64,000 nt of DNA from Candidatus Methanogranum gryphiswaldense (GTDB taxonomy: Archaea > Thermoplasmatota > Thermoplasmata > Methanomassiliicoccales > Methanomethylophilaceae). A program made the translations under genes and the position numbers. The notes beneath the pieces were generated by a model. It had not been told where the DNA came from. It saw nothing but the letters and a program-made list of their open reading frames with translations, and did not search any database. Location of the stretch: assembly GCA_019262145.1 (NCBI GenBank), contig CP076745.1:989093-1053092 (forward strand), given 5' to 3'. This document shows, piece by piece, positions 1 through 64,000 of this stretch (positions are counted from its first letter, which is position 1; each line of letters starts with the position of its first letter).

Positions 1-2
1 AC

Positions 3-1037
3 AGAACTGCCGTCGAGGCAGCACTGAACCACGAGAGATACGAAAGAACACCGGTGAATAATTTCGCCTTAGTGACCGCCGCGAGGAGCGCCGGTATCAA
101 AGTGGATGATGCCAGATGGCATCCTGAAGTGTCAGCTAGGGTCGCCATTGAATACTCACTGAAGACTCATTCCGATTTCGTGAAACCTGTCCTTGATTCT
201 CAAATACCTTTTGCCGACCTTGGCATGAAGGTAAGATTTCCTGAAGATGACTACGGGTCGGTAAAATCAGAACTTGTAAAAAATGCTGAGGATATCGACG
301 GTCTTGCATTTTTCGATCCTACCAAAGCATCGGAATGCCCCAATTTTACAAACGTCATTGTAAAAGGCATCGAAGAGACTGTGAAACAACTCAGGGAAGA
401 CCTTCATGTCTGCGGACTATCATGGGGGCCCATCAGCACTGCTGGATATCTCATGGGAACTGAGAACATGCTCATGATGACAATGATGGGTGAAGATGAA
501 ACCGTGAAAAAACTCATCAACAAGACAGCGGATTTTGTCTTGGCACAACAACTAAAGATGATCGACGCAGGTGCCACCTTGATGTGGATGGCCGACCCTA
601 CCTCTTCTGAGGACTTAATCTCTCCAGATATGTTCACCGATCTTTCCTTCGGACCCATCAAGAAGGTCATAAGCAAGACCAAAGACCAATACGACGTCAG
701 TGCCTTCCTGCATATTTGTGGAAATACCACTGACATCTTGAAGACCCTTCCGGACACTGGATGCGATTGTTTCAGTTTCGACCACGCCGTGGACATCGGC
801 AAGGCCAAGAAAATAGCAGGGGAAAACATCGCTCTGATGGGTAACATAGACCCCGTGGGCATGATATTGCAGGGAACGCCAGAACAGATAACCAAGAGAT
901 GCTATGAGATGATAGATGTCGCAGGACAGAACGGAGGATACATCATAGCTCCTGGATGCGAGACACCGCAGGCTAGTCCTGACGAGAATGTTGCCGCAAT
1001 GGGCCTGGCAGGCATCAACTATTGGAAATACCAATAA
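3..1037 (+). CDS. Methylcobamide:CoM methyltransferase, MtaA/MtbA type (5' end outside window)
   Basis: The enzyme moves a methyl group from a methylated corrinoid protein to coenzyme M in methylotrophic methanogenesis. The frame is open from base 3 to a TAA, giving 344 visible residues. A GTG at base 54 is an unlikely start, because the codons before it already read like the conserved N-terminus of the uroporphyrinogen-decarboxylase fold (RTAVEAALNHERYERTPV). The family zinc ligands are present: HIC at visible residues 237-239 and Cys319 in APGCETP. This favours a CoM methyltransferase over a haem-pathway decarboxylase. The cognate substrate (methanol, methylamines or other) cannot be told from this gene alone. 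thiE follows after 37 bases on the same strand, so co-transcription is possible. Confidence 0.85.
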   Translation, partial: RTAVEAALNHERYERTPVNNFALVTAARSAGIKVDDARWHPEVSARVAIEYSLKTHSDFVKPVLDSQIPFADLGMKVRFPEDDYGSVKSELVKNAEDIDGLAFFDPTKASECPNFTNVIVKGIEETVKQLREDLHVCGLSWGPISTAGYLMGTENMLMMTMMGEDETVKKLINKTADFVLAQQLKMIDAGATLMWMADPTSSEDLISPDMFTDLSFGPIKKVISKTKDQYDVSAFLHICGNTTDILKTLPDTGCDCFSFDHAVDIGKAKKIAGENIALMGNIDPVGMILQGTPEQITKRCYEMIDVAGQNGGYIIAPGCETPQASPDENVAAMGLAGINYWKYQ

Positions 1038-1074
1038 GCAACCGTTATACGTTCACACCCCCATGCACTGTGCC

Positions 1075-1704
1075 ATGTTCGACATATACGTGATAACTGA
1101 CAGAGGCCTGTCGCACGGCCGTTCCGAAGCAGAGGTAGCGAGACTTGCCTACGAGGGCGGAGCCGATATCGTTCAACTGAGGATGAAGACAGAAGGCGGA
1201 AAGGAAATGCTCGAACAGGCCAAAGCCATAAAGGAATTGGCCGACGAATATGCCAAATTCTTCATTGTCAATGACAGGGTGGACATAGCCATGCTTTCAG
1301 ATGCGGACGGCGTACATCTTGGACAGAATGATCTTCCAATACAGGAAGCAAGGAAACTTTTGGGCGACGATAAACTGATAGGGGTCTCGGTAAGGAACGT
1401 GGATCAAGCAATAGAGGCGTTCGAGGCCGGTGCCGATTATATTGGGGTCGGTTCAATATTCCAGACTAATACAAAACCCGATGCTTTACAATCCTTGGGA
1501 CTTGATGCATTGTTCGAGATAAGAAACGCTGTGGACATCCCGATCGTTGCCATAGGCGGCATCAACAGAGGGAATATCAAGGATGTCATCAGATCTGGCG
1601 CTGATGCCGCTGCAGTAATTTCAGCCGTCGTAGGTCAGGATGACATATCCGGATCTGTCCATGAATTAAGGGACATGGTCCTAAAGGCGAAGAACAACAT
1701 GTGA
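1075..1704 (+). CDS. thiE: Thiamine-phosphate synthase ThiE
   Basis: ThiE joins hydroxymethylpyrimidine pyrophosphate and thiazole phosphate to make thiamine phosphate. The 209-residue product starts IYVITDRG and carries the family blocks VQLRMK, VNDRVDIA, DGVHLGQNDLP, GVSVRN and AIGGIN in the expected order for a TIM barrel of this family. The open frame begins at 988 inside the previous gene. ATG 1075 (MFDIYVITD) or ATG 1063 (MHCAMFDIY) are more credible starts; I chose 1075 because it best fits the family N-terminus, but no clear ribosome binding site decides it. It is the first gene of the thiamine cluster and thiS follows after 17 bases. A second, more divergent member of the superfamily lies at 4645. 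Confidence 0.88.
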   Translation: MFDIYVITDRGLSHGRSEAEVARLAYEGGADIVQLRMKTEGGKEMLEQAKAIKELADEYAKFFIVNDRVDIAMLSDADGVHLGQNDLPIQEARKLLGDDKLIGVSVRNVDQAIEAFEAGADYIGVGSIFQTNTKPDALQSLGLDALFEIRNAVDIPIVAIGGINRGNIKDVIRSGADAAAVISAVVGQDDISGSVHELRDMVLKAKNNM

Positions 1705-1721
1705 CCCTGGAAGTTTGAGAT

Positions 1722-1916
1722 ATGAAGGTCAATAGCAGATCAATTCAGATAATGGGAGATATGACACTGGCAGAGATACTCGCTTCACAGGGATATGTGA
1801 CATCCAGAATAGCAGTGGAGCTAAATGGCAGGATCATACCGAGATCAGAATATGAAACGACCATTGTATGCGACGACGATTCCATGGAGGTCGTCAGCAT
1901 CGTTGGTGGTGGATGA
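1722..1916 (+). CDS. thiS: Sulfur carrier protein ThiS
   Basis: ThiS is the ubiquitin-like carrier whose C-terminal thiocarboxylate gives sulfur to the thiazole ring. The 64-residue protein has the family length, the internal VELNGRIIPR block and the C-terminal Gly-Gly-Gly needed for adenylation. Its TGA stop shares one base with the ATG of the next gene, which encodes the expected activating enzyme. thiS, thiF, thiG and thiH in this order is the usual gene set of anaerobic bacteria. Confidence 0.9.
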   Translation: MKVNSRSIQIMGDMTLAEILASQGYVTSRIAVELNGRIIPRSEYETTIVCDDDSMEVVSIVGGG

Positions 1917-2713
1917 TGAGAATAACCGTCAACGGAACATCGATTGAGATCGAACCGTGCACCGTATTCCAACTGAGGGATGGGTCGCACAAAGGTACCG
2001 TCACGATAGTTAACGGATTCGCAACCTCCGAGGACGTGGAGATGAAAGATGGGGATTCCATATTTTTCCTTGACAAAAGAACGGTCCCGAATGAAATAGA
2101 AGCCGAGATGCTCATGCGCGCAAGGAACTCGCCGGAGATCTATGACAAGCTGAAAAGAACGACCGTCGGAATAGCTGGGCTCGGAGGATTGGGCTCCAAC
2201 ATAGCATCGATGCTTACAAGGACAGGTATAGGACATCTCATCCTGGCAGATATGGATATTGTGGATGCCACCAACCTCAACAGACAGAATTATTTCCAAA
2301 ACGACCTAGGTTCTCCGAAGACCGACGCCACGGAAAGAATATTGCACCAGATAAATCCGCATGCGGACATAGAATGCCACACCTGCAGGGTCACACCGTG
2401 TAATGCCGAACGGATATTCTCCGGATGTGACATAGTGTGCGAAGCGTTCGATGTAGCAGAAGAAAAAGCAATGCTCATAAATACGATACTGGAAAAATGC
2501 CCCGGTACATTCGTCATATCTGGTTCCGGTATGGCTGGATATGAGGACTCCAATATCATAAGGACCGAAAGGAAGTTCAACGATCTGTGCCTATGCGGAG
2601 ACGGTTTCAACGAGGCCCGTATCGGAATGGGACTTATGGCGCCCCGCGTCAACATCTGCGCCGGACACATGGCCAATGCAGTCATAAGGCACGCAATGGG
2701 TCTCGACATTTGA
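1916..2713 (+). CDS. thiF: ThiS adenylyltransferase ThiF with N-terminal ubiquitin-like domain
   Basis: The E1-like domain adenylates the C-terminus of ThiS before sulfur transfer. Of 265 residues, about 1-55 form a second ThiS/MoaD-like domain ([14 protein letters not shown] to FFLDK) with no terminal Gly-Gly. From about residue 75 the ThiF domain begins, with the nucleotide-binding [10 protein letters not shown] (about 85-94), [15 protein letters not shown] and CEAFD. Two in-frame ATGs at 1913 and 1916 are both possible starts; the longer open frame from 1868 overlaps thiS and is unlikely. The layout resembles the ThiF family-2 proteins that I associate with clostridia. The N-terminal domain cannot itself be a carrier without Gly-Gly and may be regulatory, which is inference. 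Confidence 0.85.
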
Positions 2714-2724
2714 GAGGCGAATCA

Positions 2725-3495
2725 ATGGAAGATATATTGAATATCGGTGGAAAGGAATTCAGATCTAGATTCATCCTCGGCTCAGGAAAATTCTCACTTG
2801 AGATGACGAATGATGTGATACGCAACGGCGGTGTTGAGATGGCCACATTGGCAATAAGACGCGCCAATGCAGGTGGAGAAGAGAATATTTTGGATTACAT
2901 GCCGAAAGGCATAACACTTCTACCGAATACCTCCGGGGCAAGGAATGCAGAAGAAGCATTAAGGATCGCAAGATTGGCAAGAGAACTCGGATGCGGAGAC
3001 ATGGTCAAAGTGGAGATAATCAAAGATTCCAGATATCTCCTCCCTGATAATTGTGAGACGATAAGGGCGACGAAGATGCTTTCCAAAGAAGGATTCATCG
3101 TCATGCCTTACATGATGCCGGACCTTTCAGCTGCGAGGTCCATGCAAGAAGCAGGAGCATCTGCCATAATGCCATTAGGAGCTCCCATTGGCAGCAACAA
3201 AGGTCTTCTGACCAGAGATTTCATCAAGATACTTGTCGAGGAGATCGACCTCCCGATAATAGTCGACGCTGGAATAGGACGTCCGTCACAGGCATGCGAG
3301 GCGATGGAAATAGGTTGCGCTGCAGTGATGGCGAACACGGCCATTGCAACAGCCAGAGATGTGCCCGCGATGGCCACTTCATTCAAGATGGCAATAGAGG
3401 CTGGTAGGCTCGCATATCTCTCAGGACCCGGAAGGGTGCTTGACAACAAAGCGGAGGCATCCAGTCCGTTGACTGGATTCCTCGAGAGGCTCTAA
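2725..3495 (+). CDS. thiG: Thiazole synthase ThiG
   Basis: ThiG condenses deoxyxylulose phosphate, dehydroglycine and the ThiS thiocarboxylate into the thiazole ring. The 256-residue protein shows the family signatures [35 protein letters not shown] (containing the lysine region that forms the imine), [31 protein letters not shown] and NTAIATA. ATG 2725 gives the standard N-terminus MEDILNIGG; the upstream extension of the open frame overlaps thiF. thiH follows after one base. Most archaea make thiazole with a Thi4-type enzyme, so ThiG is unusual in this setting. Confidence 0.93.
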
Positions 3496-3496
3496 A

Positions 3497-4648
3497 ATGT
3501 CAAAAGAACAGATCGATGTGGAAGAATATCACACCACCATGGAACACATAGAATCTGGAATAATGGATGAGGTACTTTCATCCGTTGAGAGATTCGATCC
3601 GTCATCATATGTTTCCGAGGACGTTATGAAAGCACTTTCCAAGGACCATATCGATATGAATGATTTTGCTGCACTGCTATCTCCTGCGGCCGACAATTTC
3701 CTTGAACCGATGGCCATCAGGGCCAGAGAGGATACTAGAAAACATTTCGGCAACTCCGTCTGCATGTTCACTCCGATATACACCTCGAATTACTGCACCA
3801 ACCAATGCACATACTGCGGTTTCAACTGCAAGAATGATATCCATCGAGCCAAACTGTCCCTGGAAGAGGTGGACGGCGAGATGAAAACGATCGCATCCAC
3901 CGGACTTACAGAGATCCTCATCCTTACCGGAGAATCCCGCACAATGTCCGATGTCGAGTACATCGGTGACTGCGTGAAGATCGCTACGAGGTACTTCTCA
4001 AGCATAGGTGTTGAAGTCTATCCTATGAACAGCGACGAGTACAGATATCTACATGATTGCGGAGTGGACTATGTCACCGTTTTCCAAGAAACATATGATC
4101 CGAAAAGATATGCTGATCTGCACCTTGGAGGCCCAAAAAGAGTGTTCTCTTACAGGTTCGATGCCCAGGAACGCGCCCTTATCGGTGGCATGAGAGGCGT
4201 CGCTTTCGGTGCGCTTCTGGGACTTGGTGACTTCAGAGCTGACGCATTTGCTTGCGGGATACATGCATACCTGATCCAAAGAAAATACCCACACGCGGAG
4301 ATATCATTCTCACTCCCCAGACTCAGGCCATGTATCGGCAACGGTGATGACACCAACCCGGTACATGAGAGACAGCTTCTACAAGTGGCCCTTGCTTATA
4401 GGATATTCATGCCTTTCGCAGGTGAGACCATCTCTACAAGAGAGTGCAAGGAATTCCGTGACAACATTGTTGGACTGTGCGCTACCAAGATCTCTGCTGG
4501 CGTATGCGTCGGGATCGGCGGACACAGCGGAGAGGAGAAGGGAGATGAACAATTCACGATCTCCGACCCCAGAACCGTCGAGGAGGTCCGTAAGGCACTT
4601 AAGGAACGCGGTCTGCAACCGGTATTCAACGATTATGTGAGAGTATGA
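3497..4648 (+). CDS. thiH: 2-iminoacetate synthase ThiH (radical SAM tyrosine lyase)
   Basis: ThiH cleaves tyrosine to dehydroglycine, the nitrogen donor of the thiazole ring, in anaerobes; aerobes use ThiO instead. The 383-residue protein has the radical SAM cluster motif CTNQCTYC (Cys100, Cys104, Cys107) followed by GFN. Later blocks are EILILTGES, VEVYPMNSDEY, TVFQETY, FGALLGLGDFR and SFSLPRLRPC, typical of ThiH. The end overlaps the next start as ATGA. The protein fits an oxygen-free lifestyle and completes the thiSFGH set. Confidence 0.93.
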   Translation: MSKEQIDVEEYHTTMEHIESGIMDEVLSSVERFDPSSYVSEDVMKALSKDHIDMNDFAALLSPAADNFLEPMAIRAREDTRKHFGNSVCMFTPIYTSNYCTNQCTYCGFNCKNDIHRAKLSLEEVDGEMKTIASTGLTEILILTGESRTMSDVEYIGDCVKIATRYFSSIGVEVYPMNSDEYRYLHDCGVDYVTVFQETYDPKRYADLHLGGPKRVFSYRFDAQERALIGGMRGVAFGALLGLGDFRADAFACGIHAYLIQRKYPHAEISFSLPRLRPCIGNGDDTNPVHERQLLQVALAYRIFMPFAGETISTRECKEFRDNIVGLCATKISAGVCVGIGGHSGEEKGDEQFTISDPRTVEEVRKALKERGLQPVFNDYVRV

Positions 4649-5238
4649 TAATCGCGGTCACTGATAGAAATAAAAGCTTACGTCCGTTCATGGAACAGTT
4701 CGAACTCATAGCATCCGCAAGACCCGATATGATAATACTAAGGGAGAAGGACCTGACGGAGAATGAATATCTGGAACTTGCAAAGGAATGTCAGATAATC
4801 TGCTCTAAGAACGATGTTCGCATGTGCGTGAATACCTTCTTCAAAACCGCAAAGAAACTCGGTATCAAAGACATCCAATTGCAGATGGACACATTGAGAA
4901 CTTATTCCGATTCTTTTAAAGAGTATTCAGTAGGTGCTTCTGTTCACAGTGCCAGCGAAGCATATGAAGCAGAGAGTTTAGGGGCAGAGCGTCTTATTTT
5001 CGGTAATGTGTTCGAGACCGCGTGCAAACCCGGTAGGTCTGCTGCAGGGTTAGATTTATTGCATGATGTGTGCGAATGTACAAAACTTCCTGTCTGGGCA
5101 ATAGGCGGTATATCGACAGACAATATCGACAGTATTATGAAAACGGGAGCATCGGGCGTCTGTATCATGTCCTCCATCATGATGGCAAATGACCCTGCAG
5201 AGATCATATCCACACTTCGTTCCAGTATCTTCATTTAA
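4645..5238 (+). CDS. TenI/ThiE-like protein, probable thiazole tautomerase
   Basis: This 197-residue TIM-barrel protein is a divergent relative of ThiE. It has IAVTDRN at the start, MIILREKDLTENEY, and then GASVHSASEA followed by ERLIFGNVFETACKPG and WAIGGIS. The SVHS segment resembles TenI, which tautomerises the ThiG product before ThiE uses it, more than ThiE, which has a serine/threonine-rich site. It overlaps thiH by four bases, so it is translated with the thiazole genes. A second thiamine-phosphate synthase cannot be excluded. Confidence 0.7.
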   Translation: MIIAVTDRNKSLRPFMEQFELIASARPDMIILREKDLTENEYLELAKECQIICSKNDVRMCVNTFFKTAKKLGIKDIQLQMDTLRTYSDSFKEYSVGASVHSASEAYEAESLGAERLIFGNVFETACKPGRSAAGLDLLHDVCECTKLPVWAIGGISTDNIDSIMKTGASGVCIMSSIMMANDPAEIISTLRSSIFI

Positions 5239-5262
5239 TATCTCTTCAAACAAAAAACGAAA

Positions 5263-5291
5263 CATTGAGACCTAAAAAAACGATCTCAATG
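5263..5291. other. Inverted repeat between tenI-like gene and thiM
   Basis: An 8-base perfect inverted repeat, CATTGAGA (5263-5270) and TCTCAATG (5284-5291), encloses a 13-base A-rich loop. It is in the 106-base gap after the thiazole genes and upstream of thiM. It may end transcription of the first unit or bind a regulator. No T-tract follows directly, so terminator status is uncertain. Confidence 0.3.
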
Positions 5292-5312
5292 ACACAAATT
5301 CATCACTTCACG

Positions 5313-5320
5313 TTATTTAT
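5313..5320 (+). promoter_or_regulatory. Probable TATA box for thiM
   Basis: TTATTTAT lies about 28 bases before the ATG at 5345. With the usual archaeal spacing of about 25 bases to the start site, thiM mRNA would be leaderless or nearly so. This agrees with the absence of a ribosome binding site before the ATG. Confidence 0.35.
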
Positions 5321-5344
5321 CCGCCTGTAAAACCTTAATTCTGT

Positions 5345-6172
5345 ATGAATAAAATAGTACCAATTGCATTCCACTGTATGCAGGTACAGATTGCCGAAAT
5401 GATGGATTCAGTCAAGAAAAAAAGACCATTGGTTCACCATATAACCAACTATGTAACGGTGAACGATTGTGCCAACATATGTATCTGCTCCGGCGGAGCG
5501 CCTGTTATGACCGATGAGGCCAAAGACATACCTGAGATGGTAAGGATCTCGTCGGCTGTCGTCCTGAACATCGGAACACTAAATGAGAATACCGTTGATT
5601 CCATGTTCCTTGCAGGAAAGACCGCGAAAAGATTCGGCATACCAGTCATATTAGATCCTGTGGGCGTAGGCGCCACAGAATACAGGACGGATGTGGCTTG
5701 GAAATTGATCAAGAGGGGAGAGATCACCGTGATCAAAGGAAACGGAGGAGAGATCTCCGTACTTGCCGGGATGGGGGGTATTGTCAAAGGGGTCGACTCG
5801 ATATCCGGCCCCAGGGATGAGAATGCGGCCATCTCCCTTGCCAGCATGACGGGGGCGATAGTTGCCGCCACCGGAAAGACCGATTATGTATCGGACGGAA
5901 AGACGACATATATCCTGAACAATGGTTGCGACATGATGGAAAACGTATCAGGCACGGGATGCATGGCGTGTTCGGTCGTTGGTGCATATGTCGGTGCATG
6001 CGGTGCGTCCGCAGAATCGGTAGCTGCCGCAATATCCGCATTTTCCATTGCCGGAGAGATCTCAGGTGAAAAGGCATTCGGGCCTGGTTCTTTCAAAACG
6101 AAACTATTCGATTCGTTGTATAATCTGACACCTGAAGAAGCGAAAAAGAGGGCCAAGATCTCTGAAGCTTGA
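5345..6172 (+). CDS. thiM: Hydroxyethylthiazole kinase ThiM
   Basis: ThiM phosphorylates 4-methyl-5-hydroxyethylthiazole and so salvages thiazole for ThiE. The 275-residue protein contains the hallmark PLVHHITNYVTVNDCAN, VLDP-type IPVILDPVGVGATEYR, VIKGNGGEISVL and the catalytic anion hole VSGTGCM. ATG 5345 is used here because of its spacing to a TATA-like element; ATG 5378 (MQVQIAEMM) would give a more usual N-terminal length and remains possible. It is separated from the thiazole genes by 106 bases and probably has its own promoter. A salvage kinase next to complete de novo thiazole synthesis is common in bacterial clusters. Confidence 0.92.
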   Translation: MNKIVPIAFHCMQVQIAEMMDSVKKKRPLVHHITNYVTVNDCANICICSGGAPVMTDEAKDIPEMVRISSAVVLNIGTLNENTVDSMFLAGKTAKRFGIPVILDPVGVGATEYRTDVAWKLIKRGEITVIKGNGGEISVLAGMGGIVKGVDSISGPRDENAAISLASMTGAIVAATGKTDYVSDGKTTYILNNGCDMMENVSGTGCMACSVVGAYVGACGASAESVAAAISAFSIAGEISGEKAFGPGSFKTKLFDSLYNLTPEEAKKRAKISEA

Positions 6173-6199
6173 TATCTACATCGTTCAGGGATGGCGGGA

Positions 6200-6823
6200 T
6201 CACAATTCCCTGGAGTAGATATATACTCCAACCTCACCGAAATGCCCTGTATCGATGGATGTTTTGAAGACCAGATCGAACCCTACGTGCAGATAGAAAT
6301 CGTGGTCGCTGAAACCACTCGTGAAGAGGAACGTGTTGTTTGCGCCTTTATCCTTCAAAACATATCCGATCTCTTCGAGAAGTGAACGACCGATCCCTCT
6401 GCCGTGAAATTCCGGGTCAACGGTCAAAAGGACTATTTCTGAATCATATTCCATTCCCGAATCCATAACTGCCTTTCTGTACAGATCGAACACCATACTA
6501 TAGTAATCCAAATAATCCCTGCAACGGCAATCTTCATTCAATCTGTCTGCAGAAGATGCCCTGTCTCTATGCGCATCTGCTGAACCTGACCAAAGTTGTT
6601 CGGAGAAAATATGTCCGAAGATGAAACCGACAGGTATGCTATCGATCACGGCGACCCTTGAACAATTTGATTCTTCAAGGAACATCGAAAGAAAATTGAG
6701 AACCACATCATCATCTACGATCGGGTCCCCTACAAAAAACGAATGTCCCCAACAACCTGCGACAGCCTTTTTCAAGAATCTGATATCCGAAGAACGATAA
6801 TCCCTGAATCTCAGCTCATTCAT
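6200..6823 (-). CDS. GNAT-family N-acetyltransferase (first of a flanking pair)
   Basis: The 207-residue protein has a GNAT acetyl-CoA site, LTVDPEFHGRGIGRSLLEEIG, where the G-x-G-x-G/A core binds the CoA pyrophosphate. It starts FRDYRSSDIRFLKKAV and ends with the FYLHVGF segment typical of the fold. The substrate is not evident. It begins 9 bases after pth2 on the same strand, and a paralog of similar length and layout lies just upstream of pth2 (7241-7867), so the three genes probably form one operon. It ends convergently with thiM, 27 bases apart. Confidence 0.8.
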   Translation of the reverse strand: MNELRFRDYRSSDIRFLKKAVAGCWGHSFFVGDPIVDDDVVLNFLSMFLEESNCSRVAVIDSIPVGFIFGHIFSEQLWSGSADAHRDRASSADRLNEDCRCRDYLDYYSMVFDLYRKAVMDSGMEYDSEIVLLTVDPEFHGRGIGRSLLEEIGYVLKDKGANNTFLFTSGFSDHDFYLHVGFDLVFKTSIDTGHFGEVGVYIYSREL

Positions 6824-6832
6824 ATGTGTGCC

Positions 6833-7213
6833 TCAAAGCATCTTCAGGTCGCCAGTTATCTTGTCTATCTGCGAGACTGCCGCAGGACCTATCCCCAGGC
6901 ATGTATATGTGCCAGGAGCTATCTCCGTTCTTCCGGCATCGCATATTATGGATGTTGTGAATCCCTGGGCCTCTGCCATGACCTTGAACTCGAAAAGCTC
7001 CTTTTCGGAATCCACTTTAAGGACAACCTTGGCCTGCCCTGCAGCAATCCAAGCATCGAAATTCTTCTTATCATGTTTCTGTGCAGCGAGAGCACAGTTT
7101 ACCGCGGCATGTCCGGCCTGAGCAGCGGCCTTGCCTTTGCTCATCTTGAGATCGTTCCTCATGAGGATGACAACCTTGCGCTCCTCGTTCTCACCGACTG
7201 CACGGCATATCAT
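6833..7213 (-). CDS. pth2: Peptidyl-tRNA hydrolase Pth2
   Basis: Pth2 hydrolyses peptidyl-tRNA that drops off the ribosome. The 126-residue protein is near the family length and carries VVILMRNDLKMSKGKAAAQAGHAAV at the N-terminus, with the conserved Lys and His, and DAGRTEIAPGTYTCLGIGP near the C-terminus. It lies 27 bases downstream of one GNAT gene and 9 bases upstream of another, all on the minus strand. The setting is noteworthy because N-acetylated aminoacyl-tRNA is also a substrate type for peptidyl-tRNA hydrolases. Confidence 0.93.
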   Translation of the reverse strand: MICRAVGENEERKVVILMRNDLKMSKGKAAAQAGHAAVNCALAAQKHDKKNFDAWIAAGQAKVVLKVDSEKELFEFKVMAEAQGFTTSIICDAGRTEIAPGTYTCLGIGPAAVSQIDKITGDLKML

Positions 7214-7240
7214 GATATTCTCAATTGTAGGTCTAATATT

Positions 7241-7867
7241 TCAATTCGACGAAGGATCATTACTGAACAGATACCATTCCAGGATATCCATGCCCTGGTA
7301 CCTGAAGGTCTCCTCGCATACGAGCCTATACCCAGAATGTGTATAGAATCCGACGTTACAGTTACCTGTCGTGTAGAAGTAGTACCTTCCGGCCATGCCG
7401 CCTTTGAACCCCAGTTCCTTCAATAATTTCTTACCCACACCATTTCCCTGCATCGACGGAGAGACGGCAAATAACACCAATTCGGAATCAAAAGAACCAC
7501 CGGCCATATTCTTGGCCTTGTCGCACATGACATCCACCCAATCATAGAAGTAGAATGCAGGTTCACACGACCCTTCCTCCTCCAAACGAGAACGTATGTT
7601 GTTCTGTTCAACGATCGCGTCCTTTGCCATCTGACCCATTGGTTCTGCAAAGATGTGCCCTCCGACAAATCCTACGATCTTTCCATCCATCAGAGCTACC
7701 TTGGCGGCGTTGGTCTGACCCAAGTAATGGTATACGAAATGCCAAACGAGGTCCTCCTCATGCTCAGGTCCGAATCCAGCTAGAACACTTGACCATATCT
7801 CCGAAACAAGGTCCTTCAGACCATTGAGGTCAGATGGCCTATATTCCCTGTATTCCAAATCACTCAT
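7241..7867 (-). CDS. GNAT-family N-acetyltransferase (second of a flanking pair)
   Basis: ATG 7867 gives 208 residues beginning MSDLEYREYRPSDLNGLK, which aligns with the start of the paralog at 6200; the open frame extends nine codons further upstream without support. The acetyl-CoA motif is VSPSMQGNGVGKKLLKELG, followed by YYFYTTGN and FYTHSGYRLV. It is the first gene of the probable operon GNAT-pth2-GNAT. The two GNATs share order of motifs and length but differ in much of the substrate half, which suggests an old duplication with divergence. The substrate is unknown. Confidence 0.8.
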   Translation of the reverse strand: MSDLEYREYRPSDLNGLKDLVSEIWSSVLAGFGPEHEEDLVWHFVYHYLGQTNAAKVALMDGKIVGFVGGHIFAEPMGQMAKDAIVEQNNIRSRLEEEGSCEPAFYFYDWVDVMCDKAKNMAGGSFDSELVLFAVSPSMQGNGVGKKLLKELGFKGGMAGRYYFYTTGNCNVGFYTHSGYRLVCEETFRYQGMDILEWYLFSNDPSSN

Positions 7868-7953
7868 GGGACGAAATAACAATGTCAGATACATATATTA
7901 TCTCAGCAGACAAAACCGACCTTTTTTTCTATGTGTAACAACATTCGGTAAGC

Positions 7954-8352
7954 ATGGCGATGATCGACATAGAGTACAGGCATTCGGCACAACCTCCCCA
8001 CAGGGCGGGAGAGCTGAGAAGGACCTCCATAGGCCAGATGCACGATTACCTCAACGAGATTGTCTGCGAGATGCAGATGGCCGATATATCCTCAAAACTC
8101 ATCGATACCGAAGATACTGGACCGAATATGGTCTACATTAACGGAAAGACGGTCTTCCAGATCCTTGAAGGATTGGATATAAAAATGCCGGATGCCGAAG
8201 AGTCATGCGACCACGGCAATGTCACCATAATAAAATTCGACCGCCCAACATTGGATTGGAAGAAGGACATCATAGAGGACATCCCCGACATCTTGATGAA
8301 GAACGCCATCGCAAAGGTGTTCGCAGACATTAACAAGAACAGAATCCTTTAA
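7954..8352 (+). CDS. Conserved-looking small protein of unknown function (possibly DUF2703-like)
   Basis: The 132-residue protein has no motif that I can name firmly. It begins MAMIDIEYRHSAQPPHRAGE and has a central NMVYINGKTVFQILEG, then a single-cysteine EESCDHG and IIEDIPDILMKNAIAKVF. The ING...IL and EDIP-x-x-x-x-x-AI segments recall DUF2703 thioredoxin-like proteins, but the usual N-terminal cysteines are missing, so the match is weak. It is divergent from the GNAT operon (86-base gap) and is followed 26 bases later by tgtA on the same strand. An alternative ATG lies at 7960. Confidence 0.7.
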   Translation: MAMIDIEYRHSAQPPHRAGELRRTSIGQMHDYLNEIVCEMQMADISSKLIDTEDTGPNMVYINGKTVFQILEGLDIKMPDAEESCDHGNVTIIKFDRPTLDWKKDIIEDIPDILMKNAIAKVFADINKNRIL

Positions 8353-8378
8353 ATCAGGATTGTCCTTGTTCTCAATTG

Positions 8379-10310
8379 ATGTTCGAGATAGTGAAAAGGG
8401 ACGGATTGGCAAGGATCGGTAAATTCGAGACAAAACATGGGATATTGGAAACACCGGCATTGTTGCCTGTAGTGAATCCAAAGATCTATACCGTCACTCC
8501 CAGAGAACTCTACGATGAGTTCGGTTTTAAGGCACTGATTACAAACTCTTACATCATAAAGAACTCACCTGAACTAAAAGCCAAGGCGCAGGAGATGGGA
8601 CTTCACCAGATGTTAGATTTCCCCGGGATCATAATGACAGACTCCGGTACATTCCAGAGCCATATGTACGGGGAAGTGGAGGTCACCAACGAGGAAATGG
8701 TGGAATTCCAAAAAAGCATAGGCACCGACATAGGTACTGTATTGGACATCTTCACAGAACCATATTGGAGCAAAGAAAAGACCGCCGAATCCATTGAAGT
8801 GACCCTCGAAAGAACACAGAAAGCCTGTGAGATGAAAGGTGACATGCTGCTCAACGGTGTCGGACAAGGTTCCATCTTCACAGATCTGAGAGAAGATTGC
8901 GCCAGGAAGATGTCCACAATGGATATCGACGTTCATCCTATTGGTGGGATCGTACCGTTGATGGAACAATACCGCTATACAGATCTGGTCAATGTTGTAC
9001 TTTCCTCGAAGAAAGGACTGAACCCTAACCGTCCCGTGCATCTTTTCGGCGCCGGACACCCAATGTTACTTGCACTGGCCACATTGATGGGATGCGATCT
9101 TTTCGATTCTGCTTCCTATGCCAAATTCGCAAGGGACGACAGAATGATGTTCATTGACGGAACATTCCGTCTGCAGGACATGCAATCTTTGGACTGCAAC
9201 TGCCCCGCGTGCCGTGGCCACACACTCCAAACACTTAGAAAGCTTCCAGACAAAGAAAGGACCAAGGTCATCGCAAAACACAACCTTTACCAAATAACAG
9301 GAGAACTCGCACTTGTAAAGAGATACCTTTCAGAAGGCCGTCTCTGGGAACTTGCAGAAATGAGATGCAGAGCGCATCCCGCACTTTTGGATGCTTTAAG
9401 AAAACTGGAAGAATACCAAGACTTCTTGGAAAAGACAGAACCGATAAGCAGAACTGGTGCGATGTTCTACACCGGTTCCGAGACCAGAGGACGCCCGGTA
9501 TTCAAGAGATATATCGAAAGGGTTAACGAAAGATATATCCCGCCGACCGACAAAGCGGTATTGTTCATCGACGAGGGTTCCAAACCATACAGCAGAGCAT
9601 ACGCAGAAGATTTCGATAAGGCTAGAAAGGCAGGATATACCCCGGTCGTACTGTCGCCATTCGGACCTGTACCTGCAGACCTGGATGAAATGTACCCTCT
9701 GGCACAATCGGTGTTCCCTTACAACATGGACATAGACACCGAGATCGAATCCGGAGCGACGACGAGAGAATTCCTGAAATCCAAATTCAAGAGCTTCATC
9801 AAATGCACCGAGATCCCTGAAGATGGAGAATTGGAATACGACGCAGACCTCTTGAGGGCCAAAGCGGTTTCAAGATATCAGTTCGGGATCGAAGCCACTG
9901 AGGCATTGTTCCGTGGAAAGATCGAACTTGTCGTGAGTAGGAAGACAGGAAAGATCAGAAACGTCATATCCGACGGCGAACATGTTCTTTCGATGAGGGC
10001 TCCCGACGGAATGTATTCACTGAAAGTGGAAGGTGCGAATCGTATCGTCAAGGCCGTTCCAGCACCTCACATGAGAGTGGTTCTCATGGATGACGCCGTA
10101 CCTTTCGTATCGCAGGGAAGGAATGCTTTCTGTCAATTCATATTATCATGCGACGAAGCACTCGTACCGATGGACGAGGCGATACTCGTTGACGGGAAGG
10201 ATAACGTGGTCGCCACAGGACGCCTCCAAGCCATCGCAGGAGAGATAGCCTCATTCAAAAAGGGTGTCGCTGTCAAGGTCCGCAGCGGATCTGGGGACGA
10301 CGAGTCCTGA
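8379..10310 (+). CDS. tgtA: Archaeosine tRNA-guanine transglycosylase TgtA
   Basis: TgtA swaps guanine-15 in archaeal tRNAs for preQ0, the first step to archaeosine. The 643-residue length is that of the archaeal enzyme. The catalytic domain has GIIMTDSGTFQS (Asp about 88), DVHPIGGIVPL and GCDLFDSASY with the second aspartate, and zinc ligands CNCPAC at about 273-278. After a middle region, a C-terminal PUA domain runs from about GKIRNVISDGEHVLSMR to GVAVKVRSG. ATG 8379 is preferred over the TTG at 8376. The last 60 bases overlap the 3' end of the convergent pcc1 gene. Confidence 0.95.
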   Translation: MFEIVKRDGLARIGKFETKHGILETPALLPVVNPKIYTVTPRELYDEFGFKALITNSYIIKNSPELKAKAQEMGLHQMLDFPGIIMTDSGTFQSHMYGEVEVTNEEMVEFQKSIGTDIGTVLDIFTEPYWSKEKTAESIEVTLERTQKACEMKGDMLLNGVGQGSIFTDLREDCARKMSTMDIDVHPIGGIVPLMEQYRYTDLVNVVLSSKKGLNPNRPVHLFGAGHPMLLALATLMGCDLFDSASYAKFARDDRMMFIDGTFRLQDMQSLDCNCPACRGHTLQTLRKLPDKERTKVIAKHNLYQITGELALVKRYLSEGRLWELAEMRCRAHPALLDALRKLEEYQDFLEKTEPISRTGAMFYTGSETRGRPVFKRYIERVNERYIPPTDKAVLFIDEGSKPYSRAYAEDFDKARKAGYTPVVLSPFGPVPADLDEMYPLAQSVFPYNMDIDTEIESGATTREFLKSKFKSFIKCTEIPEDGELEYDADLLRAKAVSRYQFGIEATEALFRGKIELVVSRKTGKIRNVISDGEHVLSMRAPDGMYSLKVEGANRIVKAVPAPHMRVVLMDDAVPFVSQGRNAFCQFILSCDEALVPMDEAILVDGKDNVVATGRLQAIAGEIASFKKGVAVKVRSGSGDDES

Positions 10311-10517
10311 GGATTCCTCTGCTGTTTTTATACATGCTAGAAGGTCGTCGGCGGTGTTCTTCATCGTACCCGCCGACTCGGCCTTCATGAAAAGGATAAG
10401 GGTGTTTTCACGGAGTTCCACCTGAACATAGTCCCCATTATCGGGGACTATCGCCTTGCAGACCGCTTCCGCGATCTTCTTATCGGGATAGTTCAGGCGG
10501 AGCTCCAGTGTGATCAT
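10251..10517 (-). CDS. pcc1: KEOPS complex subunit Pcc1
   Basis: Pcc1 is the small dimerising subunit of KEOPS, which makes the universal t6A modification of tRNA. From ATG 10517 the protein has 88 residues: MITLELRLNYPDKKIAEAV, VQVELRENTLILFMKAES and GTMKNTADDLLACIKTAEE, the typical two-strand, helix, two-strand, helix pattern. It starts 4 bases after leuB stops, so it is probably the last gene of the leucine operon. Its final 20 codons are antisense to the end of tgtA. Another KEOPS subunit, Cgi121, is at 35414. Confidence 0.85.
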   Translation of the reverse strand: MITLELRLNYPDKKIAEAVCKAIVPDNGDYVQVELRENTLILFMKAESAGTMKNTADDLLACIKTAEESSGLVVPRSAADLDSDTLFE

Positions 10518-10521
10518 ACTT

Positions 10522-11640
10522 TCACTTCTTTTGGTTGAGAACGTACTCAACGATGGCCTTTCCGACCTGTTGGGTGTTCATCTTTCCGCCGAGGTCTGGT
10601 GTTGTCTTCCCATTGTCCAGACAGTGCCTGACAGCATCATGCAGCATCTTTCCTTCTTTGGGATAGCCCTGATTCTCGAGAAGCATCTGAGCTGCGAGAA
10701 CGGCCGCTATTGGATTGGCCTTGCCCTGCCCGGCGATGTCCGGTGCAGATCCGTGTATTGGCTCGAACATGCTGACACCGTTAGGGTTGATGTTACCGCT
10801 TCCGCCCATTCCGAGTCCGCCCTGGAGCTGTGCTCCCAGATCCGTCAGGATATCACCGAACAGATTGGGTACGGCTACGGTCCCGAATGTCTCCGGACGT
10901 ACGATCATGGCCATTGCCATGGCATCGACGAACATGAAATCCAATTTCATGCCGTACTCGTCGGCCTTCTGCTGGAAGATCTCCCTCTGCATCCCATAGA
11001 TATGGGTGCAAACATTCGCCTTATCGACGAGCGTGACCTTCTTCTCTCCCCTTGCCTCGGCATACCTGAAGGAATACTCTGCGAATCTGGTGATACCCTT
11101 CTTGGAAAGGAATCCGATCTCGAATGCGAAATCATCCGCAGGCTCGGCCTTCACATCGAGTGTGATGTCGAGATTGTACATCTCCCTCTTGACGTTGAGC
11201 TTGGACACTGTCTTTGAGTGGCCGAACTCTCCGCCCGCGCCCATGTAGAAATCCTCGGTGTTCTCTCTGAGGAAGTGTATGTCGAAGGGGACCTCCCTCT
11301 TCAGAGGCACCAATGGAAACCATGATATGACCGGCCTGAGATTGATGTACTGGTCGAAGACCGCCCTCATCTTGAGAAGGATGCCCTGTTCAAGTATCCC
11401 CGGTTTGACCTTGGGGTCTCCAATCGCTCCGAAATAGATCGCATCTTTCTTCTTAAGATCATGGATGTCCTCATCTGTCAGAAGCTCGCCGGTCTTCAGA
11501 TATCTGTCTGAACCGATGTCGAAGAGCTCTCCGTCGTAATTGAACGAGGATATCTCCGATACTGCATCCAGAACATCCAATCCTACGGCTATGACCTCTT
11601 TCCCGATACCGTCACCGGGGATTATCGCCAAGTGCTTCAC
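10522..11640 (-). CDS. leuB: 3-isopropylmalate dehydrogenase LeuB
   Basis: LeuB oxidatively decarboxylates 3-isopropylmalate with NAD in leucine synthesis. The 372-residue protein shows IPGDGIGKEV, LLKMRAVFDQYINLRP (substrate arginines), FAEYSFRYAEARG with the catalytic tyrosine, LVDKANV with the catalytic lysine, and FVDAMAMAM and NLFGDILTDLGAQLQGGLG with metal aspartates. Translation starts at a GTG that overlaps the leuD stop as GTGA. Its place after leuA, leuC and leuD argues for leucine rather than homocitrate-type chemistry, although broader substrate use in citramalate or coenzyme B pathways is possible. Confidence 0.9.
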   Translation of the reverse strand: MKHLAIIPGDGIGKEVIAVGLDVLDAVSEISSFNYDGELFDIGSDRYLKTGELLTDEDIHDLKKKDAIYFGAIGDPKVKPGILEQGILLKMRAVFDQYINLRPVISWFPLVPLKREVPFDIHFLRENTEDFYMGAGGEFGHSKTVSKLNVKREMYNLDITLDVKAEPADDFAFEIGFLSKKGITRFAEYSFRYAEARGEKKVTLVDKANVCTHIYGMQREIFQQKADEYGMKLDFMFVDAMAMAMIVRPETFGTVAVPNLFGDILTDLGAQLQGGLGMGGSGNINPNGVSMFEPIHGSAPDIAGQGKANPIAAVLAAQMLLENQGYPKEGKMLHDAVRHCLDNGKTTPDLGGKMNTQQVGKAIVEYVLNQKK

Positions 11641-12122
11641 AGTTTACCCTCCTTTACCATATTGATGAGTCCGCCGCATTTGACCAGCTCATTGATGAAC
11701 GGAGGATACTTCTGGAATGTGTATTCTTTCTTGGTGGTGATGTTCTTCACGACACCTTTTTCGATATCCACTGATATCTTGTCGCCTTCGGAGGCCTCGA
11801 CCTTGCACTCTATCAGCAGGAGACCTATGTTCATGGAGTTCCTGTAGAATATACGTGCGAACGACTCTGCGATTATGCATGAGAATCCCGCCTGCATCAA
11901 TGAAAGAGGGGCGTGCTCTCTGGATGACCCACATCCAAAGTTCTTTCCGGCAACGAGAATGTCACCTTTCTTGACCTGCTGTCCGAATCCTGGTCTGACC
12001 TTCTCGAATATGAAATCGTTCAGGTGGGTCAGATTCATTGACAGCAGACGCTCAGCTGGGATTATCTGATCGGTATCTACGTTGTCGCCAAACTTCCATG
12101 CCTTTGCTTCGATCTTGGACAT
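11637..12122 (-). CDS. leuD: 3-isopropylmalate dehydratase small subunit LeuD
   Basis: LeuD pairs with LeuC to isomerise 2- to 3-isopropylmalate. The 161-residue protein has FGDNVDTDQIIPAERL at the start and the swivel-domain signature GKNFGCGSSREHAPLSL. A second in-frame ATG at 12122 is adjacent to the leuC TGA with a one-base overlap; the alternative start at 12128 adds two residues. It overlaps leuB downstream by four bases, so the operon is translationally coupled. Confidence 0.92.
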   Translation of the reverse strand: MSKIEAKAWKFGDNVDTDQIIPAERLLSMNLTHLNDFIFEKVRPGFGQQVKKGDILVAGKNFGCGSSREHAPLSLMQAGFSCIIAESFARIFYRNSMNIGLLLIECKVEASEGDKISVDIEKGVVKNITTKKEYTFQKYPPFINELVKCGGLINMVKEGKL

Positions 12123-13381
12123 CAGCATCCCCCCTTGTGATCTGGAGTGACTATCTTGCCTGCGATGGCGGATGCCGCTACGACCTGGGGGCCTGCGAGA
12201 TAGACCTCAGAGTCCTTGTCTCCCATCCTTCCGATGAAGTTCCTGTTGGTGGAGGACACTGCCCTCTCCCCTGATGCCAGGATACCCATGTATCCGCCGA
12301 GGCATGCTCCGCAGGTAGGTCCTGATATGAACGCCCCTGCGTCCAGGAATATCTGCATGAGCCCTTCGTCCAACATCTGACGGTACACCCTCTGGGATGC
12401 GGGAACCACGAGGAACCTGACATCTGGATGGACCTTTTTGCCTTTGACTATCTTGGCTGCGATACGCATGTCCTCGATACGTCCGTTAGTACAGGACCCG
12501 AGGTATGCCTGGTCGATCTTCACATCTGTGTCCTTCACTGCATGTCCATTGCTGGGCAGGTGGGGGAAGGCCACCATGGATTCGATCTTGGAGAGGTCAT
12601 ATTTCAGGACGCAACAGTATTTTGCATCTGGATCGGCCTCTACGGACTTGTATTTGCCTTTCACGGTGTCCTTTATGTATTCCTTTGTGAGGTCGTCACA
12701 CGGGAATATGCCTGCCTTACCTCCGGCCTCGATGGCCATGTTGGAAACTGCGAGCCTGTCGGAGACCGTTATGTTGGCTATTCCCGGCCCGTGGAACTCG
12801 AATACCTTGTAATTGGCTCCATCCACACCGATATCAGTTATAATCTTGATGATCAGGTCCTTTCCACCAACGTTCTCCTTGAACTTGCCGGTGAGTTCGA
12901 CCTTTATGGTCTCAGGCACTTTGAACCAGAGGTGCCCGGTCGCAAAGGCCGCTGCGGCCTCTGTTGAACCGATACCCGTGGAGAATGCGTTGATGCCTCC
13001 ATAGGTGCATGTGTGCGAATCCGCTCCAACGATGAGTCTTCCTGGTGCCGCGAATCCTTCTTCGATCATCAACTGGTGGCATACTCCGCCCCTTCCTACT
13101 TCGTAGTAGTTCTTGATGTCGTGCTTCTTCGCGAAATCCCTCATCTCCTTGGCCTGCTCGGCCGAGGCCACATCCTTGTTGGGGACGTAGTGATCAGGAA
13201 TCAGAACCATGCGGTCCTTCTGAATGTTGTTCGTACCAATCTTGTCGTACTCTCTGAACGCTATAGGTCCGGTGACATCGTTCACCATGACGTAATCAAC
13301 GTTAGCGACAACGATCTGTCCAGCTACCGCATCGGTCCCGGATTTCTCCGAGAGAATCTTCTCTGCAATTGTCTTTCCCAT
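12122..13381 (-). CDS. leuC: 3-isopropylmalate dehydratase large subunit LeuC
   Basis: LeuC carries the 4Fe-4S cluster of isopropylmalate isomerase. The 419-residue protein matches the short archaeal form. Cluster cysteines are visible in AYLGSCTNGRIEDMR and in ISGPTCGACLGGYMG, and VGADSHTCTYGG is the usual substrate loop. The ATG overlaps the leuA stop by one base and the end overlaps leuD. Homoaconitase-type paralogs occur in methanogens, but the surrounding leuA, leuD and leuB make the leucine role most likely. Confidence 0.92.
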   Translation of the reverse strand: MGKTIAEKILSEKSGTDAVAGQIVVANVDYVMVNDVTGPIAFREYDKIGTNNIQKDRMVLIPDHYVPNKDVASAEQAKEMRDFAKKHDIKNYYEVGRGGVCHQLMIEEGFAAPGRLIVGADSHTCTYGGINAFSTGIGSTEAAAAFATGHLWFKVPETIKVELTGKFKENVGGKDLIIKIITDIGVDGANYKVFEFHGPGIANITVSDRLAVSNMAIEAGGKAGIFPCDDLTKEYIKDTVKGKYKSVEADPDAKYCCVLKYDLSKIESMVAFPHLPSNGHAVKDTDVKIDQAYLGSCTNGRIEDMRIAAKIVKGKKVHPDVRFLVVPASQRVYRQMLDEGLMQIFLDAGAFISGPTCGACLGGYMGILASGERAVSSTNRNFIGRMGDKDSEVYLAGPQVVAASAIAGKIVTPDHKGGC

Positions 13382-14973
13382 TACGCATTCCTCTGTCTAG
13401 CGAAATCCCTATTGATAGCGGCCATTGTCGCATCAACTGAAGTCTCCACGATATCCAATCCGACTGCCTTTCCGACAGACAGACCGCCATCGTTCTGAAC
13501 GTTCTTCACCATTACCGTCACTTCACAGATCGAGTCGCTCTTGCCGGTTATAGCGCTGAGCTTGTACTCCTCCATCGTGATGTTCTCGTTGACCGCCTTT
13601 CTTATTGCATTTATGGCGGCATCGACGGGACCGACCCCTATGCTTGCAACGGTCCTCTTTTCCGTTCCACCTATTGTCACCGTGACGGTCGCAGTGGATG
13701 TGGTGTTCTTTCCGGTCAACACTGTCAGCTGATCCAAGGACACCTTCTTATCTGCCATTCCCTTCTTATACATCAGGTTATCGACTATTGCCATCAGTTC
13801 GGCATCGTCGATCTCTTTGCCTCCGATGGCGATATTCTTTATCATCTCCATCAGTTCAGACATGTGGTCCTCCGGGAACTTTATCCCCAGCACGTCCAGC
13901 CTTCCCTGCACGGAATGTGCGCCGGAATGCTTTCCGATCACTATGTGCCTGTCCACACCGACCAATTCCGGCAGGAACGGCTCATAGGTAGCAGTATTGT
14001 TCATGATCCCATGAACATGTATACCGGACTCATGAGCGAACGCGTTCCTTCCAACGATCGGCTTATTGTATGCCATGTTGAATCCAGTGACCCTTTCGAC
14101 CACTCTGGAGGTGTTCCCTATCTTGCTGAGGTCCACTGTTTTGACGCCATAGTTGGCGAACAGGTTCAATGCGACCTCTTCCAACGCGGCGTTACCGGTC
14201 CTCTCACCTATGCCGTTCATGCACACATGACATATCGTCGCACCTGATTCTACGGCGGCGATCGTGTTGGCCACTGCCAGACCCATATCGTTGTGGCAAT
14301 GGACGGCGATCGGGACCTTGATCGATTTCTTCAATTCGCCAATGAGGTATCTCATCGCTGTAGGTATGATCACACCCACGGTATCCGGGACATTGATAGC
14401 ATACGCTCCTGCCTCCTCGACACCTTTGTAAACGGAGGTCATGAAGGTCAGATCGGATCTTGTGGCGTCCTCACAGGAGAACTGGACCTTCAATCCATGT
14501 GCCCTTGCATATTCCACTGAATCTATCGCTCTTGCTCTGACATCCTCAGGCTTCATCTTCAGCTTGTACTTCATATGCAATTCTGAAGTTGCGAGGAATA
14601 TGTGCACATAATCCACGCCCGTGTCGACTACCGCATCTATATCTGAATGAACAGAACGGGCCAGGCTGCAAATGGTTGCATCCATGTTCGAGTCCTTGAT
14701 CTTCCTTATCGTTTCCTTCTCGGTCTCTCCTGAAGCTGCAAATCCGACCTCCATTATGTCGACTCCGAGATCATCGAGGGCGATCGCTATACGAACCTTG
14801 TCATCCTGGCTCAACGCGATGCCAGGTGCTTGCTCACCGTCCCTCAGTGTAGTATCGAAGATCTTTACATCTTTAATGGGGCCCACACCGGAGAGCGCAA
14901 GCTGGTTGTATGGACTTATTGCGAGCATATCTTCCAAATTCTTAGCGCTTTCACTGGTTTGTTGCTTTTTCAT
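13381..14973 (-). CDS. leuA: 2-isopropylmalate synthase LeuA (or citramalate synthase)
   Basis: The enzyme condenses acetyl-CoA with 2-oxoisovalerate at the entry to leucine synthesis. The 530-residue protein has DTTLRDGEQAPG near residue 40, the metal-binding HCHNDMGLAVANT, GIGERTGNAALE and the second-domain FAHESGIHVHG. A C-terminal regulatory domain of about 110 residues is present, which separates it from the shorter homocitrate synthase AksA. ATG 14973 follows a GGTGG ribosome binding site; the upstream TTG at 14985 is less likely. It heads the operon leuA-leuC-leuD-leuB-pcc1. Citramalate synthase has the same layout, and sequence reading alone does not fully separate the two. Confidence 0.85.
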   Translation of the reverse strand: MKKQQTSESAKNLEDMLAISPYNQLALSGVGPIKDVKIFDTTLRDGEQAPGIALSQDDKVRIAIALDDLGVDIMEVGFAASGETEKETIRKIKDSNMDATICSLARSVHSDIDAVVDTGVDYVHIFLATSELHMKYKLKMKPEDVRARAIDSVEYARAHGLKVQFSCEDATRSDLTFMTSVYKGVEEAGAYAINVPDTVGVIIPTAMRYLIGELKKSIKVPIAVHCHNDMGLAVANTIAAVESGATICHVCMNGIGERTGNAALEEVALNLFANYGVKTVDLSKIGNTSRVVERVTGFNMAYNKPIVGRNAFAHESGIHVHGIMNNTATYEPFLPELVGVDRHIVIGKHSGAHSVQGRLDVLGIKFPEDHMSELMEMIKNIAIGGKEIDDAELMAIVDNLMYKKGMADKKVSLDQLTVLTGKNTTSTATVTVTIGGTEKRTVASIGVGPVDAAINAIRKAVNENITMEEYKLSAITGKSDSICEVTVMVKNVQNDGGLSVGKAVGLDIVETSVDATMAAINRDFARQRNA

Positions 14974-15005
14974 AAAAACCACCAAACCGTCATAGCTACC
15001 ACTGC

Positions 15006-15020
15006 TTACTTAAGAAGTAA
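15006..15020. promoter_or_regulatory. Palindrome upstream of leuA, possible operator
   Basis: TTACTT-AAG-AAGTAA is a perfect 6-base inverted repeat centred about 40 bases before the leuA ATG, where the minus-strand TATA region is expected. A repressor bound here could block the leucine operon promoter. This is positional inference; no matching regulator gene was identified. Confidence 0.3.
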
Positions 15021-15097
15021 AAGTCCGGTGGTTGTGCTGAAGATCATTTTAATCCTCTTTGACGGTGCTTCTCAATTAATTATGAATTATATAAAGA

Positions 15098-17659
15098 TTA
15101 GGGACTCCAACGAGCGTACAGCACATTATCACCATTTACTAAATAACTCTGAGTATATCTTTCATTATCGATTGTATACCATCCAAGAAAACTAGTTGCT
15201 GGCATCTCTTCAAATAAACCTACTAGTTCGTTTGAGCCCGGCTGGTATAATAAAATACTTGTTCCCTCTGAATAGTAAAAAGAGATTTCATCTTCATTAT
15301 CAGAATAAATTAGTCTAAATACCGTTTTAAACTCATAATCTGAAGTAACATGATACACTGTGCCCATTCCTCTATTCTCAGAAACTAAAAAACTACTTTG
15401 CAAATAATTTACAGGTAATTCATAACCAAAATTAGGAACTATCGCAATAGAATCTTCTATTGTGAGTTGTTTATTTGCTATTCCATTAAATGTTGAACCA
15501 TTTATTGTATACGTGATATGTTCACCAAATTCAACATTATATTGTGTTGGAACCCAAATCGAATTGATACCCATATCATCCATAACTGTAGATGAATGAC
15601 TTTCCCATCCATCAAATTCATAATAATTTCTAGAGGGAACTGATGTAGCAGATGGAACATTTTCGCCAACTATTACACAAAAAGTTTGAACAAACGAAGA
15701 ATACCCCAAATACGTCACCTTATACACTGATGGTAATGAAATGTCCTCACTGAAGGTATATCTATCATTGAAGACAGATACTCCGTTCATGGAAGAGACC
15801 ACAGATGAGTAATTTGAAGGCATAGAATAACCGCTGACCGCACTTATCGTCACCTTCTCACTCGAACAAACAAAGAATGATGCTCTACTGCCTCCAGAAC
15901 CTACAATGATGTTCTCTCCCACTGTTATCTTGGATACCCCTGGAAATACCGAATCGTCCGATACTTTATATCCAGAACCAGAGACATGAACGGTCACGGG
16001 AAGATATGCGCCATAGTTCGAAGGTAGGACATATCCATCATACGTAAGGATACTGATCACGTCCTTGCATGTAGCGGTAGAGGCCTCGTATCCATTGACG
16101 ATCAGCCTGACGTGCCCACCGGCCGTTATGTCATATGTCTTAAGTTGGACTCCGGTCACTGTGATGTTCTGTGTTGCCGTCACACCATAGACCTTGACAG
16201 TTCCGGACGAAATGTCTAGAAGATCATCGCCATTGACACGGATCTTGAAATTAGAACCCTTCTCATAATCTGTAAGTAGTGCAAATCTGAGTTCGTATGA
16301 CATTCCGTAACTGACCTTTTCACTTGAAGCTGTTATGGTATACCCGACCGTGTCGTTTGGAAGTACGATATCAAAGGACCTGATATCATATACGCCGGAT
16401 AAAGTTACGATCTGATCTGAACTGATATCTTCGATGCATATGCGAGACATTCCATCCAATTCCACTGCATCTCCGTTCACTTTTATGATCAATTCGTCAT
16501 CCACGTATCCTGTCTTGATAGTGTAACTCAGTATGCACCTTTCTCCGTCAGATACCTCTGAAGGATCGGCGGTTAACGTGTATCCTATCTGTTCGTCGGG
16601 CAATATTATCCTATGTTTCTGAACGCCAGCCAATATATCTACAAATATCTTTGAATTCCCAGAGACGGTATATGTTGAATCACTACCCAGAACTGCTCCT
16701 TTTACATCGTAATAGAATCCGGCCTTTGCATCAGAGATGGAAAAAACATCTTCCTTGGCGAACATACCCCATGTCTTGAAACTCATGGAATATGTGGTTA
16801 TGTCTGGATAATCAGAATGACCCTCACTGAGTACCAGACCTTTTCCATCACGCACCTCAAGACCGAACAAATAGATCATTCTGTATCCGAGTTCATTCGA
16901 ATGGAATGTTATCTTTCCTTCAGAAATGATAAAATCAAATGTATTGCCCTCACCGACCGAGGGTCCGAACACCCTCATGTCATGATTTGACGATACTCTC
17001 ACAGGTATCGTCATCCTTATCTTCCCAGAGATATCTGATAATTCTTCATCGGAGGAGTATATCTGGAAGTCCATGCCGTTATAGAATTCCTCGAACATTA
17101 TATTCAAAGGTTCATCGGAAACGATATCGGTAATATCTGACACTGTACTCGCATCGAATTCTATCTCTTTCCCATCATGCAGCAATATACGAACGGTCTT
17201 TCCAGACTCTTCCATTGCATCCACGGTATCGACCGAGACCACTATTTGTTTAACATAAGAAAACGACCTGAGATCTATTACCATGCCTTCACTGATGTCG
17301 GCATTGCCGATATCAAAACTAACTATCCCATCATCAGATGTTGATATCTTGCCATCCACCATGACGGCGTACAATCTCATTTCCCCGGATACATCCACTG
17401 TATCTCCTGGAAGCATCAACTCTCCTGCGTAGGTTGACGAAAAGGACCAACCTATGAACGTCCTATCAGTACACAAGGATGAATCTATGTCCTCCAAAAC
17501 TGCAACGTTACTGCAGTTCTGTTCTTGGATCAGAATATCTCCATCGTAATACAGCACCTTTGTGCCAGATGAACTTTCTTCGTCCATCATTAGGTATATC
17601 CCGCCTGCCGATGCGGCAATAAGGATGACTGCGAGTATCGCAATTACATTGGTCGACAT
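15098..17659 (-). CDS. Large secreted or anchored surface protein with InlB-type repeats
   Basis: The 853-residue protein starts with a hydrophobic segment, MSTNVIAILAVILIAASAGGIYLMM, that is a signal anchor. The rest is rich in Ser, Thr, Asp, Gly and Val and looks all-beta. Near the N-terminus (about 65-115: FIGWSFSSTYAGELMLPGDT then LYAVMVDG), around 660-690 (YYEFDGWES) and at the very end (FLGWYTIDNERY to LYARWSP) there are Listeria-Bacteroides InlB B-type units with the GW...YA-W pattern. Between them, repeated segments of the type ITVTGV and YTITASSEKVSYG suggest Ig-like modules. Such proteins are abundant in gut Methanomassiliicoccales. Base composition is more AT-rich in the 3' third. 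Function is probably adhesion or envelope structure. Confidence 0.75.
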   Translation of the reverse strand: MSTNVIAILAVILIAASAGGIYLMMDEESSSGTKVLYYDGDILIQEQNCSNVAVLEDIDSSLCTDRTFIGWSFSSTYAGELMLPGDTVDVSGEMRLYAVMVDGKISTSDDGIVSFDIGNADISEGMVIDLRSFSYVKQIVVSVDTVDAMEESGKTVRILLHDGKEIEFDASTVSDITDIVSDEPLNIMFEEFYNGMDFQIYSSDEELSDISGKIRMTIPVRVSSNHDMRVFGPSVGEGNTFDFIISEGKITFHSNELGYRMIYLFGLEVRDGKGLVLSEGHSDYPDITTYSMSFKTWGMFAKEDVFSISDAKAGFYYDVKGAVLGSDSTYTVSGNSKIFVDILAGVQKHRIILPDEQIGYTLTADPSEVSDGERCILSYTIKTGYVDDELIIKVNGDAVELDGMSRICIEDISSDQIVTLSGVYDIRSFDIVLPNDTVGYTITASSEKVSYGMSYELRFALLTDYEKGSNFKIRVNGDDLLDISSGTVKVYGVTATQNITVTGVQLKTYDITAGGHVRLIVNGYEASTATCKDVISILTYDGYVLPSNYGAYLPVTVHVSGSGYKVSDDSVFPGVSKITVGENIIVGSGGSRASFFVCSSEKVTISAVSGYSMPSNYSSVVSSMNGVSVFNDRYTFSEDISLPSVYKVTYLGYSSFVQTFCVIVGENVPSATSVPSRNYYEFDGWESHSSTVMDDMGINSIWVPTQYNVEFGEHITYTINGSTFNGIANKQLTIEDSIAIVPNFGYELPVNYLQSSFLVSENRGMGTVYHVTSDYEFKTVFRLIYSDNEDEISFYYSEGTSILLYQPGSNELVGLFEEMPATSFLGWYTIDNERYTQSYLVNGDNVLYARWSP

Positions 17660-17784
17660 GGTAATCTCTCAGGTTGCCACGCAGACTGTTCGCAGACCGC
17701 GGACGAAAGGAATATGAATCACACTATTTATCGCTTTGTAACAAATAACAAAAGGAAATTTTAAGAGGTTTGATGAATGGCATC

Positions 17785-18324
17785 TCAGTTCTTTTTATTT
17801 TTAGGTACTGAAGATTTCTTTGGCTCCTCGGAAGGAACTGCATCTGCGTCCTTCGGGACTGCCTCAACCGTGGATTCCTCTGCTGGAACCTCTTTGGAAT
17901 TTTTAGAGGTCTTGTTCTTTGTGTCCGTGTCCTTCTCGGCCAGATCCTTCTTGGTCTTGGCTCTGGAAGCTTTCTTATCCTCTTTTTCGGACTCCTCTTC
18001 CTCCTCAGCCTCTATCCTTACCCTCTCAGCTGCCACATCTGCCTTGTATTTCTCTTTGGCCTCTTTGTGTGCGGCCTTTCTCCTTACAATATCCTCTTTC
18101 AGCTGAGTCTTAGCGGGACCCCTCTCTTCCTTAGGCATATCCTTGATGGCTTTTCTGCGACGCGCCTCAGCCTTCTTGGCCATGTATCTGTCGTTCGCGA
18201 TCTTCTCTTTGGCAGATAATAGCTCATCCTTTCTGGACTTGGCGATCTTATCGTGCCTGACCGTCGCTTTCGGCTGATACTTATCACTCTTGATTTCTTT
18301 TGAATTTGCCTTCTGTTTTGACAT
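17785..18324 (-). CDS. Highly charged, lysine/glutamate-rich protein of unknown function
   Basis: The 179-residue protein is almost wholly Lys, Glu, Ala, Arg, Asp and Ser, with no hydrophobic core. An N-terminal basic half (KYQPKATVRHDKIAKSRKDE, then DRYMAKKAEARRRKAIKD) is followed by an acidic EEEEESEKEDKK stretch and a Ser/Pro/Lys tail ending SVPKNKKN. It is probably a long helix and a disordered tail that binds nucleic acid or a partner. ATG 18324 was chosen over GTG 18333. Strong strand-specific composition supports it as coding, but no family is recognised. Confidence 0.65.
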   Translation of the reverse strand: MSKQKANSKEIKSDKYQPKATVRHDKIAKSRKDELLSAKEKIANDRYMAKKAEARRRKAIKDMPKEERGPAKTQLKEDIVRRKAAHKEAKEKYKADVAAERVRIEAEEEEESEKEDKKASRAKTKKDLAEKDTDTKNKTSKNSKEVPAEESTVEAVPKDADAVPSEEPKKSSVPKNKKN

Positions 18325-18453
18325 TACGTTCACCTATTCGACACAGACACGTCCGTTCAATGCAAAGGTCATTATCATTATCCGATTTAAATATAGCTTG
18401 AAAAAGAAAAATTTTGATCTTAAAAGGTTTGAATTGGACGACCCGATGTTTCG

Positions 18454-18834
18454 TCAGCTGGATTTCCACAAATTGTGGATATTGCATAATTCCCAGGCGA
18501 CTATTTTCTTCGCATCTGTCTTGAAGAACGCCTCGGGAGCATCCCCTGGTTTGAGATATTTCCTCATCAGGATGCCGTCCGCACAGATCTCAATATATAC
18601 GATATAGTGCTCAGGCGTCATGGGATGCGCTGCATCCCTTCCAACCTTTACAAGTACTCCGCCGGCCTTCTTCTCGATGAATGGGACGTGTTTCTCTGTA
18701 GGTTCTCCTGTCTTGGGAACAAGTTCTTCCATTTCCTCTCCGCAACATATGGTGACGGGTGCACCTGCATAAACGATCTCGATGACCTTCTTGCACTCGT
18801 TGCATTTGAATACTGCTCTAGCTTTTGCTGCCAT
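18454..18834 (-). CDS. dfx: Desulfoferrodoxin (superoxide reductase, class I)
   Basis: The protein reduces superoxide to peroxide without releasing oxygen, a typical defence of strict anaerobes. The 126 residues contain a desulforedoxin-type centre I (CNEC then ICC) and the catalytic centre II. Its ligands are visible in GEPTEKHVPFIEK with the Glu-Lys-His loop, in AAHPMTPEHYIVYIE with two His, and in ELCNIHNLW with Cys and His. ATG 18834 (MAAKARAVFKCN) is preferred over the GTG three codons upstream. It is transcribed away from the unknown gene at 18937. Electron supply probably comes from a rubredoxin or flavoprotein encoded elsewhere. Confidence 0.93.
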   Translation of the reverse strand: MAAKARAVFKCNECKKVIEIVYAGAPVTICCGEEMEELVPKTGEPTEKHVPFIEKKAGGVLVKVGRDAAHPMTPEHYIVYIEICADGILMRKYLKPGDAPEAFFKTDAKKIVAWELCNIHNLWKSS

Positions 18835-18936
18835 AACGATCACCCGGTAGTTATCGATGTCACGACTATTAATAATGTCTGCACCAAGATATTTGCTGGA
18901 ATAATAATAAATGTGGGAACATAGTACCCGCTTTCA

Positions 18937-19560
18937 ATGATAAGGACATTTTACGTCCAATCCAACAACGATGTGATATTCACTGGCCCCGTTACCATAA
19001 ATAACGGAATACCTTACTTTTCAGGCGATATGGTGCCCTTAAAAGAGGCATACAACAGAGACTCTGAAAGAGGGATCACGTTGGTGGTAGACGTCATCGG
19101 CATGCAACAGAGAAATATGAACGATGAAGCGATCAAGACAAAGGTTCCTGGTTCGGATATCTGGTACATGACCTGTATAGAATCTGAGGATGATGTTTTT
19201 GACGGTTTCCTTTCCAACGGAGAGGCCTTGCTCATGCCCTATCATTTCATTATATCTGACGCTGTGCTAAGTCAAGCCTATGATCTCTCAGACAATTGCA
19301 TACCTGTGCTGTTCATATCAAAAGGAAAAGTACTTGCTAAGAATGGGACTAAGGATCTTGAAGAACTTCTGAATAAGATAGAAAATCTTGGATTTGTGAA
19401 CATCATCGTCTTCGATACTGATGATTCGTTATCAAAAGAAGATTGGACGACCATCCATTCGAAACACACAAATGCGATCCCTTACGTCAGAATGGATGTT
19501 ATCGGGTTGGAAGATGTGGGCTTCAAGGACCTGATAATCGATGATCAATTCTTTGAATGA
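18937..19560 (+). CDS. Unknown protein, possibly a partial HisA-like barrel
   Basis: I do not recognise this 207-residue protein. Its strands alternate with helices in a way that suggests an alpha/beta barrel or half-barrel: GITLVVDVIGM, SDIWYMTCIE, ALLMPYHFII, CIPVLFISKG, VNIIVFDTDD, IPYVRMDVIG and FKDLIIDDQFFE. There is no signal peptide or membrane segment. The C-terminus overlaps the convergent flavoprotein gene by 16 bases. A remote link to HisA-related archaeal proteins is a guess from the strand pattern only. Confidence 0.7.
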   Translation: MIRTFYVQSNNDVIFTGPVTINNGIPYFSGDMVPLKEAYNRDSERGITLVVDVIGMQQRNMNDEAIKTKVPGSDIWYMTCIESEDDVFDGFLSNGEALLMPYHFIISDAVLSQAYDLSDNCIPVLFISKGKVLAKNGTKDLEELLNKIENLGFVNIIVFDTDDSLSKEDWTTIHSKHTNAIPYVRMDVIGLEDVGFKDLIIDDQFFE

Positions 19561-20087
19561 TCTGCTATCATCTTTCCCCATTCCACACATTTACCTCTGT
19601 AGGACTCCTTGTCTGCCGTATCCGTCGAAGCTATTCTCAATTCCCCTGACCATTTACGACCCATCGTTATACTCAAGGATTTGAACTCGTGTATAACGTT
19701 ATCGAAATTAGGATTATGCGAGCCCCCGCATATTATACCGGCCATGCGTCCAAATGGTTTGACATTGCTCATGTGCCAGTATGGTTGAAAACGCTCCATG
19801 AACTTCTTCGTCATAGAAGATGTTCCACTGAACCTTATCGGTGTTGCCAAAATGAAAAGGTCCGAAGTGGACATCTTTTCCATCAGACGATCCATATCGT
19901 CCTTGATGTAGCATTTGCCTGTCTCTCTGCATCTGTTGCATCCTGTACAAAATCCTATGTTGCACTGGGTCAGGTCTACGAATGTGACCGTGGCCCCCGA
20001 AGATTTCAATCCTTCGATGACCATTTCGCAGATTTGAGCCGTTATACCCTTGCTGTTACCGCCGCCACTGACGATCAGAACCTTCAT
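19545..20087 (-). CDS. Flavodoxin-like iron-sulfur flavoprotein / NADPH-dependent FMN reductase
   Basis: The 180-residue protein begins MKVLIVSGGGNSKGITAQI, an FMN phosphate-binding loop of the flavodoxin-like fold. It continues with the cluster-like motif CTGCNRCRETGKC and the family block ATPIRFSGTSSMTKKFMERF. Similar proteins in methanogens pass electrons between ferredoxin and small acceptors. ATG 20087 was chosen over GTG 20093. It is divergent from egsA with a 64-base shared promoter region. Its neighbour desulfoferrodoxin could be a functional partner, but the two are separated by an unknown gene. Confidence 0.82.
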   Translation of the reverse strand: MKVLIVSGGGNSKGITAQICEMVIEGLKSSGATVTFVDLTQCNIGFCTGCNRCRETGKCYIKDDMDRLMEKMSTSDLFILATPIRFSGTSSMTKKFMERFQPYWHMSNVKPFGRMAGIICGGSHNPNFDNVIHEFKSLSITMGRKWSGELRIASTDTADKESYRGKCVEWGKMIADHSKN

Positions 20088-20110
20088 ATTCACTTATCGT
20101 TGAAAGCATC

Positions 20111-20118
20111 TTTATATC
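20111..20118 (+). promoter_or_regulatory. Probable TATA box for egsA
   Basis: TTTATATC lies 41 bases before the egsA ATG at 20152, which predicts a start site near 20138 and a short leader of about 14 bases. The gap is shared with the divergent flavoprotein gene. Confidence 0.4.
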
Positions 20119-20151
20119 TTTTTAGAAGAATATACTCAAAGGTCGAGAATT

Positions 20152-21213
20152 ATGAATTCGTTCAATAAAGCTAAAAATATGGAGTTTCCAAGAAGCGTAA
20201 GAATCGGCCACGACAAGATCCTTGAGTCAGGGGACATCTGCAAGGACCTTCAATTCGGCAAGAACGGAACCATAATCACCGGTGACATAACGTACAAAGC
20301 TGCTGGAAAGACGGTGGAAGACCTTATTACCGAGAAGAAATTCAATGTACAGGTAATCATAACAGATAACGCGACGCCTGAGAATGTAGAAACGGCCGTA
20401 GCCATCTGTAAAGAGAACAAATCCAAGTTCATAGTCGCCGTTGGCGGAGGAAGCAAAATTGACATTTCCAAAATAGTGGCCAGCAGACTCAACATACCTT
20501 TTGTAAGCATACCCACATCCGTCGCACATGACGGCATTGCTTCCGACAGGGCATCACTCAAGATGGATAAAGGTGCCAAATCTATTGCTGCCGTCTCGCC
20601 GATGGGCATAATAGCAGATTCGTCCATAATCAATCAGGCACCATATCGCTATCTGGCAGCGGGGTGCGCAGACGTGATATCGAATCTCACTGCGTTGAAG
20701 GACTGGGACTTTGCCGTAAAGATGAGAAATGTCGAATTCAGCAGTTCAGGTTATTATATTTCAAAATTTGCGGCTGAGAATCTGATTGATAATGCTCAGC
20801 TTATCAAACCCCACTTTGAAGAAAGTGTTTGGATGGTGATGAGGCCCATCATCGCATCTGGTGTATCCATGTGCATAGCAGGAAGTTCGAGACCCACCAG
20901 CGGTTCTGAACACATGTTCTCACATGCATTGGACCTCCTTCACCCAAGCAGTGCCCTGCATGGAGAACAATGCGGAATAGGTACAATAATGATGATGAAA
21001 CTTCATGGAGACAACTGGCATAGGATAAGGGATGCTTTAGCGACCATCGGTGCACCTACGACCGCCAAACAGCTCGGCATTCCTGAACAGCACATCATCG
21101 ATGCTCTTGTTGCCGCCAAAGATATCAGGAAGGACAGGTTCACCATACTCGGAGACTGGGGACTCACAGAGGAAGCTGCGGAAAATCTGGCACGTTCCAC
21201 AGGCGTGATCTGA
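20152..21213 (+). CDS. egsA: sn-Glycerol-1-phosphate dehydrogenase EgsA
   Basis: EgsA reduces dihydroxyacetone phosphate to sn-glycerol-1-phosphate, the backbone with archaeal stereochemistry for ether lipids. The 353-residue protein shows VGGGSKIDISKIVA for NAD binding, SIPTSVAHDGIASDRAS, and the zinc ligand region with Asp in AAGCADVISN, His in SGSEHMFSHAL and His in SSALHGEQCG. The gene is a firm sign that the DNA is archaeal. UPF0179 follows after 9 bases and is probably co-transcribed. Confidence 0.96.
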   Translation: MNSFNKAKNMEFPRSVRIGHDKILESGDICKDLQFGKNGTIITGDITYKAAGKTVEDLITEKKFNVQVIITDNATPENVETAVAICKENKSKFIVAVGGGSKIDISKIVASRLNIPFVSIPTSVAHDGIASDRASLKMDKGAKSIAAVSPMGIIADSSIINQAPYRYLAAGCADVISNLTALKDWDFAVKMRNVEFSSSGYYISKFAAENLIDNAQLIKPHFEESVWMVMRPIIASGVSMCIAGSSRPTSGSEHMFSHALDLLHPSSALHGEQCGIGTIMMMKLHGDNWHRIRDALATIGAPTTAKQLGIPEQHIIDALVAAKDIRKDRFTILGDWGLTEEAAENLARSTGVI

Positions 21214-21222
21214 GGTATATAT

Positions 21223-21648
21223 ATGGTATTAATCACATTGATTGGAGAACCGACAGCAAAAACAGGCAACAGGTTCGTCTACCTTGGCCCACTGACCGAT
21301 TGTAAAGAATGCAAATTGAGAAATGTGTGTTTTAATCTTGAACAAGGGGCCATGTATGAGGTTACCCGCATAAGGAACCAGACGCATCAGTGCATGGAAA
21401 GAGATGATCTGGTACATGTCGTTGAAGTGGAAAGGGTTCCTATATTAGCTTCGATACCCAAAAAACAGGCCATAGATGGGAGCATGATAACGTACCAGTA
21501 TCCAAAATGCGGAAACATCGGATGCAAAAATCATGGAAAATGTTATCCCATAGGGGCACAGGACGGAAGGAAATATTCCATCACCGAGGTCCAGAAGGAC
21601 GCAGATTGTCCCATTGGGGAGAAAATGGTTTTCGTTAAGATGCTCTGA
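21223..21648 (+). CDS. UPF0179 family protein
   Basis: The 141-residue cysteine-rich protein matches the archaeal UPF0179 family: TLIGEPTAKTGNRFVYLGP at the start, DCKECKLRNVCFNLEQG, then PKCGNIGCKNHGKCYPIG and DADCPIGEKMVFVKML. Eight or more cysteines suggest metal or iron-sulfur binding. No experimental role is known to me. It lies 9 bases after egsA. Confidence 0.88.
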   Translation: MVLITLIGEPTAKTGNRFVYLGPLTDCKECKLRNVCFNLEQGAMYEVTRIRNQTHQCMERDDLVHVVEVERVPILASIPKKQAIDGSMITYQYPKCGNIGCKNHGKCYPIGAQDGRKYSITEVQKDADCPIGEKMVFVKML

Positions 21649-21651
21649 ATC

Positions 21652-22554
21652 TCAGAACTTCTCCCCGGTTATCCTCTCATACATATCCACGTATAGTTTG
21701 CTGACGCGGTCTATTACGTCCTGTGGCAACGGAGGTATATCGGGTTCTGGCTTTCCAGCCTCACGGGCCGCCATGAGTTTTGCGTGATATCCGGTCTCAC
21801 GGTAATACTGACGAACGAATTCCTTGGAAAGTTCCACGATATTTCCCTTTGCATACTCATCCGCATCCCACCAACGATCCTCATCCAAAGTGCCGAATGT
21901 ATCGAGTACCATCAATTTACGGTTCTCGTCGTATCCAAATTCCTTCTTTCCGTCACAGTGTATGAGTTTGCGCTTTGCAGCCTCTTTCTCAATGATCTTA
22001 TCGACCTTCAGGACCGTGTCCATAATCTCCTTATATTCTGCATCGGTGAGTCCAGCCATCTTCTTGGCTTCCTCTTCAGTAAGGTCCATATCATGTTCCT
22101 CTAGTTTTGTGGTACATTCCATGAATGGCCTTGGAAGTTTATCTCCGCGCTTTACAATATGTCCTTTTGGAAAACCAAGCTGTTCAGCCGTTACTTTTCC
22201 TGCTTTCACACGATCAAGAAGCGACCCTGCAACGTAATATCTGCATATGACCTCAAGAGGAATCAGGTAACTGACGGTCTTATTGTTTATCTTACTATAA
22301 TCTCTGATTATATTGACCCTCTTTACCCTCATCCTGTCGGAAGCTGGCTCTTCGATATAGTGGTTCCTGATACCATTGTCGCTGAGGAGTTTGAACCAAT
22401 ACTTTGCGGTTCTGCAAAGTGTCTCTCCCTTGTGCGGGATCTTCGATGGGATTATCTTATCGAATACCGAGATGTTGTTCGTATATGCGAATTCCAGCGT
22501 CTTATCATCAACGAGGTAGACCTCTTTGACCTTTCCGGTCATCACGTGTTGCAT
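21652..22554 (-). CDS. purC: SAICAR synthase PurC
   Basis: PurC joins aspartate to CAIR in purine synthesis, using ATP. The 300-residue protein begins with GKVKEVYLVDDKTLEFAYTN and has the signatures VICRYYVAGSLLDRV, RPFMECTTKLEEHD and LMVLDTFGTLDEDRWW. It belongs to the longer branch of the family, with a C-terminal extension IPPLPQDVIDRVSKLYVDMY. The gene converges on UPF0179 with a 3-base gap and is downstream of the moeB-like gene with 48 bases between, so it may be independent. Confidence 0.93.
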   Translation of the reverse strand: MQHVMTGKVKEVYLVDDKTLEFAYTNNISVFDKIIPSKIPHKGETLCRTAKYWFKLLSDNGIRNHYIEEPASDRMRVKRVNIIRDYSKINNKTVSYLIPLEVICRYYVAGSLLDRVKAGKVTAEQLGFPKGHIVKRGDKLPRPFMECTTKLEEHDMDLTEEEAKKMAGLTDAEYKEIMDTVLKVDKIIEKEAAKRKLIHCDGKKEFGYDENRKLMVLDTFGTLDEDRWWDADEYAKGNIVELSKEFVRQYYRETGYHAKLMAAREAGKPEPDIPPLPQDVIDRVSKLYVDMYERITGEKF

Positions 22555-22602
22555 AGAAATGCGATTGAATGAGTGATATTAATAATAATTGAAAAAACCT
22601 CT

Positions 22603-23304
22603 TTAGAGGTGACCACAAACCTTGCACGATGGCCTCTTGCATATGTCCGTGACCTCAAAAACATTATTTCCGAGATCTACAGTAAGGATCTTTCCTGCCA
22701 AAGGCTCTCCCATCCCTGCAATGATCTTCAAGACCTCCATGGCCTCTATCGATCCGATGAATGCGACCGCAGCAGATATCGTTGGATTGATCTCCCTCTT
22801 CCTGTCACTTATGATGCATTCCAGACAAGGGGTCTTTCCAGGAATCACCACCGTTACCTGACCGCACATGCTTGCAACCCCTCCGTGTATCAAGGTCTTG
22901 CCACTCTTTACAGCATACCTGTTGAGGACCTTTCTGGATTCCATGTTATCAAGACAGTCCACCAAGATATCACACTCGGAAAGCATTGAGGCATTACTAT
23001 CTGTCAATAGTTCGGCATGGACCTCTACCTTCACGGATGGATTCACTGACATTATCCAATATCTCATTATGTCGGCTTTTTTACCATTCTGACCTTCGTG
23101 ATAGACGAACTGTCTGTTGAGATTTGTGATGTCTGGAGAATCACCATCGAATATCACCAATTTGCCGATACCGGCAGAAGATAACGCAGTTATCACATGC
23201 GTTCCCAACCCTCCGCATCCTATCACTCCGACGGTTGCGTTCGTTATCCTTTTCATTCCTTCCTCACCGACAAGCGGGAGCTGCCTATCGTAACGGGAAC
23301 TCAC
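22603..23304 (-). CDS. MoeB/ThiF/HesA-family adenylyltransferase
   Basis: This 233-residue E1-like enzyme activates a ubiquitin-like carrier by adenylation. Visible features are RYDRQLPLVGEEG, the ATP-binding GVIGCGGLGTHV, the arginine motif DITNLNRQFVYHE, DCLDNMESR, and two zinc-binding pairs, CLEC and CKVC. It starts at GTG and overlaps pncC by 4 bases. It is distinct from the ThiF fusion at 1916 because it has no N-terminal carrier domain and keeps the zinc site. It may serve molybdopterin, tRNA thiolation or SAMP conjugation; the carrier is not in the window. Confidence 0.88.
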   Translation of the reverse strand: MSSRYDRQLPLVGEEGMKRITNATVGVIGCGGLGTHVITALSSAGIGKLVIFDGDSPDITNLNRQFVYHEGQNGKKADIMRYWIMSVNPSVKVEVHAELLTDSNASMLSECDILVDCLDNMESRKVLNRYAVKSGKTLIHGGVASMCGQVTVVIPGKTPCLECIISDRKREINPTISAAVAFIGSIEAMEVLKIIAGMGEPLAGKILTVDLGNNVFEVTDICKRPSCKVCGHL

Positions 23305-23771
23305 GTCTGCGTCATCTCCAGAAGCATGGATATCGCCTCTTCGGCAGTTGCCTTTCTGATGCTTTCACGATCCCCAAAAAAATGATTTTCAGTGGCCACG
23401 GTCCTTATTCCGTCAGTCACCGCAATGAACACCAAACCGACCGGCTTGTCTTCCGAAGCACCGTCTGGACCAGCGATACCTGTGACCGAAACAGCGTAAT
23501 CCGATTCGAAGAGTTCCCTGGCACCTTTGACCATCTCCACTGCTGTCTCCGGACTGACCGCCCCGCATCTCAACAATGTCTCATGAGAAACACCCAGTAC
23601 CTTTTCCTTGGAATCATTGCTATATGTGACGGCACTGCCGATGAAGAAACCAGAGGAACCGGGTCTTTCCGTGAGTATGTAACCTATAAGGCCGCCGGTA
23701 CAGGATTCCGCCACGGAGACCGTGATCTCCTTTTCTAAAAGTGTGTTGTGAAGAATGTCCGCCGAGTGCAA
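23301..23771 (-). CDS. pncC: Nicotinamide-nucleotide amidohydrolase (CinA C-terminal domain, PncC)
   Basis: The enzyme deamidates NMN to nicotinate mononucleotide and so recycles pyridine nucleotides. The 156-residue stand-alone domain has VSVAESCTGGLIGYILTERPG with the catalytic serine region, SAVTYSNDSKEKVLGV, and YAVSVTGIAGPDGASEDKPVG. The likely start is TTG directly after the nadM stop, with GGAG upstream. Its neighbour nadM makes NAD from the product class, so the pair forms a small NAD salvage unit. Confidence 0.88.
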   Translation of the reverse strand: MHSADILHNTLLEKEITVSVAESCTGGLIGYILTERPGSSGFFIGSAVTYSNDSKEKVLGVSHETLLRCGAVSPETAVEMVKGARELFESDYAVSVTGIAGPDGASEDKPVGLVFIAVTDGIRTVATENHFFGDRESIRKATAEEAISMLLEMTQT

Positions 23772-24293
23772 TCAATCTCCTCCAGATATCGATCTTATCC
23801 TTCCGACCCCGTCGATGTTGTCGATGACCTTTGCCACCGCATCGGGAACCAATGAACGCCAGTCGTCTCCGTCGATCATCCTCTGTCTGACCGTCGTACC
23901 TGAGTAGACCTCTCTTGCATACAGTGGAGAATCCCTTAATTCGAACCCTGCTTCGCTGAATAGACGTCTCGTGAACGGATTGTTGCTGTACACACTCTTG
24001 AACGGAGGAGCCATGGATACGACGTGAGAGACCCATACAGAGTACCTGTTGAGGTCCTCTATAGGCAATAGACAGTAATTCCTCACCCCGGCCTCCTTAA
24101 GGGCCTCATCAATCATCAGGTATCTCTCTCCTGCTGTGAAAGGATTATCTGGTTCGTGCGAATATTGAGCGCTTCCGATACCAATCACGAGGCCCTTGGA
24201 TTCCGCGGCACATTTGCGAATGACCTCAAGATGTCCATTATGAAACGGCTGGAATCTACCTATCACCAATGAACGATCGTCATAGCTCTTCAT
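23772..24293 (-). CDS. nadM: Nicotinamide-nucleotide adenylyltransferase NadM (archaeal)
   Basis: NadM makes NAD from NMN and ATP. The 173-residue protein has the archaeal nucleotidyltransferase fold with GRFQPFHNGHLEVI (HxGH site), GIGSAQYSHEPDNPFTAGER, VYSNNPFTRRLF and YSGTTVRQRM (the ISGTxIR-type site). It is the first gene of nadM-pncC-moeB-like on the minus strand. The stop is followed at once by the pncC start codon. Confidence 0.93.
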   Translation of the reverse strand: MKSYDDRSLVIGRFQPFHNGHLEVIRKCAAESKGLVIGIGSAQYSHEPDNPFTAGERYLMIDEALKEAGVRNYCLLPIEDLNRYSVWVSHVVSMAPPFKSVYSNNPFTRRLFSEAGFELRDSPLYAREVYSGTTVRQRMIDGDDWRSLVPDAVAKVIDNIDGVGRIRSISGGD

Positions 24294-24342
24294 GTTCCTG
24301 TCAATACATTCGGCTGATATAAAATGTAATACAAGATCTATC

Positions 24343-25773
24343 TCAGATATCGGATGTGAACGCCTTTACACGCACATTGCTCATATAGTCATCACTGATG
24401 TCCTCCCAAGATTCGCCATCTGAACTTATGAAGCTCTGTCCTGGATATGCTACGGTCTCGAATATGAAGAATAGATTATCTTCAGCAAGACGCTCTCTAG
24501 TGTCGATCGGCAGGTACACGTCGGAATCATCGTTACTTGTGAGCGATACAACAATGGAGAATTCACTGCCTGGATTCAAATAGACATCATCATCTAGCTC
24601 TACAGTATAATATCCGCAGTATGATGTGATCCCCGATTGCGTGGACATCAATGTTCCGCTGGTGGGATCGTTTGGATCCTTCAGATCTGTGTACACGGAA
24701 ACAGTATAATCCACCTCGGTGTTTTTCAGAACGTAGAACGATGCTGCCTCGAGTATCTCGCTGTCTTCAGAAGTGAATACATTGGCCATCTGACCAGTGC
24801 TTCCCAACGATACATCATGAAGTATGGACTTGCCGTTGTCATATTGGTAGTTGTTATCATATTCATCGGAAGGACCTGCTTCAAAGAACATGAATCCCGG
24901 TGAAAAAGATGCATTCTGATATGATATCCAAATCATACCGTCATTTTCCTCTGTGGTCCCCCAACTGTTCTTGCAAAGCCATGCACCGTTCTGAGTCACG
25001 TTCTCGTTCTGGAAATAGGACGCAGGGAAATCATCATCGTATCCTATCAAAGCAACAGCATGACCGTAAGCATCATCCTCACCGTCACTGTACATCGTAT
25101 CGATTACCTTTCCATCAACAGTGATGCTGTTAAAATTCTCTGGATCAAGTGAAAAACCTATCAATCCGGCAAGATGTTTCTCAGTCAACATATATTTGAT
25201 AGAATCCGTATCATTCTCATTTACGATGTAAGCTCCCGTAAGTCTTATCGAGTCTGAGAGGTATTGGAGGTCGCTGTCAAGTTCAGTATCATAACCAAGC
25301 TCAGAATACGTATAGCCTGTGGCCTCCTCGGTCAGATTGCCTTTCCATTGTCCATAATCAAATATCGACTCTTGGATGTAGCCTCCCTCGATAAAATTAT
25401 TACCGTCGTGATATTCTATGACATCTCCCTCAGATGAGACGCCTTTATGGGAGAAATAGATGTAATCGACCTCGGAAAGATCGAGAGTATCATCCGCAAG
25501 ACCTGCAGATATCGCGGCTGTCTCAAGCGCAGCAGTGGTGGCAAATGCCCAGCAAGTTCCATGATTGCCTTGGTCCTTCACGGATGTGACGTAGGAAATG
25601 CCGTCGACATCCCTTAAATCGAATGACGACTCAAAAACCGTATCTTCGACATCTACATACCCTACTTCCTCAAAGGTGTAATAAGTGGGATGGTTCTCCT
25701 CAATACATGGGGTCAAACATGTCACTATGAGGGCCGTCACAATGATGACGGATATAACACCGAGAACTTTCAT
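24343..25773 (-). CDS. Secreted papain-family (C1A) cysteine protease with C-terminal lectin-like domain
   Basis: ATG 25773 gives 476 residues with an N-terminal membrane segment MKVLGVISVIIVTALIVTCL. The mature start SFDLRDVDGISYVTSVKDQG is that of a C1 peptidase. The catalytic residues are Cys74 in HGTCWAFATTAALE, His238 in AYGHAVALIGYDD and Asn269 in CKNSWGT, with the oxyanion Gln in KDQGN. From about residue 320 a beta-rich domain (ASFYVLKNTEVDYTVSVYTD onward) resembles the lectin-like domain often attached to these enzymes in gut archaea. It is probably anchored outside the membrane and cleaves host or microbial proteins. It has no obvious lipobox. Confidence 0.88.
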   Translation of the reverse strand: MKVLGVISVIIVTALIVTCLTPCIEENHPTYYTFEEVGYVDVEDTVFESSFDLRDVDGISYVTSVKDQGNHGTCWAFATTAALETAAISAGLADDTLDLSEVDYIYFSHKGVSSEGDVIEYHDGNNFIEGGYIQESIFDYGQWKGNLTEEATGYTYSELGYDTELDSDLQYLSDSIRLTGAYIVNENDTDSIKYMLTEKHLAGLIGFSLDPENFNSITVDGKVIDTMYSDGEDDAYGHAVALIGYDDDFPASYFQNENVTQNGAWLCKNSWGTTEENDGMIWISYQNASFSPGFMFFEAGPSDEYDNNYQYDNGKSILHDVSLGSTGQMANVFTSEDSEILEAASFYVLKNTEVDYTVSVYTDLKDPNDPTSGTLMSTQSGITSYCGYYTVELDDDVYLNPGSEFSIVVSLTSNDDSDVYLPIDTRERLAEDNLFFIFETVAYPGQSFISSDGESWEDISDDYMSNVRVKAFTSDI

Positions 25774-25816
25774 AGGTCGGATATACAACTTGATAAATAA
25801 ACGTTTAATGTGTTTG

Positions 25817-25839
25817 GGGGCAGTCGCAATGACTGCCCC
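25817..25839 (-). terminator. Stem-loop downstream of lonB
   Basis: A perfect 9-base stem, GGGGCAGTC and GACTGCCCC, with a 5-base loop lies 18 bases after the lonB stop on its downstream side. The following minus-strand bases are AT-rich. It also lies upstream of the protease gene, so it probably separates the two minus-strand genes. Confidence 0.55.
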
Positions 25840-25857
25840 TTAAAAGGAATTTAACAT

Positions 25858-27966
25858 TCACTGTGGATTGGGTCCGATGTTGGGCACAATTTCAGAGACC
25901 AGAACGTCGCTTTCTACCTTCTCAGGCTGAACCGTCACAGGCTCCTGTTTGGGAGGCGCAACGTCTTCCTCGTGTTTCTTTACATACTCCACGGGAGGGT
26001 CGATCTTCTTGACATGGGATTTTCCATCCTCTGAAAGGGGAAGAAGCTTCTCCATGTAATCTGTCTTCTTCGGACAATCGATGAATGCGTACTCGATCAC
26101 ATCACGGAAATTGGACACAGTGTAGATCTCCATCGTATCGAAGTACTTCTTCGCCACCATGACATCCTGTGCATTATCCGCTGGAATGATCGCCATCTTT
26201 ATTCCTGCTCTTGCCGCTGCCTCAAGCTTTGCTGTGACGGCACCGACTGGCAGGACCTTTCCCCTGACGTTCAGACTTCCGGTCATTGCCATATCCTGAC
26301 GGATCGGTATGCCTTCCATCGCAGAAAGTATGACAGTGGCCATCGTGATAGATGCGCTGTCTCCTTCTACACCGTCGTATGTTCCCACATACTGCAGGTG
26401 AATATCCATCTCAGATAGGTCCTTGGCAGCGTACTTCTTGATCACTGCTGTGATGTTCTGTACAGCTTCTTTGGCTATGTCACCAAGACGTCCTGTTGCG
26501 ATGAGTTGTCCGCCCTCCTTACGCTGTGCAGGGGTTACCTCTGCAACGATAGGGAGAACTATTCCCGAATACTCTGAAAGTCCTGAATCCGCGCCTATGG
26601 CCGCTAATCCATTGACCGAACCGACGGTCTGTCCTTCGGTATTGAATAGATGGTATGCTTCCATTCCCTCTATCTGACGGTCAGCGATCTGCTGTTCAAG
26701 TCCACGTGCTGAAAGCTTTGCATTCCTGACATCATCTACGGTGACGAATTCCGCGTGCCTGTTTACCGCAAGGTCACCAGCAACACGTATCAATCCTCCA
26801 AGCTCTCTGAGCCTGAGTGTCAATTTGCCCTTTCTGCCTGAACGGCGCTGAGCCTCCTTGATGATCTCTCCCACTGCATATTTATCGAAGTGGGGGATCT
26901 TCTCATCCTTGACGACCTCTTGCGCTACGAATCTTGCCAGCTTCATACGGTTATCCGAAGTGTCCACCATGGTATTGTTCATGAAGACCTCGTATCCGTA
27001 TCCTCTTATCCTGGATCTGAGTGCGGGGTGCATTCCCTGTATTGCATCAAGGTTTCCTGCGCACACCAGGATGAAATCACAAGGTACTGGTTCAGACTTG
27101 ACCAAGGCACCAGAAGACCTCTCGGACTGTCCGGTGATCGACATCTTCTTCTCCTGCATCGCAGTGAGTATTGCCTGCTGTGATTCCATTCTTAAGAGAT
27201 TGATCTCATCGATGAACAGAACTCCTTTGTTGGCCTTGTGTATGTCTCCGGCCTCGAGCCTGTCGTGGGAGGGTGTTTCCAATCCTCCGCTCTGGAAGGG
27301 GTCATGCCTGACATCTCCTAAAAGTGCACCTGCATGGGTACCTGTAGCATCCACGAAAGGTGGCATATCTCCAGGTTCGTGACCCACTAGCACCTTAGGT
27401 ACTATCATGGTCTCGATCTTCTGCCCCATCGGGTTCCTGAACAGCATTATGACTATCATAACACCGAACAAGGCGATTAGCAATACTGTGAAACCGTAAA
27501 GGAATGTTCCTATTATTCCCAAGATTATGATTGCTGCACAGACATAGAGGTACATGGAACTCTTCTGGTTCTTCATGGCCGCTGCCTGTGCCTTCTGTTC
27601 CGCAACTACAGCCTTACCCTTTCCTGCAGGGAAGGTCCTGATTCTGGGTTCGTTAACATCTTCCGGATTGTGGTATGCGACTACGTCCTGAAGATCTTCT
27701 TTGGGAAGATACTCCACCATCGAATTGGCCAGCATCGACTTACCGGTACCTGGCTCTCCAATGAGCATGACGTGTCTTTTCTGGGCCGATGCTTTCTTGA
27801 TGATCTCGACAGCCTCGTCCTGACCGATGACACGGTCGGACATCTTCTTCGGTATCTCAATGTCCTTCGTGGACTTGAAAGCCTGGGCCTCTACCCATTC
27901 CTCGAGAGGTACGGTAGTTGGCTTTTCCTTTGCAACTGATCCTATATTATCCCCTCCATTTATCAT
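25858..27966 (-). CDS. lonB: Archaeal membrane-anchored ATP-dependent protease LonB
   Basis: LonB is the main membrane-bound quality-control protease of archaea. The 702-residue protein has Walker A GEPGTGKS at 70-77, then two adjacent membrane helices inserted in the AAA domain (about 136-176, SSMYLYVCAAIIILGIIGTF onward). Walker B is GVLFIDEINLL. The C-terminal Lon protease domain has the dyad Ser537 in EGDSAS and Lys580 in GAVTAKLEA, 43 residues apart as in the family. The tail after about 640 (VKKHEEDVAPPKQEPVTVQP) is charged, proline-rich and longer than usual. It lies between two genes for exported proteins. Confidence 0.96.
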   Translation of the reverse strand: MINGGDNIGSVAKEKPTTVPLEEWVEAQAFKSTKDIEIPKKMSDRVIGQDEAVEIIKKASAQKRHVMLIGEPGTGKSMLANSMVEYLPKEDLQDVVAYHNPEDVNEPRIRTFPAGKGKAVVAEQKAQAAAMKNQKSSMYLYVCAAIIILGIIGTFLYGFTVLLIALFGVMIVIMLFRNPMGQKIETMIVPKVLVGHEPGDMPPFVDATGTHAGALLGDVRHDPFQSGGLETPSHDRLEAGDIHKANKGVLFIDEINLLRMESQQAILTAMQEKKMSITGQSERSSGALVKSEPVPCDFILVCAGNLDAIQGMHPALRSRIRGYGYEVFMNNTMVDTSDNRMKLARFVAQEVVKDEKIPHFDKYAVGEIIKEAQRRSGRKGKLTLRLRELGGLIRVAGDLAVNRHAEFVTVDDVRNAKLSARGLEQQIADRQIEGMEAYHLFNTEGQTVGSVNGLAAIGADSGLSEYSGIVLPIVAEVTPAQRKEGGQLIATGRLGDIAKEAVQNITAVIKKYAAKDLSEMDIHLQYVGTYDGVEGDSASITMATVILSAMEGIPIRQDMAMTGSLNVRGKVLPVGAVTAKLEAAARAGIKMAIIPADNAQDVMVAKKYFDTMEIYTVSNFRDVIEYAFIDCPKKTDYMEKLLPLSEDGKSHVKKIDPPVEYVKKHEEDVAPPKQEPVTVQPEKVESDVLVSEIVPNIGPNPQ

Positions 27967-27995
27967 TAGTTTGTTCTTGTATATAAAGGTAATTT

Positions 27996-29099
27996 TTACT
28001 TCTTTTTGGCAGCCAATTTCTTTTTATCTTCTCTTACCGCCAATAAGATTCCAACAACGATCGCTAGACCAATCGCTGCCATCAATGCCCACTCAATGTA
28101 TGTGTTCTCATACCACGGATCAGAATCATATTTCGTTTCACTCAAAACAGGATAATCCATCAATACTCCACCATCGGATGTATACAGACCTGCCTGATGA
28201 CTAGAATTGAAACTGTCTGCGGATATCAACATGTAAGCGTTATCCGATGATTTGTTCCATGTTACATCGATCGGATACCAACTTCCATTGCCCATAAGCA
28301 CAACATTCCATGCATGTCCTTCCAACTCAGGGATCGAATACCCGATAATGGTGTAACAATCTATTCCATACTTATCACACAAGGCCTGGAATCCTTTGGA
28401 GAAACCATCACAGACTGCCAACTTGCTTGAGGATACCAGCGCACCGTATGCATCATGTGCATATGGGTCCTCGCTACTGGTACCAGCATTTGGATCGTAT
28501 GTGAGCCTTCCGGTGAGATATGAATTTATGTTCCCGACCATGGTGCGAAGATCGGTACTGCCTACGCTGTACGCTTCTATCGCCTCATCAAGAGCGTCTA
28601 TTTTCTCCTGAAGTTCATTTCTATCGGTGGTAGAGGTATCGTCAGCATAGTTCTCATCGATTATTGCGGTAAGAACCAGTTGCTCCAGACCGATCAATGT
28701 ACCTGTCGTGATGAACGGAAGGGTCTCCTCAGACCATGAGACAGTACTGTCACCCCATGTACAGATCGCCAGCGGGTCATCCATCTCCATGGAATAGTAA
28801 GCTGCCTGAACAATGACCGCTACCTGCTCCATCAAATACTCCTCGGCCGCGGATTCATCCGTGCCTATCTGTGTATAGATGGCATTGGGCAGGTCCACCG
28901 TGACTGTTAGAGTATCAGCTGAATAAGCGTCTATCCCATCATAGACGGCCTTCTCGTTATCACTGAGTTGATCATAGAAAGAGGTGAATGTTGAATCATC
29001 ATCCTCGGCCGTGACCGTACCTACGAATGCACACGTAAAAGATGCGAACATCATCGCAGATATGATAAGAACGGCAAATGCACTGCGTCTATAACTCAT
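27996..29099 (-). CDS. Transglutaminase-like surface protein with C-terminal membrane anchor
   Basis: The 367-residue protein has a signal peptide (MSYRRSAFAVLIISAMMFAS, cleavage near TVTAED), an extracellular domain and a C-terminal helix WALMAAIGLAIVVGILLAV followed by KKK. The transglutaminase-like core has Cys230 in KLAVCDGFSKGF, His262 in EGHAWNVVLM and Asp278 in WYPIDVTW, the papain-like triad. It may crosslink or hydrolyse peptides at the cell surface. ATG 29099 is preceded by GGAAGG; ATG 29111 would add four residues. Its stop is 29 bases before the lonB start, so both could share a transcript. Confidence 0.85.
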   Translation of the reverse strand: MSYRRSAFAVLIISAMMFASFTCAFVGTVTAEDDDSTFTSFYDQLSDNEKAVYDGIDAYSADTLTVTVDLPNAIYTQIGTDESAAEEYLMEQVAVIVQAAYYSMEMDDPLAICTWGDSTVSWSEETLPFITTGTLIGLEQLVLTAIIDENYADDTSTTDRNELQEKIDALDEAIEAYSVGSTDLRTMVGNINSYLTGRLTYDPNAGTSSEDPYAHDAYGALVSSSKLAVCDGFSKGFQALCDKYGIDCYTIIGYSIPELEGHAWNVVLMGNGSWYPIDVTWNKSSDNAYMLISADSFNSSHQAGLYTSDGGVLMDYPVLSETKYDSDPWYENTYIEWALMAAIGLAIVVGILLAVREDKKKLAAKKK

Positions 29100-29393
29100 C
29101 GTACCTTCCATACCTTAATTGTTTATTAACCCTCCCGAGTAAAAAGGAGGTTATAAAGAAAATGGGTACTATATGTGGATTTAATTTACAAAATACGACC
29201 ATTGTTAAGTACAATTGTAAACTTTTAACGTAGGCGAAAGGGTTTAGATCGATGATCGTTTGACATATCACATTAATAAGCAATGCGATATTCACTTCCA
29301 AATGAGATGGTTCATTAAATCCGCCACCCTGATCAACGCATCTGGACGGCTCAATGGAAAGATAATATGAACAATGCCGCATGGAGAACCGTC

Positions 29394-31664
29394 ATGAGAA
29401 TTGAAGAACTTGATATCGTTCCCAAACTGAGGGATGCACTCATCGAAGAGGGATTTGTACAATTGCACCCTCCTCAGGCACAGGCCATACCAATAGCTCT
29501 TTCAGGAAAGAACCTTGTTGCAGCGATACCTACCGCCAGCGGGAAATCCCTGATCGGATTCATACCTGCGATGAACATGGTCCTCACCAAAGGAAGGAAA
29601 GTACTCTACATCGTACCCCTCAAGGCGTTGGCTTCCGAAAAGAAAGAGGACCTCGATAAATTCTCCCACCTTGGGTTCAACGTCATGATGAGCTCCGGTG
29701 ATCTGGACTCTGACGATAACAGACTGAAGGACGCTGACATAATAATAGCGACGTCCGAGAAGGCGGATTCCCTCATACGACATGGAAGCTCATGGATCAA
29801 AGGGGTAGGACTAGTCATTGCCGACGAGATCCATATGATCCATGACCCGGGAAGAGGACCTACGCTTGAGATAACACTCACAAAGATGATCAGAAGAACG
29901 AAGGACCTTCAGGTCATAGCACTTTCAGCTACGATATCCAACTCCGGCGACCTCGCACAATGGCTTGACGCAGAACTCGTGACCAGCGATTGGCGTCCCA
30001 TACCGTTGAGAGAAGGTGTGTATTACAACAGCGAGATAACATTTGACGACCATTCCTCTAAGGACGTCCCGCAGGGGAGTGATCCTATCTGGCAGCTTAT
30101 AAATCAGACCATCTGCGAAGGCGGACAATGTCTTGTTTTCGTCAATATGAGAAGGTCCACCGAATCGCTGGCTGTGAAGTATTCCGACAAGATGAGGAAA
30201 ATATCGGGCATGGAACTCACAGAGGACGAGTTCGAAATGCTCGAAGGAGATGCTGACTCCACCGCACTGGGAAAAAAACTGGCGACCTGCGTCAAATGCG
30301 GCATGGCGTTCCACAATGCGGGACTCACATACAAACAAAGAAAATTCGTAGAGGACAACTTCAAGAATGGAAGGATAAAATGCATCATTGCCACACCTAC
30401 GTTGGCCGCAGGCATCAACTTGCCGGCCAGAAGGGTGATCGTGAGGGACACCTACAGGTTCGAGTCCAATTCCGGTAATGTGCCCATCTCCGTCATGGAG
30501 GTCAAACAGATGTGCGGCCGCGCGGGGAGACCGGGATACGACCCATACGGGGAATCTGTTCTGATCGCCAAGAACTACGATGATTACGAACACCTTATGG
30601 ACGATTATGTCATGCACGAAACTGAGAGGCTGACATCCAAACTCGGAAATGAGAATACATTGAGAAGCCACATTTTAGGTCTCATCGCGACGGGCGATTG
30701 CACATCTGAAGATGACATCGTGCAATTCATGCACGAGACGTTTTACGGCAATACATCTCAACTATATGGAATAGAAAGCGTAGTGGAAAATGTCGTTATG
30801 TTCCTTGCCAAGGAACAGATGGTGGAATGCGTTGGCAATAAGGTCCGTGTCCTGCCGTTCGGAAAAAGGATATCCGATCTGTATATAGACCCTAAATCGG
30901 CAATAATCCTAAGGGATGCGGTCAAGAAGATAGATGAGAAAACAGACGACTTCCTCATACTACATGCAGCGACATCCACCCCTGATGTGCTGGGAATGTA
31001 TCCCAAGAAAGCGGACGAGGACCGCCTTAGCAAGATATCCACGGATTACGACGGAAGATTCCTCGTAGACCCTTACGAGGAAGATGATGAAATGATGTAC
31101 GATTATTTCATGAGCGACCTGAAGACCGCTGTACTTCTGAACGACTGGATCAATGAGATATCAGAAGAAATAATGACAGATACACTCGGCGTCGGACCCG
31201 GCGATATAAGGTCCAGGGTTGACATGACCGAATGGCTGATGTATTCTATGAACGAGATAGCATTCATCTTCAATCCTTCCTCAACAAAGAAGATAAGACC
31301 TTTGCTCACCCGTGTGCGCTACGGTGTGAAACAAGAACTTCTTGAACTTGTATTCTTCAGAGGTGTTGGAAGAGTGAGGGCAAGGACCCTCTTTGAAAAT
31401 GGAATAAAGAGCCAGATGGATGTCCAAAGCATAGAACAAGAAAAACTGGCTGCCATACCTAGAATAGGGCCAGCACTTGCAAGGAGCATGAAGGAACAAT
31501 CCGGCAGTCCTCTGATGCGTGAGATAAAGGTAATATCGACTGAGGATGAAGAAGAAGATATGCTGGAAAAGATGGCTGCCGAACACGGCGAGACCGAAAA
31601 GAAACAAAATGAGACCTCGACCGCCACTGAAAATCAGAAGCAGTCGAAGTTGTTTGATTTTTGA
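29394..31664 (+). CDS. hel308: Hel308-type superfamily 2 DNA helicase
   Basis: Hel308 unwinds lagging-strand templates at stalled forks and is found in archaea and some eukaryotes. The 756-residue protein has the Q-motif region HPPQAQAIPIALSG, Walker A PTASGKS (46-52), DEIH (144-147), LSATISN, and motif VI QMCGRAGRPGYD. After a winged-helix and ratchet domain, the C-terminal helix-hairpin-helix is LLELVFFRGVGRVRARTLFE and AAIPRIGPALARSM. ATG 29394 with GGAG at 29383 was preferred over ATG 29367. The end is convergent with thrC, two bases apart. Confidence 0.94.
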   Translation: MRIEELDIVPKLRDALIEEGFVQLHPPQAQAIPIALSGKNLVAAIPTASGKSLIGFIPAMNMVLTKGRKVLYIVPLKALASEKKEDLDKFSHLGFNVMMSSGDLDSDDNRLKDADIIIATSEKADSLIRHGSSWIKGVGLVIADEIHMIHDPGRGPTLEITLTKMIRRTKDLQVIALSATISNSGDLAQWLDAELVTSDWRPIPLREGVYYNSEITFDDHSSKDVPQGSDPIWQLINQTICEGGQCLVFVNMRRSTESLAVKYSDKMRKISGMELTEDEFEMLEGDADSTALGKKLATCVKCGMAFHNAGLTYKQRKFVEDNFKNGRIKCIIATPTLAAGINLPARRVIVRDTYRFESNSGNVPISVMEVKQMCGRAGRPGYDPYGESVLIAKNYDDYEHLMDDYVMHETERLTSKLGNENTLRSHILGLIATGDCTSEDDIVQFMHETFYGNTSQLYGIESVVENVVMFLAKEQMVECVGNKVRVLPFGKRISDLYIDPKSAIILRDAVKKIDEKTDDFLILHAATSTPDVLGMYPKKADEDRLSKISTDYDGRFLVDPYEEDDEMMYDYFMSDLKTAVLLNDWINEISEEIMTDTLGVGPGDIRSRVDMTEWLMYSMNEIAFIFNPSSTKKIRPLLTRVRYGVKQELLELVFFRGVGRVRARTLFENGIKSQMDVQSIEQEKLAAIPRIGPALARSMKEQSGSPLMREIKVISTEDEEEDMLEKMAAEHGETEKKQNETSTATENQKQSKLFDF

Positions 31665-31666
31665 GT

Positions 31667-32884
31667 TTACAGAGAAAGTATCCTTTCAACATCAGCGACG
31701 GAGTTACCACACTTTATGGGCGAAGGGCTATTCTCAATGATGGTATCTGGGTCTTTCAGACCGTTACCGGTACAGATACAGACTACCTTCTCATCTCTGT
31801 CGATGACCCCGATCTCTCTGAGCTTTTTCAGTCCTGCGATCGAAGCCGCAGATGCTGGTTCCACGCAGACCCCTTCTCTTCTTCCGAGTAGTTTCTGCGC
31901 AGATATTATCTCGGCATCCGTCACGGTTGCCGCGTATCCGCCGGTGTCGTAGATGGCATGTAGTGCCTTCCTTCCGCTGACCGGGTTACCGATCCTGATA
32001 GCGGTGGCTACGGTCTCAGGGTGCTCTTCTGGGATGAAGTCGTGTTTCTTAAGTGCGAATGCTTTAGCAACAGGCGAAGAACCTTCTGCCTGGATACCAG
32101 TCAGCATCGGGACTTTATCTATCCATCCGACCTCTTTCAGCTCGGTGATGGCTTTGTATATGGCCCAAATGTTCGCAGCGTTGCCCACAGGCAATATTAT
32201 CCTGTCTGGCACTTCGTATTGCAACTGGTCGACGATCTCGAACAAAACAGACTTCTGTCCCTCCGGGCGATATGGATTGATTGAATTCAAAAGATACAAT
32301 TTCCTCTCATCGGACATCTTCCTTGCAAGTGCCAGTGCATCATCGAAATTACCATCGATCGACAAGACCTTCGCTCCGAAGAAGAGGGCCTGTGCAAGCT
32401 TTCCTGCAGCTACTTTTCCCGAAGGAAGGAAGACCGCGCATTGTATCCCTGCTTTAGAGGCGTATGCCGCCAATGAAGCTGATGTGTTCCCGGTAGATGC
32501 ACATCCAACTACCTTTGCCCCAAGCTCTTTGGCATGGGATACTCCGATCGTCATACCGCGGTCCTTGAATGAACCTGTGGGGTTGAGGCCTTCGAATTTG
32601 ACGTAAGCCTGTTTTACACCTAACTCCTCGGAGATCGCATCTGTTTTGTACAGAGGGGTTCCGCCTTCCTGGATGGACACCTTGTGCGAAGGATCCACAG
32701 GCATGAATGGCGCGTATCTCCAGACACCGAGGGGGGACTTGTGAAGGTCCTTTGGTTTCATTTCCATCACAGGCTCGAGGTCCATCTTGACGGTCAACAG
32801 ACCGCCACATCTGGGACACTCGTTCTCATAGGGGTCTGCGACCTCTGCGCCGCAGTCCCAACATATAACTTTGTGGTCAGCCAT
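31667..32884 (-). CDS. thrC: Threonine synthase ThrC
   Basis: ThrC converts O-phosphohomoserine to threonine with PLP. The 405-residue protein starts with a zinc ribbon, CWDCGAEVADPYENECPRCG, seen in archaeal forms. The PLP lysine is in NPTGSFKDRGM, and GCASTGNTSASLAAYASKAG binds the phosphate. ATG 32884 lies one base after the thrB stop; the longer open frame upstream overlaps thrB and is unlikely. The order thrB-thrC is a typical two-gene unit. Confidence 0.94.
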   Translation of the reverse strand: MADHKVICWDCGAEVADPYENECPRCGGLLTVKMDLEPVMEMKPKDLHKSPLGVWRYAPFMPVDPSHKVSIQEGGTPLYKTDAISEELGVKQAYVKFEGLNPTGSFKDRGMTIGVSHAKELGAKVVGCASTGNTSASLAAYASKAGIQCAVFLPSGKVAAGKLAQALFFGAKVLSIDGNFDDALALARKMSDERKLYLLNSINPYRPEGQKSVLFEIVDQLQYEVPDRIILPVGNAANIWAIYKAITELKEVGWIDKVPMLTGIQAEGSSPVAKAFALKKHDFIPEEHPETVATAIRIGNPVSGRKALHAIYDTGGYAATVTDAEIISAQKLLGRREGVCVEPASAASIAGLKKLREIGVIDRDEKVVCICTGNGLKDPDTIIENSPSPIKCGNSVADVERILSL

Positions 32885-32885
32885 T

Positions 32886-33824
32886 TTAAAGCCTCTTGCA
32901 ACCGGTACCGCATTCTGTGACCCATGTGTCACACTTCATACCGTTATCACTGTAAAGTTTCTTGATAGCATCGGCGATTATCTCGCCGTTGTGTGTATTC
33001 TTATCATAAAATGTTATGACGCAAGGTCCGGACCCTCCGAGGAAGGATGTCAGAGCACCGTGGGACATCGCAACGCCCTCAGCCTGTTTGAGATAAGGTA
33101 CCAGAGGGACCCTAGCGGGCTCTACTATGATGTCCTTGACCGACCTTCCTATCATACCAAGGTCGCCCGACATCATCGCATATACGAGCGCCGATGCGTT
33201 GCCGATCTGATAGGTCATATCCCTAATGGATACTTCCCTTGGGACCACCTTTCTGGAATCCGCTGTGTAAACTATTATATCAGGAAGTGCAAGCACCACA
33301 CCAAGGTCCTTGGGTGGTTCTATTTTTATGACCTCGAACGGCTCATACGACCTTATTATGGTGAATCCCCCTAAGATGCAGGGAGCTACATTATCTGCAT
33401 GCAGGCCTCCGGATGTTACATCCTCGGCATGGGCAGCACAGAGCACGACCTCTTGTTTGGAGAGTTTTTCACCGCACATTATATTGGCGAGGAAAGCGCC
33501 CCCTCCTGCAGATGCGCCTGAGGAACCTATTCCGCTTCCAGGCCTGATGCCTTTCTTTATCTTTAGTTCGATACCGAAATCTGCATTGCATCTTTTCAGG
33601 ACGGCCTCTGCAGCGATTGCGACAGAGTTCTTTGTTGGGTCTGTAGGTATGTATTCGCTTCCGGGTCCAGATATCTCACTTATGACTATACCGGACTTGA
33701 TCTTTCTGCCCTCGATGATATCGTGGGGCTCCTTCAAGGCCAAACCGAAAATGTCGAAACCGGGTCCGATATTGGACGTTGTTGCAGGCGCTGCGACCTT
33801 TATCCATTCGTCAGTCATGTTCAT
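32886..33824 (-). CDS. thrB: Homoserine kinase ThrB
   Basis: ThrB phosphorylates homoserine, giving the substrate of the next enzyme, ThrC. The 312-residue GHMP kinase has APATTSNIGPGFDIFGLAL at the start, the ATP loop RPGSGIGSSGASAGG, and the C-terminal SHGALTSFLGGSGPCVITFY. A second start at 33818 (MTDEW) is possible. It precedes thrC with a one-base gap. Confidence 0.93.
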   Translation of the reverse strand: MNMTDEWIKVAAPATTSNIGPGFDIFGLALKEPHDIIEGRKIKSGIVISEISGPGSEYIPTDPTKNSVAIAAEAVLKRCNADFGIELKIKKGIRPGSGIGSSGASAGGGAFLANIMCGEKLSKQEVVLCAAHAEDVTSGGLHADNVAPCILGGFTIIRSYEPFEVIKIEPPKDLGVVLALPDIIVYTADSRKVVPREVSIRDMTYQIGNASALVYAMMSGDLGMIGRSVKDIIVEPARVPLVPYLKQAEGVAMSHGALTSFLGGSGPCVITFYDKNTHNGEIIADAIKKLYSDNGMKCDTWVTECGTGCKRL

Positions 33825-33956
33825 GCATTCCTGGTTGTGCGTAAGATTCTTCCCATATAATACTTATCGGAAATGTACATGTGTGAACATCTCATCTTAG
33901 GTTACACATTGAAAATAACATGGATTTGAGGTCTCCAAATTATTTTTCAATTACTC

Positions 33957-34982
33957 TTATCTTTTGACATCCTCACAATCTGCAAGATATCCTTTGATCT
34001 TCGTTATAGGGCCAACGTCCATTGGATCTATATCCAGGATTATAGCCAAACACAAAGACATGTGGTCCCCTATCATCAAAGCGTGAATGCTACGTTCTAA
34101 TACAGTATTGCCATTTATCTCCACTATAACGGGATTCACACCAACATCACTCAATGTCCTTATTGTCGCATTCAACGTGTTAGATACTACACCAGAAAGG
34201 CAATCCTTTATTATTACCGGTACGAACATGCTCCTAACACTGTCACTACACCAACCCACAACCTCATTGTGATTGAATTCGGGTATGACTCCTGAAAAAG
34301 CTATACGCTTGGAATTCTCATTTATCTGCTCTTTCCATCTAAGGGCGATGGCAGAAATATCTGGCACAGAATATATGACTGGAATCTTGTCCTTTATCTT
34401 CTCTGCCGTGTTCCATGAGACGCTATCTTCCAATTCCAACCTCTCTCTGAATTGTTTGAATGTAGGTATAAGTCCAATTATCTCTTTTCTCAATGCTGGC
34501 CCACCAGCATCTTCAATGATGGCCGCCAATATCCCGATGAACCACCCTATTGCACTACGCGGTTGCATCTTTTTACCGCCGATTTTAATGAGATTGTTGC
34601 CATTTAGGATGGATAGCTCTTCGAGTTTACCGCCTGCCGTTATGATGATCATATCCGACTTGTTATCACGAACCATCTCATACATCGCTATTGTCTCAAG
34701 CGTATTGCCTGAATAACTGCAAACAACGTAAAGAGTATCATTATCCGTCCAATGAGGAAGAGCCATTGTCTTGGCCACACTTACGTCTATTTTCGAAGAA
34801 TAATACATAGAATTGGAGATAATCTCCCCGCCGATTGCAGAAGCACCCATACCGCATACGACAATACGTTTGTATTTTCTATCGAGACCAGTATCTACGA
34901 CGATCGCCTCCGAGAGATCTCCAACAAAACCCCTTATCTCACAGCTCATCTGCTCGATATTCTTTGCTTTCTCAAGCCCCAT
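33957..34982 (-). CDS. Bifunctional phosphoglucose/phosphomannose isomerase
   Basis: The 341-residue protein belongs to the archaeal PGI/PMI family, which interconverts fructose-6-phosphate with glucose- or mannose-6-phosphate. Two SIS-type sugar-binding regions are seen: VVCGMGASAIGGEIIS and VVCSYSGNTLETIAMYE in the first, and the family QPRSAIGWFIG between domains. EFNHNEVVGW carries the conserved Glu and His residues of the C-terminal half. It is flanked by intergenic regions on both sides and appears to be a single-gene unit. Confidence 0.88.
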   Translation of the reverse strand: MGLEKAKNIEQMSCEIRGFVGDLSEAIVVDTGLDRKYKRIVVCGMGASAIGGEIISNSMYYSSKIDVSVAKTMALPHWTDNDTLYVVCSYSGNTLETIAMYEMVRDNKSDMIIITAGGKLEELSILNGNNLIKIGGKKMQPRSAIGWFIGILAAIIEDAGGPALRKEIIGLIPTFKQFRERLELEDSVSWNTAEKIKDKIPVIYSVPDISAIALRWKEQINENSKRIAFSGVIPEFNHNEVVGWCSDSVRSMFVPVIIKDCLSGVVSNTLNATIRTLSDVGVNPVIVEINGNTVLERSIHALMIGDHMSLCLAIILDIDPMDVGPITKIKGYLADCEDVKR

Positions 34983-35413
34983 CTTTTTCCCACCTATGTC
35001 GCGACACCATACGGACTATTAACTGTACAGGCAACAAGGTTTATCAATACATCTGAACTATAATTCAGTTATTCTCTGCAATCAACGATCATATTCCGTA
35101 TAACTAAAATATGATAGTTATTAAGTGCACAACGAGACCGTATCTCCATTAAAATGCGGGGTACACAAATACCTGAATCCACATATTTCCAGATATCATC
35201 AGTGTTATTGTCAAAAAACTATCAACGACAACATTATTGACATTGTCCATTCTGGTAATTCCCACCTGCACTATACTACTATCATTAGGTACAGAAGAAT
35301 GCGTCTAAAACAGAATCATCATGTATTGTCATTCTTAAAAGAAAAAAATCGGAAGACTTATTCTGACAGAAATTTCCAAAAAGAAATTAATATTGAATCG
35401 GTCTCTTCTGCCC
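34983..35413. other. AT-rich intergenic region with divergent promoters
   Basis: This 431-base stretch separates the minus-strand isomerase gene and plus-strand cgi121. A plus-strand open frame at 35125-35463 looks spurious: it is compositionally odd and overlaps cgi121 out of frame. AAATTAATAT at 35384-35393 lies 21-30 bases before the cgi121 ATG and is a likely TATA box, giving a leaderless mRNA. I saw no tRNA, repeat or conserved RNA in the rest. Confidence 0.5.
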
Positions 35414-35878
35414 ATGCACAAGATCGTGGTCGTCGGTATAAGAGGCAACGCTTCTTTCGATGATATCGTGTCTCACTTCACATCCATTGGCGGGGATGTT
35501 GTACTTTTTGACCCAGACATGATATGTGGAAAGTCCCACATCATATCTGCTGCGATGCACGCAGAAAGAGCATTCTCACAGGGACATCCGCGCTCGAAGA
35601 ACATCCTTACTGAAACGATACTCTATGCTGCATTTGAAAGGCAGATCGGAAAGGCTATGAAGAAGATGGGGCCCAAACCTGGAAGGAACGAGTATGTTGC
35701 CTGCATCTTCAATGCAGATGTTACCGGCATTGAAAAAATAGGAATGATGCTGGATGACAGCCTGTGTGATATATCTAAAGAAAAGATGAGGAACATAGGC
35801 ATCTCTGTGAACGATGACTTTCCTCTTGAGGACCAGGTATTGGAATCCATCGCGATGGTTGACCTTTTGAAACAATAA
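35414..35878 (+). CDS. cgi121: KEOPS complex subunit Cgi121
   Basis: Cgi121 binds the tRNA 3' end and recruits it to KEOPS for t6A synthesis. The 154-residue protein begins MHKIVVVGIRGNASFDD and has the family block LFDPDMICGKSHIISAAMHAERAF, then NILTETILYAAFERQIGKAM and YVACIFNADVTGIEKIG. ATG 35414 follows a TATA-like element at leaderless spacing; the open frame begins at 35393. Pcc1 of the same complex is at 10251, in another operon. Confidence 0.85.
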   Translation: MHKIVVVGIRGNASFDDIVSHFTSIGGDVVLFDPDMICGKSHIISAAMHAERAFSQGHPRSKNILTETILYAAFERQIGKAMKKMGPKPGRNEYVACIFNADVTGIEKIGMMLDDSLCDISKEKMRNIGISVNDDFPLEDQVLESIAMVDLLKQ

Positions 35879-35912
35879 GTGTCCTGAAAAATTAAATGAA
35901 TTATATTAAAGT

Positions 35913-35934
35913 GATCGGGGCTTCCGCCCCGATC
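35913..35934. terminator. Stem-loop between cgi121 and the mevalonate operon
   Basis: A 9-base perfect GC-rich stem, GATCGGGGC and GCCCCGATC, with a TTCC loop sits 4 bases beyond the end of the DUF35 gene and 34 bases beyond cgi121. The minus-strand sequence after the stem is T-rich (to 35885). It probably ends the minus-strand operon and may act in both directions. Confidence 0.6.
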
Positions 35935-35938
35935 GGTT

Positions 35939-36343
35939 TCAGTTATCTGGCACGAACTTGAATCCGTAGTGGATGACACCAGCTGCACCGTCTGCGTCCA
36001 GTTTACGCAAAACCGCACGCACAGGCATGCCGATCTCGATCTTATCAAGATCAACATCGACGAGCTGTCCGGATATGAGGACACCTTCTCTGTTCTTGAT
36101 CATCGCGACGGCATACGGTTTCTGCATATTATTGCACTCCGGTGCCTCGTGAATGACGGAGAACGAATAGACCTCCCCATGCCTGTCCAGCTTGACCTCT
36201 TTCATCTTGCCGATGCCTGCCCTGCGGCATGCAGGACAGAACGAACGTGAGGGGAAGAAGATCTTTCCGCAGTGCTCGCATTTGGTTCCCTGGAGGTTGT
36301 ACCTTCCGGGGATCTCTCTCCACTCCTTTGCTACCGATGACAT
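35939..36343 (-). CDS. DUF35 zinc-ribbon/OB-fold protein of the HMG-CoA synthase complex
   Basis: The 134-residue protein has an N-terminal zinc ribbon, CEHCGKIFFPSRSFCPACRR, and a C-terminal OB-fold. In the archaeal thiolase-HMG-CoA synthase complex this family bridges the two enzymes and holds the pantetheine channel. It is the last gene of the operon and overlaps the thiolase gene by one base (ATGA arrangement). Its four cysteines are intact. Confidence 0.9.
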   Translation of the reverse strand: MSSVAKEWREIPGRYNLQGTKCEHCGKIFFPSRSFCPACRRAGIGKMKEVKLDRHGEVYSFSVIHEAPECNNMQKPYAVAMIKNREGVLISGQLVDVDLDKIEIGMPVRAVLRKLDADGAAGVIHYGFKFVPDN

Positions 36344-37512
36344 CAGATCGCCTCCATGATACTTACGGTGACAGCGGAACCGTTTCCTCCGACAGACTGT
36401 GCCAGTCCGTACTTGGCTCCTTTGACCTGTCTCTTGCCCGCTTCATTCCTGAGCTGCTCGGTGACCTCCACGATCTGTGCCACTCCTGCGGCTCCGATCG
36501 GATATCCTCTCGCCTTCAAGCCTCCGGACGTGTTGATGGCTATCTTCCCCGAATCGAAGTGCGTCTCACCGTTGAGGAATGCCTTTCCTGCCTCTCCCTT
36601 CTTGTAGAAGCCGAGGTCCTGAAGCGCCATGACACCTGCCACGGTGTAATCATCGTGGATCTCAGCGAAGTTGATGTCGTGTGCCTTGATTCCGGCCATC
36701 TCATAAGCTCTCTTGGCAGCGGCCTGTGTCGCCTTGAATTCAGTTATCGAATCCCTCTGGAACAATGCCAATGTATCGCTTGCCTGTGCGACCGCTGCGA
36801 CCTTGACGTACTTGTCGGTATGCTTCTTGGCATCCTTGAGGGGACAGAGTATCACTGCTGCTGCTCCGTCGGTTATGGGTGCGCAGTCGAATACGCCGAG
36901 AGGTGTCGCGACTGGACCTGATTTCAGTACTGTGTCGAGAGGTATTCCTTTCCTGAACTGTGCGCCTGGGTTGAGTTCGCCGTGGAAGTGACTGTTGACC
37001 GCAACGGATGCTATCTCCTCACGTGTTGCCATCTTGTCGTGTATCATCCTTCTGGCGATCATCGCATAGTTCGATGCGAGTGTGATGCCCATTCCAGCCT
37101 CCCACTCTGCATCCGCCGTCGCATCCATGACCGAGTTGATCGATGCATCGTCGAGATCTGTCATCTTCTCAGCACCTCCAACCATCACGGTCTCGTGAAG
37201 GCCAGATGCAACTGCCATTACGGCCTCTCTGAATGCGACACCACCGGATGCCCCTCCAGCCTCCACTCTTGTCGCAGGTATGTGGTTGGTAGCCATTCCC
37301 GAATAATCGGCGACCAATGCATCCACATGCTGCTGATTGATGAAACGTCCCGCAGACATGTTGCCTATGAACAAACCGTCGATCTCGTCTCCCGAGAGAT
37401 TTGCATCCTCGATAGCCTTCATTCCTGCCTCGATACCGATACTCCTGAACGATTTGTCCCAGAGTTCTCCGAATTTGGTGGCTCCTATTCCTATGATTGC
37501 TACGTCTCTCAT
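36343..37512 (-). CDS. Archaeal thiolase (acetoacetyl-CoA thiolase family) with altered catalytic residues
   Basis: By family and position this is the acetyl-CoA acetyltransferase that feeds HMG-CoA synthase. The 389 residues begin VAIIGIGATKFGELWDKSFRS, as in archaeal thiolases. However, the nucleophile region reads TRVEAGGASGGVAFREA, where related archaeal enzymes have VEAACASG, so the cysteine is Gly (codon GGG). The catalytic-His motif reads GGLKARGYPIGAAG, with Tyr (TAT) instead of His. The HDCF-type motif reads EIHDDYTV. The fold and neighbours are otherwise normal. It may be an inactive structural member of the complex, or use another mechanism. It starts 4 bases after the synthase gene. 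Confidence 0.85.
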   Translation of the reverse strand: MRDVAIIGIGATKFGELWDKSFRSIGIEAGMKAIEDANLSGDEIDGLFIGNMSAGRFINQQHVDALVADYSGMATNHIPATRVEAGGASGGVAFREAVMAVASGLHETVMVGGAEKMTDLDDASINSVMDATADAEWEAGMGITLASNYAMIARRMIHDKMATREEIASVAVNSHFHGELNPGAQFRKGIPLDTVLKSGPVATPLGVFDCAPITDGAAAVILCPLKDAKKHTDKYVKVAAVAQASDTLALFQRDSITEFKATQAAAKRAYEMAGIKAHDINFAEIHDDYTVAGVMALQDLGFYKKGEAGKAFLNGETHFDSGKIAINTSGGLKARGYPIGAAGVAQIVEVTEQLRNEAGKRQVKGAKYGLAQSVGGNGSAVTVSIMEAI

Positions 37513-37516
37513 GTTA

Positions 37517-38569
37517 TCACTCCGACATTATGATCTTGCCCTTGAATTTGGCATAGGTACCGTAGTCGACATAGACTGGATTGGCCATGACCTTCTCGAG
37601 CGTGGGGGCATTCTCCCTCTTGTAATCCTTGATCGCATCTGTGACGGTTATATCGAAAGCATCGCTTCCTGCACCGGAACCGTAAGATGTGACGAAAATC
37701 CTGTCACCGGGCTTTGCATGGTCCAGTATGTTAGCGAGTCCTAACGGGACCGCTCCGCTGTATGTGTTGCCTATGTTAGGTGTCAGCAGACCGCATTCGA
37801 CCTGCTCCGGTGTGAATCCCAACTGCGAAGCGACCCTCGTGGGGAATTTTCCATTGGGCTGGTGGAAGACAGCGTATGTGTAGTCCTCAGGCTTCGTGTT
37901 CGTGGCATCCAACAGCATCTTTGCTGCGGATGTTATGTGCCTGAAGTATGCTGGCTCTCCTGTGAACCTTCCTCCGTGCAGGGGATATGGCTGTCCCTCC
38001 CTCCTCCAGAAGTCAGGTGTGTCAGTGGTAAAGGACACGGTCTTGTTGATCTTGGCAATAATGTTCTCGCTTCCGATCAAAAATGCCGCTCCGCCTGCGG
38101 ATGCAGAGTATTCCAAAGCATCCCCGGGTGCTCCCTGTGATGTGTCCGCTCCGATGGCGACACCATACTTCACCATGCCGAAACCTACAAGTCCCATGCA
38201 TGCCTGGATGGCTGCTGTTCCTGCTTTGCAGGCGAATTCCATATCGACCGCCGTCATTGCAGGTGTAGCATCGATGGATTCTGCCACAATGGTCGCAGTC
38301 GGTTTGACCGCATAAGGATGGGATTCCGAACCGACATATACCGCTCCGATGTCCTGGGGGTCCACCTGGGGCACCCTTGCCATCATGTTCCTAGCGGCCT
38401 CTGTGGCGATGGTCACAACATCCTCATCGGGCGATGGGACCGATTTCTGATAGATCATCAGACCTTTTCCCATGCCTTTTCCGTCGACTCCCCAGATCCT
38501 TCCGATCTCCTCGGGTTTGATCCTGTAACGGGGAACATATGCTCCGTAACTTACGATTCCTACATCCAT
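37517..38569 (-). CDS. Hydroxymethylglutaryl-CoA synthase (archaeal)
   Basis: The enzyme condenses acetyl-CoA with acetoacetyl-CoA to make HMG-CoA for mevalonate and archaeal isoprenoid lipids. The 350-residue length is that of the archaeal type. The catalytic residues appear intact: Glu in [16 protein letters not shown], Cys in [14 protein letters not shown] and His in [16 protein letters not shown]. It begins directly after the regulator gene ends and is followed by the thiolase and DUF35 genes, matching the known channelled complex. Confidence 0.93.
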
Positions 38570-39262
38570 TCAATTCCCTTCCTTAAGTTTGTTCATTCTC
38601 TCCACTATCTCTTCCACCGAAAGAGTTGTTGATACGAGCGGTATGCCCTCCAATTTCGCCAGCTTGATAGCAAGCTGATCGGTCTCATCGGGACGCTGAT
38701 ATACCACCATCGCCGGTGTAAGGGGGTGTGCGCGGATGGCCACCATCGGAGAACGTCCGTAGTGGACATTCGTGAAAATAAGTGCCCTTTCGATGCTCCA
38801 TCCGTATATCTTGAGGTAATCCTCAGAGCTAAGATTCAGTATCGCCTTTATGGAATCCACGATCGTGTATCCATATATCCTCTTCACAGGTGTCTTCTCC
38901 GTATTGAGGTTCTTTCCGTTTATTGCCTCGATGAACTTGTGTTCATCGACGCCCCCGGCAAATTCATCCATCGCCAAAATGCAGTCCATACGATAATCTG
39001 GCTGATATCTCGATATGACCAATGAACCCTTCTGAGCGTCCAGCTTTATGAAGGCCTCGACCATCTTTTTGACAACAGCAACACCTGGTGATTTTCTGCG
39101 TCCGGACTCATAATCGCTGATGACCGAATGCGAGATCCCCATGGTCTCTGCAAGTTCATGCTGCGAAAGTCCGAACTCCTCCCTCCATTTACGGATGGCC
39201 TTTCCGGGATCGGGGGATAAGGTGATCTCCCCGGCGATCTTTTCCTTTAGTTCGCCTACCAT
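38570..39262 (-). CDS. XRE-type transcriptional regulator of the mevalonate operon
   Basis: The 230-residue protein has an N-terminal helix-turn-helix (about 28-75: FGLSQHELAETMGISHSVIS then DYESGRRKSPG). A C-terminal ligand-type domain of about 150 residues contains ALIFTNVHYGRSPMVAIRAH and VVYQRPDETDQLAIKLAKLE, ending LVSTTLSVEEIVERMNKL. It is the first gene of the operon and abuts the HMG-CoA synthase start without a gap, so it is probably a local, perhaps metabolite-sensing, regulator. ATG 39262 was chosen over TTG 39274. The ligand is unknown. Confidence 0.85.
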   Translation of the reverse strand: MVGELKEKIAGEITLSPDPGKAIRKWREEFGLSQHELAETMGISHSVISDYESGRRKSPGVAVVKKMVEAFIKLDAQKGSLVISRYQPDYRMDCILAMDEFAGGVDEHKFIEAINGKNLNTEKTPVKRIYGYTIVDSIKAILNLSSEDYLKIYGWSIERALIFTNVHYGRSPMVAIRAHPLTPAMVVYQRPDETDQLAIKLAKLEGIPLVSTTLSVEEIVERMNKLKEGN

Positions 39263-39325
39263 TGTCGGTAACAATCCATATCATTATTTAATGATGTCGA
39301 ATCATCGATACGTCGATTAACGTAA

Positions 39326-40735
39326 TCATAAAATATTGGAGAATCTCTTTTCGACAAGTTCCGTCCTTAATCTATCGACCACGGTCTTTATCACTTGCAC
39401 CCGCGCATATTTCTTGTTGTTGCTTGGTATGACCGTCCAAGGCGCATAAGGGGTGTTGGTGGATGATATCGCACGATTCACGTATTCATCGTATTGGTCC
39501 CATTTCTCGCGATTGCGCCAATCATCATCTGTGAGTTTCCATTGTTTCAATGGGCATTGCGCCCTTTTATTGAATCTTTCAAGTTGTTCATCCGAAGAAA
39601 TGTCCAACCAGAATTTTACAATGATAGTTCCGCTCCTGACCATCATGGCCTCCATATCGTTTATTTCCGACGCAGAACGTTCATACTCTTCTTTAGAACA
39701 TAATTCCTCTATAGGCTCAACGATCATCCTTCCGTACCATGTACGGTCGAATATGGCCACATGACCTGCCTTCGGCATGGAACGACTGAATCTCCAAAGA
39801 TGTGTATGTGCCAATTCCTCTTCGGTAGGGGCTTTGACCTGTCTCACGACATAGCCCTTCGGATTCAAAGCGTATGTGAGATGTTTTATGACTGACCCCT
39901 TCCCGGCGGCATCCCATCCCTCCAACCCTATGACCAGAGAGCGATTGCTTGCTGCAAGTACTGACTGAAGTTCGTAAAGCTTATCCGAATATTCGTCCAA
40001 CTCCTTTTCATCGGAATATTTGACATGTAATTCGAGACCATCGCGGGGATTCGGATATCTCTCTTCCAATCTGACCTTGGAAGACCTCGTCCCTTTCAGA
40101 TATCTCCCATTCAGACATTCCTTTATGATCTCGGCTGTCTTGATGACGGTTTTTCGGACCTCTCCCACTTCGATGACATTCCAAGGTGCATATTCCATAT
40201 CCGTGGCCTTGAGCAGGCCCCCCGTGATCGTGGTCATGAACTTCACGGGATCGATCTTGTCCACAGACAGGAAGGTATTGTTCATGCATAGGGCCGGACA
40301 ATAATCAGCACCGTACTTCTCAACATCCTCTGGTGTCGCATTCAAAAGGACCTTTATGACGAATGTCCCGTTATCGGTTAGATATCTTTCGAATTTGTTG
40401 CATGAATCTATCATCGTCTCGAAAGAGTTCTTATCACCGGTATAACGGTCGATGACCATGGAATACCATGATCTGTCATACAGGGAAAAAGCGCCCTTCG
40501 CAGGAGTGCCTTCAAGATAGTCGAAGATCAGTCTCGGCCCAGCGGTCTTGGGATCGAAATGATCGTATGAGACCCCTCTCGGTTCCAGACATCTGATTAT
40601 CTCATTGATGACCCTGTTGATCACCCTGCCGCTGCTTCCCTCGAAAACCACCAGGACGGGTATGCCTGCGGTATAGAAATCCAGCTGTATACGATTCAGT
40701 TCCTCTGACAGCTCTTTGGGGATCAACGCTTCCAT
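39326..40735 (-). CDS. Two-domain PPK2 (polyphosphate:AMP phosphotransferase type)
   Basis: The enzyme family transfers phosphate between polyphosphate and nucleotides. The 469 residues contain two PPK2 domains. The C-terminal domain is intact, with Walker A LEGWDAAGKGS (271-281), the lid region VKAPTEEELAHTHLWRF and Walker B-like FDRTWYGRMIVEP. The N-terminal domain has a degraded loop, VFEGSSGRVINRV (30-42), and LYDRSWYSMVIDR. This duplication with one active half is the layout of polyphosphate:AMP phosphotransferases. ATG 40735 is preferred to the longer frame upstream. It is divergent from the gene at 40806. Confidence 0.85.
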   Translation of the reverse strand: MEALIPKELSEELNRIQLDFYTAGIPVLVVFEGSSGRVINRVINEIIRCLEPRGVSYDHFDPKTAGPRLIFDYLEGTPAKGAFSLYDRSWYSMVIDRYTGDKNSFETMIDSCNKFERYLTDNGTFVIKVLLNATPEDVEKYGADYCPALCMNNTFLSVDKIDPVKFMTTITGGLLKATDMEYAPWNVIEVGEVRKTVIKTAEIIKECLNGRYLKGTRSSKVRLEERYPNPRDGLELHVKYSDEKELDEYSDKLYELQSVLAASNRSLVIGLEGWDAAGKGSVIKHLTYALNPKGYVVRQVKAPTEEELAHTHLWRFSRSMPKAGHVAIFDRTWYGRMIVEPIEELCSKEEYERSASEINDMEAMMVRSGTIIVKFWLDISSDEQLERFNKRAQCPLKQWKLTDDDWRNREKWDQYDEYVNRAISSTNTPYAPWTVIPSNNKKYARVQVIKTVVDRLRTELVEKRFSNIL

Positions 40736-40805
40736 GATCGAAGTAATGACTTTCCAGTATTTTACACGAACGAACAATTATAAGACGCGAAGAACATATG
40801 CATCT

Positions 40806-41174
40806 ATGTCTTGCAAAAAGGATGGACATTATTGCGCTATGTGCAACGAGATGGGCGATTTCGCTCCAAAAACTTTGACTGCCATCAATAAACTCGATCC
40901 TAGTTTCATGGAGACACTTCATGCCATGGATCGTTTCATGGTCGTCGACGGTCCGTTGGACAGGAAAACAAAGAGACTCATGGCCCTGTCATGTGTCTGT
41001 GTCAGAATGTGCGAGGATTGTGTATATCCTCAGGCAAGGGTCGCCAAGAACTTCGGCGCCACCAGAGAGGAGATCCTTGAGGCCATCAAGGTCGCTGTCC
41101 TTATCGGCGGAGTGCCATGCTGGTCATGCGCCAAGGAAGGGATCTCAAAACTGTTCGAAGAATGGGATGAGTGA
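40806..41174 (+). CDS. Carboxymuconolactone decarboxylase/AhpD-like protein with several CxxC motifs
   Basis: The 122-residue protein has the AhpD-like core: FMETLHAMDRFMVVDGPLD, RLMALSCVCVRMCEDCVYPQ with the catalytic CEDC, and ATREEILEAIKVAVLIGGVP. Two further CxxC pairs are present, CAMC near the N-terminus and CWSC near the C-terminus. It is probably a thiol-disulfide reductase or peroxidase partner in redox defence. ATG 40806 was chosen because upstream codons lie in the promoter region shared with the PPK2 gene (70 bases). Confidence 0.85.
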   Translation: MSCKKDGHYCAMCNEMGDFAPKTLTAINKLDPSFMETLHAMDRFMVVDGPLDRKTKRLMALSCVCVRMCEDCVYPQARVAKNFGATREEILEAIKVAVLIGGVPCWSCAKEGISKLFEEWDE

Positions 41175-41288
41175 ACACTCACCAAAAAACCTTTTACCAA
41201 GAATATTTTTGATCAAATTGAAGACAATTTACAAATCTTCACACTATGTCCTTTATTGAAATCAAATAAAATATGCTCACTCTAGTGA

Positions 41289-41879
41289 TCAGATCTCATT
41301 TAACGCCTCTACCGTATTGTCCGCGACCGCACTATGACGCTCTCTCAGCCAACGCACGAGCATATACGCGAAACATCCGCATATTATTCCGAGTATCGCA
41401 CCGCCGAGTATATCTATCGGATAATGGACGAACAGATACAATCTAGAGAATGCGATCGCAGTGGCGAATATCAGTAGGATCAATGCTATCTTCTTCTCCT
41501 TGAAAAGCAACGCCACTGTCACCATCATGACCGATGACGATACATGCATCGAGGGAAAGGACGGACTTGAAGGTGTGGATATCAGTAATTCCATCGGATA
41601 ATCCATGAAAGGACGCGGACTGTCGACCACATATTTTAGAGACATGCCAGAAAACTCTGAAATGACCCCTCCGACGAGGAATGTCACTCCCATCCAGCGA
41701 TATTTTTTTGTAAAAAGGAACAAGAGACCGATGATGAACATCAATGTGCCGTAATTCATCGTTGATGTGAAGAAGGGCATGACTGCATCCACGGTCGGAT
41801 TGCGGAGATTGTCCTGTATCCAAAGGACCACATCAAGTTCCACGCCCATAGCCCTCTCTACAACGTGTGCATAAATCAT
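41289..41879 (-). CDS. PAP2-family membrane phosphatase
   Basis: The 196-residue integral membrane protein has about five helices and all three PAP2 signature motifs: KYVVDSPRP, SFPSMH and SRLYLFVHYPID. Such enzymes remove phosphate from isoprenyl pyrophosphates or lipid phosphates at the outer membrane face. In archaea a role in dolichyl or polyprenyl phosphate recycling is plausible. It lies alone between intergenic regions. Confidence 0.9.
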   Translation of the reverse strand: MIYAHVVERAMGVELDVVLWIQDNLRNPTVDAVMPFFTSTMNYGTLMFIIGLLFLFTKKYRWMGVTFLVGGVISEFSGMSLKYVVDSPRPFMDYPMELLISTPSSPSFPSMHVSSSVMMVTVALLFKEKKIALILLIFATAIAFSRLYLFVHYPIDILGGAILGIICGCFAYMLVRWLRERHSAVADNTVEALNEI

Positions 41880-41921
41880 TGTATCGGTTCATTCTAATAA
41901 CGACCGAAAAAGAATTAAGAT

Positions 41922-42245
41922 TCAGGCCATATTCTCAAGCATTTGTCTAAGCTTAAGATAATGATTCTCTTCCAGTCCCTGCTCCAATGCAAGGCACCTG
42001 AGAATATCCTCTATATTCGCGTTGATGAAATCCTTCGCGGTCATGGAGATGTCATAATGGCTTTTGTCGATCGAGTTTATATTCTTAACAATGACAACAG
42101 CTGAATCCCTTTCCTGATCCTTCATGATTATCAGTCTGTTGAAACATCCTCTGCGATCGCCTCTGAATATTATTTCAGAACCGCATGTTCTCAACTCGAT
42201 CTCGTAATCAGCATTAATGCAGTCAAATGTCATGTCATATCCCAT
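41922..42245 (-). CDS. Small protein of unknown function
   Basis: The 107-residue protein is not recognised. It starts MGYDMTFDCINADYEIELRT and has a strand-rich first half (IIFRGDRRGCFNRLIIMKD, SAVVIVKNI) and a helical second half (MTAKDFINANIEDILRCLA). No membrane segment or metal motif is evident. It reads as coding by composition, with its start 43 bases downstream of the PAP2 start region on the same strand. An internal ATG at residue 5 is a possible start. Confidence 0.6.
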   Translation of the reverse strand: MGYDMTFDCINADYEIELRTCGSEIIFRGDRRGCFNRLIIMKDQERDSAVVIVKNINSIDKSHYDISMTAKDFINANIEDILRCLALEQGLEENHYLKLRQMLENMA

Positions 42246-42269
42246 CGATCTAATTTTTGGAGGAAGGGC

Positions 42270-42293
42270 CCTCCCTCTCGGAGTCCAGGGAGG
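42270..42293. other. Stem-loop in the region upstream of acnA
   Basis: CCTCCCT (42270-42276) and AGGGAGG (42287-42293) form a 7-base stem with a 10-base loop, in a locally GC-rich patch of an otherwise AT-rich gap. It is 25 bases upstream of the minus-strand small gene and more than 200 bases upstream of acnA. A terminator or leader element for either direction is possible. Confidence 0.3.
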
Positions 42294-42367
42294 ACCTTAA
42301 GATGTTTTGAGCTTGCTGCTCAGAGGAAGAAAAATGTTTGAAATGAGAGTGGACCTCTCTCTGAAAA

Positions 42368-42485
42368 GTACGTATGCATTTCGTATATTTAATCTGTACG
42401 TATCATCCATCCATAACCATCCATACATTATATTACCATAACAACAGAATGTTCACCCTGCTCAAATTTCAAATATCATACGTAT
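42368..42485 (+). promoter_or_regulatory. Three copies of an ATACGTAT-like palindrome before acnA
   Basis: GTACGTAT occurs at 42368-42375 and 42396-42403, and the perfect palindrome ATACGTAT at 42478-42485. The first two are 28 bases apart, about one face of the helix, and flank the TATA-like CGTATATTTAAT (42382-42393). The third is 26 bases before the acnA ATG. This is a plausible operator array for the aconitase promoter. Confidence 0.35.
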
Positions 42486-42510
42486 ATACTAATGAACAGG
42501 AGACAGAGCA

Positions 42511-45141
42511 ATGACCGGAATTGGCGACTGTACAAAGAAGATTCACACAGCTGAGGGCGAGATGACCATCTACAGCCTCAGGGAACTGGAGAAAAAAGGC
42601 ATCATCAAAGACCTTTCCAAGATGCCCTATTCGATAAAGGTCATCGTAGAAGGACTCCTAAGACAGGATGACGGCATACTGATCACCGATGAGGATGTCA
42701 GAACGATAGCTTCTTGGGACCCGAAAGGGAACACCGACAGCGATATACCATGGATACCCGCGAGGGTCCTTCTTCAGGACCTCACCGGCGGGGCCGCTGT
42801 CACCGACCTTGCATCCATGAGGGAATCGGTCGCCGCCATGGGAAAGGATCCCGAACTCATCAATCCCTTAGTGCCTGTCGACCTTGTCATCGACCATTCC
42901 ATCCAAACAGACTTCGCTGGCTGTGATGATGCGCAGGAACGCAACGAGGAATTGGAATTCCAGAGGAACAAAGAAAGATACGCGCTTTTCAAATGGGCAC
43001 AGAAATCCTTCAAGAATTTCCGTGCGGTCCCGCCGGGGAACGGGATATGCCATCAGGTCAACCTTGAATATCTTTCACCTCTGATCCACGTCGTAAAGAA
43101 GAACGGTAAACTCATAGCTTATCCTGACTCCTGCTTTGGAACAGACTCCCACACCACACAGATCAACGGACTCGGTGTCGTCGGATGGGGTGTCGGCGGC
43201 ATAGAGGCTGAAGCAGTAATGGTCGGACAGCCATCCTACATGAAACTGCCAGATGTGGTCGGATTCAAATTAGTGGGAAAATTATCGCCAGGGGTGAACG
43301 CTACCGACCTTGTCCTCACCGTCGTCCAGATGCTCAGGAAGAAAGGCGTTGTAGGAAAGTTCGTGGAATTCTACGGCCCTGGATACAAGAACCTTTGCCT
43401 CGCCGACAGGTCCACAATCGCAAATATGGGACCGGAATACGGCGCGACGATGGGATACTGTCCTATCGACGAGAAGACAATAGATTATCTAAAACTCACA
43501 GGAAGAGATCCTAAACACATCGATGCAGTGGAGAAATATGCCAAAGAGCAAACACTTTGGTACATCGATGAGCCGGAATACACCGACACATTGGAACTCG
43601 ACCTTTCGACAGTGGAGCCGTGCCTTGCCGGACACAAGAGACCTCAGGACAGAATCCCCCTCTCCAAGATGAAAGAGGAATTCGACAACGCTCTCAAGGC
43701 ATTGAACGTAACTCACAGGAAGATGCCTATCGGAGGCATGATGGGGGACGGTTCTCTTGCCATAGCGTCCATAACCTCGTGCACCAACACTGCCAATCCA
43801 TCCGTGATGATCGCCGCAGGACTGGTCGCAAAGAAGGCATATGAACTCGGACTGAGGCCCAAAGATTACGTGAAAACATCACTCGCACCCGGCTCCAGGG
43901 TAGTGACGGAATATCTCAAGGACTCTGGACTTCAAGAATATCTTGACAAGATGGGATTCCAATGCTGCGGATACGGATGCATGACATGCATAGGCAACAG
44001 CGGACCGCTCTCAGACAAAGTGAGCAACACGATAAAGGCCAATGACCTGGTGGTCGCCGCGGTAGCATCCAGCAACAGGAACTTCGAAGGACGCATACAT
44101 CCGTTGGTGAAGGCCAACTACCTTGCATCGCCCCCGCTAGTCGTCGCATTCTCCATCGCAGGACGCGTGGATATCGACATGAACAAAGAACCCCTCGCAC
44201 ATGTCAAAGGAAAGGACATCTACCTCAGGGATATCTGGCCATCCGACGAGGAGATCCAGAAGATCAACGATAAATATGTCACATCCGAGACCTTCACCAA
44301 GAAATACAAGGACATCTTCAAAGGCTCCAAAAGATGGGAGGACATAGTCTGCGAGGACTCCCCGCTCTTCAAATGGGATGAAGGATCCACCTACATCAAG
44401 AATCCACCGTTCTTCGATGAACTCTATGATGAACCGGATATAATGGATGTGGAAGGCGCGAGATGCCTTGTCAAATTGGGAGATTCCATAACCACTGATC
44501 ATATATCTCCCGCTGGAGAATTCGGACCTTCGTCCGATGCCGGAAGATATCTTATCTCCCTCGGAGTGAAAGAAGAGGATTTCAACTCATACGGTTCAAG
44601 AAGAGCGAACCATGAAGTCATGGTCAGAGGAACATTCGCAAACATCAGACTCAAGAACCAGCTTACACCTGGAAGGGAGGGGAGTTCATCCGAATATTTC
44701 CCGGAGAAGAGACAGGACACCATATTCGAGGTCTCCAGATTGTACTACGAGGATATGACGCCGCTGATAGTCATCGCAGGCAAGGAATACGGTACTGGCA
44801 GTTCCAGGGACTGGGCGGCCAAAGGACCTCTCCTACTGGGCGTGAAAGCTGTTATAGCAGAATCCTTCGAAAGGATCCACAGGTCGAACCTCATAGGCAT
44901 GGGCATCGTGCCCTTGCAATTCCTAGAAGGGCAGAACCCAGAGATATTGAAGCTCAATGGGTCGGAAACATTTGACATTGATCTTTCCGAACTTGAACCC
45001 AGAGGATACGTCAGGGTCACAGCTTACAGGGACGGACAGAAACTCGAGTTCGATACCCTATGCAGAGTTGACGTCCCCATCGAAAAGGAATACATCGCCA
45101 ACGGCGGTATCCTGCAATATGTACTCAGAAAGATGATCTAA
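42511..45141 (+). CDS. acnA: Aconitate hydratase AcnA
   Basis: Aconitase interconverts citrate and isocitrate, here supplying 2-oxoglutarate for biosynthesis. The 876-residue protein is the AcnA/IRP type. Cluster cysteines are Cys424 in SITSCTNTANPS, Cys490 and Cys493 in YGCMTCIGNSGPL. The substrate loop GTDSHTTQINGLGVVGWGVGG and the C-terminal swivel GKEYGTGSSRDWAAKGP are intact. AGGAG lies upstream of the ATG. The gene converges on pabC. It differs clearly from LeuC/LeuD, in which the domains are separate proteins. Confidence 0.95.
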   Translation: MTGIGDCTKKIHTAEGEMTIYSLRELEKKGIIKDLSKMPYSIKVIVEGLLRQDDGILITDEDVRTIASWDPKGNTDSDIPWIPARVLLQDLTGGAAVTDLASMRESVAAMGKDPELINPLVPVDLVIDHSIQTDFAGCDDAQERNEELEFQRNKERYALFKWAQKSFKNFRAVPPGNGICHQVNLEYLSPLIHVVKKNGKLIAYPDSCFGTDSHTTQINGLGVVGWGVGGIEAEAVMVGQPSYMKLPDVVGFKLVGKLSPGVNATDLVLTVVQMLRKKGVVGKFVEFYGPGYKNLCLADRSTIANMGPEYGATMGYCPIDEKTIDYLKLTGRDPKHIDAVEKYAKEQTLWYIDEPEYTDTLELDLSTVEPCLAGHKRPQDRIPLSKMKEEFDNALKALNVTHRKMPIGGMMGDGSLAIASITSCTNTANPSVMIAAGLVAKKAYELGLRPKDYVKTSLAPGSRVVTEYLKDSGLQEYLDKMGFQCCGYGCMTCIGNSGPLSDKVSNTIKANDLVVAAVASSNRNFEGRIHPLVKANYLASPPLVVAFSIAGRVDIDMNKEPLAHVKGKDIYLRDIWPSDEEIQKINDKYVTSETFTKKYKDIFKGSKRWEDIVCEDSPLFKWDEGSTYIKNPPFFDELYDEPDIMDVEGARCLVKLGDSITTDHISPAGEFGPSSDAGRYLISLGVKEEDFNSYGSRRANHEVMVRGTFANIRLKNQLTPGREGSSSEYFPEKRQDTIFEVSRLYYEDMTPLIVIAGKEYGTGSSRDWAAKGPLLLGVKAVIAESFERIHRSNLIGMGIVPLQFLEGQNPEILKLNGSETFDIDLSELEPRGYVRVTAYRDGQKLEFDTLCRVDVPIEKEYIANGGILQYVLRKMI

Positions 45142-45206
45142 ACTCTTTATGGGGCAACGTCCCCTACAATCTTTTGATGATTAGATTGCCATAAAATAGA
45201 GGACAA

Positions 45207-45929
45207 TCACAGACCGTTCTTCGTACGTTCAATATAGTCATGCTGTAATTTTACCGGGATCTCAAAATCGGAAAAACATATTTCGCCTAAAGATCTTACC
45301 GGCATTATGCCAAACACCGAATTTGTAATGAAACAAGAATCAAAATCGATTACATCCTCGGGCAATATTGCGGTAACAGACACGTCATAATTCTCAATTA
45401 TGTACTCCCTCATTATACCTGGCAAAATACCGCATGATATAGCAGGAGTTATCATTTTTCCCTTCCTGCAGAAGAATATGTTGCTGGTAGAACCTTCGCA
45501 TATCTGTCCCTTGAAATTCAGAAAGATCGGCTCTTCAAAACCTAAGGACGCGGCCTTGCGCTTCTCGAATATGTTATCTCCATATTGTAGACTCTTGATG
45601 TATGTGAAAATGGAGGTCTCGTTCCTAATCACAGAGGAGTAGCACAATCTGAAGCCTTGCCTGTAATTCTCCGGTGTGTACGCAAATGCCCTATCTGTGA
45701 AGTCAATGTTCTTATCTGATACGCTCACTTTTAGGACCCTTCCGTCAAGATGACCGTCGGAAACCACAACATCGAGATCATTTTTTGAGATCCTATTCTC
45801 GATCCCCAATGTCTCAAGAGCAGATGTAATCCTATCGATGTGTCTCTCTGCCATAACGCATCTTCCCTTGTGCACATACATCGTCTCAAAGGCACCTAGA
45901 CCGAAATAATATCCTTCATCGAACTCCAT
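45207..45929 (-). CDS. pabC: Aminodeoxychorismate lyase PabC (class IV aminotransferase fold)
   Basis: PabC releases p-aminobenzoate and pyruvate from aminodeoxychorismate. The 240-residue protein has EGYYFGLGAFETMYVHKGRC at the start, the PLP lysine in TYIKSLQYGDN, and the cofactor glutamate in QICEGSTSNIFFCRKGK. Branched-chain aminotransferases share the fold, but the operon with pabA and pabB makes PabC the better call. It begins 4 bases after pabB stops. Confidence 0.88.
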   Translation of the reverse strand: MEFDEGYYFGLGAFETMYVHKGRCVMAERHIDRITSALETLGIENRISKNDLDVVVSDGHLDGRVLKVSVSDKNIDFTDRAFAYTPENYRQGFRLCYSSVIRNETSIFTYIKSLQYGDNIFEKRKAASLGFEEPIFLNFKGQICEGSTSNIFFCRKGKMITPAISCGILPGIMREYIIENYDVSVTAILPEDVIDFDSCFITNSVFGIMPVRSLGEICFSDFEIPVKLQHDYIERTKNGL

Positions 45930-45933
45930 ATCA

Positions 45934-47247
45934 TCACTCCAATGATTCCAGCATCGCCTTGGCCTTCTGCAGGGTCTCCATATATTCCTCTTCCGGATCG
46001 GACTCGAATGTTATCCCTCCGCCGACACCTATCGTATACGCGCCATCCTTGTGTACCATCGTCCTTATGGCTATGTTCATAGTGGACCTTCCGGGAGACA
46101 GTATGCATATCGTTCCGGTGTATATTCCTCTTCTGCGGTCCTCTAGATCGTCTATGTACTTCATGGCATTCTGCTTAGGTGCTCCCGTAACAGATCCTCC
46201 CGGGAACATACAGGACACGATCTCACCGACCGTCACACCCTCCCTGACGATACCGGATATCTCCGATACTGTATGAAAGACCGTCGAGTATTCCTCGGGG
46301 ATCATGAATCCTTCGACTTTGACACTTCCTGGAACACAAAATCTGTTCAGGTCGTTGCGTTCCAGATCGGATATCATCAAGAGTTCGCTGCGTTCTTTGT
46401 CGGAAGACCTCAATTTTTTAAGATTCTCCGCATCCGTCTGCGGATCACCTGTTTTTGGAACCGTGCCCTTGATGGGGCGTGTTCTGATCCTGTTGTCCTT
46501 TATCTCTGCCAATAGTTCCATCGATGAGGATATTATCTGTATCCCTTCAATATCCATATATGCGCCGAAAGGAGAGGGACTTATCTTCCTTAGCCTCAAG
46601 AATGTCCCGAAAGGATCGGAATCAGACCTCACTTCCATGGTGTGGGTCATGTTCATTACGTACATCTCGCCGTCTATCATCAATTCCTTTGCTTTCATGA
46701 TGGATCTCAAATAATCTTGTTTCTTAACATCGGACACGAGCCTGTATCCTTTACCGCGGGGTATCGTATGATCTCCAACTGAACTGATGATCCCCATGAT
46801 ATGATCAATCTCTGAATCTGGATCTTTGACACGACCATTGCAAAATACTTCCGTTGTTTTGTTTAGATGATCTTCCACTATGACTACATCGAATCTTATG
46901 AGAACACATTCTGGCACATTGTTCTTATTATATTCTGAACGAATTCCCATGATGCTTGATCCGTGATCATACGAGATGTACCCCATCAAACAATCCGCGA
47001 ATGCTGGCGATCGATCACATGATCCGATCTCATTATCCATTTCATCCAGGAAGGTCGTACCTTTCATAGTTCCATCGACCTTGGTAAAATCTTGAAAAAC
47101 AATTGTTCTGTATGGTATCAGCCCAATGAAAGAAAAACGTCCCAGATCATTTCTCATTGAAGAGTCCAAGAACACTGTATTCTGACGATCGATACGTGAA
47201 TATATGTCAATTATCGGAACATATGCATCGAGTCTCTTTCTTATCAT
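45934..47247 (-). CDS. pabB: Aminodeoxychorismate synthase component I PabB
   Basis: PabB aminates chorismate to aminodeoxychorismate, the precursor of pABA. The 437-residue protein has the chorismate-binding core: MYVMNMTHTMEV, SSSMELLAEI, RTRPIKGTVPKT, SDLERNDLNRF and GGSVTGAPKQNAMKYID. PIKGT, with its lysine, marks PabB and not anthranilate synthase, where PIAGT is usual. ATG 47247 overlaps the pabA stop as ATGA and follows GGTGG; the GTG at 47256 is less likely. pABA would feed folate or methanopterin synthesis. Confidence 0.92.
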   Translation of the reverse strand: MIRKRLDAYVPIIDIYSRIDRQNTVFLDSSMRNDLGRFSFIGLIPYRTIVFQDFTKVDGTMKGTTFLDEMDNEIGSCDRSPAFADCLMGYISYDHGSSIMGIRSEYNKNNVPECVLIRFDVVIVEDHLNKTTEVFCNGRVKDPDSEIDHIMGIISSVGDHTIPRGKGYRLVSDVKKQDYLRSIMKAKELMIDGEMYVMNMTHTMEVRSDSDPFGTFLRLRKISPSPFGAYMDIEGIQIISSSMELLAEIKDNRIRTRPIKGTVPKTGDPQTDAENLKKLRSSDKERSELLMISDLERNDLNRFCVPGSVKVEGFMIPEEYSTVFHTVSEISGIVREGVTVGEIVSCMFPGGSVTGAPKQNAMKYIDDLEDRRRGIYTGTICILSPGRSTMNIAIRTMVHKDGAYTIGVGGGITFESDPEEEYMETLQKAKAMLESLE

Positions 47248-47825
47248 TCTCTCCACCCCTTTGCTATATTGATGAAATTCTCAATTATCTCTTTTCCATA
47301 TTCGGTCATGAAAGATTCCGGATGAAACTGCACTCCGAATGTAGGATGGGATCTGTGAGATACGGCCATTATGCCGCCTGTTTCATCAACAGCATCAATA
47401 TTCATACACGCTGGAACAGTTATTGGGTCCACACACAGGGAATTATATCTTGTCACAAATATATCATCTGGTATTTTTGTGAATAGACCTTTTCCGTTGT
47501 GATGTATCGGTGTTACCTTTCCATGCATCGGCACAGTTCCGTTGATTATATTGGCACCGAATGCCGAACATATCGTTTGATGTCCCAGACATACTCCCAA
47601 TATGGGTATTTGACCAGAAAATTCCATGACAGAACACAAAGAAACGCTTTCTTTCGATGGTCTTCCTGGACCTGGTGAAAGTATAAGCCCTTCAGGAGAC
47701 TGAGACCTCACAATATCAAGAGATACACGATCTTCACGAATGACTACGACCTCATTTCCTAATTCTTCGATACATGATGACAGATTCATGACATATGAGT
47801 CAAAACTATCAACTATCAAGAACAC
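47244..47825 (-). CDS. pabA: Glutamine amidotransferase PabA (component II)
   Basis: PabA hydrolyses glutamine and passes ammonia to PabB. The 193-residue class I amidotransferase has LIVDSFDSYVMNL at the start, the oxyanion LSPGPGRPS, the nucleophile in ILGVCLGHQTI and the His-Glu pair in FGVQFHPESFMTEYG. GTG 47825 gives the usual N-terminus; a TTG at 47837 would add four residues. Its end overlaps pabB. The fold is the same as TrpG, but no trp gene is nearby. Confidence 0.9.
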   Translation of the reverse strand: MFLIVDSFDSYVMNLSSCIEELGNEVVVIREDRVSLDIVRSQSPEGLILSPGPGRPSKESVSLCSVMEFSGQIPILGVCLGHQTICSAFGANIINGTVPMHGKVTPIHHNGKGLFTKIPDDIFVTRYNSLCVDPITVPACMNIDAVDETGGIMAVSHRSHPTFGVQFHPESFMTEYGKEIIENFINIAKGWRE

Positions 47826-48215
47826 ATTTGACCACAATACAAGATGATTGGAAATAATTTATCCTCATTTATATCCCTGCGAAATAGACAACCATAGTCG
47901 ATTTGACTCGCCCTTTCAAGATCGCAACATCGCTATTACCTTGAATGGTAAATCTTAAATCAATATTAACACCAAGATGAAAAACTCGCTTATTTTCGAA
48001 TAATATTCTACTGAATGATCTGCCAGACCATGATAATAATTGACCAAATTTCATATTGAAATTGATTATAAATATGAACAAATTCAAAAAATACAGCTTT
48101 TTATGCTGTTAATAAAGCCAGACATTTATGGTAAAAGCCGTTTGTTTTAAATCTAGAACCCGTTTACTAACTGCCTATTCATTAATTCACATCGATAGGA
48201 AGATGGAGGAAGTGT
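47826..48215. other. AT-rich intergenic region with promoter of the surface protein gene
   Basis: This 390-base gap lies between divergent genes. TTTTAAAT at 48145-48152 is a likely TATA box for the gene at 48216 and predicts a leader of about 40 bases, with the strong ribosome binding site GGAGGA at 48205-48210. A short hairpin ACAGC/GCTGT is at 48093-48109. A minus-strand open frame of 72 codons (47869-48087) has no coding signs. Confidence 0.5.
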
Positions 48216-51200
48216 ATGAGAAAAAGTAAAGTATTACTGGCGGCAATAGTACTAACAGCCTTATTGATGTTAGTACCCGCTTATTCATCTGTCACAAGCG
48301 ATGCTTCGACAGCAAATGATAATGAACAAACAACAAATTTGGAAAATATTTTAGGAATGAATGAAGAAAAGATCCTTGGATTGACATCTGTCATCACTGA
48401 AGGCGCATTCTACGCCACAACAGAAAGTGATGGCACAATCATTTCAGAGGTCATTACTATAGCTAACGGCGAAAAGGAAATGCTCCCTGAGAGCCTTACC
48501 TTCGAATCCGGCGGAAAATACATTGTAGAATCCGGCGGAGCCATAGGCATCAACATGAACGTCGATATAAACGCAGAAGGAGAGATCTTCAATTTTATGG
48601 AAGGATCTACCCTCTACATATATACTGAATCAGAGAGCGAAGATGTCTACCTGTACACATATTACTTTGACAGTGATACAGCCGTGTACTTGGATGGAAC
48701 ATTCGTGTCTTCAATTGAATACAATATTGCTACCGACAACGGTATGGAAGCCACAGCAACTGTCGATATCTACCTCGCCAATGGCACAGTTTTAGGTATC
48801 GATGATATCAGAATGACATCCAACGGCGTGTCCAGCATTAAGGCGGAAATGAGCCTTACAATACCTGAAACAGTATTATCTCAAATCACAGAACAAGATT
48901 ATATGGGTGCGGTGCAGGCAGCGGCCACAGACTCACCCGTACTTGACCTTGACATTACAATATCGGCGAATCTGACTATCGCTATTGACGATACGATCAT
49001 AAGCTACGAAGAAACCGACGCATTCAATGTACATTTCGAAGTACCTTCAGATCTTAGCAGCAGCTGTCTGACGATCGAAGGATCCTCCGATATCTCCATG
49101 AAATCCGGCAGTGATATCAGCGTGACCTCTGAGACCGATATGGCCCTGAACATTACATGTGAGAACATGATCGAGTACCTGAGATCATTGGATAGCCTCG
49201 AGACCGCAGACACTTCAGACCTTACACCTTACATTGAAGGAGAGGTCTCCTCAAAAGGAAGCCTTGACGTCAACTTACAAGAAGATGCAGGTAGCATCGT
49301 AATAAAGAACATGGACTTCGAAACATCGATGACCATTGACAGCGAAACAGGATGCGTATGCACATCCCAATTCACCTGCGACAGCATTGAGATAAAGGAC
49401 GAGGACGACCAGACCTTCACCGTGGAAAACATCAACATGAAAGGGGATTTCTCCATCAATGCTGACTGGGTACCAGGAATGATAGATGTTCTCATGGAAT
49501 ATTATGAGACAGGAGAATTTGACATCGACATGTTCATCTCCGCGTTAGAGGAGATCGTTGGCGAGGGCAATTCCTCCATCACGATCGGCAGCATCTCGAC
49601 CTACATGGCAACCGATGACCTCACCGAAAATCTCGTAATAGAGAACCTCAAAGCAACTGGTGAAATATCATTCAGTGCTGAGACAATCTCATTTGAAGGC
49701 AGCCTTAGCATAGGAAGCATCGAATATACTGAGATTGAGACCTATGAATCTGAGACATATGAATATAACTTCACACTGAAGAATTTCGTTTTGGAAGGCA
49801 CTGTGGTCATGGACTCTAATGATGTCTCTGAGGAATCGGACCTTCTGACATTTGAAGCCGAGATATCGATCGGAAACATGGTCTTGAACGATAATGATGA
49901 AATGTCCGTATCAATATCGAACGCCTCAATGGCTGTCGACGGTACAATTAACTACGACTCTGAGAGCAGTGAATATGTAGCAGACATGACCGCGAACGTA
50001 TCGATCGGCGATTTCAAGAGAACCATCTCATATGAGAATGAAGGATCCGTAACAGAGATCAAAAATCTCAAACTCGTCCTTGTGTTCAATGACGTGGATA
50101 TAATGTCCTTGATGGAAGGTGACTGGACAGTACTCTACAACTCTTTGGATGTTGGCGAGAGCAGCATAACTGCAGATCAGATCCAATACTCCGTCCACAA
50201 TGTGACACTTACTGCAAAGAACTTGTCAGGATCGGTCGATGCCGAGGATACGATCACTCTTAAGGCATCATCCTTTACAATGACAGGAAACCCAGATGTA
50301 TCCTCTGCAAAGACGATATCTGTTAACCTCAAAGATATAGAGATAGTACTGACAGGATCGTCACTATCTGAATTATCGATCGAATTCAGCGGATCAACGA
50401 CCATCAACTATATGGACGGCAGTTCGATGACAGTGAGTGCCACCGATGCTGTCATCAGTCTCGTCGATATCGATGATGTCACATACTTCGAACTGGAATC
50501 AGGATCTGTAGAGATCACTACATCCGGAGGTCCAGTGGACATCGGAATGTACATCGCTGTTGCGGACGGGGCCGAACTCACAATGAAAGGAACGGACCTC
50601 GAAGTATCAGCACTATATGTCTATGAAGGCGCTGATATCGAAGGCGCAATAAGCACTTCATATTACTTCGTCGATGAAGAGAACGGATATGATCTGGACT
50701 TCTCAGAATCATATTACAATGGATGCCTGCCACAGATAACCTACACTTCTTCAGAAATAACCGTTGAGATGTACCCGAACACCGGATACTCTGTGATTGA
50801 CCCCTACGAAAGCGGTGTGACATATACGGTTGACAGTTTGGGAGTGGCTACGGTCACTGGAAAACTGGGCGCTGTAACTGCCACTGCAACTGCGATCGAA
50901 TACGCATTGATCATCGACGGTACTCAATATGGTTTATACACCTATGGCGAATTAGTTGAATTGGATATCCCTGTCATAGCAGGTGCCGAGTTCATATGCT
51001 ATAAGGACACAACCGGAAAGACCATCGGTAACATTTACGACGATACTGTATACTTCTACATGCCAGCAGAAGATTACAGCATAACAACTGTATGGGGCAA
51101 CCTTGTGGAAGCCTCTGCTGAAGAGACCGTTGTTGTCGATAACGAATCCTTTGCGTTCGGAATGCCTACTGAAGAAGGTACGTACATGTTCAAACTGAGC

Positions 51201-51608
51201 AACGGCGTAATGGTCGAGATTGAATATTATTCCATGGACAGCGAAGTTATCCGTTTCACAGCAGAGAAGTGGAACGAGAAGTGGTCCGTAGAAAATGCCC
51301 AGGTGTATTCGATGGACCTCATCGGCGCATATGATGCCACGGTGTACATCCCTGTATCGATGGACAACCCCACGGTTTACCATGTCGATGAATATGGAAG
51401 GATCGTAGAGGTCTTCAGCGAAAGAATTACGATCGACGGTGTTGAATATGCAGTATTCGACGCTGACGAATTCTCCTTCTACTTCGTAGCAGACAACCAG
51501 ACGTCCAACAACAATACCCTTTGGGCAATTGCAGCCGCGATTGTAGTCATCGTCGTAGTTGTCGGAATAGCAGCATACTACATGCATAAGAAGAAGGCAT
51601 CAGCTTAA
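48216..51608 (+). CDS. Large repeat-containing surface protein with signal peptide and C-terminal anchor
   Basis: The 1130-residue protein has a signal peptide (MRKSKVLLAAIVLTALLMLV, cleavage near TSDAST) and a C-terminal helix WAIAAAIVVIVVVVGIAAYY followed by MHKKKASA, so it is anchored outside the membrane. The exterior is acidic, very rich in Ser, Thr, Asp and Glu, and made of short beta strands. About residues 450-620 hold four diverged repeats of 44-53 residues, each starting with a hydrophobic-S/T-IG segment (near bases 49575, 49701, 49863 and 49998). A possible repeat unit ends near 900 (YTVDSLGVATVTG), followed by a separate C-terminal domain. It is probably an S-layer-like or adhesin protein; no enzyme motif is seen. 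Confidence 0.85.
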   Translation: MRKSKVLLAAIVLTALLMLVPAYSSVTSDASTANDNEQTTNLENILGMNEEKILGLTSVITEGAFYATTESDGTIISEVITIANGEKEMLPESLTFESGGKYIVESGGAIGINMNVDINAEGEIFNFMEGSTLYIYTESESEDVYLYTYYFDSDTAVYLDGTFVSSIEYNIATDNGMEATATVDIYLANGTVLGIDDIRMTSNGVSSIKAEMSLTIPETVLSQITEQDYMGAVQAAATDSPVLDLDITISANLTIAIDDTIISYEETDAFNVHFEVPSDLSSSCLTIEGSSDISMKSGSDISVTSETDMALNITCENMIEYLRSLDSLETADTSDLTPYIEGEVSSKGSLDVNLQEDAGSIVIKNMDFETSMTIDSETGCVCTSQFTCDSIEIKDEDDQTFTVENINMKGDFSINADWVPGMIDVLMEYYETGEFDIDMFISALEEIVGEGNSSITIGSISTYMATDDLTENLVIENLKATGEISFSAETISFEGSLSIGSIEYTEIETYESETYEYNFTLKNFVLEGTVVMDSNDVSEESDLLTFEAEISIGNMVLNDNDEMSVSISNASMAVDGTINYDSESSEYVADMTANVSIGDFKRTISYENEGSVTEIKNLKLVLVFNDVDIMSLMEGDWTVLYNSLDVGESSITADQIQYSVHNVTLTAKNLSGSVDAEDTITLKASSFTMTGNPDVSSAKTISVNLKDIEIVLTGSSLSELSIEFSGSTTINYMDGSSMTVSATDAVISLVDIDDVTYFELESGSVEITTSGGPVDIGMYIAVADGAELTMKGTDLEVSALYVYEGADIEGAISTSYYFVDEENGYDLDFSESYYNGCLPQITYTSSEITVEMYPNTGYSVIDPYESGVTYTVDSLGVATVTGKLGAVTATATAIEYALIIDGTQYGLYTYGELVELDIPVIAGAEFICYKDTTGKTIGNIYDDTVYFYMPAEDYSITTVWGNLVEASAEETVVVDNESFAFGMPTEEGTYMFKLSNGVMVEIEYYSMDSEVIRFTAEKWNEKWSVENAQVYSMDLIGAYDATVYIPVSMDNPTVYHVDEYGRIVEVFSERITIDGVEYAVFDADEFSFYFVADNQTSNNNTLWAIAAAIVVIVVVVGIAAYYMHKKKASA

Positions 51609-51618
51609 ACCCTAAACT

Positions 51619-51639
51619 CCCGGGTCATTTTGACCCGGG
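51619..51639. terminator. Strong stem-loop terminator between convergent genes
   Basis: CCCGGGTCA and TGACCCGGG form a perfect 9-base stem with a TTT loop. It is 10 bases after the surface protein stop and is followed by a T-rich tract (51640-51660). It lies between convergent genes and may stop transcription from both sides. Confidence 0.7.
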
Positions 51640-51674
51640 TTAATTTAATATTATTTTTGAACGACTTTGTCAGA

Positions 51675-53336
51675 TCAATTTGTCTTGCGACATATCAGAA
51701 CAGGACACATGGCCATTCTTGCAACCTTCTCAGCTACGCTCCCCATCAATGCTCTTGCGATGTTGGTACGTCCCAGGGAACCGCATACCACAAGACTGTA
51801 ATGTGCACTTTCCTCTACAATTACCTCGGCAGGATGACCGTAGAGAACCTTGAAATCTACTTTGATGCCTCTGTTCTCTGCTTCATCCTTAACAAAAACA
51901 AATGCATCCTTTGAAACGGTCTCCCCTAGATGCTTGATATCCTCGGCCGATGGCATATCTGGAACTATTGTAGAATAATAGTCAGAATCAAAGACATAGA
52001 GCGCTGTCACAGAAGAATTGTTGTTCTTTGCGATGTTCAATCCTATCCTCACTGCGTTCATGCTGTTCTGGCTTCCGTCAGTTGCTATCAGGATCCTGTC
52101 GAACTCCTGTTTGAATTCTTTATCACTGACCGTTCTATCAGATGACATTACCGGATTCTTCCCTACAGGCATTCTGATCAAGGACGCAACTGAACATACG
52201 ACACAAACGATCAAAGCGAATATTCCTGCATATAGAAATGCCTGGGTATACGAGTTCGAAGCCTCTACCACAGGAATGATCGCCAAAGATGACGCAAAGA
52301 TACCAATATTGAATGCGACGGAATAACCGCCCATTATCTTACCAGAACCTCCCGCCTGAGAAATATATGAAAGCCTCCCGACAACGGTTAGCGTTACAAG
52401 TCCCATTCCTATGCCTATCAATGCCATTGATACAATTATAAGTGCCAGATCAGTAAAATTCAATAAACAGAAACCTACACCTACGGTAGCGAATGCAACA
52501 CTGTAAGCAGAGATGTCGTTCAACTTGCGTGAAGAACGTGAATATAGAAGACTGAATGCTGCTTGGGACACACCTAAGATACCCAGAAGAAGTCCGCATA
52601 CGAACAGATTGGAACCAATGTCCACAATGTGGTATGGCAGATTTGTGGGAAGGATGAACATCATGAACATAGCCAGGAAGATCATGAGATAGCAGAGTGC
52701 CATCTTTCTTCCCTTGTTGGTTATTATTGCTTCGGGAAGCACCTTCTCATTTATTTCCACACGTACAGGCTCCCTAACTGAAACGATGGCCAGCAACAAG
52801 ATCGGTATGCCTATTAGATATATCAGGAACGGCTCATTCCATCCTACATCCGCCAAAGCTCCACCAACGGATTCCAATAGAAGAACGCCTGCGCCCATAG
52901 CAGCCGACTGCAATGCTATGATTTTCACCCGCTGGGCGCCCTCATAGTATTCCGCTATTAGTGCAGTAGTTGCAAGAGATATTCCTGCAATACCGATACC
53001 GAGTATGAAACGGACCATCAAGATAGAGCTTAAGGAATCCAAAAAGAACCCGGCAACTCCTGCTATCGTGAAAATCACCAAAGAAACCAAGAATATCTTG
53101 GCCTTACCAAAACGGTCTGCAAGATAACCTATCCCAAAACCTGTGATCGTTACTGCCAATGCAGGAAGCGTGACAACAAGAGACACTGCCAATTTTGAAG
53201 CATCGGGAAATGCCTTGCTTATCGGTTCTAATGCAGGCGCCACAGCAGCCGCACCCATCAATATCATCATGGATGCGAACATTATTGTTACAAGCGTCAC
53301 TTTGTTAGGTCTAAATTGTTTATTGCTCTTTGACAT
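51675..53336 (-). CDS. MFS transporter fused to a C-terminal UspA domain
   Basis: The 553-residue protein has about 12 membrane helices (to about residue 395) with the MFS loop GYLADRFGKAKIF between helices 2 and 3. A soluble UspA domain follows from about 410 (DRILIATDGSQNSMNAVRIG). Its nucleotide-binding signature G-x2-G-x9-G-S is exact in CGSLGRTNIARALMGS. The UspA half would bind ATP or another nucleotide and could gate transport. ATG 53336 gives MSKSNKQF; the 22 upstream codons are unlikely to be translated. The substrate is unknown. Confidence 0.85.
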   Translation of the reverse strand: MSKSNKQFRPNKVTLVTIMFASMMILMGAAAVAPALEPISKAFPDASKLAVSLVVTLPALAVTITGFGIGYLADRFGKAKIFLVSLVIFTIAGVAGFFLDSLSSILMVRFILGIGIAGISLATTALIAEYYEGAQRVKIIALQSAAMGAGVLLLESVGGALADVGWNEPFLIYLIGIPILLLAIVSVREPVRVEINEKVLPEAIITNKGRKMALCYLMIFLAMFMMFILPTNLPYHIVDIGSNLFVCGLLLGILGVSQAAFSLLYSRSSRKLNDISAYSVAFATVGVGFCLLNFTDLALIIVSMALIGIGMGLVTLTVVGRLSYISQAGGSGKIMGGYSVAFNIGIFASSLAIIPVVEASNSYTQAFLYAGIFALIVCVVCSVASLIRMPVGKNPVMSSDRTVSDKEFKQEFDRILIATDGSQNSMNAVRIGLNIAKNNNSSVTALYVFDSDYYSTIVPDMPSAEDIKHLGETVSKDAFVFVKDEAENRGIKVDFKVLYGHPAEVIVEESAHYSLVVCGSLGRTNIARALMGSVAEKVARMAMCPVLICRKTN

Positions 53337-53620
53337 ATGGATTGGTCGAAAGTAGAGACATATTTCAGTATAACTGAACAGTGCCCATACAAAATCGCAC
53401 ACCCTTCATATATTGAAATCACAAAAATACCCATAAATGATCGATACTGAACATATTCAATTTTAAATTCAAACAAAGATGCGCGGAAAGAACCTTTCGA
53501 AAAATCATGAAATTATCATCAAATCCGATCAATCTGACACTGTTAATAAACTGACAAAATAACACCACTTCGAAACGGATCTATCGGTAATTTCTGCAAA
53601 TACACAGTTCCACAGATGCA

Positions 53621-53630
53621 TTTATATATA
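53621..53630 (+). promoter_or_regulatory. TATA box of the DEAD-box helicase gene
   Basis: TTTATATATA lies 80-89 bases upstream of the ATG. Normal spacing places transcription start near 53650, so the mRNA has an unusually long leader of about 60 bases for this organism, where other genes look leaderless. Confidence 0.5.
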
Positions 53631-53662
53631 AGCATAACAAAGGAGTGTTGGAATCTAAGGTA

Positions 53663-53681
53663 ATCTGTGAAATCAACAGAT
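53663..53681 (+). promoter_or_regulatory. Leader hairpin followed by a T-tract upstream of the DEAD-box gene
   Basis: ATCTGT and ACAGAT form a 6-base stem with loop GAAATCA, followed at once by CGTTTTATTTT. The hairpin plus T-rich tract resembles a weak terminator inside the 5' leader, placed between the predicted start site and the ATG at 53710. It could make expression depend on temperature or on the helicase itself. Confidence 0.35.
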
Positions 53682-53709
53682 CGTTTTATTTTCGTCACCA
53701 AGTGATATA

Positions 53710-55251
53710 ATGACTTCAAGTTTCACAGATCTGGGCATACCAGAAAGTATAATTAAGGCAATGAATGAAATGGGCTGGACCGAGCCCACACCTGTTCAGG
53801 TGGAAGCCATTCCGATAGGAATGTCAGGTTACGATATGTTCGCACAAGCACAGACCGGAACAGGAAAAACTGGAACCTACGGGTCCATCGTCCTCGGACG
53901 CACCAAATCCGGCTGTAAATCTCCATCGATCCTAACACTAGTACCCACCAGAGAACTGGCCAATCAGGTTGCAGAAGAGATCGATAAACTTTCCATATAC
54001 ACCGGCCACAAAACAGTCGCAGTTTATGGTGGAGTTAGCATAGAGAACCAGATAAAAAAGCTCAGAAAGGGTGTTGATATGATAATCGCCACTCCCGGAA
54101 GGCTAAAGGACATAATGAACAGGAACGAGGCAGACCTCTCCAAGATATCGATTGTCGTCCTTGACGAAGCAGACCGTATGCTGGACATGGGATTCTCCAG
54201 AGACCTGGACTTCATTCTCGGCAGGGTGCCCAGCAAAAGGCAGACACTCATGTTCTCAGCAACAATGTCGCCTGAGATTAAGAAACTGACCGATCACCAG
54301 ATGAAGGATCACAAAGAGATACTGGTCTCCAAGGATGAGCCGACCGTGGAACTCATAAAACAATACTATGTGATGACCACAAAAGATACTAAACTCGATG
54401 AGCTTTGTAATATTCTGGATACCCGCAACCCCAAGACGATCGTCTTCTGTCACACAAAACGCAGGGTTGACCAACTTACCAAGAAACTGACCGCTGCGAA
54501 TTACTATGTCAGCGCAATTCACGGCGATGTGCCCCAGAACAGAAGGGAGAAGGCCATCAAGAACTTCAAAGATGGAACCATAAATGTGCTGGTCGCAACA
54601 GACGTAGCGGCGAGAGGACTCGACATCAAGGATGTGGACTGTGCCGTAAACTATGACATGCCCACAGACCCGGAGACCTACGTACATCGTATCGGCCGTA
54701 CTGGCAGAGCCGGAAAAAGCGGTATAGCTGTAACCTTCGTCCTCGGTGAAGAGAAAGGGGACATGAAAGGAATAGAGCGTCAGGTCGACAAAAAAATACC
54801 AGTTCTGGATATGTCGGCATTCGATGACATAGATAATGCTGAGCCCACCCCCGTTGTAGAACAACCGGTCGCTGTTCAAGCCACAAGATCCAATATGAGA
54901 TCCCCCAGCACAAGACCTACCGTAAGGCCCAGTGTAAGAGCTGCAAGCGAACCCCGGACCGATAACAGGAGATCGAACAGGAACACCAGAGATGATGACA
55001 AGGTGTCCATGGAGATCTGTCTAGGAAGAGTAGATGGCATAGAGAAATCTGAACTTTGTGAATTCATAAAGAAAAAGGGATCACTAAGATCCATCGATAT
55101 CGGAAGGATCACCCTCAACGAAAGGAAATCCTTTGTAGAGATCGATAAGGACAAAGCAGATCTGGCCGTATGCTATCTCTCCAAATGTAGCTATGAGGGA
55201 AAGCCTCTGCAGGTCCGCATGATGCCAACCAAAATGGCAACCACACAGTGA
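53710..55251 (+). CDS. DEAD-box RNA helicase with C-terminal DbpA-type RNA-binding domain
   Basis: The 513-residue helicase has the Q-motif PTPVQVEAIPIG, Walker A AQTGTGKTG, VLDEADRMLDMG, FSATMS, and the C-terminal RecA motifs ATDVAARGLDIKDVD and HRIGRTGRAGKSG. A basic, proline- and arginine-rich linker (about 390-430) leads to a DbpA/CsdA-like RRM (VSMEICLGRVDGIEKSELC to LQVRMMPTK). Such bacterial-type helicases act in ribosome assembly or cold adaptation. It ends 108 bases before tRNA-Pro. Confidence 0.93.
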   Translation: MTSSFTDLGIPESIIKAMNEMGWTEPTPVQVEAIPIGMSGYDMFAQAQTGTGKTGTYGSIVLGRTKSGCKSPSILTLVPTRELANQVAEEIDKLSIYTGHKTVAVYGGVSIENQIKKLRKGVDMIIATPGRLKDIMNRNEADLSKISIVVLDEADRMLDMGFSRDLDFILGRVPSKRQTLMFSATMSPEIKKLTDHQMKDHKEILVSKDEPTVELIKQYYVMTTKDTKLDELCNILDTRNPKTIVFCHTKRRVDQLTKKLTAANYYVSAIHGDVPQNRREKAIKNFKDGTINVLVATDVAARGLDIKDVDCAVNYDMPTDPETYVHRIGRTGRAGKSGIAVTFVLGEEKGDMKGIERQVDKKIPVLDMSAFDDIDNAEPTPVVEQPVAVQATRSNMRSPSTRPTVRPSVRAASEPRTDNRRSNRNTRDDDKVSMEICLGRVDGIEKSELCEFIKKKGSLRSIDIGRITLNERKSFVEIDKDKADLAVCYLSKCSYEGKPLQVRMMPTKMATTQ

Positions 55252-55270
55252 ACTAAAAACCAATTGAAAC

Positions 55271-55317
55271 TCCTGACCCCTTCCGACCGCGTTATAACTG
55301 ATCGGTGAGGGTCAGGA
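55271..55317 (+). terminator. Extended stem-loop between the DEAD-box gene and tRNA-Pro
   Basis: TCCTGACCC (55271-55279) and GGGTCAGGA (55309-55317) pair perfectly over 9 bases, and an inner CCGA/TCGG pair of 4 bases shortens the loop. It starts 19 bases after the helicase stop. It most likely ends that transcript, but its size also allows a small structured RNA. Confidence 0.45.
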
Positions 55318-55359
55318 CAATCCCGAAATTTTAATATCAGAACAGGAATCAGCATTCGT

Positions 55360-55432
55360 GGGCCTGTGGGGTAGCTTGGTATCCTTGTAGGTTCGGGACC
55401 TATTGACTCCGGTTCAAATCCGGGCAGGCCCA
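55360..55432 (+). tRNA. tRNA-Pro (anticodon CGG)
   Basis: A 73-base cloverleaf can be drawn. Acceptor GGGCCTG pairs with CAGGCCC, with discriminator A at 55432. The D arm has GGG-TAGCTTGGT-ATCC. The anticodon stem GTAGG (55387-55391) pairs with CCTAT (55399-55403), and loop TTCGGGA holds CGG at 55394-55396. The T arm is TCCGG-TTCAAAT-CCGGG. No CCA is encoded. An AT-rich stretch of more than 250 bases follows. Confidence 0.93.
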
Positions 55433-55685
55433 CTCATTGTATTCCCCAGCATCACATTTTAAACACAGATTGTTTTAATCGCATTAACTTTTTATTTAGG
55501 CGATTCTACTATAATGCACCTTAACTATAATTAATGTCTATCTTTAACTCATTATACTATACATATTGATAAATTAATTATCATTTTTATATCAAGTAAT
55601 ATAATAATGTATATAATATATGATTAATTGTCTAATACTATGCCATGACCTTGGTTATGGTCCGTCTCTTGTATGAGGAAGAAAA

Positions 55686-56477
55686 ATGAGATTAGAGGAC
55701 GAGATCAGAGAAACAGCAATAAAAAACGGATTCCAACTATTCGGAGTAGCAGATATTGAAAAACTGGAAGAGATCGAATTCCCTGAAGGACGTGGACTCG
55801 AGAAACCTTCAGAATTCATGAAAAAAGCTGGAATAGAGGGTGCCAGATCAATAATAATCTTAGGTATGGTGATATGGGACGAGGGCATGAATTCTGCCGT
55901 CAACGCTGTAGGTGGAGACTTCAGCGGCGGAGCCACTGAATACTACAATCTATACTACGAAGCCATCGAGACACGTGGATGGAGGATCAGCGATTGGATC
56001 TCCCATGAAAAAGGATTCAGAACGGTCCCGTCTTTGACCGTACATCTGAAACTTGCAGCCCATTTAGCAGGATTGGGGTTCATCGGCCATAACACCCAGA
56101 TAATAACCCCAGAATACGGGCCCCGCATACGTTGGATCGCATTATTCACCACAGCAGACCTTGAAAAAGGCGAACCGTTCACCAGGGACCTATGCGCTGA
56201 ACAGTCTGCCTGTAGGAACGGTTCTCTATGTGTAAAAGCGTGTCCCTATCGTGCGATAATCCCCGGCCCCTCTCAGGGAGTGGAACCAGGAAAGAAGGTC
56301 GATTATGATGGATGCGTGGTTGCTCATGAATTCGATCCCAAACCAGACAAGAAATGGGAGAAATACATACGCAGGATCACAGAACGCGGATTCATGGAAT
56401 GCACAATATGCAATACGGTCTGCCCATATGGTAAGATAATCGATGAGAAGATCGCTCCTAAAAAACAAGGATTGTGA
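55686..56477 (+). CDS. QueG-like iron-sulfur protein with two 4Fe-4S clusters
   Basis: The 263-residue protein has a central domain (LAAHLAGLGFIGHNTQIITP) similar to epoxyqueuosine reductase and reductive dehalogenases. It ends in two ferredoxin-like cysteine sets, CAEQSACRNGSLCVKACPYRAI and CTICNTVCPYGKII. The corrinoid-contact region is shorter than in QueG, so the substrate is unclear. The chemistry is probably a low-potential reduction. It may relate to corrinoid reactivation, since methanogens have such proteins, but the size differs from RamA. The upstream 253 bases after tRNA-Pro are extremely AT-rich, with no visible gene. Confidence 0.78.
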   Translation: MRLEDEIRETAIKNGFQLFGVADIEKLEEIEFPEGRGLEKPSEFMKKAGIEGARSIIILGMVIWDEGMNSAVNAVGGDFSGGATEYYNLYYEAIETRGWRISDWISHEKGFRTVPSLTVHLKLAAHLAGLGFIGHNTQIITPEYGPRIRWIALFTTADLEKGEPFTRDLCAEQSACRNGSLCVKACPYRAIIPGPSQGVEPGKKVDYDGCVVAHEFDPKPDKKWEKYIRRITERGFMECTICNTVCPYGKIIDEKIAPKKQGL

Positions 56478-56624
56478 TTAGCCTAGGATATCAGCTTTGC
56501 TTTGAACAAATACTGAATAAACTCGAATGAAACTTAAAACAATTTCAAACCTTTTAACCAACAACCATCCTTAAGATCGTCTTATCAAGATAGTATATGC
56601 ATAAATTTACCTGTAGGCACGATC

Positions 56625-56647
56625 ACAGACCTCATAAAAGAGTCTGT
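56625..56647. other. Imperfect stem-loop after the QueG-like gene
   Basis: ACAGACCTC (56625-56633) pairs with GAG-TCTGT (56640-56647) with one bulged C and loop ATAAAA, followed by TTTCCTTCT on the plus strand. It lies between two convergent genes and may be a terminator for the plus-strand gene. Confidence 0.35.
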
Positions 56648-56695
56648 TTCCTTCTGATATGTGTCATATACAGTAAAAAAAATTCTTAATGATGT

Positions 56696-57769
56696 TTACT
56701 TTAATAACGGTTTAAGACCGGACTGCGATGAGAATTTCACAGAAGATAACAAGAATATCAACGCTGCAACAACAAACGGTATTCCGATAACGTAATATTT
56801 CGCATCTCCTCCAAAAAGAGGATAGAATGTGATAGCAAAAAAGAGCAAGAAGACGCCGACACTTTTCAACTTCTCACCTCTGAAATACAATGTAACCGCA
56901 GAAATAAAGAACACAACACCGAATATTACATCGACCAATTCCACATCTGATTCTCCAAAAATCAATTGAGATATTGAAAAAGAAAGAGCACTGACGCCGA
57001 ATAACATCATAGGTATTCCGATGGCGAATTCTCCCTCTCTTATAGCACAGAACGAAAGCATCAAGACAGATATTGAAAGTATGATCTTTGCTATATTGTA
57101 TGAGTTGTATCCCGCAGTAGATAGGGCTATCACACTATCCAGATACCATATGCCCACAATAAGACAGGTTATACCCAGAACGAACATCCCAACCGATTCG
57201 GTGATTATGACGTGTACAGGATTGTGATCCACGGCATTGGGAGATATCTCTGCAGCCATCAACTGTACCGCTGCATAGGAGGACATCATTATACCCGAAA
57301 AAAGGAACATCACTCCTTCTATCGGCCAACTCGTCAGTAAACCTGAAAATATCATACCTATTCCTGAAGTGACCACCGATATGAAAAGTACCCAATCCTT
57401 ATTCCGCCACAACTGCATTGCTATCACCAACATAGCAAACCCGAATGTCAGGTCAATGATCGATAACCCTACCTGACAATATATCAAATACGTCACAGCA
57501 AAGCTTAGAGAAGAAATGCCTATCAAAAAAAGCACAAGACCTTCCAAAAACACCATATTACGCAAAGCATAAGCTGCATAGATCAAGACGATGACAGACA
57601 ACACCATTTTGACAACATTATATGCGTATGTATCGATAGGCATGAATTCCCAAATTTGATTTGTGTAATGGACACCCATAAAAAAGATCAATATCCCAGC
57701 AAATAAAAAACCGGCAATATGGACCGTCATACATGGGGTCGTATAATTTTGGGAATCTGATTCTACCAT
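56696..57769 (-). CDS. Polytopic membrane protein made of two homologous halves
   Basis: The 357-residue protein has about ten hydrophobic segments. The first half has GFLFAGILIFFMGVHY, YNVVKMVLSVIVLIYAAYAL, LVLFLIGISSLSFAVTYLIY and IIDLTFGFAMLVIAMQLW. The second half has the matching GMFVLGITCLIVGIWY, YNIAKIILSISVLMLSFCAI, IPMMLFGVSALSFSISQLIF and LVDVIFGVVFFISAVTLYF. This shows an internal duplication. No charged transport motif or family is recognised. ATG 57769 was chosen over TTG 57790. Confidence 0.75.
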   Translation of the reverse strand: MVESDSQNYTTPCMTVHIAGFLFAGILIFFMGVHYTNQIWEFMPIDTYAYNVVKMVLSVIVLIYAAYALRNMVFLEGLVLFLIGISSLSFAVTYLIYCQVGLSIIDLTFGFAMLVIAMQLWRNKDWVLFISVVTSGIGMIFSGLLTSWPIEGVMFLFSGIMMSSYAAVQLMAAEISPNAVDHNPVHVIITESVGMFVLGITCLIVGIWYLDSVIALSTAGYNSYNIAKIILSISVLMLSFCAIREGEFAIGIPMMLFGVSALSFSISQLIFGESDVELVDVIFGVVFFISAVTLYFRGEKLKSVGVFLLFFAITFYPLFGGDAKYYVIGIPFVVAALIFLLSSVKFSSQSGLKPLLK

Positions 57770-57917
57770 TATTTGGTATCCGAATCTCAAGGTTATAATT
57801 TTAACCCCTTGATATTAACATCCTGGTATCAATGAACCGTGCATTTCAAACAATAAAGATTTAAAAAACTCTTGATAATAAGTTTTAATAAGTCACTCGT
57901 ATAAGCACCCCCATTAC

Positions 57918-58775
57918 ATGTTTTGGTTACCCCTTGTACTCGGAGCAGCCGCCAGCGTTTCGGTGGCAGTAATCATCTCCAAGTTCATCTCTGATAGTGT
58001 GGACCCGAAAGTAGCTATGTCCATCAGGGGTTTTGTAGTACTCTTGATGGTGGGGTCTGCAGTATTGATCAGCGGCAAATTCGAAGGCATACTCAGCATA
58101 CCGATGTATTCTCTGCTATTCATTGTATTATCGGGAGCGGCCTTGGCATGGGCCCGCATATTCTACTTTGAAGCATTGGTGCAGGGTGGCGCGGGGAAGG
58201 TCTCTGCAGTGAATAAGACCAGCGCTTCTCTCGCGATTTTAATGGCATTCATATTCCTCGGAGAAGAACTGACGTATGCCACAGTACTTTCCGCAATACT
58301 CATCATTACGGGCGCTGCATTAACAATAAAAGGCGACAAGAATGCTAAAGAAAAATGGTTGATGTTGGCAGTATTCAGCGCCATTTGCGGTGCTGCCTAC
58401 TCAGTTCTCGGAAAACCAGGAGCAGCAGATGTGGATCCCTTTCTAGCCACAGGACTTCGTGCAATAGTATTCTTCATGATCACCTTTAGTGCAGTATATG
58501 CTGCGGGCGAAAAGGTAAACTTGAAGAAAATCGGAGACTATGATAAAGGATTGATAATCATTTCCGGAGTTTTCTTCGGCCTCTCTTGGCTCACCCTGTA
58601 TTATGCAGTACTCGTGGGTCCTGCAGGAACCGTATCTGTTCTTGACAAACTGAGCTTACCAATAATAGTTATATGCTCATACTTCCTCCTCAATGAAAGA
58701 TTAGATAAACGGTCCTGGATCGGAATACTAATTATGACGATAGGAATACTCGCACCGTTGCTAGATCTTATATGA
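57918..58775 (+). CDS. EamA/DMT-superfamily transporter
   Basis: The 285-residue protein has ten hydrophobic helices in two five-helix EamA repeats. The first half contains IPMYSLLFIVLSGAALAWAR then YFEALVQGGAG and VSAVNKTSASLAILMAFIFL. The second half contains LTLYYAVLVGPAGTVSVLDK and YFLLNERLDKRSWIGILIM. The typical glutamate at the end of each fourth helix (GEEL, NERL) is seen. It exports or imports small metabolites of unknown type. The gene stands alone. Confidence 0.88.
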   Translation: MFWLPLVLGAAASVSVAVIISKFISDSVDPKVAMSIRGFVVLLMVGSAVLISGKFEGILSIPMYSLLFIVLSGAALAWARIFYFEALVQGGAGKVSAVNKTSASLAILMAFIFLGEELTYATVLSAILIITGAALTIKGDKNAKEKWLMLAVFSAICGAAYSVLGKPGAADVDPFLATGLRAIVFFMITFSAVYAAGEKVNLKKIGDYDKGLIIISGVFFGLSWLTLYYAVLVGPAGTVSVLDKLSLPIIVICSYFLLNERLDKRSWIGILIMTIGILAPLLDLI

Positions 58776-58850
58776 TACGTCACAACAATCATCAGAAAAT
58801 TACAACCATATAAAATGCCAAGTGAATATAATACGACCGAATGAGATCAC

Positions 58851-58973
58851 ATGACCACAGATTTTCCTGCTTCAGAAGTTGCAATAATTATAATATCGAT
58901 TATTGGACTAATCATCGGAACTGCATTTTTGATACGTTCTGGAAAAATAATGCCCAAAGGCCCCCGTAGATGA
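58851..58973 (+). CDS. Small single-pass membrane protein (40 residues)
   Basis: The ATG opens 40 codons: a short acidic N-terminus MTTDFPASE, one hydrophobic helix VAIIIISIIGLIIGTAFLI, and a basic tail RSGKIMPKGPRR. The positive-inside rule is obeyed with the C-terminus inside. TATAAAAT at 58810-58817 lies about 35-40 bases upstream. A T-rich stretch follows. Size and topology resemble small regulatory subunits such as KdpF, but no partner is adjacent. Its short length makes the call tentative. Confidence 0.5.
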   Translation: MTTDFPASEVAIIIISIIGLIIGTAFLIRSGKIMPKGPRR

Positions 58974-59041
58974 ACTGTTTTTAAATTTTATATTTACTTT
59001 GAATATCTAATAAAACTAAGATATTTCAAAAACTGTAATAT

Positions 59042-59674
59042 TCAAAATTTCTTTACAGGATGACGTATCACAGTCCTCATCTTTGACGGGTCGCATTTGC
59101 GTGCATCACTCAAATAGATCTCATGATGACGGCGTTCTTTCGTAATATCAACATCGTATCCATTAGAACCAGCATACTGATCCATCATCTTGATCGTTGC
59201 AGGTTCATCATCATAAGGCCCTAAATGCATACATTGCACACATGGTCCCTCATTGTATGTAATGAATTGAACCTGAGAATGATCAGATCTCTTTTTTCTT
59301 GTCACTTCTTCCAACGCCCATTCAAAATCCTCCCTTTTGACAAAATCTGGAAGTCTTATCATCGATATCCAATTGAATTCTTCCTTTCTTAGATAACCCA
59401 CGCCTACAATGTCGTCCATCCACCACAATCCTTCCAATGGCGGTACCACATAATCGAAGAACCCCTTCATTTCGTGACCTGCTTTACGACTCATCTTAAT
59501 TGTAAAAGCAACACTGTAAAGCATACCTATGGCTTTCTCGTAATCTCCGCCCTCTATATTGGGATCGCCTTTTCCCCTTACTGAAATGAAATTCATTGAC
59601 GGGATGTCTATGATCTCCGGTCTGTTCCGAGGCATATAGAACTCTTTGTATTCTTTCTTGTAATCAAATGTCAT
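59042..59674 (-). CDS. GyrI-like small-molecule-binding domain protein
   Basis: The 210-residue protein has the GyrI/SOUL-like arrangement: DIPSMNFISVRGKGDPNIEG, YEKAIGMLYSVAFTIKMSRK, MKGFFDYVVPPLEGLWW, FNWISMIRLPDFV, VQFITYNEGPCVQCMHLGPYDDEP and the end MRTVIRHPV. It is the stand-alone type without a DNA-binding domain. In bacteria members bind drugs or act as ligand sensors; some hydrolyse small molecules. A role here is not evident. Confidence 0.8.
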   Translation of the reverse strand: MTFDYKKEYKEFYMPRNRPEIIDIPSMNFISVRGKGDPNIEGGDYEKAIGMLYSVAFTIKMSRKAGHEMKGFFDYVVPPLEGLWWMDDIVGVGYLRKEEFNWISMIRLPDFVKREDFEWALEEVTRKKRSDHSQVQFITYNEGPCVQCMHLGPYDDEPATIKMMDQYAGSNGYDVDITKERRHHEIYLSDARKCDPSKMRTVIRHPVKKF

Positions 59675-59845
59675 TACAATATACCGTACCGTGCAATGAA
59701 CTCAGATTTTTATAATCATTCGCATAAGTCCTCTGATCTGAAATGAACAAACAAATTTACACTCTTTTCTGACATCTATTATTCCTTTTTACAAATTTTT
59801 AAACAACCATTTTGTCATTTGTATTGTATGTATGAAAGCCAATTT

Positions 59846-59877
59846 ATTGCATATTGATAGGTATAAATATGTGCAAT
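59846..59877 (+). promoter_or_regulatory. Promoter of the Fic gene inside a near-palindrome
   Basis: ATTGCATAT at 59846-59854 and ATATGTGCAAT at 59867-59877 form an imperfect inverted repeat around the TATA element TATAAATA (59862-59869). The TATA box is 22-29 bases before the ATG at 59891, which predicts a leaderless mRNA. A protein bound to both arms would cover the TATA box, so repression is plausible. Confidence 0.4.
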
Positions 59878-59890
59878 AACTCAAAGAATT

Positions 59891-60946
59891 ATGAGACGGT
59901 TCGACTATTCATTTCTCAACAAACGGGTCATAGACTCTGAAATGTTGGACCGTATCTTGAATATACAGAAACTAAAGATCATGACCGACGAGAGAAAGAA
60001 ACAGTTCCCGTCCGTTTTCAAAGAATTAGAATCGACATCAATACTGCAATCTGTGAAATGGTCCAACATCATGGAAGGGATAGTGGTTACAGACAAACGT
60101 ATTGCAGAGATCGTCCAACACAACAGTTGTCCTTCAAACAGTGATGAAATGGAAATTGCTGGATACCACGATGCGCTCGTGAAGGTACATCAAGAGTATG
60201 AGCTATTGGACCTCGATGAGAATACCATCTTGGATCTTCAGAGGATCATGACCTCATATATCCCCGAAAAGAACATCGGATACAGAAAAGAAAACAACCC
60301 TGCTCCTGAAAACAACCCCTACAGCAACAGAAGCATGAGACTCAAACCGATACCTGCGGATGAAACAGAAGAAGCCGTACATCAATTACTGGTGGCATAC
60401 AACTCCGCAAAGGATGATGATGGCATCAACACGTTCTTAGTGATCCCTTGCTTCATCTTAGACCTTATCTGCATACATCCCATGTCTGAGGATAACAGAA
60501 GACTCTCAAGACTGGTCTCGATATTGATCATGTACAAAGAAGGCCTCGATATAGGAAGGTACATATCTTTCGAAGAACAGATCAATCGTTCAAAAGATGA
60601 ATACTATGCAGCACTAAAAAGATCATCCGAAGGCTGGCACAAGAACAACAACAATTATCTTCCGTTCATATACAATTTCATCAACATAATATACCAATGC
60701 TACAAAGAATTGGATAAACGCTTCAATGTCATCGGGGATAAAAAGGTCAACAAGACAAATCGTATAGAGGCCGTGATAATGAACAACGATCTTCCGATAT
60801 CAAAGAAAGAGATATGCGAACTACTTCCGGACGTTAGTCCGACCACGGTGGAATCAGTATTGTCCAGAATGATGGTGGATGGAACAATAAGAAAAATAGG
60901 CGGCAACCGTAATGCGAGATACAAAAAGGTCACAAACCAATTATAA
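59891..60946 (+). CDS. Fic-domain protein with N-terminal inhibitory motif and winged-helix end
   Basis: Fic enzymes attach AMP or other phosphate groups to target proteins. The 351-residue protein has the class II inhibitory helix motif S-x-x-x-E-G as SNIMEG (58-63). The active-site loop reads HPMSEDNRRLSR (196-207), whereas the usual form is HPFxDGNGRxxR. His, the acidic residue, Asn and both Arg remain, but both glycines are replaced (Asp201, Arg203). The C-terminal 70 residues form a winged helix (SKKEICELLPDVSPTTVESV). This could be an AMPylator with changed substrate use or an inactive regulator. Confidence 0.85.
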   Translation: MRRFDYSFLNKRVIDSEMLDRILNIQKLKIMTDERKKQFPSVFKELESTSILQSVKWSNIMEGIVVTDKRIAEIVQHNSCPSNSDEMEIAGYHDALVKVHQEYELLDLDENTILDLQRIMTSYIPEKNIGYRKENNPAPENNPYSNRSMRLKPIPADETEEAVHQLLVAYNSAKDDDGINTFLVIPCFILDLICIHPMSEDNRRLSRLVSILIMYKEGLDIGRYISFEEQINRSKDEYYAALKRSSEGWHKNNNNYLPFIYNFINIIYQCYKELDKRFNVIGDKKVNKTNRIEAVIMNNDLPISKKEICELLPDVSPTTVESVLSRMMVDGTIRKIGGNRNARYKKVTNQL

Positions 60947-61018
60947 AACAACAATATCATGCAATGATCTCGATAAATCAAGGAAACAATTTTTAAAACA
61001 GTAATTCGATCATCAAAC

Positions 61019-61705
61019 ATGACCTCACCAGAAGAACCAAAGATCACTGTAACAAAGAATGGTCCCTATATTGTGTCCGGAAATGTTCCGATCTCAGAAA
61101 AGATCATAACTCCTAAAGGTGCAGGATACATCTGGACCGATGGAAGGCCTATCCCGCAGGGAGAGAAATATTCCCTCTGCCGCTGCGGTCACAGTTCTAA
61201 CGCTCCATTCTGCAGCGGAGCTCATGCCAGAATAGGATTCGAGGGCACAGAGACAGCAGGACACTCAGATTACACTGACAGGTCCAAGATGTATCTCGGA
61301 CCTGCACTCAACATGCTTGACGACGACAGGTGTGCATTCGCACGTTTCTGCCACAGAAGAGATGGTACGGCATGGGAACTTTTGAGAACCTCAGATAACC
61401 ACAATGATAGGTCTGAAGCGATAAGAGCCGCAAGCGAATGCCCCGCAGGAAGACTCACGGCGCTTGGGTTGGACGGCTCGATGATGGAAGATGACCTGAA
61501 AAAAGAGATATTCATCGTACAAGACCCGACCAGAGATGTGTCAGGCGGACTTTACGTCAAAGGCGGGATCGAACTAGTAGGTGCCGATGGTAAGGAATAT
61601 GAGCCACGCAACAGATATGTGCTATGCCGTTGCGGAGAAGCCACGATAAAGCCGTTCTGCAATGCGATGCATGTCAGCGAGGGCTACGACGACAGAAGAC
61701 GTTAA
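61019..61705 (+). CDS. Twin CDGSH iron-sulfur protein with a middle Fer4_19-like segment
   Basis: The 228-residue protein has two CDGSH-type 2Fe-2S sites with three Cys and one His each: Cys54, Cys56, Cys65, His69 (CRCGHSSNAPFCSGAH) and Cys203, Cys205, Cys214, His218 (CRCGEATIKPFCNAMH). Between them, CAFARFCHRRDGTAW and ASECPAGRL supply further cysteines, like the mono-cluster domain often joined to CDGSH. Electron transfer or iron-sulfur handling is probable. It stands alone between the Fic gene and the convergent kdpD. Confidence 0.85.
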   Translation: MTSPEEPKITVTKNGPYIVSGNVPISEKIITPKGAGYIWTDGRPIPQGEKYSLCRCGHSSNAPFCSGAHARIGFEGTETAGHSDYTDRSKMYLGPALNMLDDDRCAFARFCHRRDGTAWELLRTSDNHNDRSEAIRAASECPAGRLTALGLDGSMMEDDLKKEIFIVQDPTRDVSGGLYVKGGIELVGADGKEYEPRNRYVLCRCGEATIKPFCNAMHVSEGYDDRRR

Positions 61706-61743
61706 TGTAACATCTTAACAAACCCTTTACTTTATCTACCGGG

Positions 61744-63720
61744 TCATTTAGACTCGATCCTATTTATCGTCGTTGATACCTCAGATATCGATGAACGGAT
61801 TATCTTCTCCTGCTCTATACGCTTGGATTTATCCTCATCATCAAGAATGAAACCGCATACTCCAAAGATCGCACCTGAATATCTCATCGGGAAATATTTC
61901 ATATCAACTGAAGAAAGCGTATCGGTGTATTTTCCAGCCACAATACCGTTACGAAACACCCATTTTGCTGCCATGATATCCTTTGATGCCAATAATACCC
62001 CTTCGCTCATCATCATCAATCTAAGGTCTCCATTTCTCATCAAATAACATGTAGAACGAATGCCATAATCTTCTCCCAAATGCCGTTCTAATGCTTCTAA
62101 TGCCGATTCAACGGTCTTTGCAGCTGTCAACTCATGACACAGATCATGTTGCACAGATACGAATTTGTAACGTCTCTCATATATACGATTGGCATTGCGT
62201 ATTTTTGTAGAAAAGAAGCTCACGATCAGAGTAACAGGTATAAGCGTGAACAAAGAAACGATGTCCACAAAATTAGTTATCCAAATGGTCCCGAACGGAT
62301 AGACAAAAAAGATGTCTATCCCTATGATTGTTATTACTGCCACATACAAAGAAGATATTATCTCCATGAAGATAGAACATATAACAACACCAATTATTGC
62401 AATAAGGAGTATGAATATCCAATACTGTTCATTCTTCGAAAAAAGTATACCTCCCAGAATAAGGATGACAGCTGATACAAATGTACCTATGATCATCTGT
62501 TTTTTAATTTCTGATAACTGAAAACCATCCTTGGAGATATTTTCTTTTTGATTTTCTTTTTGAATCCCTTTGTTTTCCTTGGAAATGGTCACAACAACAA
62601 TATCCGCATTCAATGGGGTTCTGGTTAATTGCTTAATTGTACTGTTACCGAAATAGCTAAGTTTTTCAGAAAATATTGCATTCCCTACAATTATGCGCGT
62701 TGCCATCGAACTCTTTGAATATTTTAATATTCCTTCCACGACGGAAAGACCATGTATCGTATCTGTCTTGGCACCCAATGATTTTGCCAACTCCAAACTA
62801 CGCAGTGCTTCTTCTGAAATGGTTTCTATCTGTTTATTCGAATGGATCTCGACATAAAGAACATCCCAATCAATTTTTGCTTCATCAGCATATCTTTTTC
62901 CTGTACTGATGAGTTTTTCATTCAACTCTTTAGAATCTCCGACACAAACAAGGACTTTTTCTTTTATTTGCCACTGTCCATCGATGAAATTAGATTTCAT
63001 ATATTCCATCATTTTTTCATCTACATGCTCTGCAGCAGCACGGAATGATAATTCACGAAGAGCCATCAAATTTCCTTCGTTGAAAAAATTCTTTACAGCC
63101 ACTTCTGCTTGTTCTGGAACATATATCTTCCCTTCCTGGAATCTTGAAAGAAGGTCTTTTGGTGGAATGTCTACTAATTTTATGTCATCTGCTTCATTTA
63201 ATATTTTATCTGGAAGGGTCTCCATAACCTTTATTTTAGTTATCTGCTCCACCATGGAATTCATACTTTCAATATGTTGGATGTTAAGGGTAGTATAGAC
63301 GTCAATACCTGCATTCAATAACTCATACACATCTTGATGGCGCTTAAGATTCCTGGATCCTGGCACATTTGTATGTGCCAACTCATCTACAAGCGCAATC
63401 TCTGGCTTGATTTCCAAGAGATGATCCAAATTCAACTCTTCAATTGTGATTCCTTTATACTGAATCTTCAAAGGTTCGATTACTTCTAAACCATGTGTTA
63501 AAACCTCAGTTTCTTTACGACCGTGCGTAACCACAACACCGATAACAACATTTTTTCCTTGTCTCTTTTGACGTTTTGCAGTTTCCAACATGGCGTATGT
63601 TTTGCCCACTCCTGCAGAATATCCCAGGAATACAGTTAATTTTCCACGACCGACCTTTTTTTCCTCTTTTTTGACCATGTCAAGAAGAGAATTCGGATCT
63701 GGTCTTCCATCACCTAACAT
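61744..63720 (-). CDS. kdpD: KdpD-type potassium sensor lacking the histidine kinase domain
   Basis: KdpD senses potassium and turgor. The 658 residues hold the KdpD domain with Walker A FLGYSAGVGKT (31-41) and DELAHTNVPGSRNLKRHQDV, a UspA-like domain (about 245-365, VLVCVGDSKELNEKLISTGK), four membrane helices (about 400-510) and a GAF-like domain. It ends there, with no H-box, HATPase or other transmitter motif, whereas full KdpD is about 890 residues. ATG 63720 lies 5 bases after GGAGG; ATG 63723 is also possible. It follows kdpA by 81 bases. It may act by direct contact, perhaps as a nucleotide sensor, or with a kinase encoded elsewhere. Confidence 0.88.
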   Translation of the reverse strand: MLGDGRPDPNSLLDMVKKEEKKVGRGKLTVFLGYSAGVGKTYAMLETAKRQKRQGKNVVIGVVVTHGRKETEVLTHGLEVIEPLKIQYKGITIEELNLDHLLEIKPEIALVDELAHTNVPGSRNLKRHQDVYELLNAGIDVYTTLNIQHIESMNSMVEQITKIKVMETLPDKILNEADDIKLVDIPPKDLLSRFQEGKIYVPEQAEVAVKNFFNEGNLMALRELSFRAAAEHVDEKMMEYMKSNFIDGQWQIKEKVLVCVGDSKELNEKLISTGKRYADEAKIDWDVLYVEIHSNKQIETISEEALRSLELAKSLGAKTDTIHGLSVVEGILKYSKSSMATRIIVGNAIFSEKLSYFGNSTIKQLTRTPLNADIVVVTISKENKGIQKENQKENISKDGFQLSEIKKQMIIGTFVSAVILILGGILFSKNEQYWIFILLIAIIGVVICSIFMEIISSLYVAVITIIGIDIFFVYPFGTIWITNFVDIVSLFTLIPVTLIVSFFSTKIRNANRIYERRYKFVSVQHDLCHELTAAKTVESALEALERHLGEDYGIRSTCYLMRNGDLRLMMMSEGVLLASKDIMAAKWVFRNGIVAGKYTDTLSSVDMKYFPMRYSGAIFGVCGFILDDEDKSKRIEQEKIIRSSISEVSTTINRIESK

Positions 63721-63801
63721 CATTCCCTCCAAAAATTAAAGGTAAAGATGTGTCCAAAAAAGAAAATCAATACGTGTTCCTGTATATATTTCAACATTTG
63801 A

Positions 63802-64000
63802 TCACATTCCTGATAACGCCTCTGCAATCGGACCAAGTGAGATGCATAGGAAGAAACTCAATATGCCGAGCAAAAATATTATTGCCAATAACCAAACGGC
63901 AAATGTACGTGTGTTTGTAGGAAGAGTACCGGCACTCATAGGTACTATTTTCTTCTCGCTCATCGATCCAGCAAAGGCTATCACGAGTGCAATGGATCCA
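63802..64000 (-). CDS. kdpA: Potassium-transporting ATPase subunit KdpA (C-terminal part; rest outside window)
   Basis: The 65 visible residues match the KdpA C-terminus: AFAGSMSEKKIVPMSAGTLP then TNTRTFAVWLLAIIFLL and CISLGPIAEALSGM. KdpA is the potassium channel-like subunit of the KdpFABC pump. The frame stays open to the right edge (GSIALVIAFAG), so the gene continues upstream; the GTG inside is not the start. kdpD follows directly, so kdpB and kdpC do not lie between kdpA and kdpD as in the usual order. Confidence 0.9.
   Translation of the reverse strand, partial: GSIALVIAFAGSMSEKKIVPMSAGTLPTNTRTFAVWLLAIIFLLGILSFFLCISLGPIAEALSGM

Follow-up and report, generated by a model that had tools for sequence, protein, structure and literature searches.

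The closest described counterpart of the genes considered here is the three-subunit complex of Methanothermococcus thermolithotrophicus (6ESQ, 6ET9), formed by a thiolase, an HMG-CoA synthase and a DUF35 protein. Cys85 is the active cysteine of its thiolase subunit, and in the solved structure CoA is bound where the three proteins meet (PMC6392133). The Friedel-Crafts acylase PhlACB (5M3K) has the same three-protein architecture with one disarmed subunit of the thiolase superfamily: the synthase-like PhlA has lost its cysteine (Gly115) and its glutamate, while the thiolase-like PhlC keeps Cys88 (PMC6392133). Two steroid aldolases, Ltp2-ChsH2(DUF35) and Sal-Shy(DUF35) (6OK1, 9MYR), are also DUF35-bound thiolase folds, and in these the thiolase residues have been repurposed. 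Sulfolobus tokodaii ST0096 (4YZO) is an archaeal thiolase-like protein that reads VDNTSGSGG at the cysteine site and is likewise Cys-less; it differs from the protein described below in keeping the GHP motif, and is more distantly related. A search of the available literature found no report of cysteine loss in the thiolase of an HMG-CoA synthase complex.

Organization of the HMG-CoA synthase locus

We analysed a stretch of 64,000 nucleotides (the window) from Candidatus Methanogranum gryphiswaldense, a member of the Methanomassiliicoccales. The features at its HMG-CoA synthase locus are as follows.

35939..36343, minus strand: DUF35 subunit (zinc ribbon and OB), its start overlapping the thiolase stop by 1 bp
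36343..37512, minus strand: SCP2-like archaeal thiolase of the HMG-CoA synthase complex, 389 aa, predicted pseudo-thiolase (from the ORF, the 6ESQ alignment and the model)
36502..36504, minus strand: codon TAT, Tyr337, in the column of the catalytic His336 of 6ESQ (GHP motif; GHALGATG), by alignment
36649..36657, minus strand: codons of His286-Asp287-Asp288, HDDY versus HDCF, with the His retained and the Cys gone, by alignment
37252..37254, minus strand: codon GGG, Gly87, in the column of the nucleophilic Cys85 of 6ESQ, by alignment
37517..38569, minus strand: archaeal-type HMG-CoA synthase with Glu82, Cys114 and His236 kept, separated from the thiolase gene by a 4-bp gap
38570..39274, minus strand: HTH_3 (XRE-type) regulator, directly upstream of the HMG-CoA synthase gene

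The thiolase, the synthase and the DUF35 protein each have a subunit of 6ESQ as their closest solved relative. This locus and the M. thermolithotrophicus complex share the genes for the three subunits and their adjacency, the thiolase fold, the catalytic residues of the synthase and the cysteines of DUF35; they differ in that the thiolase here is without equivalents of Cys85, Cys286 and His336. The first-pass annotation had described the synthase as keeping its Glu, Cys and His and the DUF35 protein as keeping its zinc site, and both descriptions hold, with Glu82, Cys114 and His236 in place and four cysteines retained in DUF35. The synthase cysteine is present in 110 of 114 aligned rows, and the remaining four are taken to be distant paralogues. 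Relative to PhlACB the arrangement, known here from the genes, is a mirror image: there the synthase is disarmed, whereas here a disarmed thiolase stands beside an intact synthase.

Loss of catalytic residues in the thiolase

The thiolase ORF is in frame and free of stops. Its product aligns with 6ESQ_A at E=7e-101, compared with E=6e-28 for 6OK1, and the predicted AlphaFold model (pLDDT 92.9) superimposes on the 6ET9/6ESQ thiolase with a TM score of 0.96 and an rmsd of 1.4 Å. Among family models, NCBIfam PRK06064 is matched above cut-off, while NF053570 (acetyl-CoA acetyltransferase) scores 505 bits, below its cut-off of 600.

In this alignment Gly87 stands opposite Cys85 and Tyr337 opposite His336, confirming the earlier reading of glycine for the catalytic cysteine and tyrosine for the GHP histidine without a frameshift. 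Sequencing error, which had been raised as an alternative, and a frameshift are both excluded, since the cysteine is missing from 56 of 56 genomes across the order. A third loss had gone unmentioned, that of the HDCF cysteine, which is replaced by Asp288 (HDDY). This loss is not diagnostic, because the Pyrococcus thiolase structure 7YVY reads HDAF and has alanine at the same position.

Distribution of the cysteine loss

In the 56 sampled genomes of the Methanomassiliicoccales the place of the nucleophilic cysteine is mostly taken by glycine and otherwise by Asp, Glu or Ala. The GHP histidine position is occupied by H, Y, D or N within the order, and Tyr337, found in 16 of the 56 sequences, is the feature of a subclade. 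Four MAGs of the order (G033, G208, G291 and G003; 90-99% complete) gave no match to HMG-CoA synthase or thiolase, absences that are probably assembly gaps.

Across the Thermoplasmatota, about 30 sampled families are without the thiolase cysteine, and ten retain it (f8, f23, f27, f29, f31, f33, f34, f36, f41 and f44); sampling was even and partial, and many of the genomes are MAGs. Other phyla were sampled through their HMG-CoA synthases. The full C-H-C-H set is kept in Methanobacteriales, Methanococcales, Methanoperedens, Micrarchaeota, Woesearchaeota and Hadarchaeota, as well as in one Eisenbacteria MAG and one Acidobacteria MAG. Among the Chloroflexota, by contrast, the cysteine is missing from 15 of 17 readable thiolases, being kept at loci L195 and L203. 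Here it is the Anaerolineae that carry an archaeal-type HMG-CoA synthase operon with a Cys-less thiolase (L189, L200-L202, L206, L208, L213, L220, L228, L229 and others), and their loss is separate from that in the Thermoplasmatota. An Archaeoglobales MAG (L169/G316) has Asp in place of the cysteine.

On unrooted trees the cysteine state changes at least 5 times (HMG-CoA synthase tree) or 6 times (thiolase tree), with the Chloroflexota extra. In both trees the Cys-keeping family f8 is nested among mostly Cys-less lineages, and this placement suggests that the cysteine was lost in parallel.

A second thiolase as the probable source of acetoacetyl-CoA

If a Cys-less thiolase is inactive, acetoacetyl-CoA would have to come from elsewhere, and a search for a second thiolase with an intact cysteine had been proposed. 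The organism's own 1.517-Mb genome, which is 99.9% complete, encodes two thiolases only, that of the HMG-CoA synthase complex and the following.

C1:61054-62229: AtoB/PhaA type-I thiolase P0004, with C88, H315, H348 and C378 intact

P0004 matches 4DD5 at E=7e-133, and the Cys-His-His-Cys set is intact in 30 of 30 AtoB relatives checked. HMG-CoA reductase is encoded in the same complete genome. No match to 3HCDH_N (3-hydroxyacyl-CoA dehydrogenase) rises above the cut-off in it, which makes a role for P0004 in beta-oxidation appear unlikely.

Among 94 Thermoplasmatota genomes, 76 combine a Cys-less thiolase with AtoB and 2 have a Cys-less thiolase and no AtoB, while the cysteine is present with AtoB in 6 and without it in 10 (Fisher p=5e-8, ignoring kinship). 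A phylogeny-corrected test of the association, with only 5-6 inferred state changes, gave no significance; independent pairs either agree with it or are neutral and none is reversed, although they are too few for significance. The two genomes with neither cysteine nor AtoB (G190 and G196) are also missing the TiaS-like gene that is the syntenic neighbour of AtoB, so that an assembly gap is likely, and we do not regard them as true exceptions. For G111, G150, G168 and G178, AtoB was scored as absent from having no row in the AtoB search, and this was confirmed by a thiolase profile search. No other type-I thiolase was found with PF00108 in the AtoB-free Thermoplasmatota genomes checked; each has one archaeal-type thiolase beside the HMG-CoA synthase, with a second full match in G054 and weak matches to the synthases.

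Outside the Thermoplasmatota, two Cys-less Chloroflexota genomes without AtoB (G310 and G311) were considered as exceptions and set aside, as they carry other Cys-bearing thiolases. In the Archaeoglobales MAG, whose completeness is not stated, no other thiolase was found, and this counts against the reading proposed below.

A proposed role for the Cys-less subunit

From these comparisons we consider it likely that the protein is a pseudo-thiolase, kept as a scaffold or CoA-site subunit of HMG-CoA synthase and fed by a free AtoB-type thiolase. With Gly87 it would form no acetyl-Cys intermediate, and hence would make no acetoacetyl-CoA by thiolase chemistry. P0004 would make acetoacetyl-CoA instead, which would reach the HMG-CoA synthase through solution. 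The pseudo-thiolase would presumably still form a complex with its partners, and would be retained because the synthase requires the subunit structurally. Such a requirement is suggested by the position of the CoA site at the three-protein interface and by the company that the gene keeps: it is found at 100 of 100 Thermoplasmatota loci with a near-complete HMG-CoA synthase (the set used for the synthase tree), and it is absent in family f38, which has another type of synthase. Of the two readings offered by the first-pass annotation, a scaffold with acetoacetyl-CoA from elsewhere and a different chemistry, the former is favoured, both by the intact P0004 and by the finding of no conserved replacement catalytic residue (see below).

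More generally, we lean towards the view that the thiolase half of a channelling complex became an obligate subunit without catalysis on several independent occasions: in several Thermoplasmatota lineages, in the Anaerolineae and possibly in a lineage of Archaeoglobales. In this view a bacterial-type or other thiolase had become available beforehand. The subunit would persist by completing or regulating the CoA site of HMG-CoA synthase; channelling would have been abandoned repeatedly, with the architecture frozen in. Family models label the Cys-less proteins as thiolases or acetyl-CoA acetyltransferases, and the first isoprenoid step is probably put on the wrong gene when pathways are modelled for Thermoplasmatota, host-associated methanogens among them. 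The natural series from cysteine without AtoB, through cysteine with AtoB, to Cys-less with AtoB lets one ask why a dead subunit stays, and also bears on whether channelling of acetoacetyl-CoA matters.

Sequence constraint and alternative functions

Redundancy-reduced sets of 29 Cys-bearing and 63 Cys-less archaeal thiolases were compared site by site. Mean entropy is 1.26 bits in the former and 1.38 bits in the latter, and the Cys-less set gains a median of 0.03 bits at the ~94 sites that Cys-bearing enzymes conserve, with many other conserved residues unchanged. The dN/dS of the thiolase (0.02-0.18) is similar to that of HMG-CoA synthase, and the thiolase is under strong purifying selection. 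The gain is 2.28 bits at the GHP histidine (His336), 1.97 bits at Cys85, where it follows from how the sets were divided, and 1.4-2.4 bits at F141, G157, M153 and N375 (6ESQ numbering); label shuffles, which ignore kinship, never matched the gains at 85, 336 and 141. Apart from Cys85 and His336, the relaxed sites are inferred to be pocket-lining. No conserved substitute is seen in the alignment of Cys-less thiolases at either catalytic position, with G/D/S/E/T/A at the cysteine and H/D/N/Y/Q/R/F at the GHP histidine. Position S207 of 6ESQ (Ala211 in P0001) is Ser in 28 of 29 Cys-bearing enzymes and Ala in 87% of the Cys-less archaeal ones; it lies in the loop that in thiolases contacts the CoA pantetheine.

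Two residues of the HDCF motif have been kept (6ESQ numbering): of the 63 Cys-less archaeal enzymes, 57 retain His284, and Asp285 is conserved in them to at least 90%. This retention of His284 exceeds what a fully dead site needs and counts against complete inactivity: the site may still bind acyl-CoA or carry out some chemistry. The protein could thus be a partial enzyme: making no acetoacetyl-CoA itself, it would use His286 and the CoA site to bind acetyl- or acetoacetyl-CoA and pass this on to the synthase, and acetoacetyl-CoA from outside would still be channelled. The shared position of CoA in the solved complex fits such a role as well. However, F141, M153, G157, N375 and T341, which are probably pocket-side, vary strongly though conserved in Cys-bearing enzymes, and we consider this alternative unlikely.

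Repurposing of the pocket, with other residues catalysing another kind of C-C chemistry such as an Ltp2-like (retro-)aldol reaction via Tyr337, seems quite improbable. An Ltp2-type aldolase was attractive at first: Ltp2, too, has a thiolase fold and is bound to DUF35 (PMC12329534), its catalytic acid Tyr344 falls in the Tyr337 column in a hand alignment (GGQLGEAY vs GGLKARGY), His286 and Asp287 are retained, and Asp288 and Tyr337 occur together in 15 genomes of several genera. Nevertheless, the catalytic base of Ltp2 and Sal, the tyrosine of YD(H/C)(F/Y) (YDHF/YDCY), is His286 here (H286-D-D-Y), and the column of the acid, which in Sal is instead Cys304 of YDCY, is variable, with Tyr337 confined to its 16 of 56 members of the order and H/D/N/Q/R/F elsewhere. 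We rejected the aldolase on these two grounds; in addition, no substrate pathway fits the operon, whose synthase keeps all of its catalytic residues. A Rhodococcus plasmid 'lipid-transfer protein' tried as a stand-in for Ltp2 was discarded, being closest to type-1 SCP2 thiolase.

Finally, an active thiolase that uses another nearby cysteine, C210 or C223, is very doubtful: these are present in 46 and 52 of 56 Methanomassiliicoccales, but they occur also in Cys-bearing relatives (15/16 and 5/16, with C223 in 6ESQ too), C210 is missing in 10 relatives, the GHP histidine varies as well, and no universal cysteine was gained alongside the loss.

Neighbouring genes and other synthases

Families f32 and f38 (L136-L143) have a longer, distantly related HMG-CoA synthase (frames of ~520-600 aa) in place of the archaeal complex. 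On the opposite strand, the gene adjoining DUF35 encodes the KEOPS subunit CGI-121 (35393-35878, plus strand), relatives of which lie at 11 of the 120 loci examined. The HTH_3 protein (38570-39274, minus strand) has relatives at 70 of 120 HMG-CoA synthase loci checked, nearly all of them archaeal, and is probably a conserved regulator of the HMG-CoA synthase operon.
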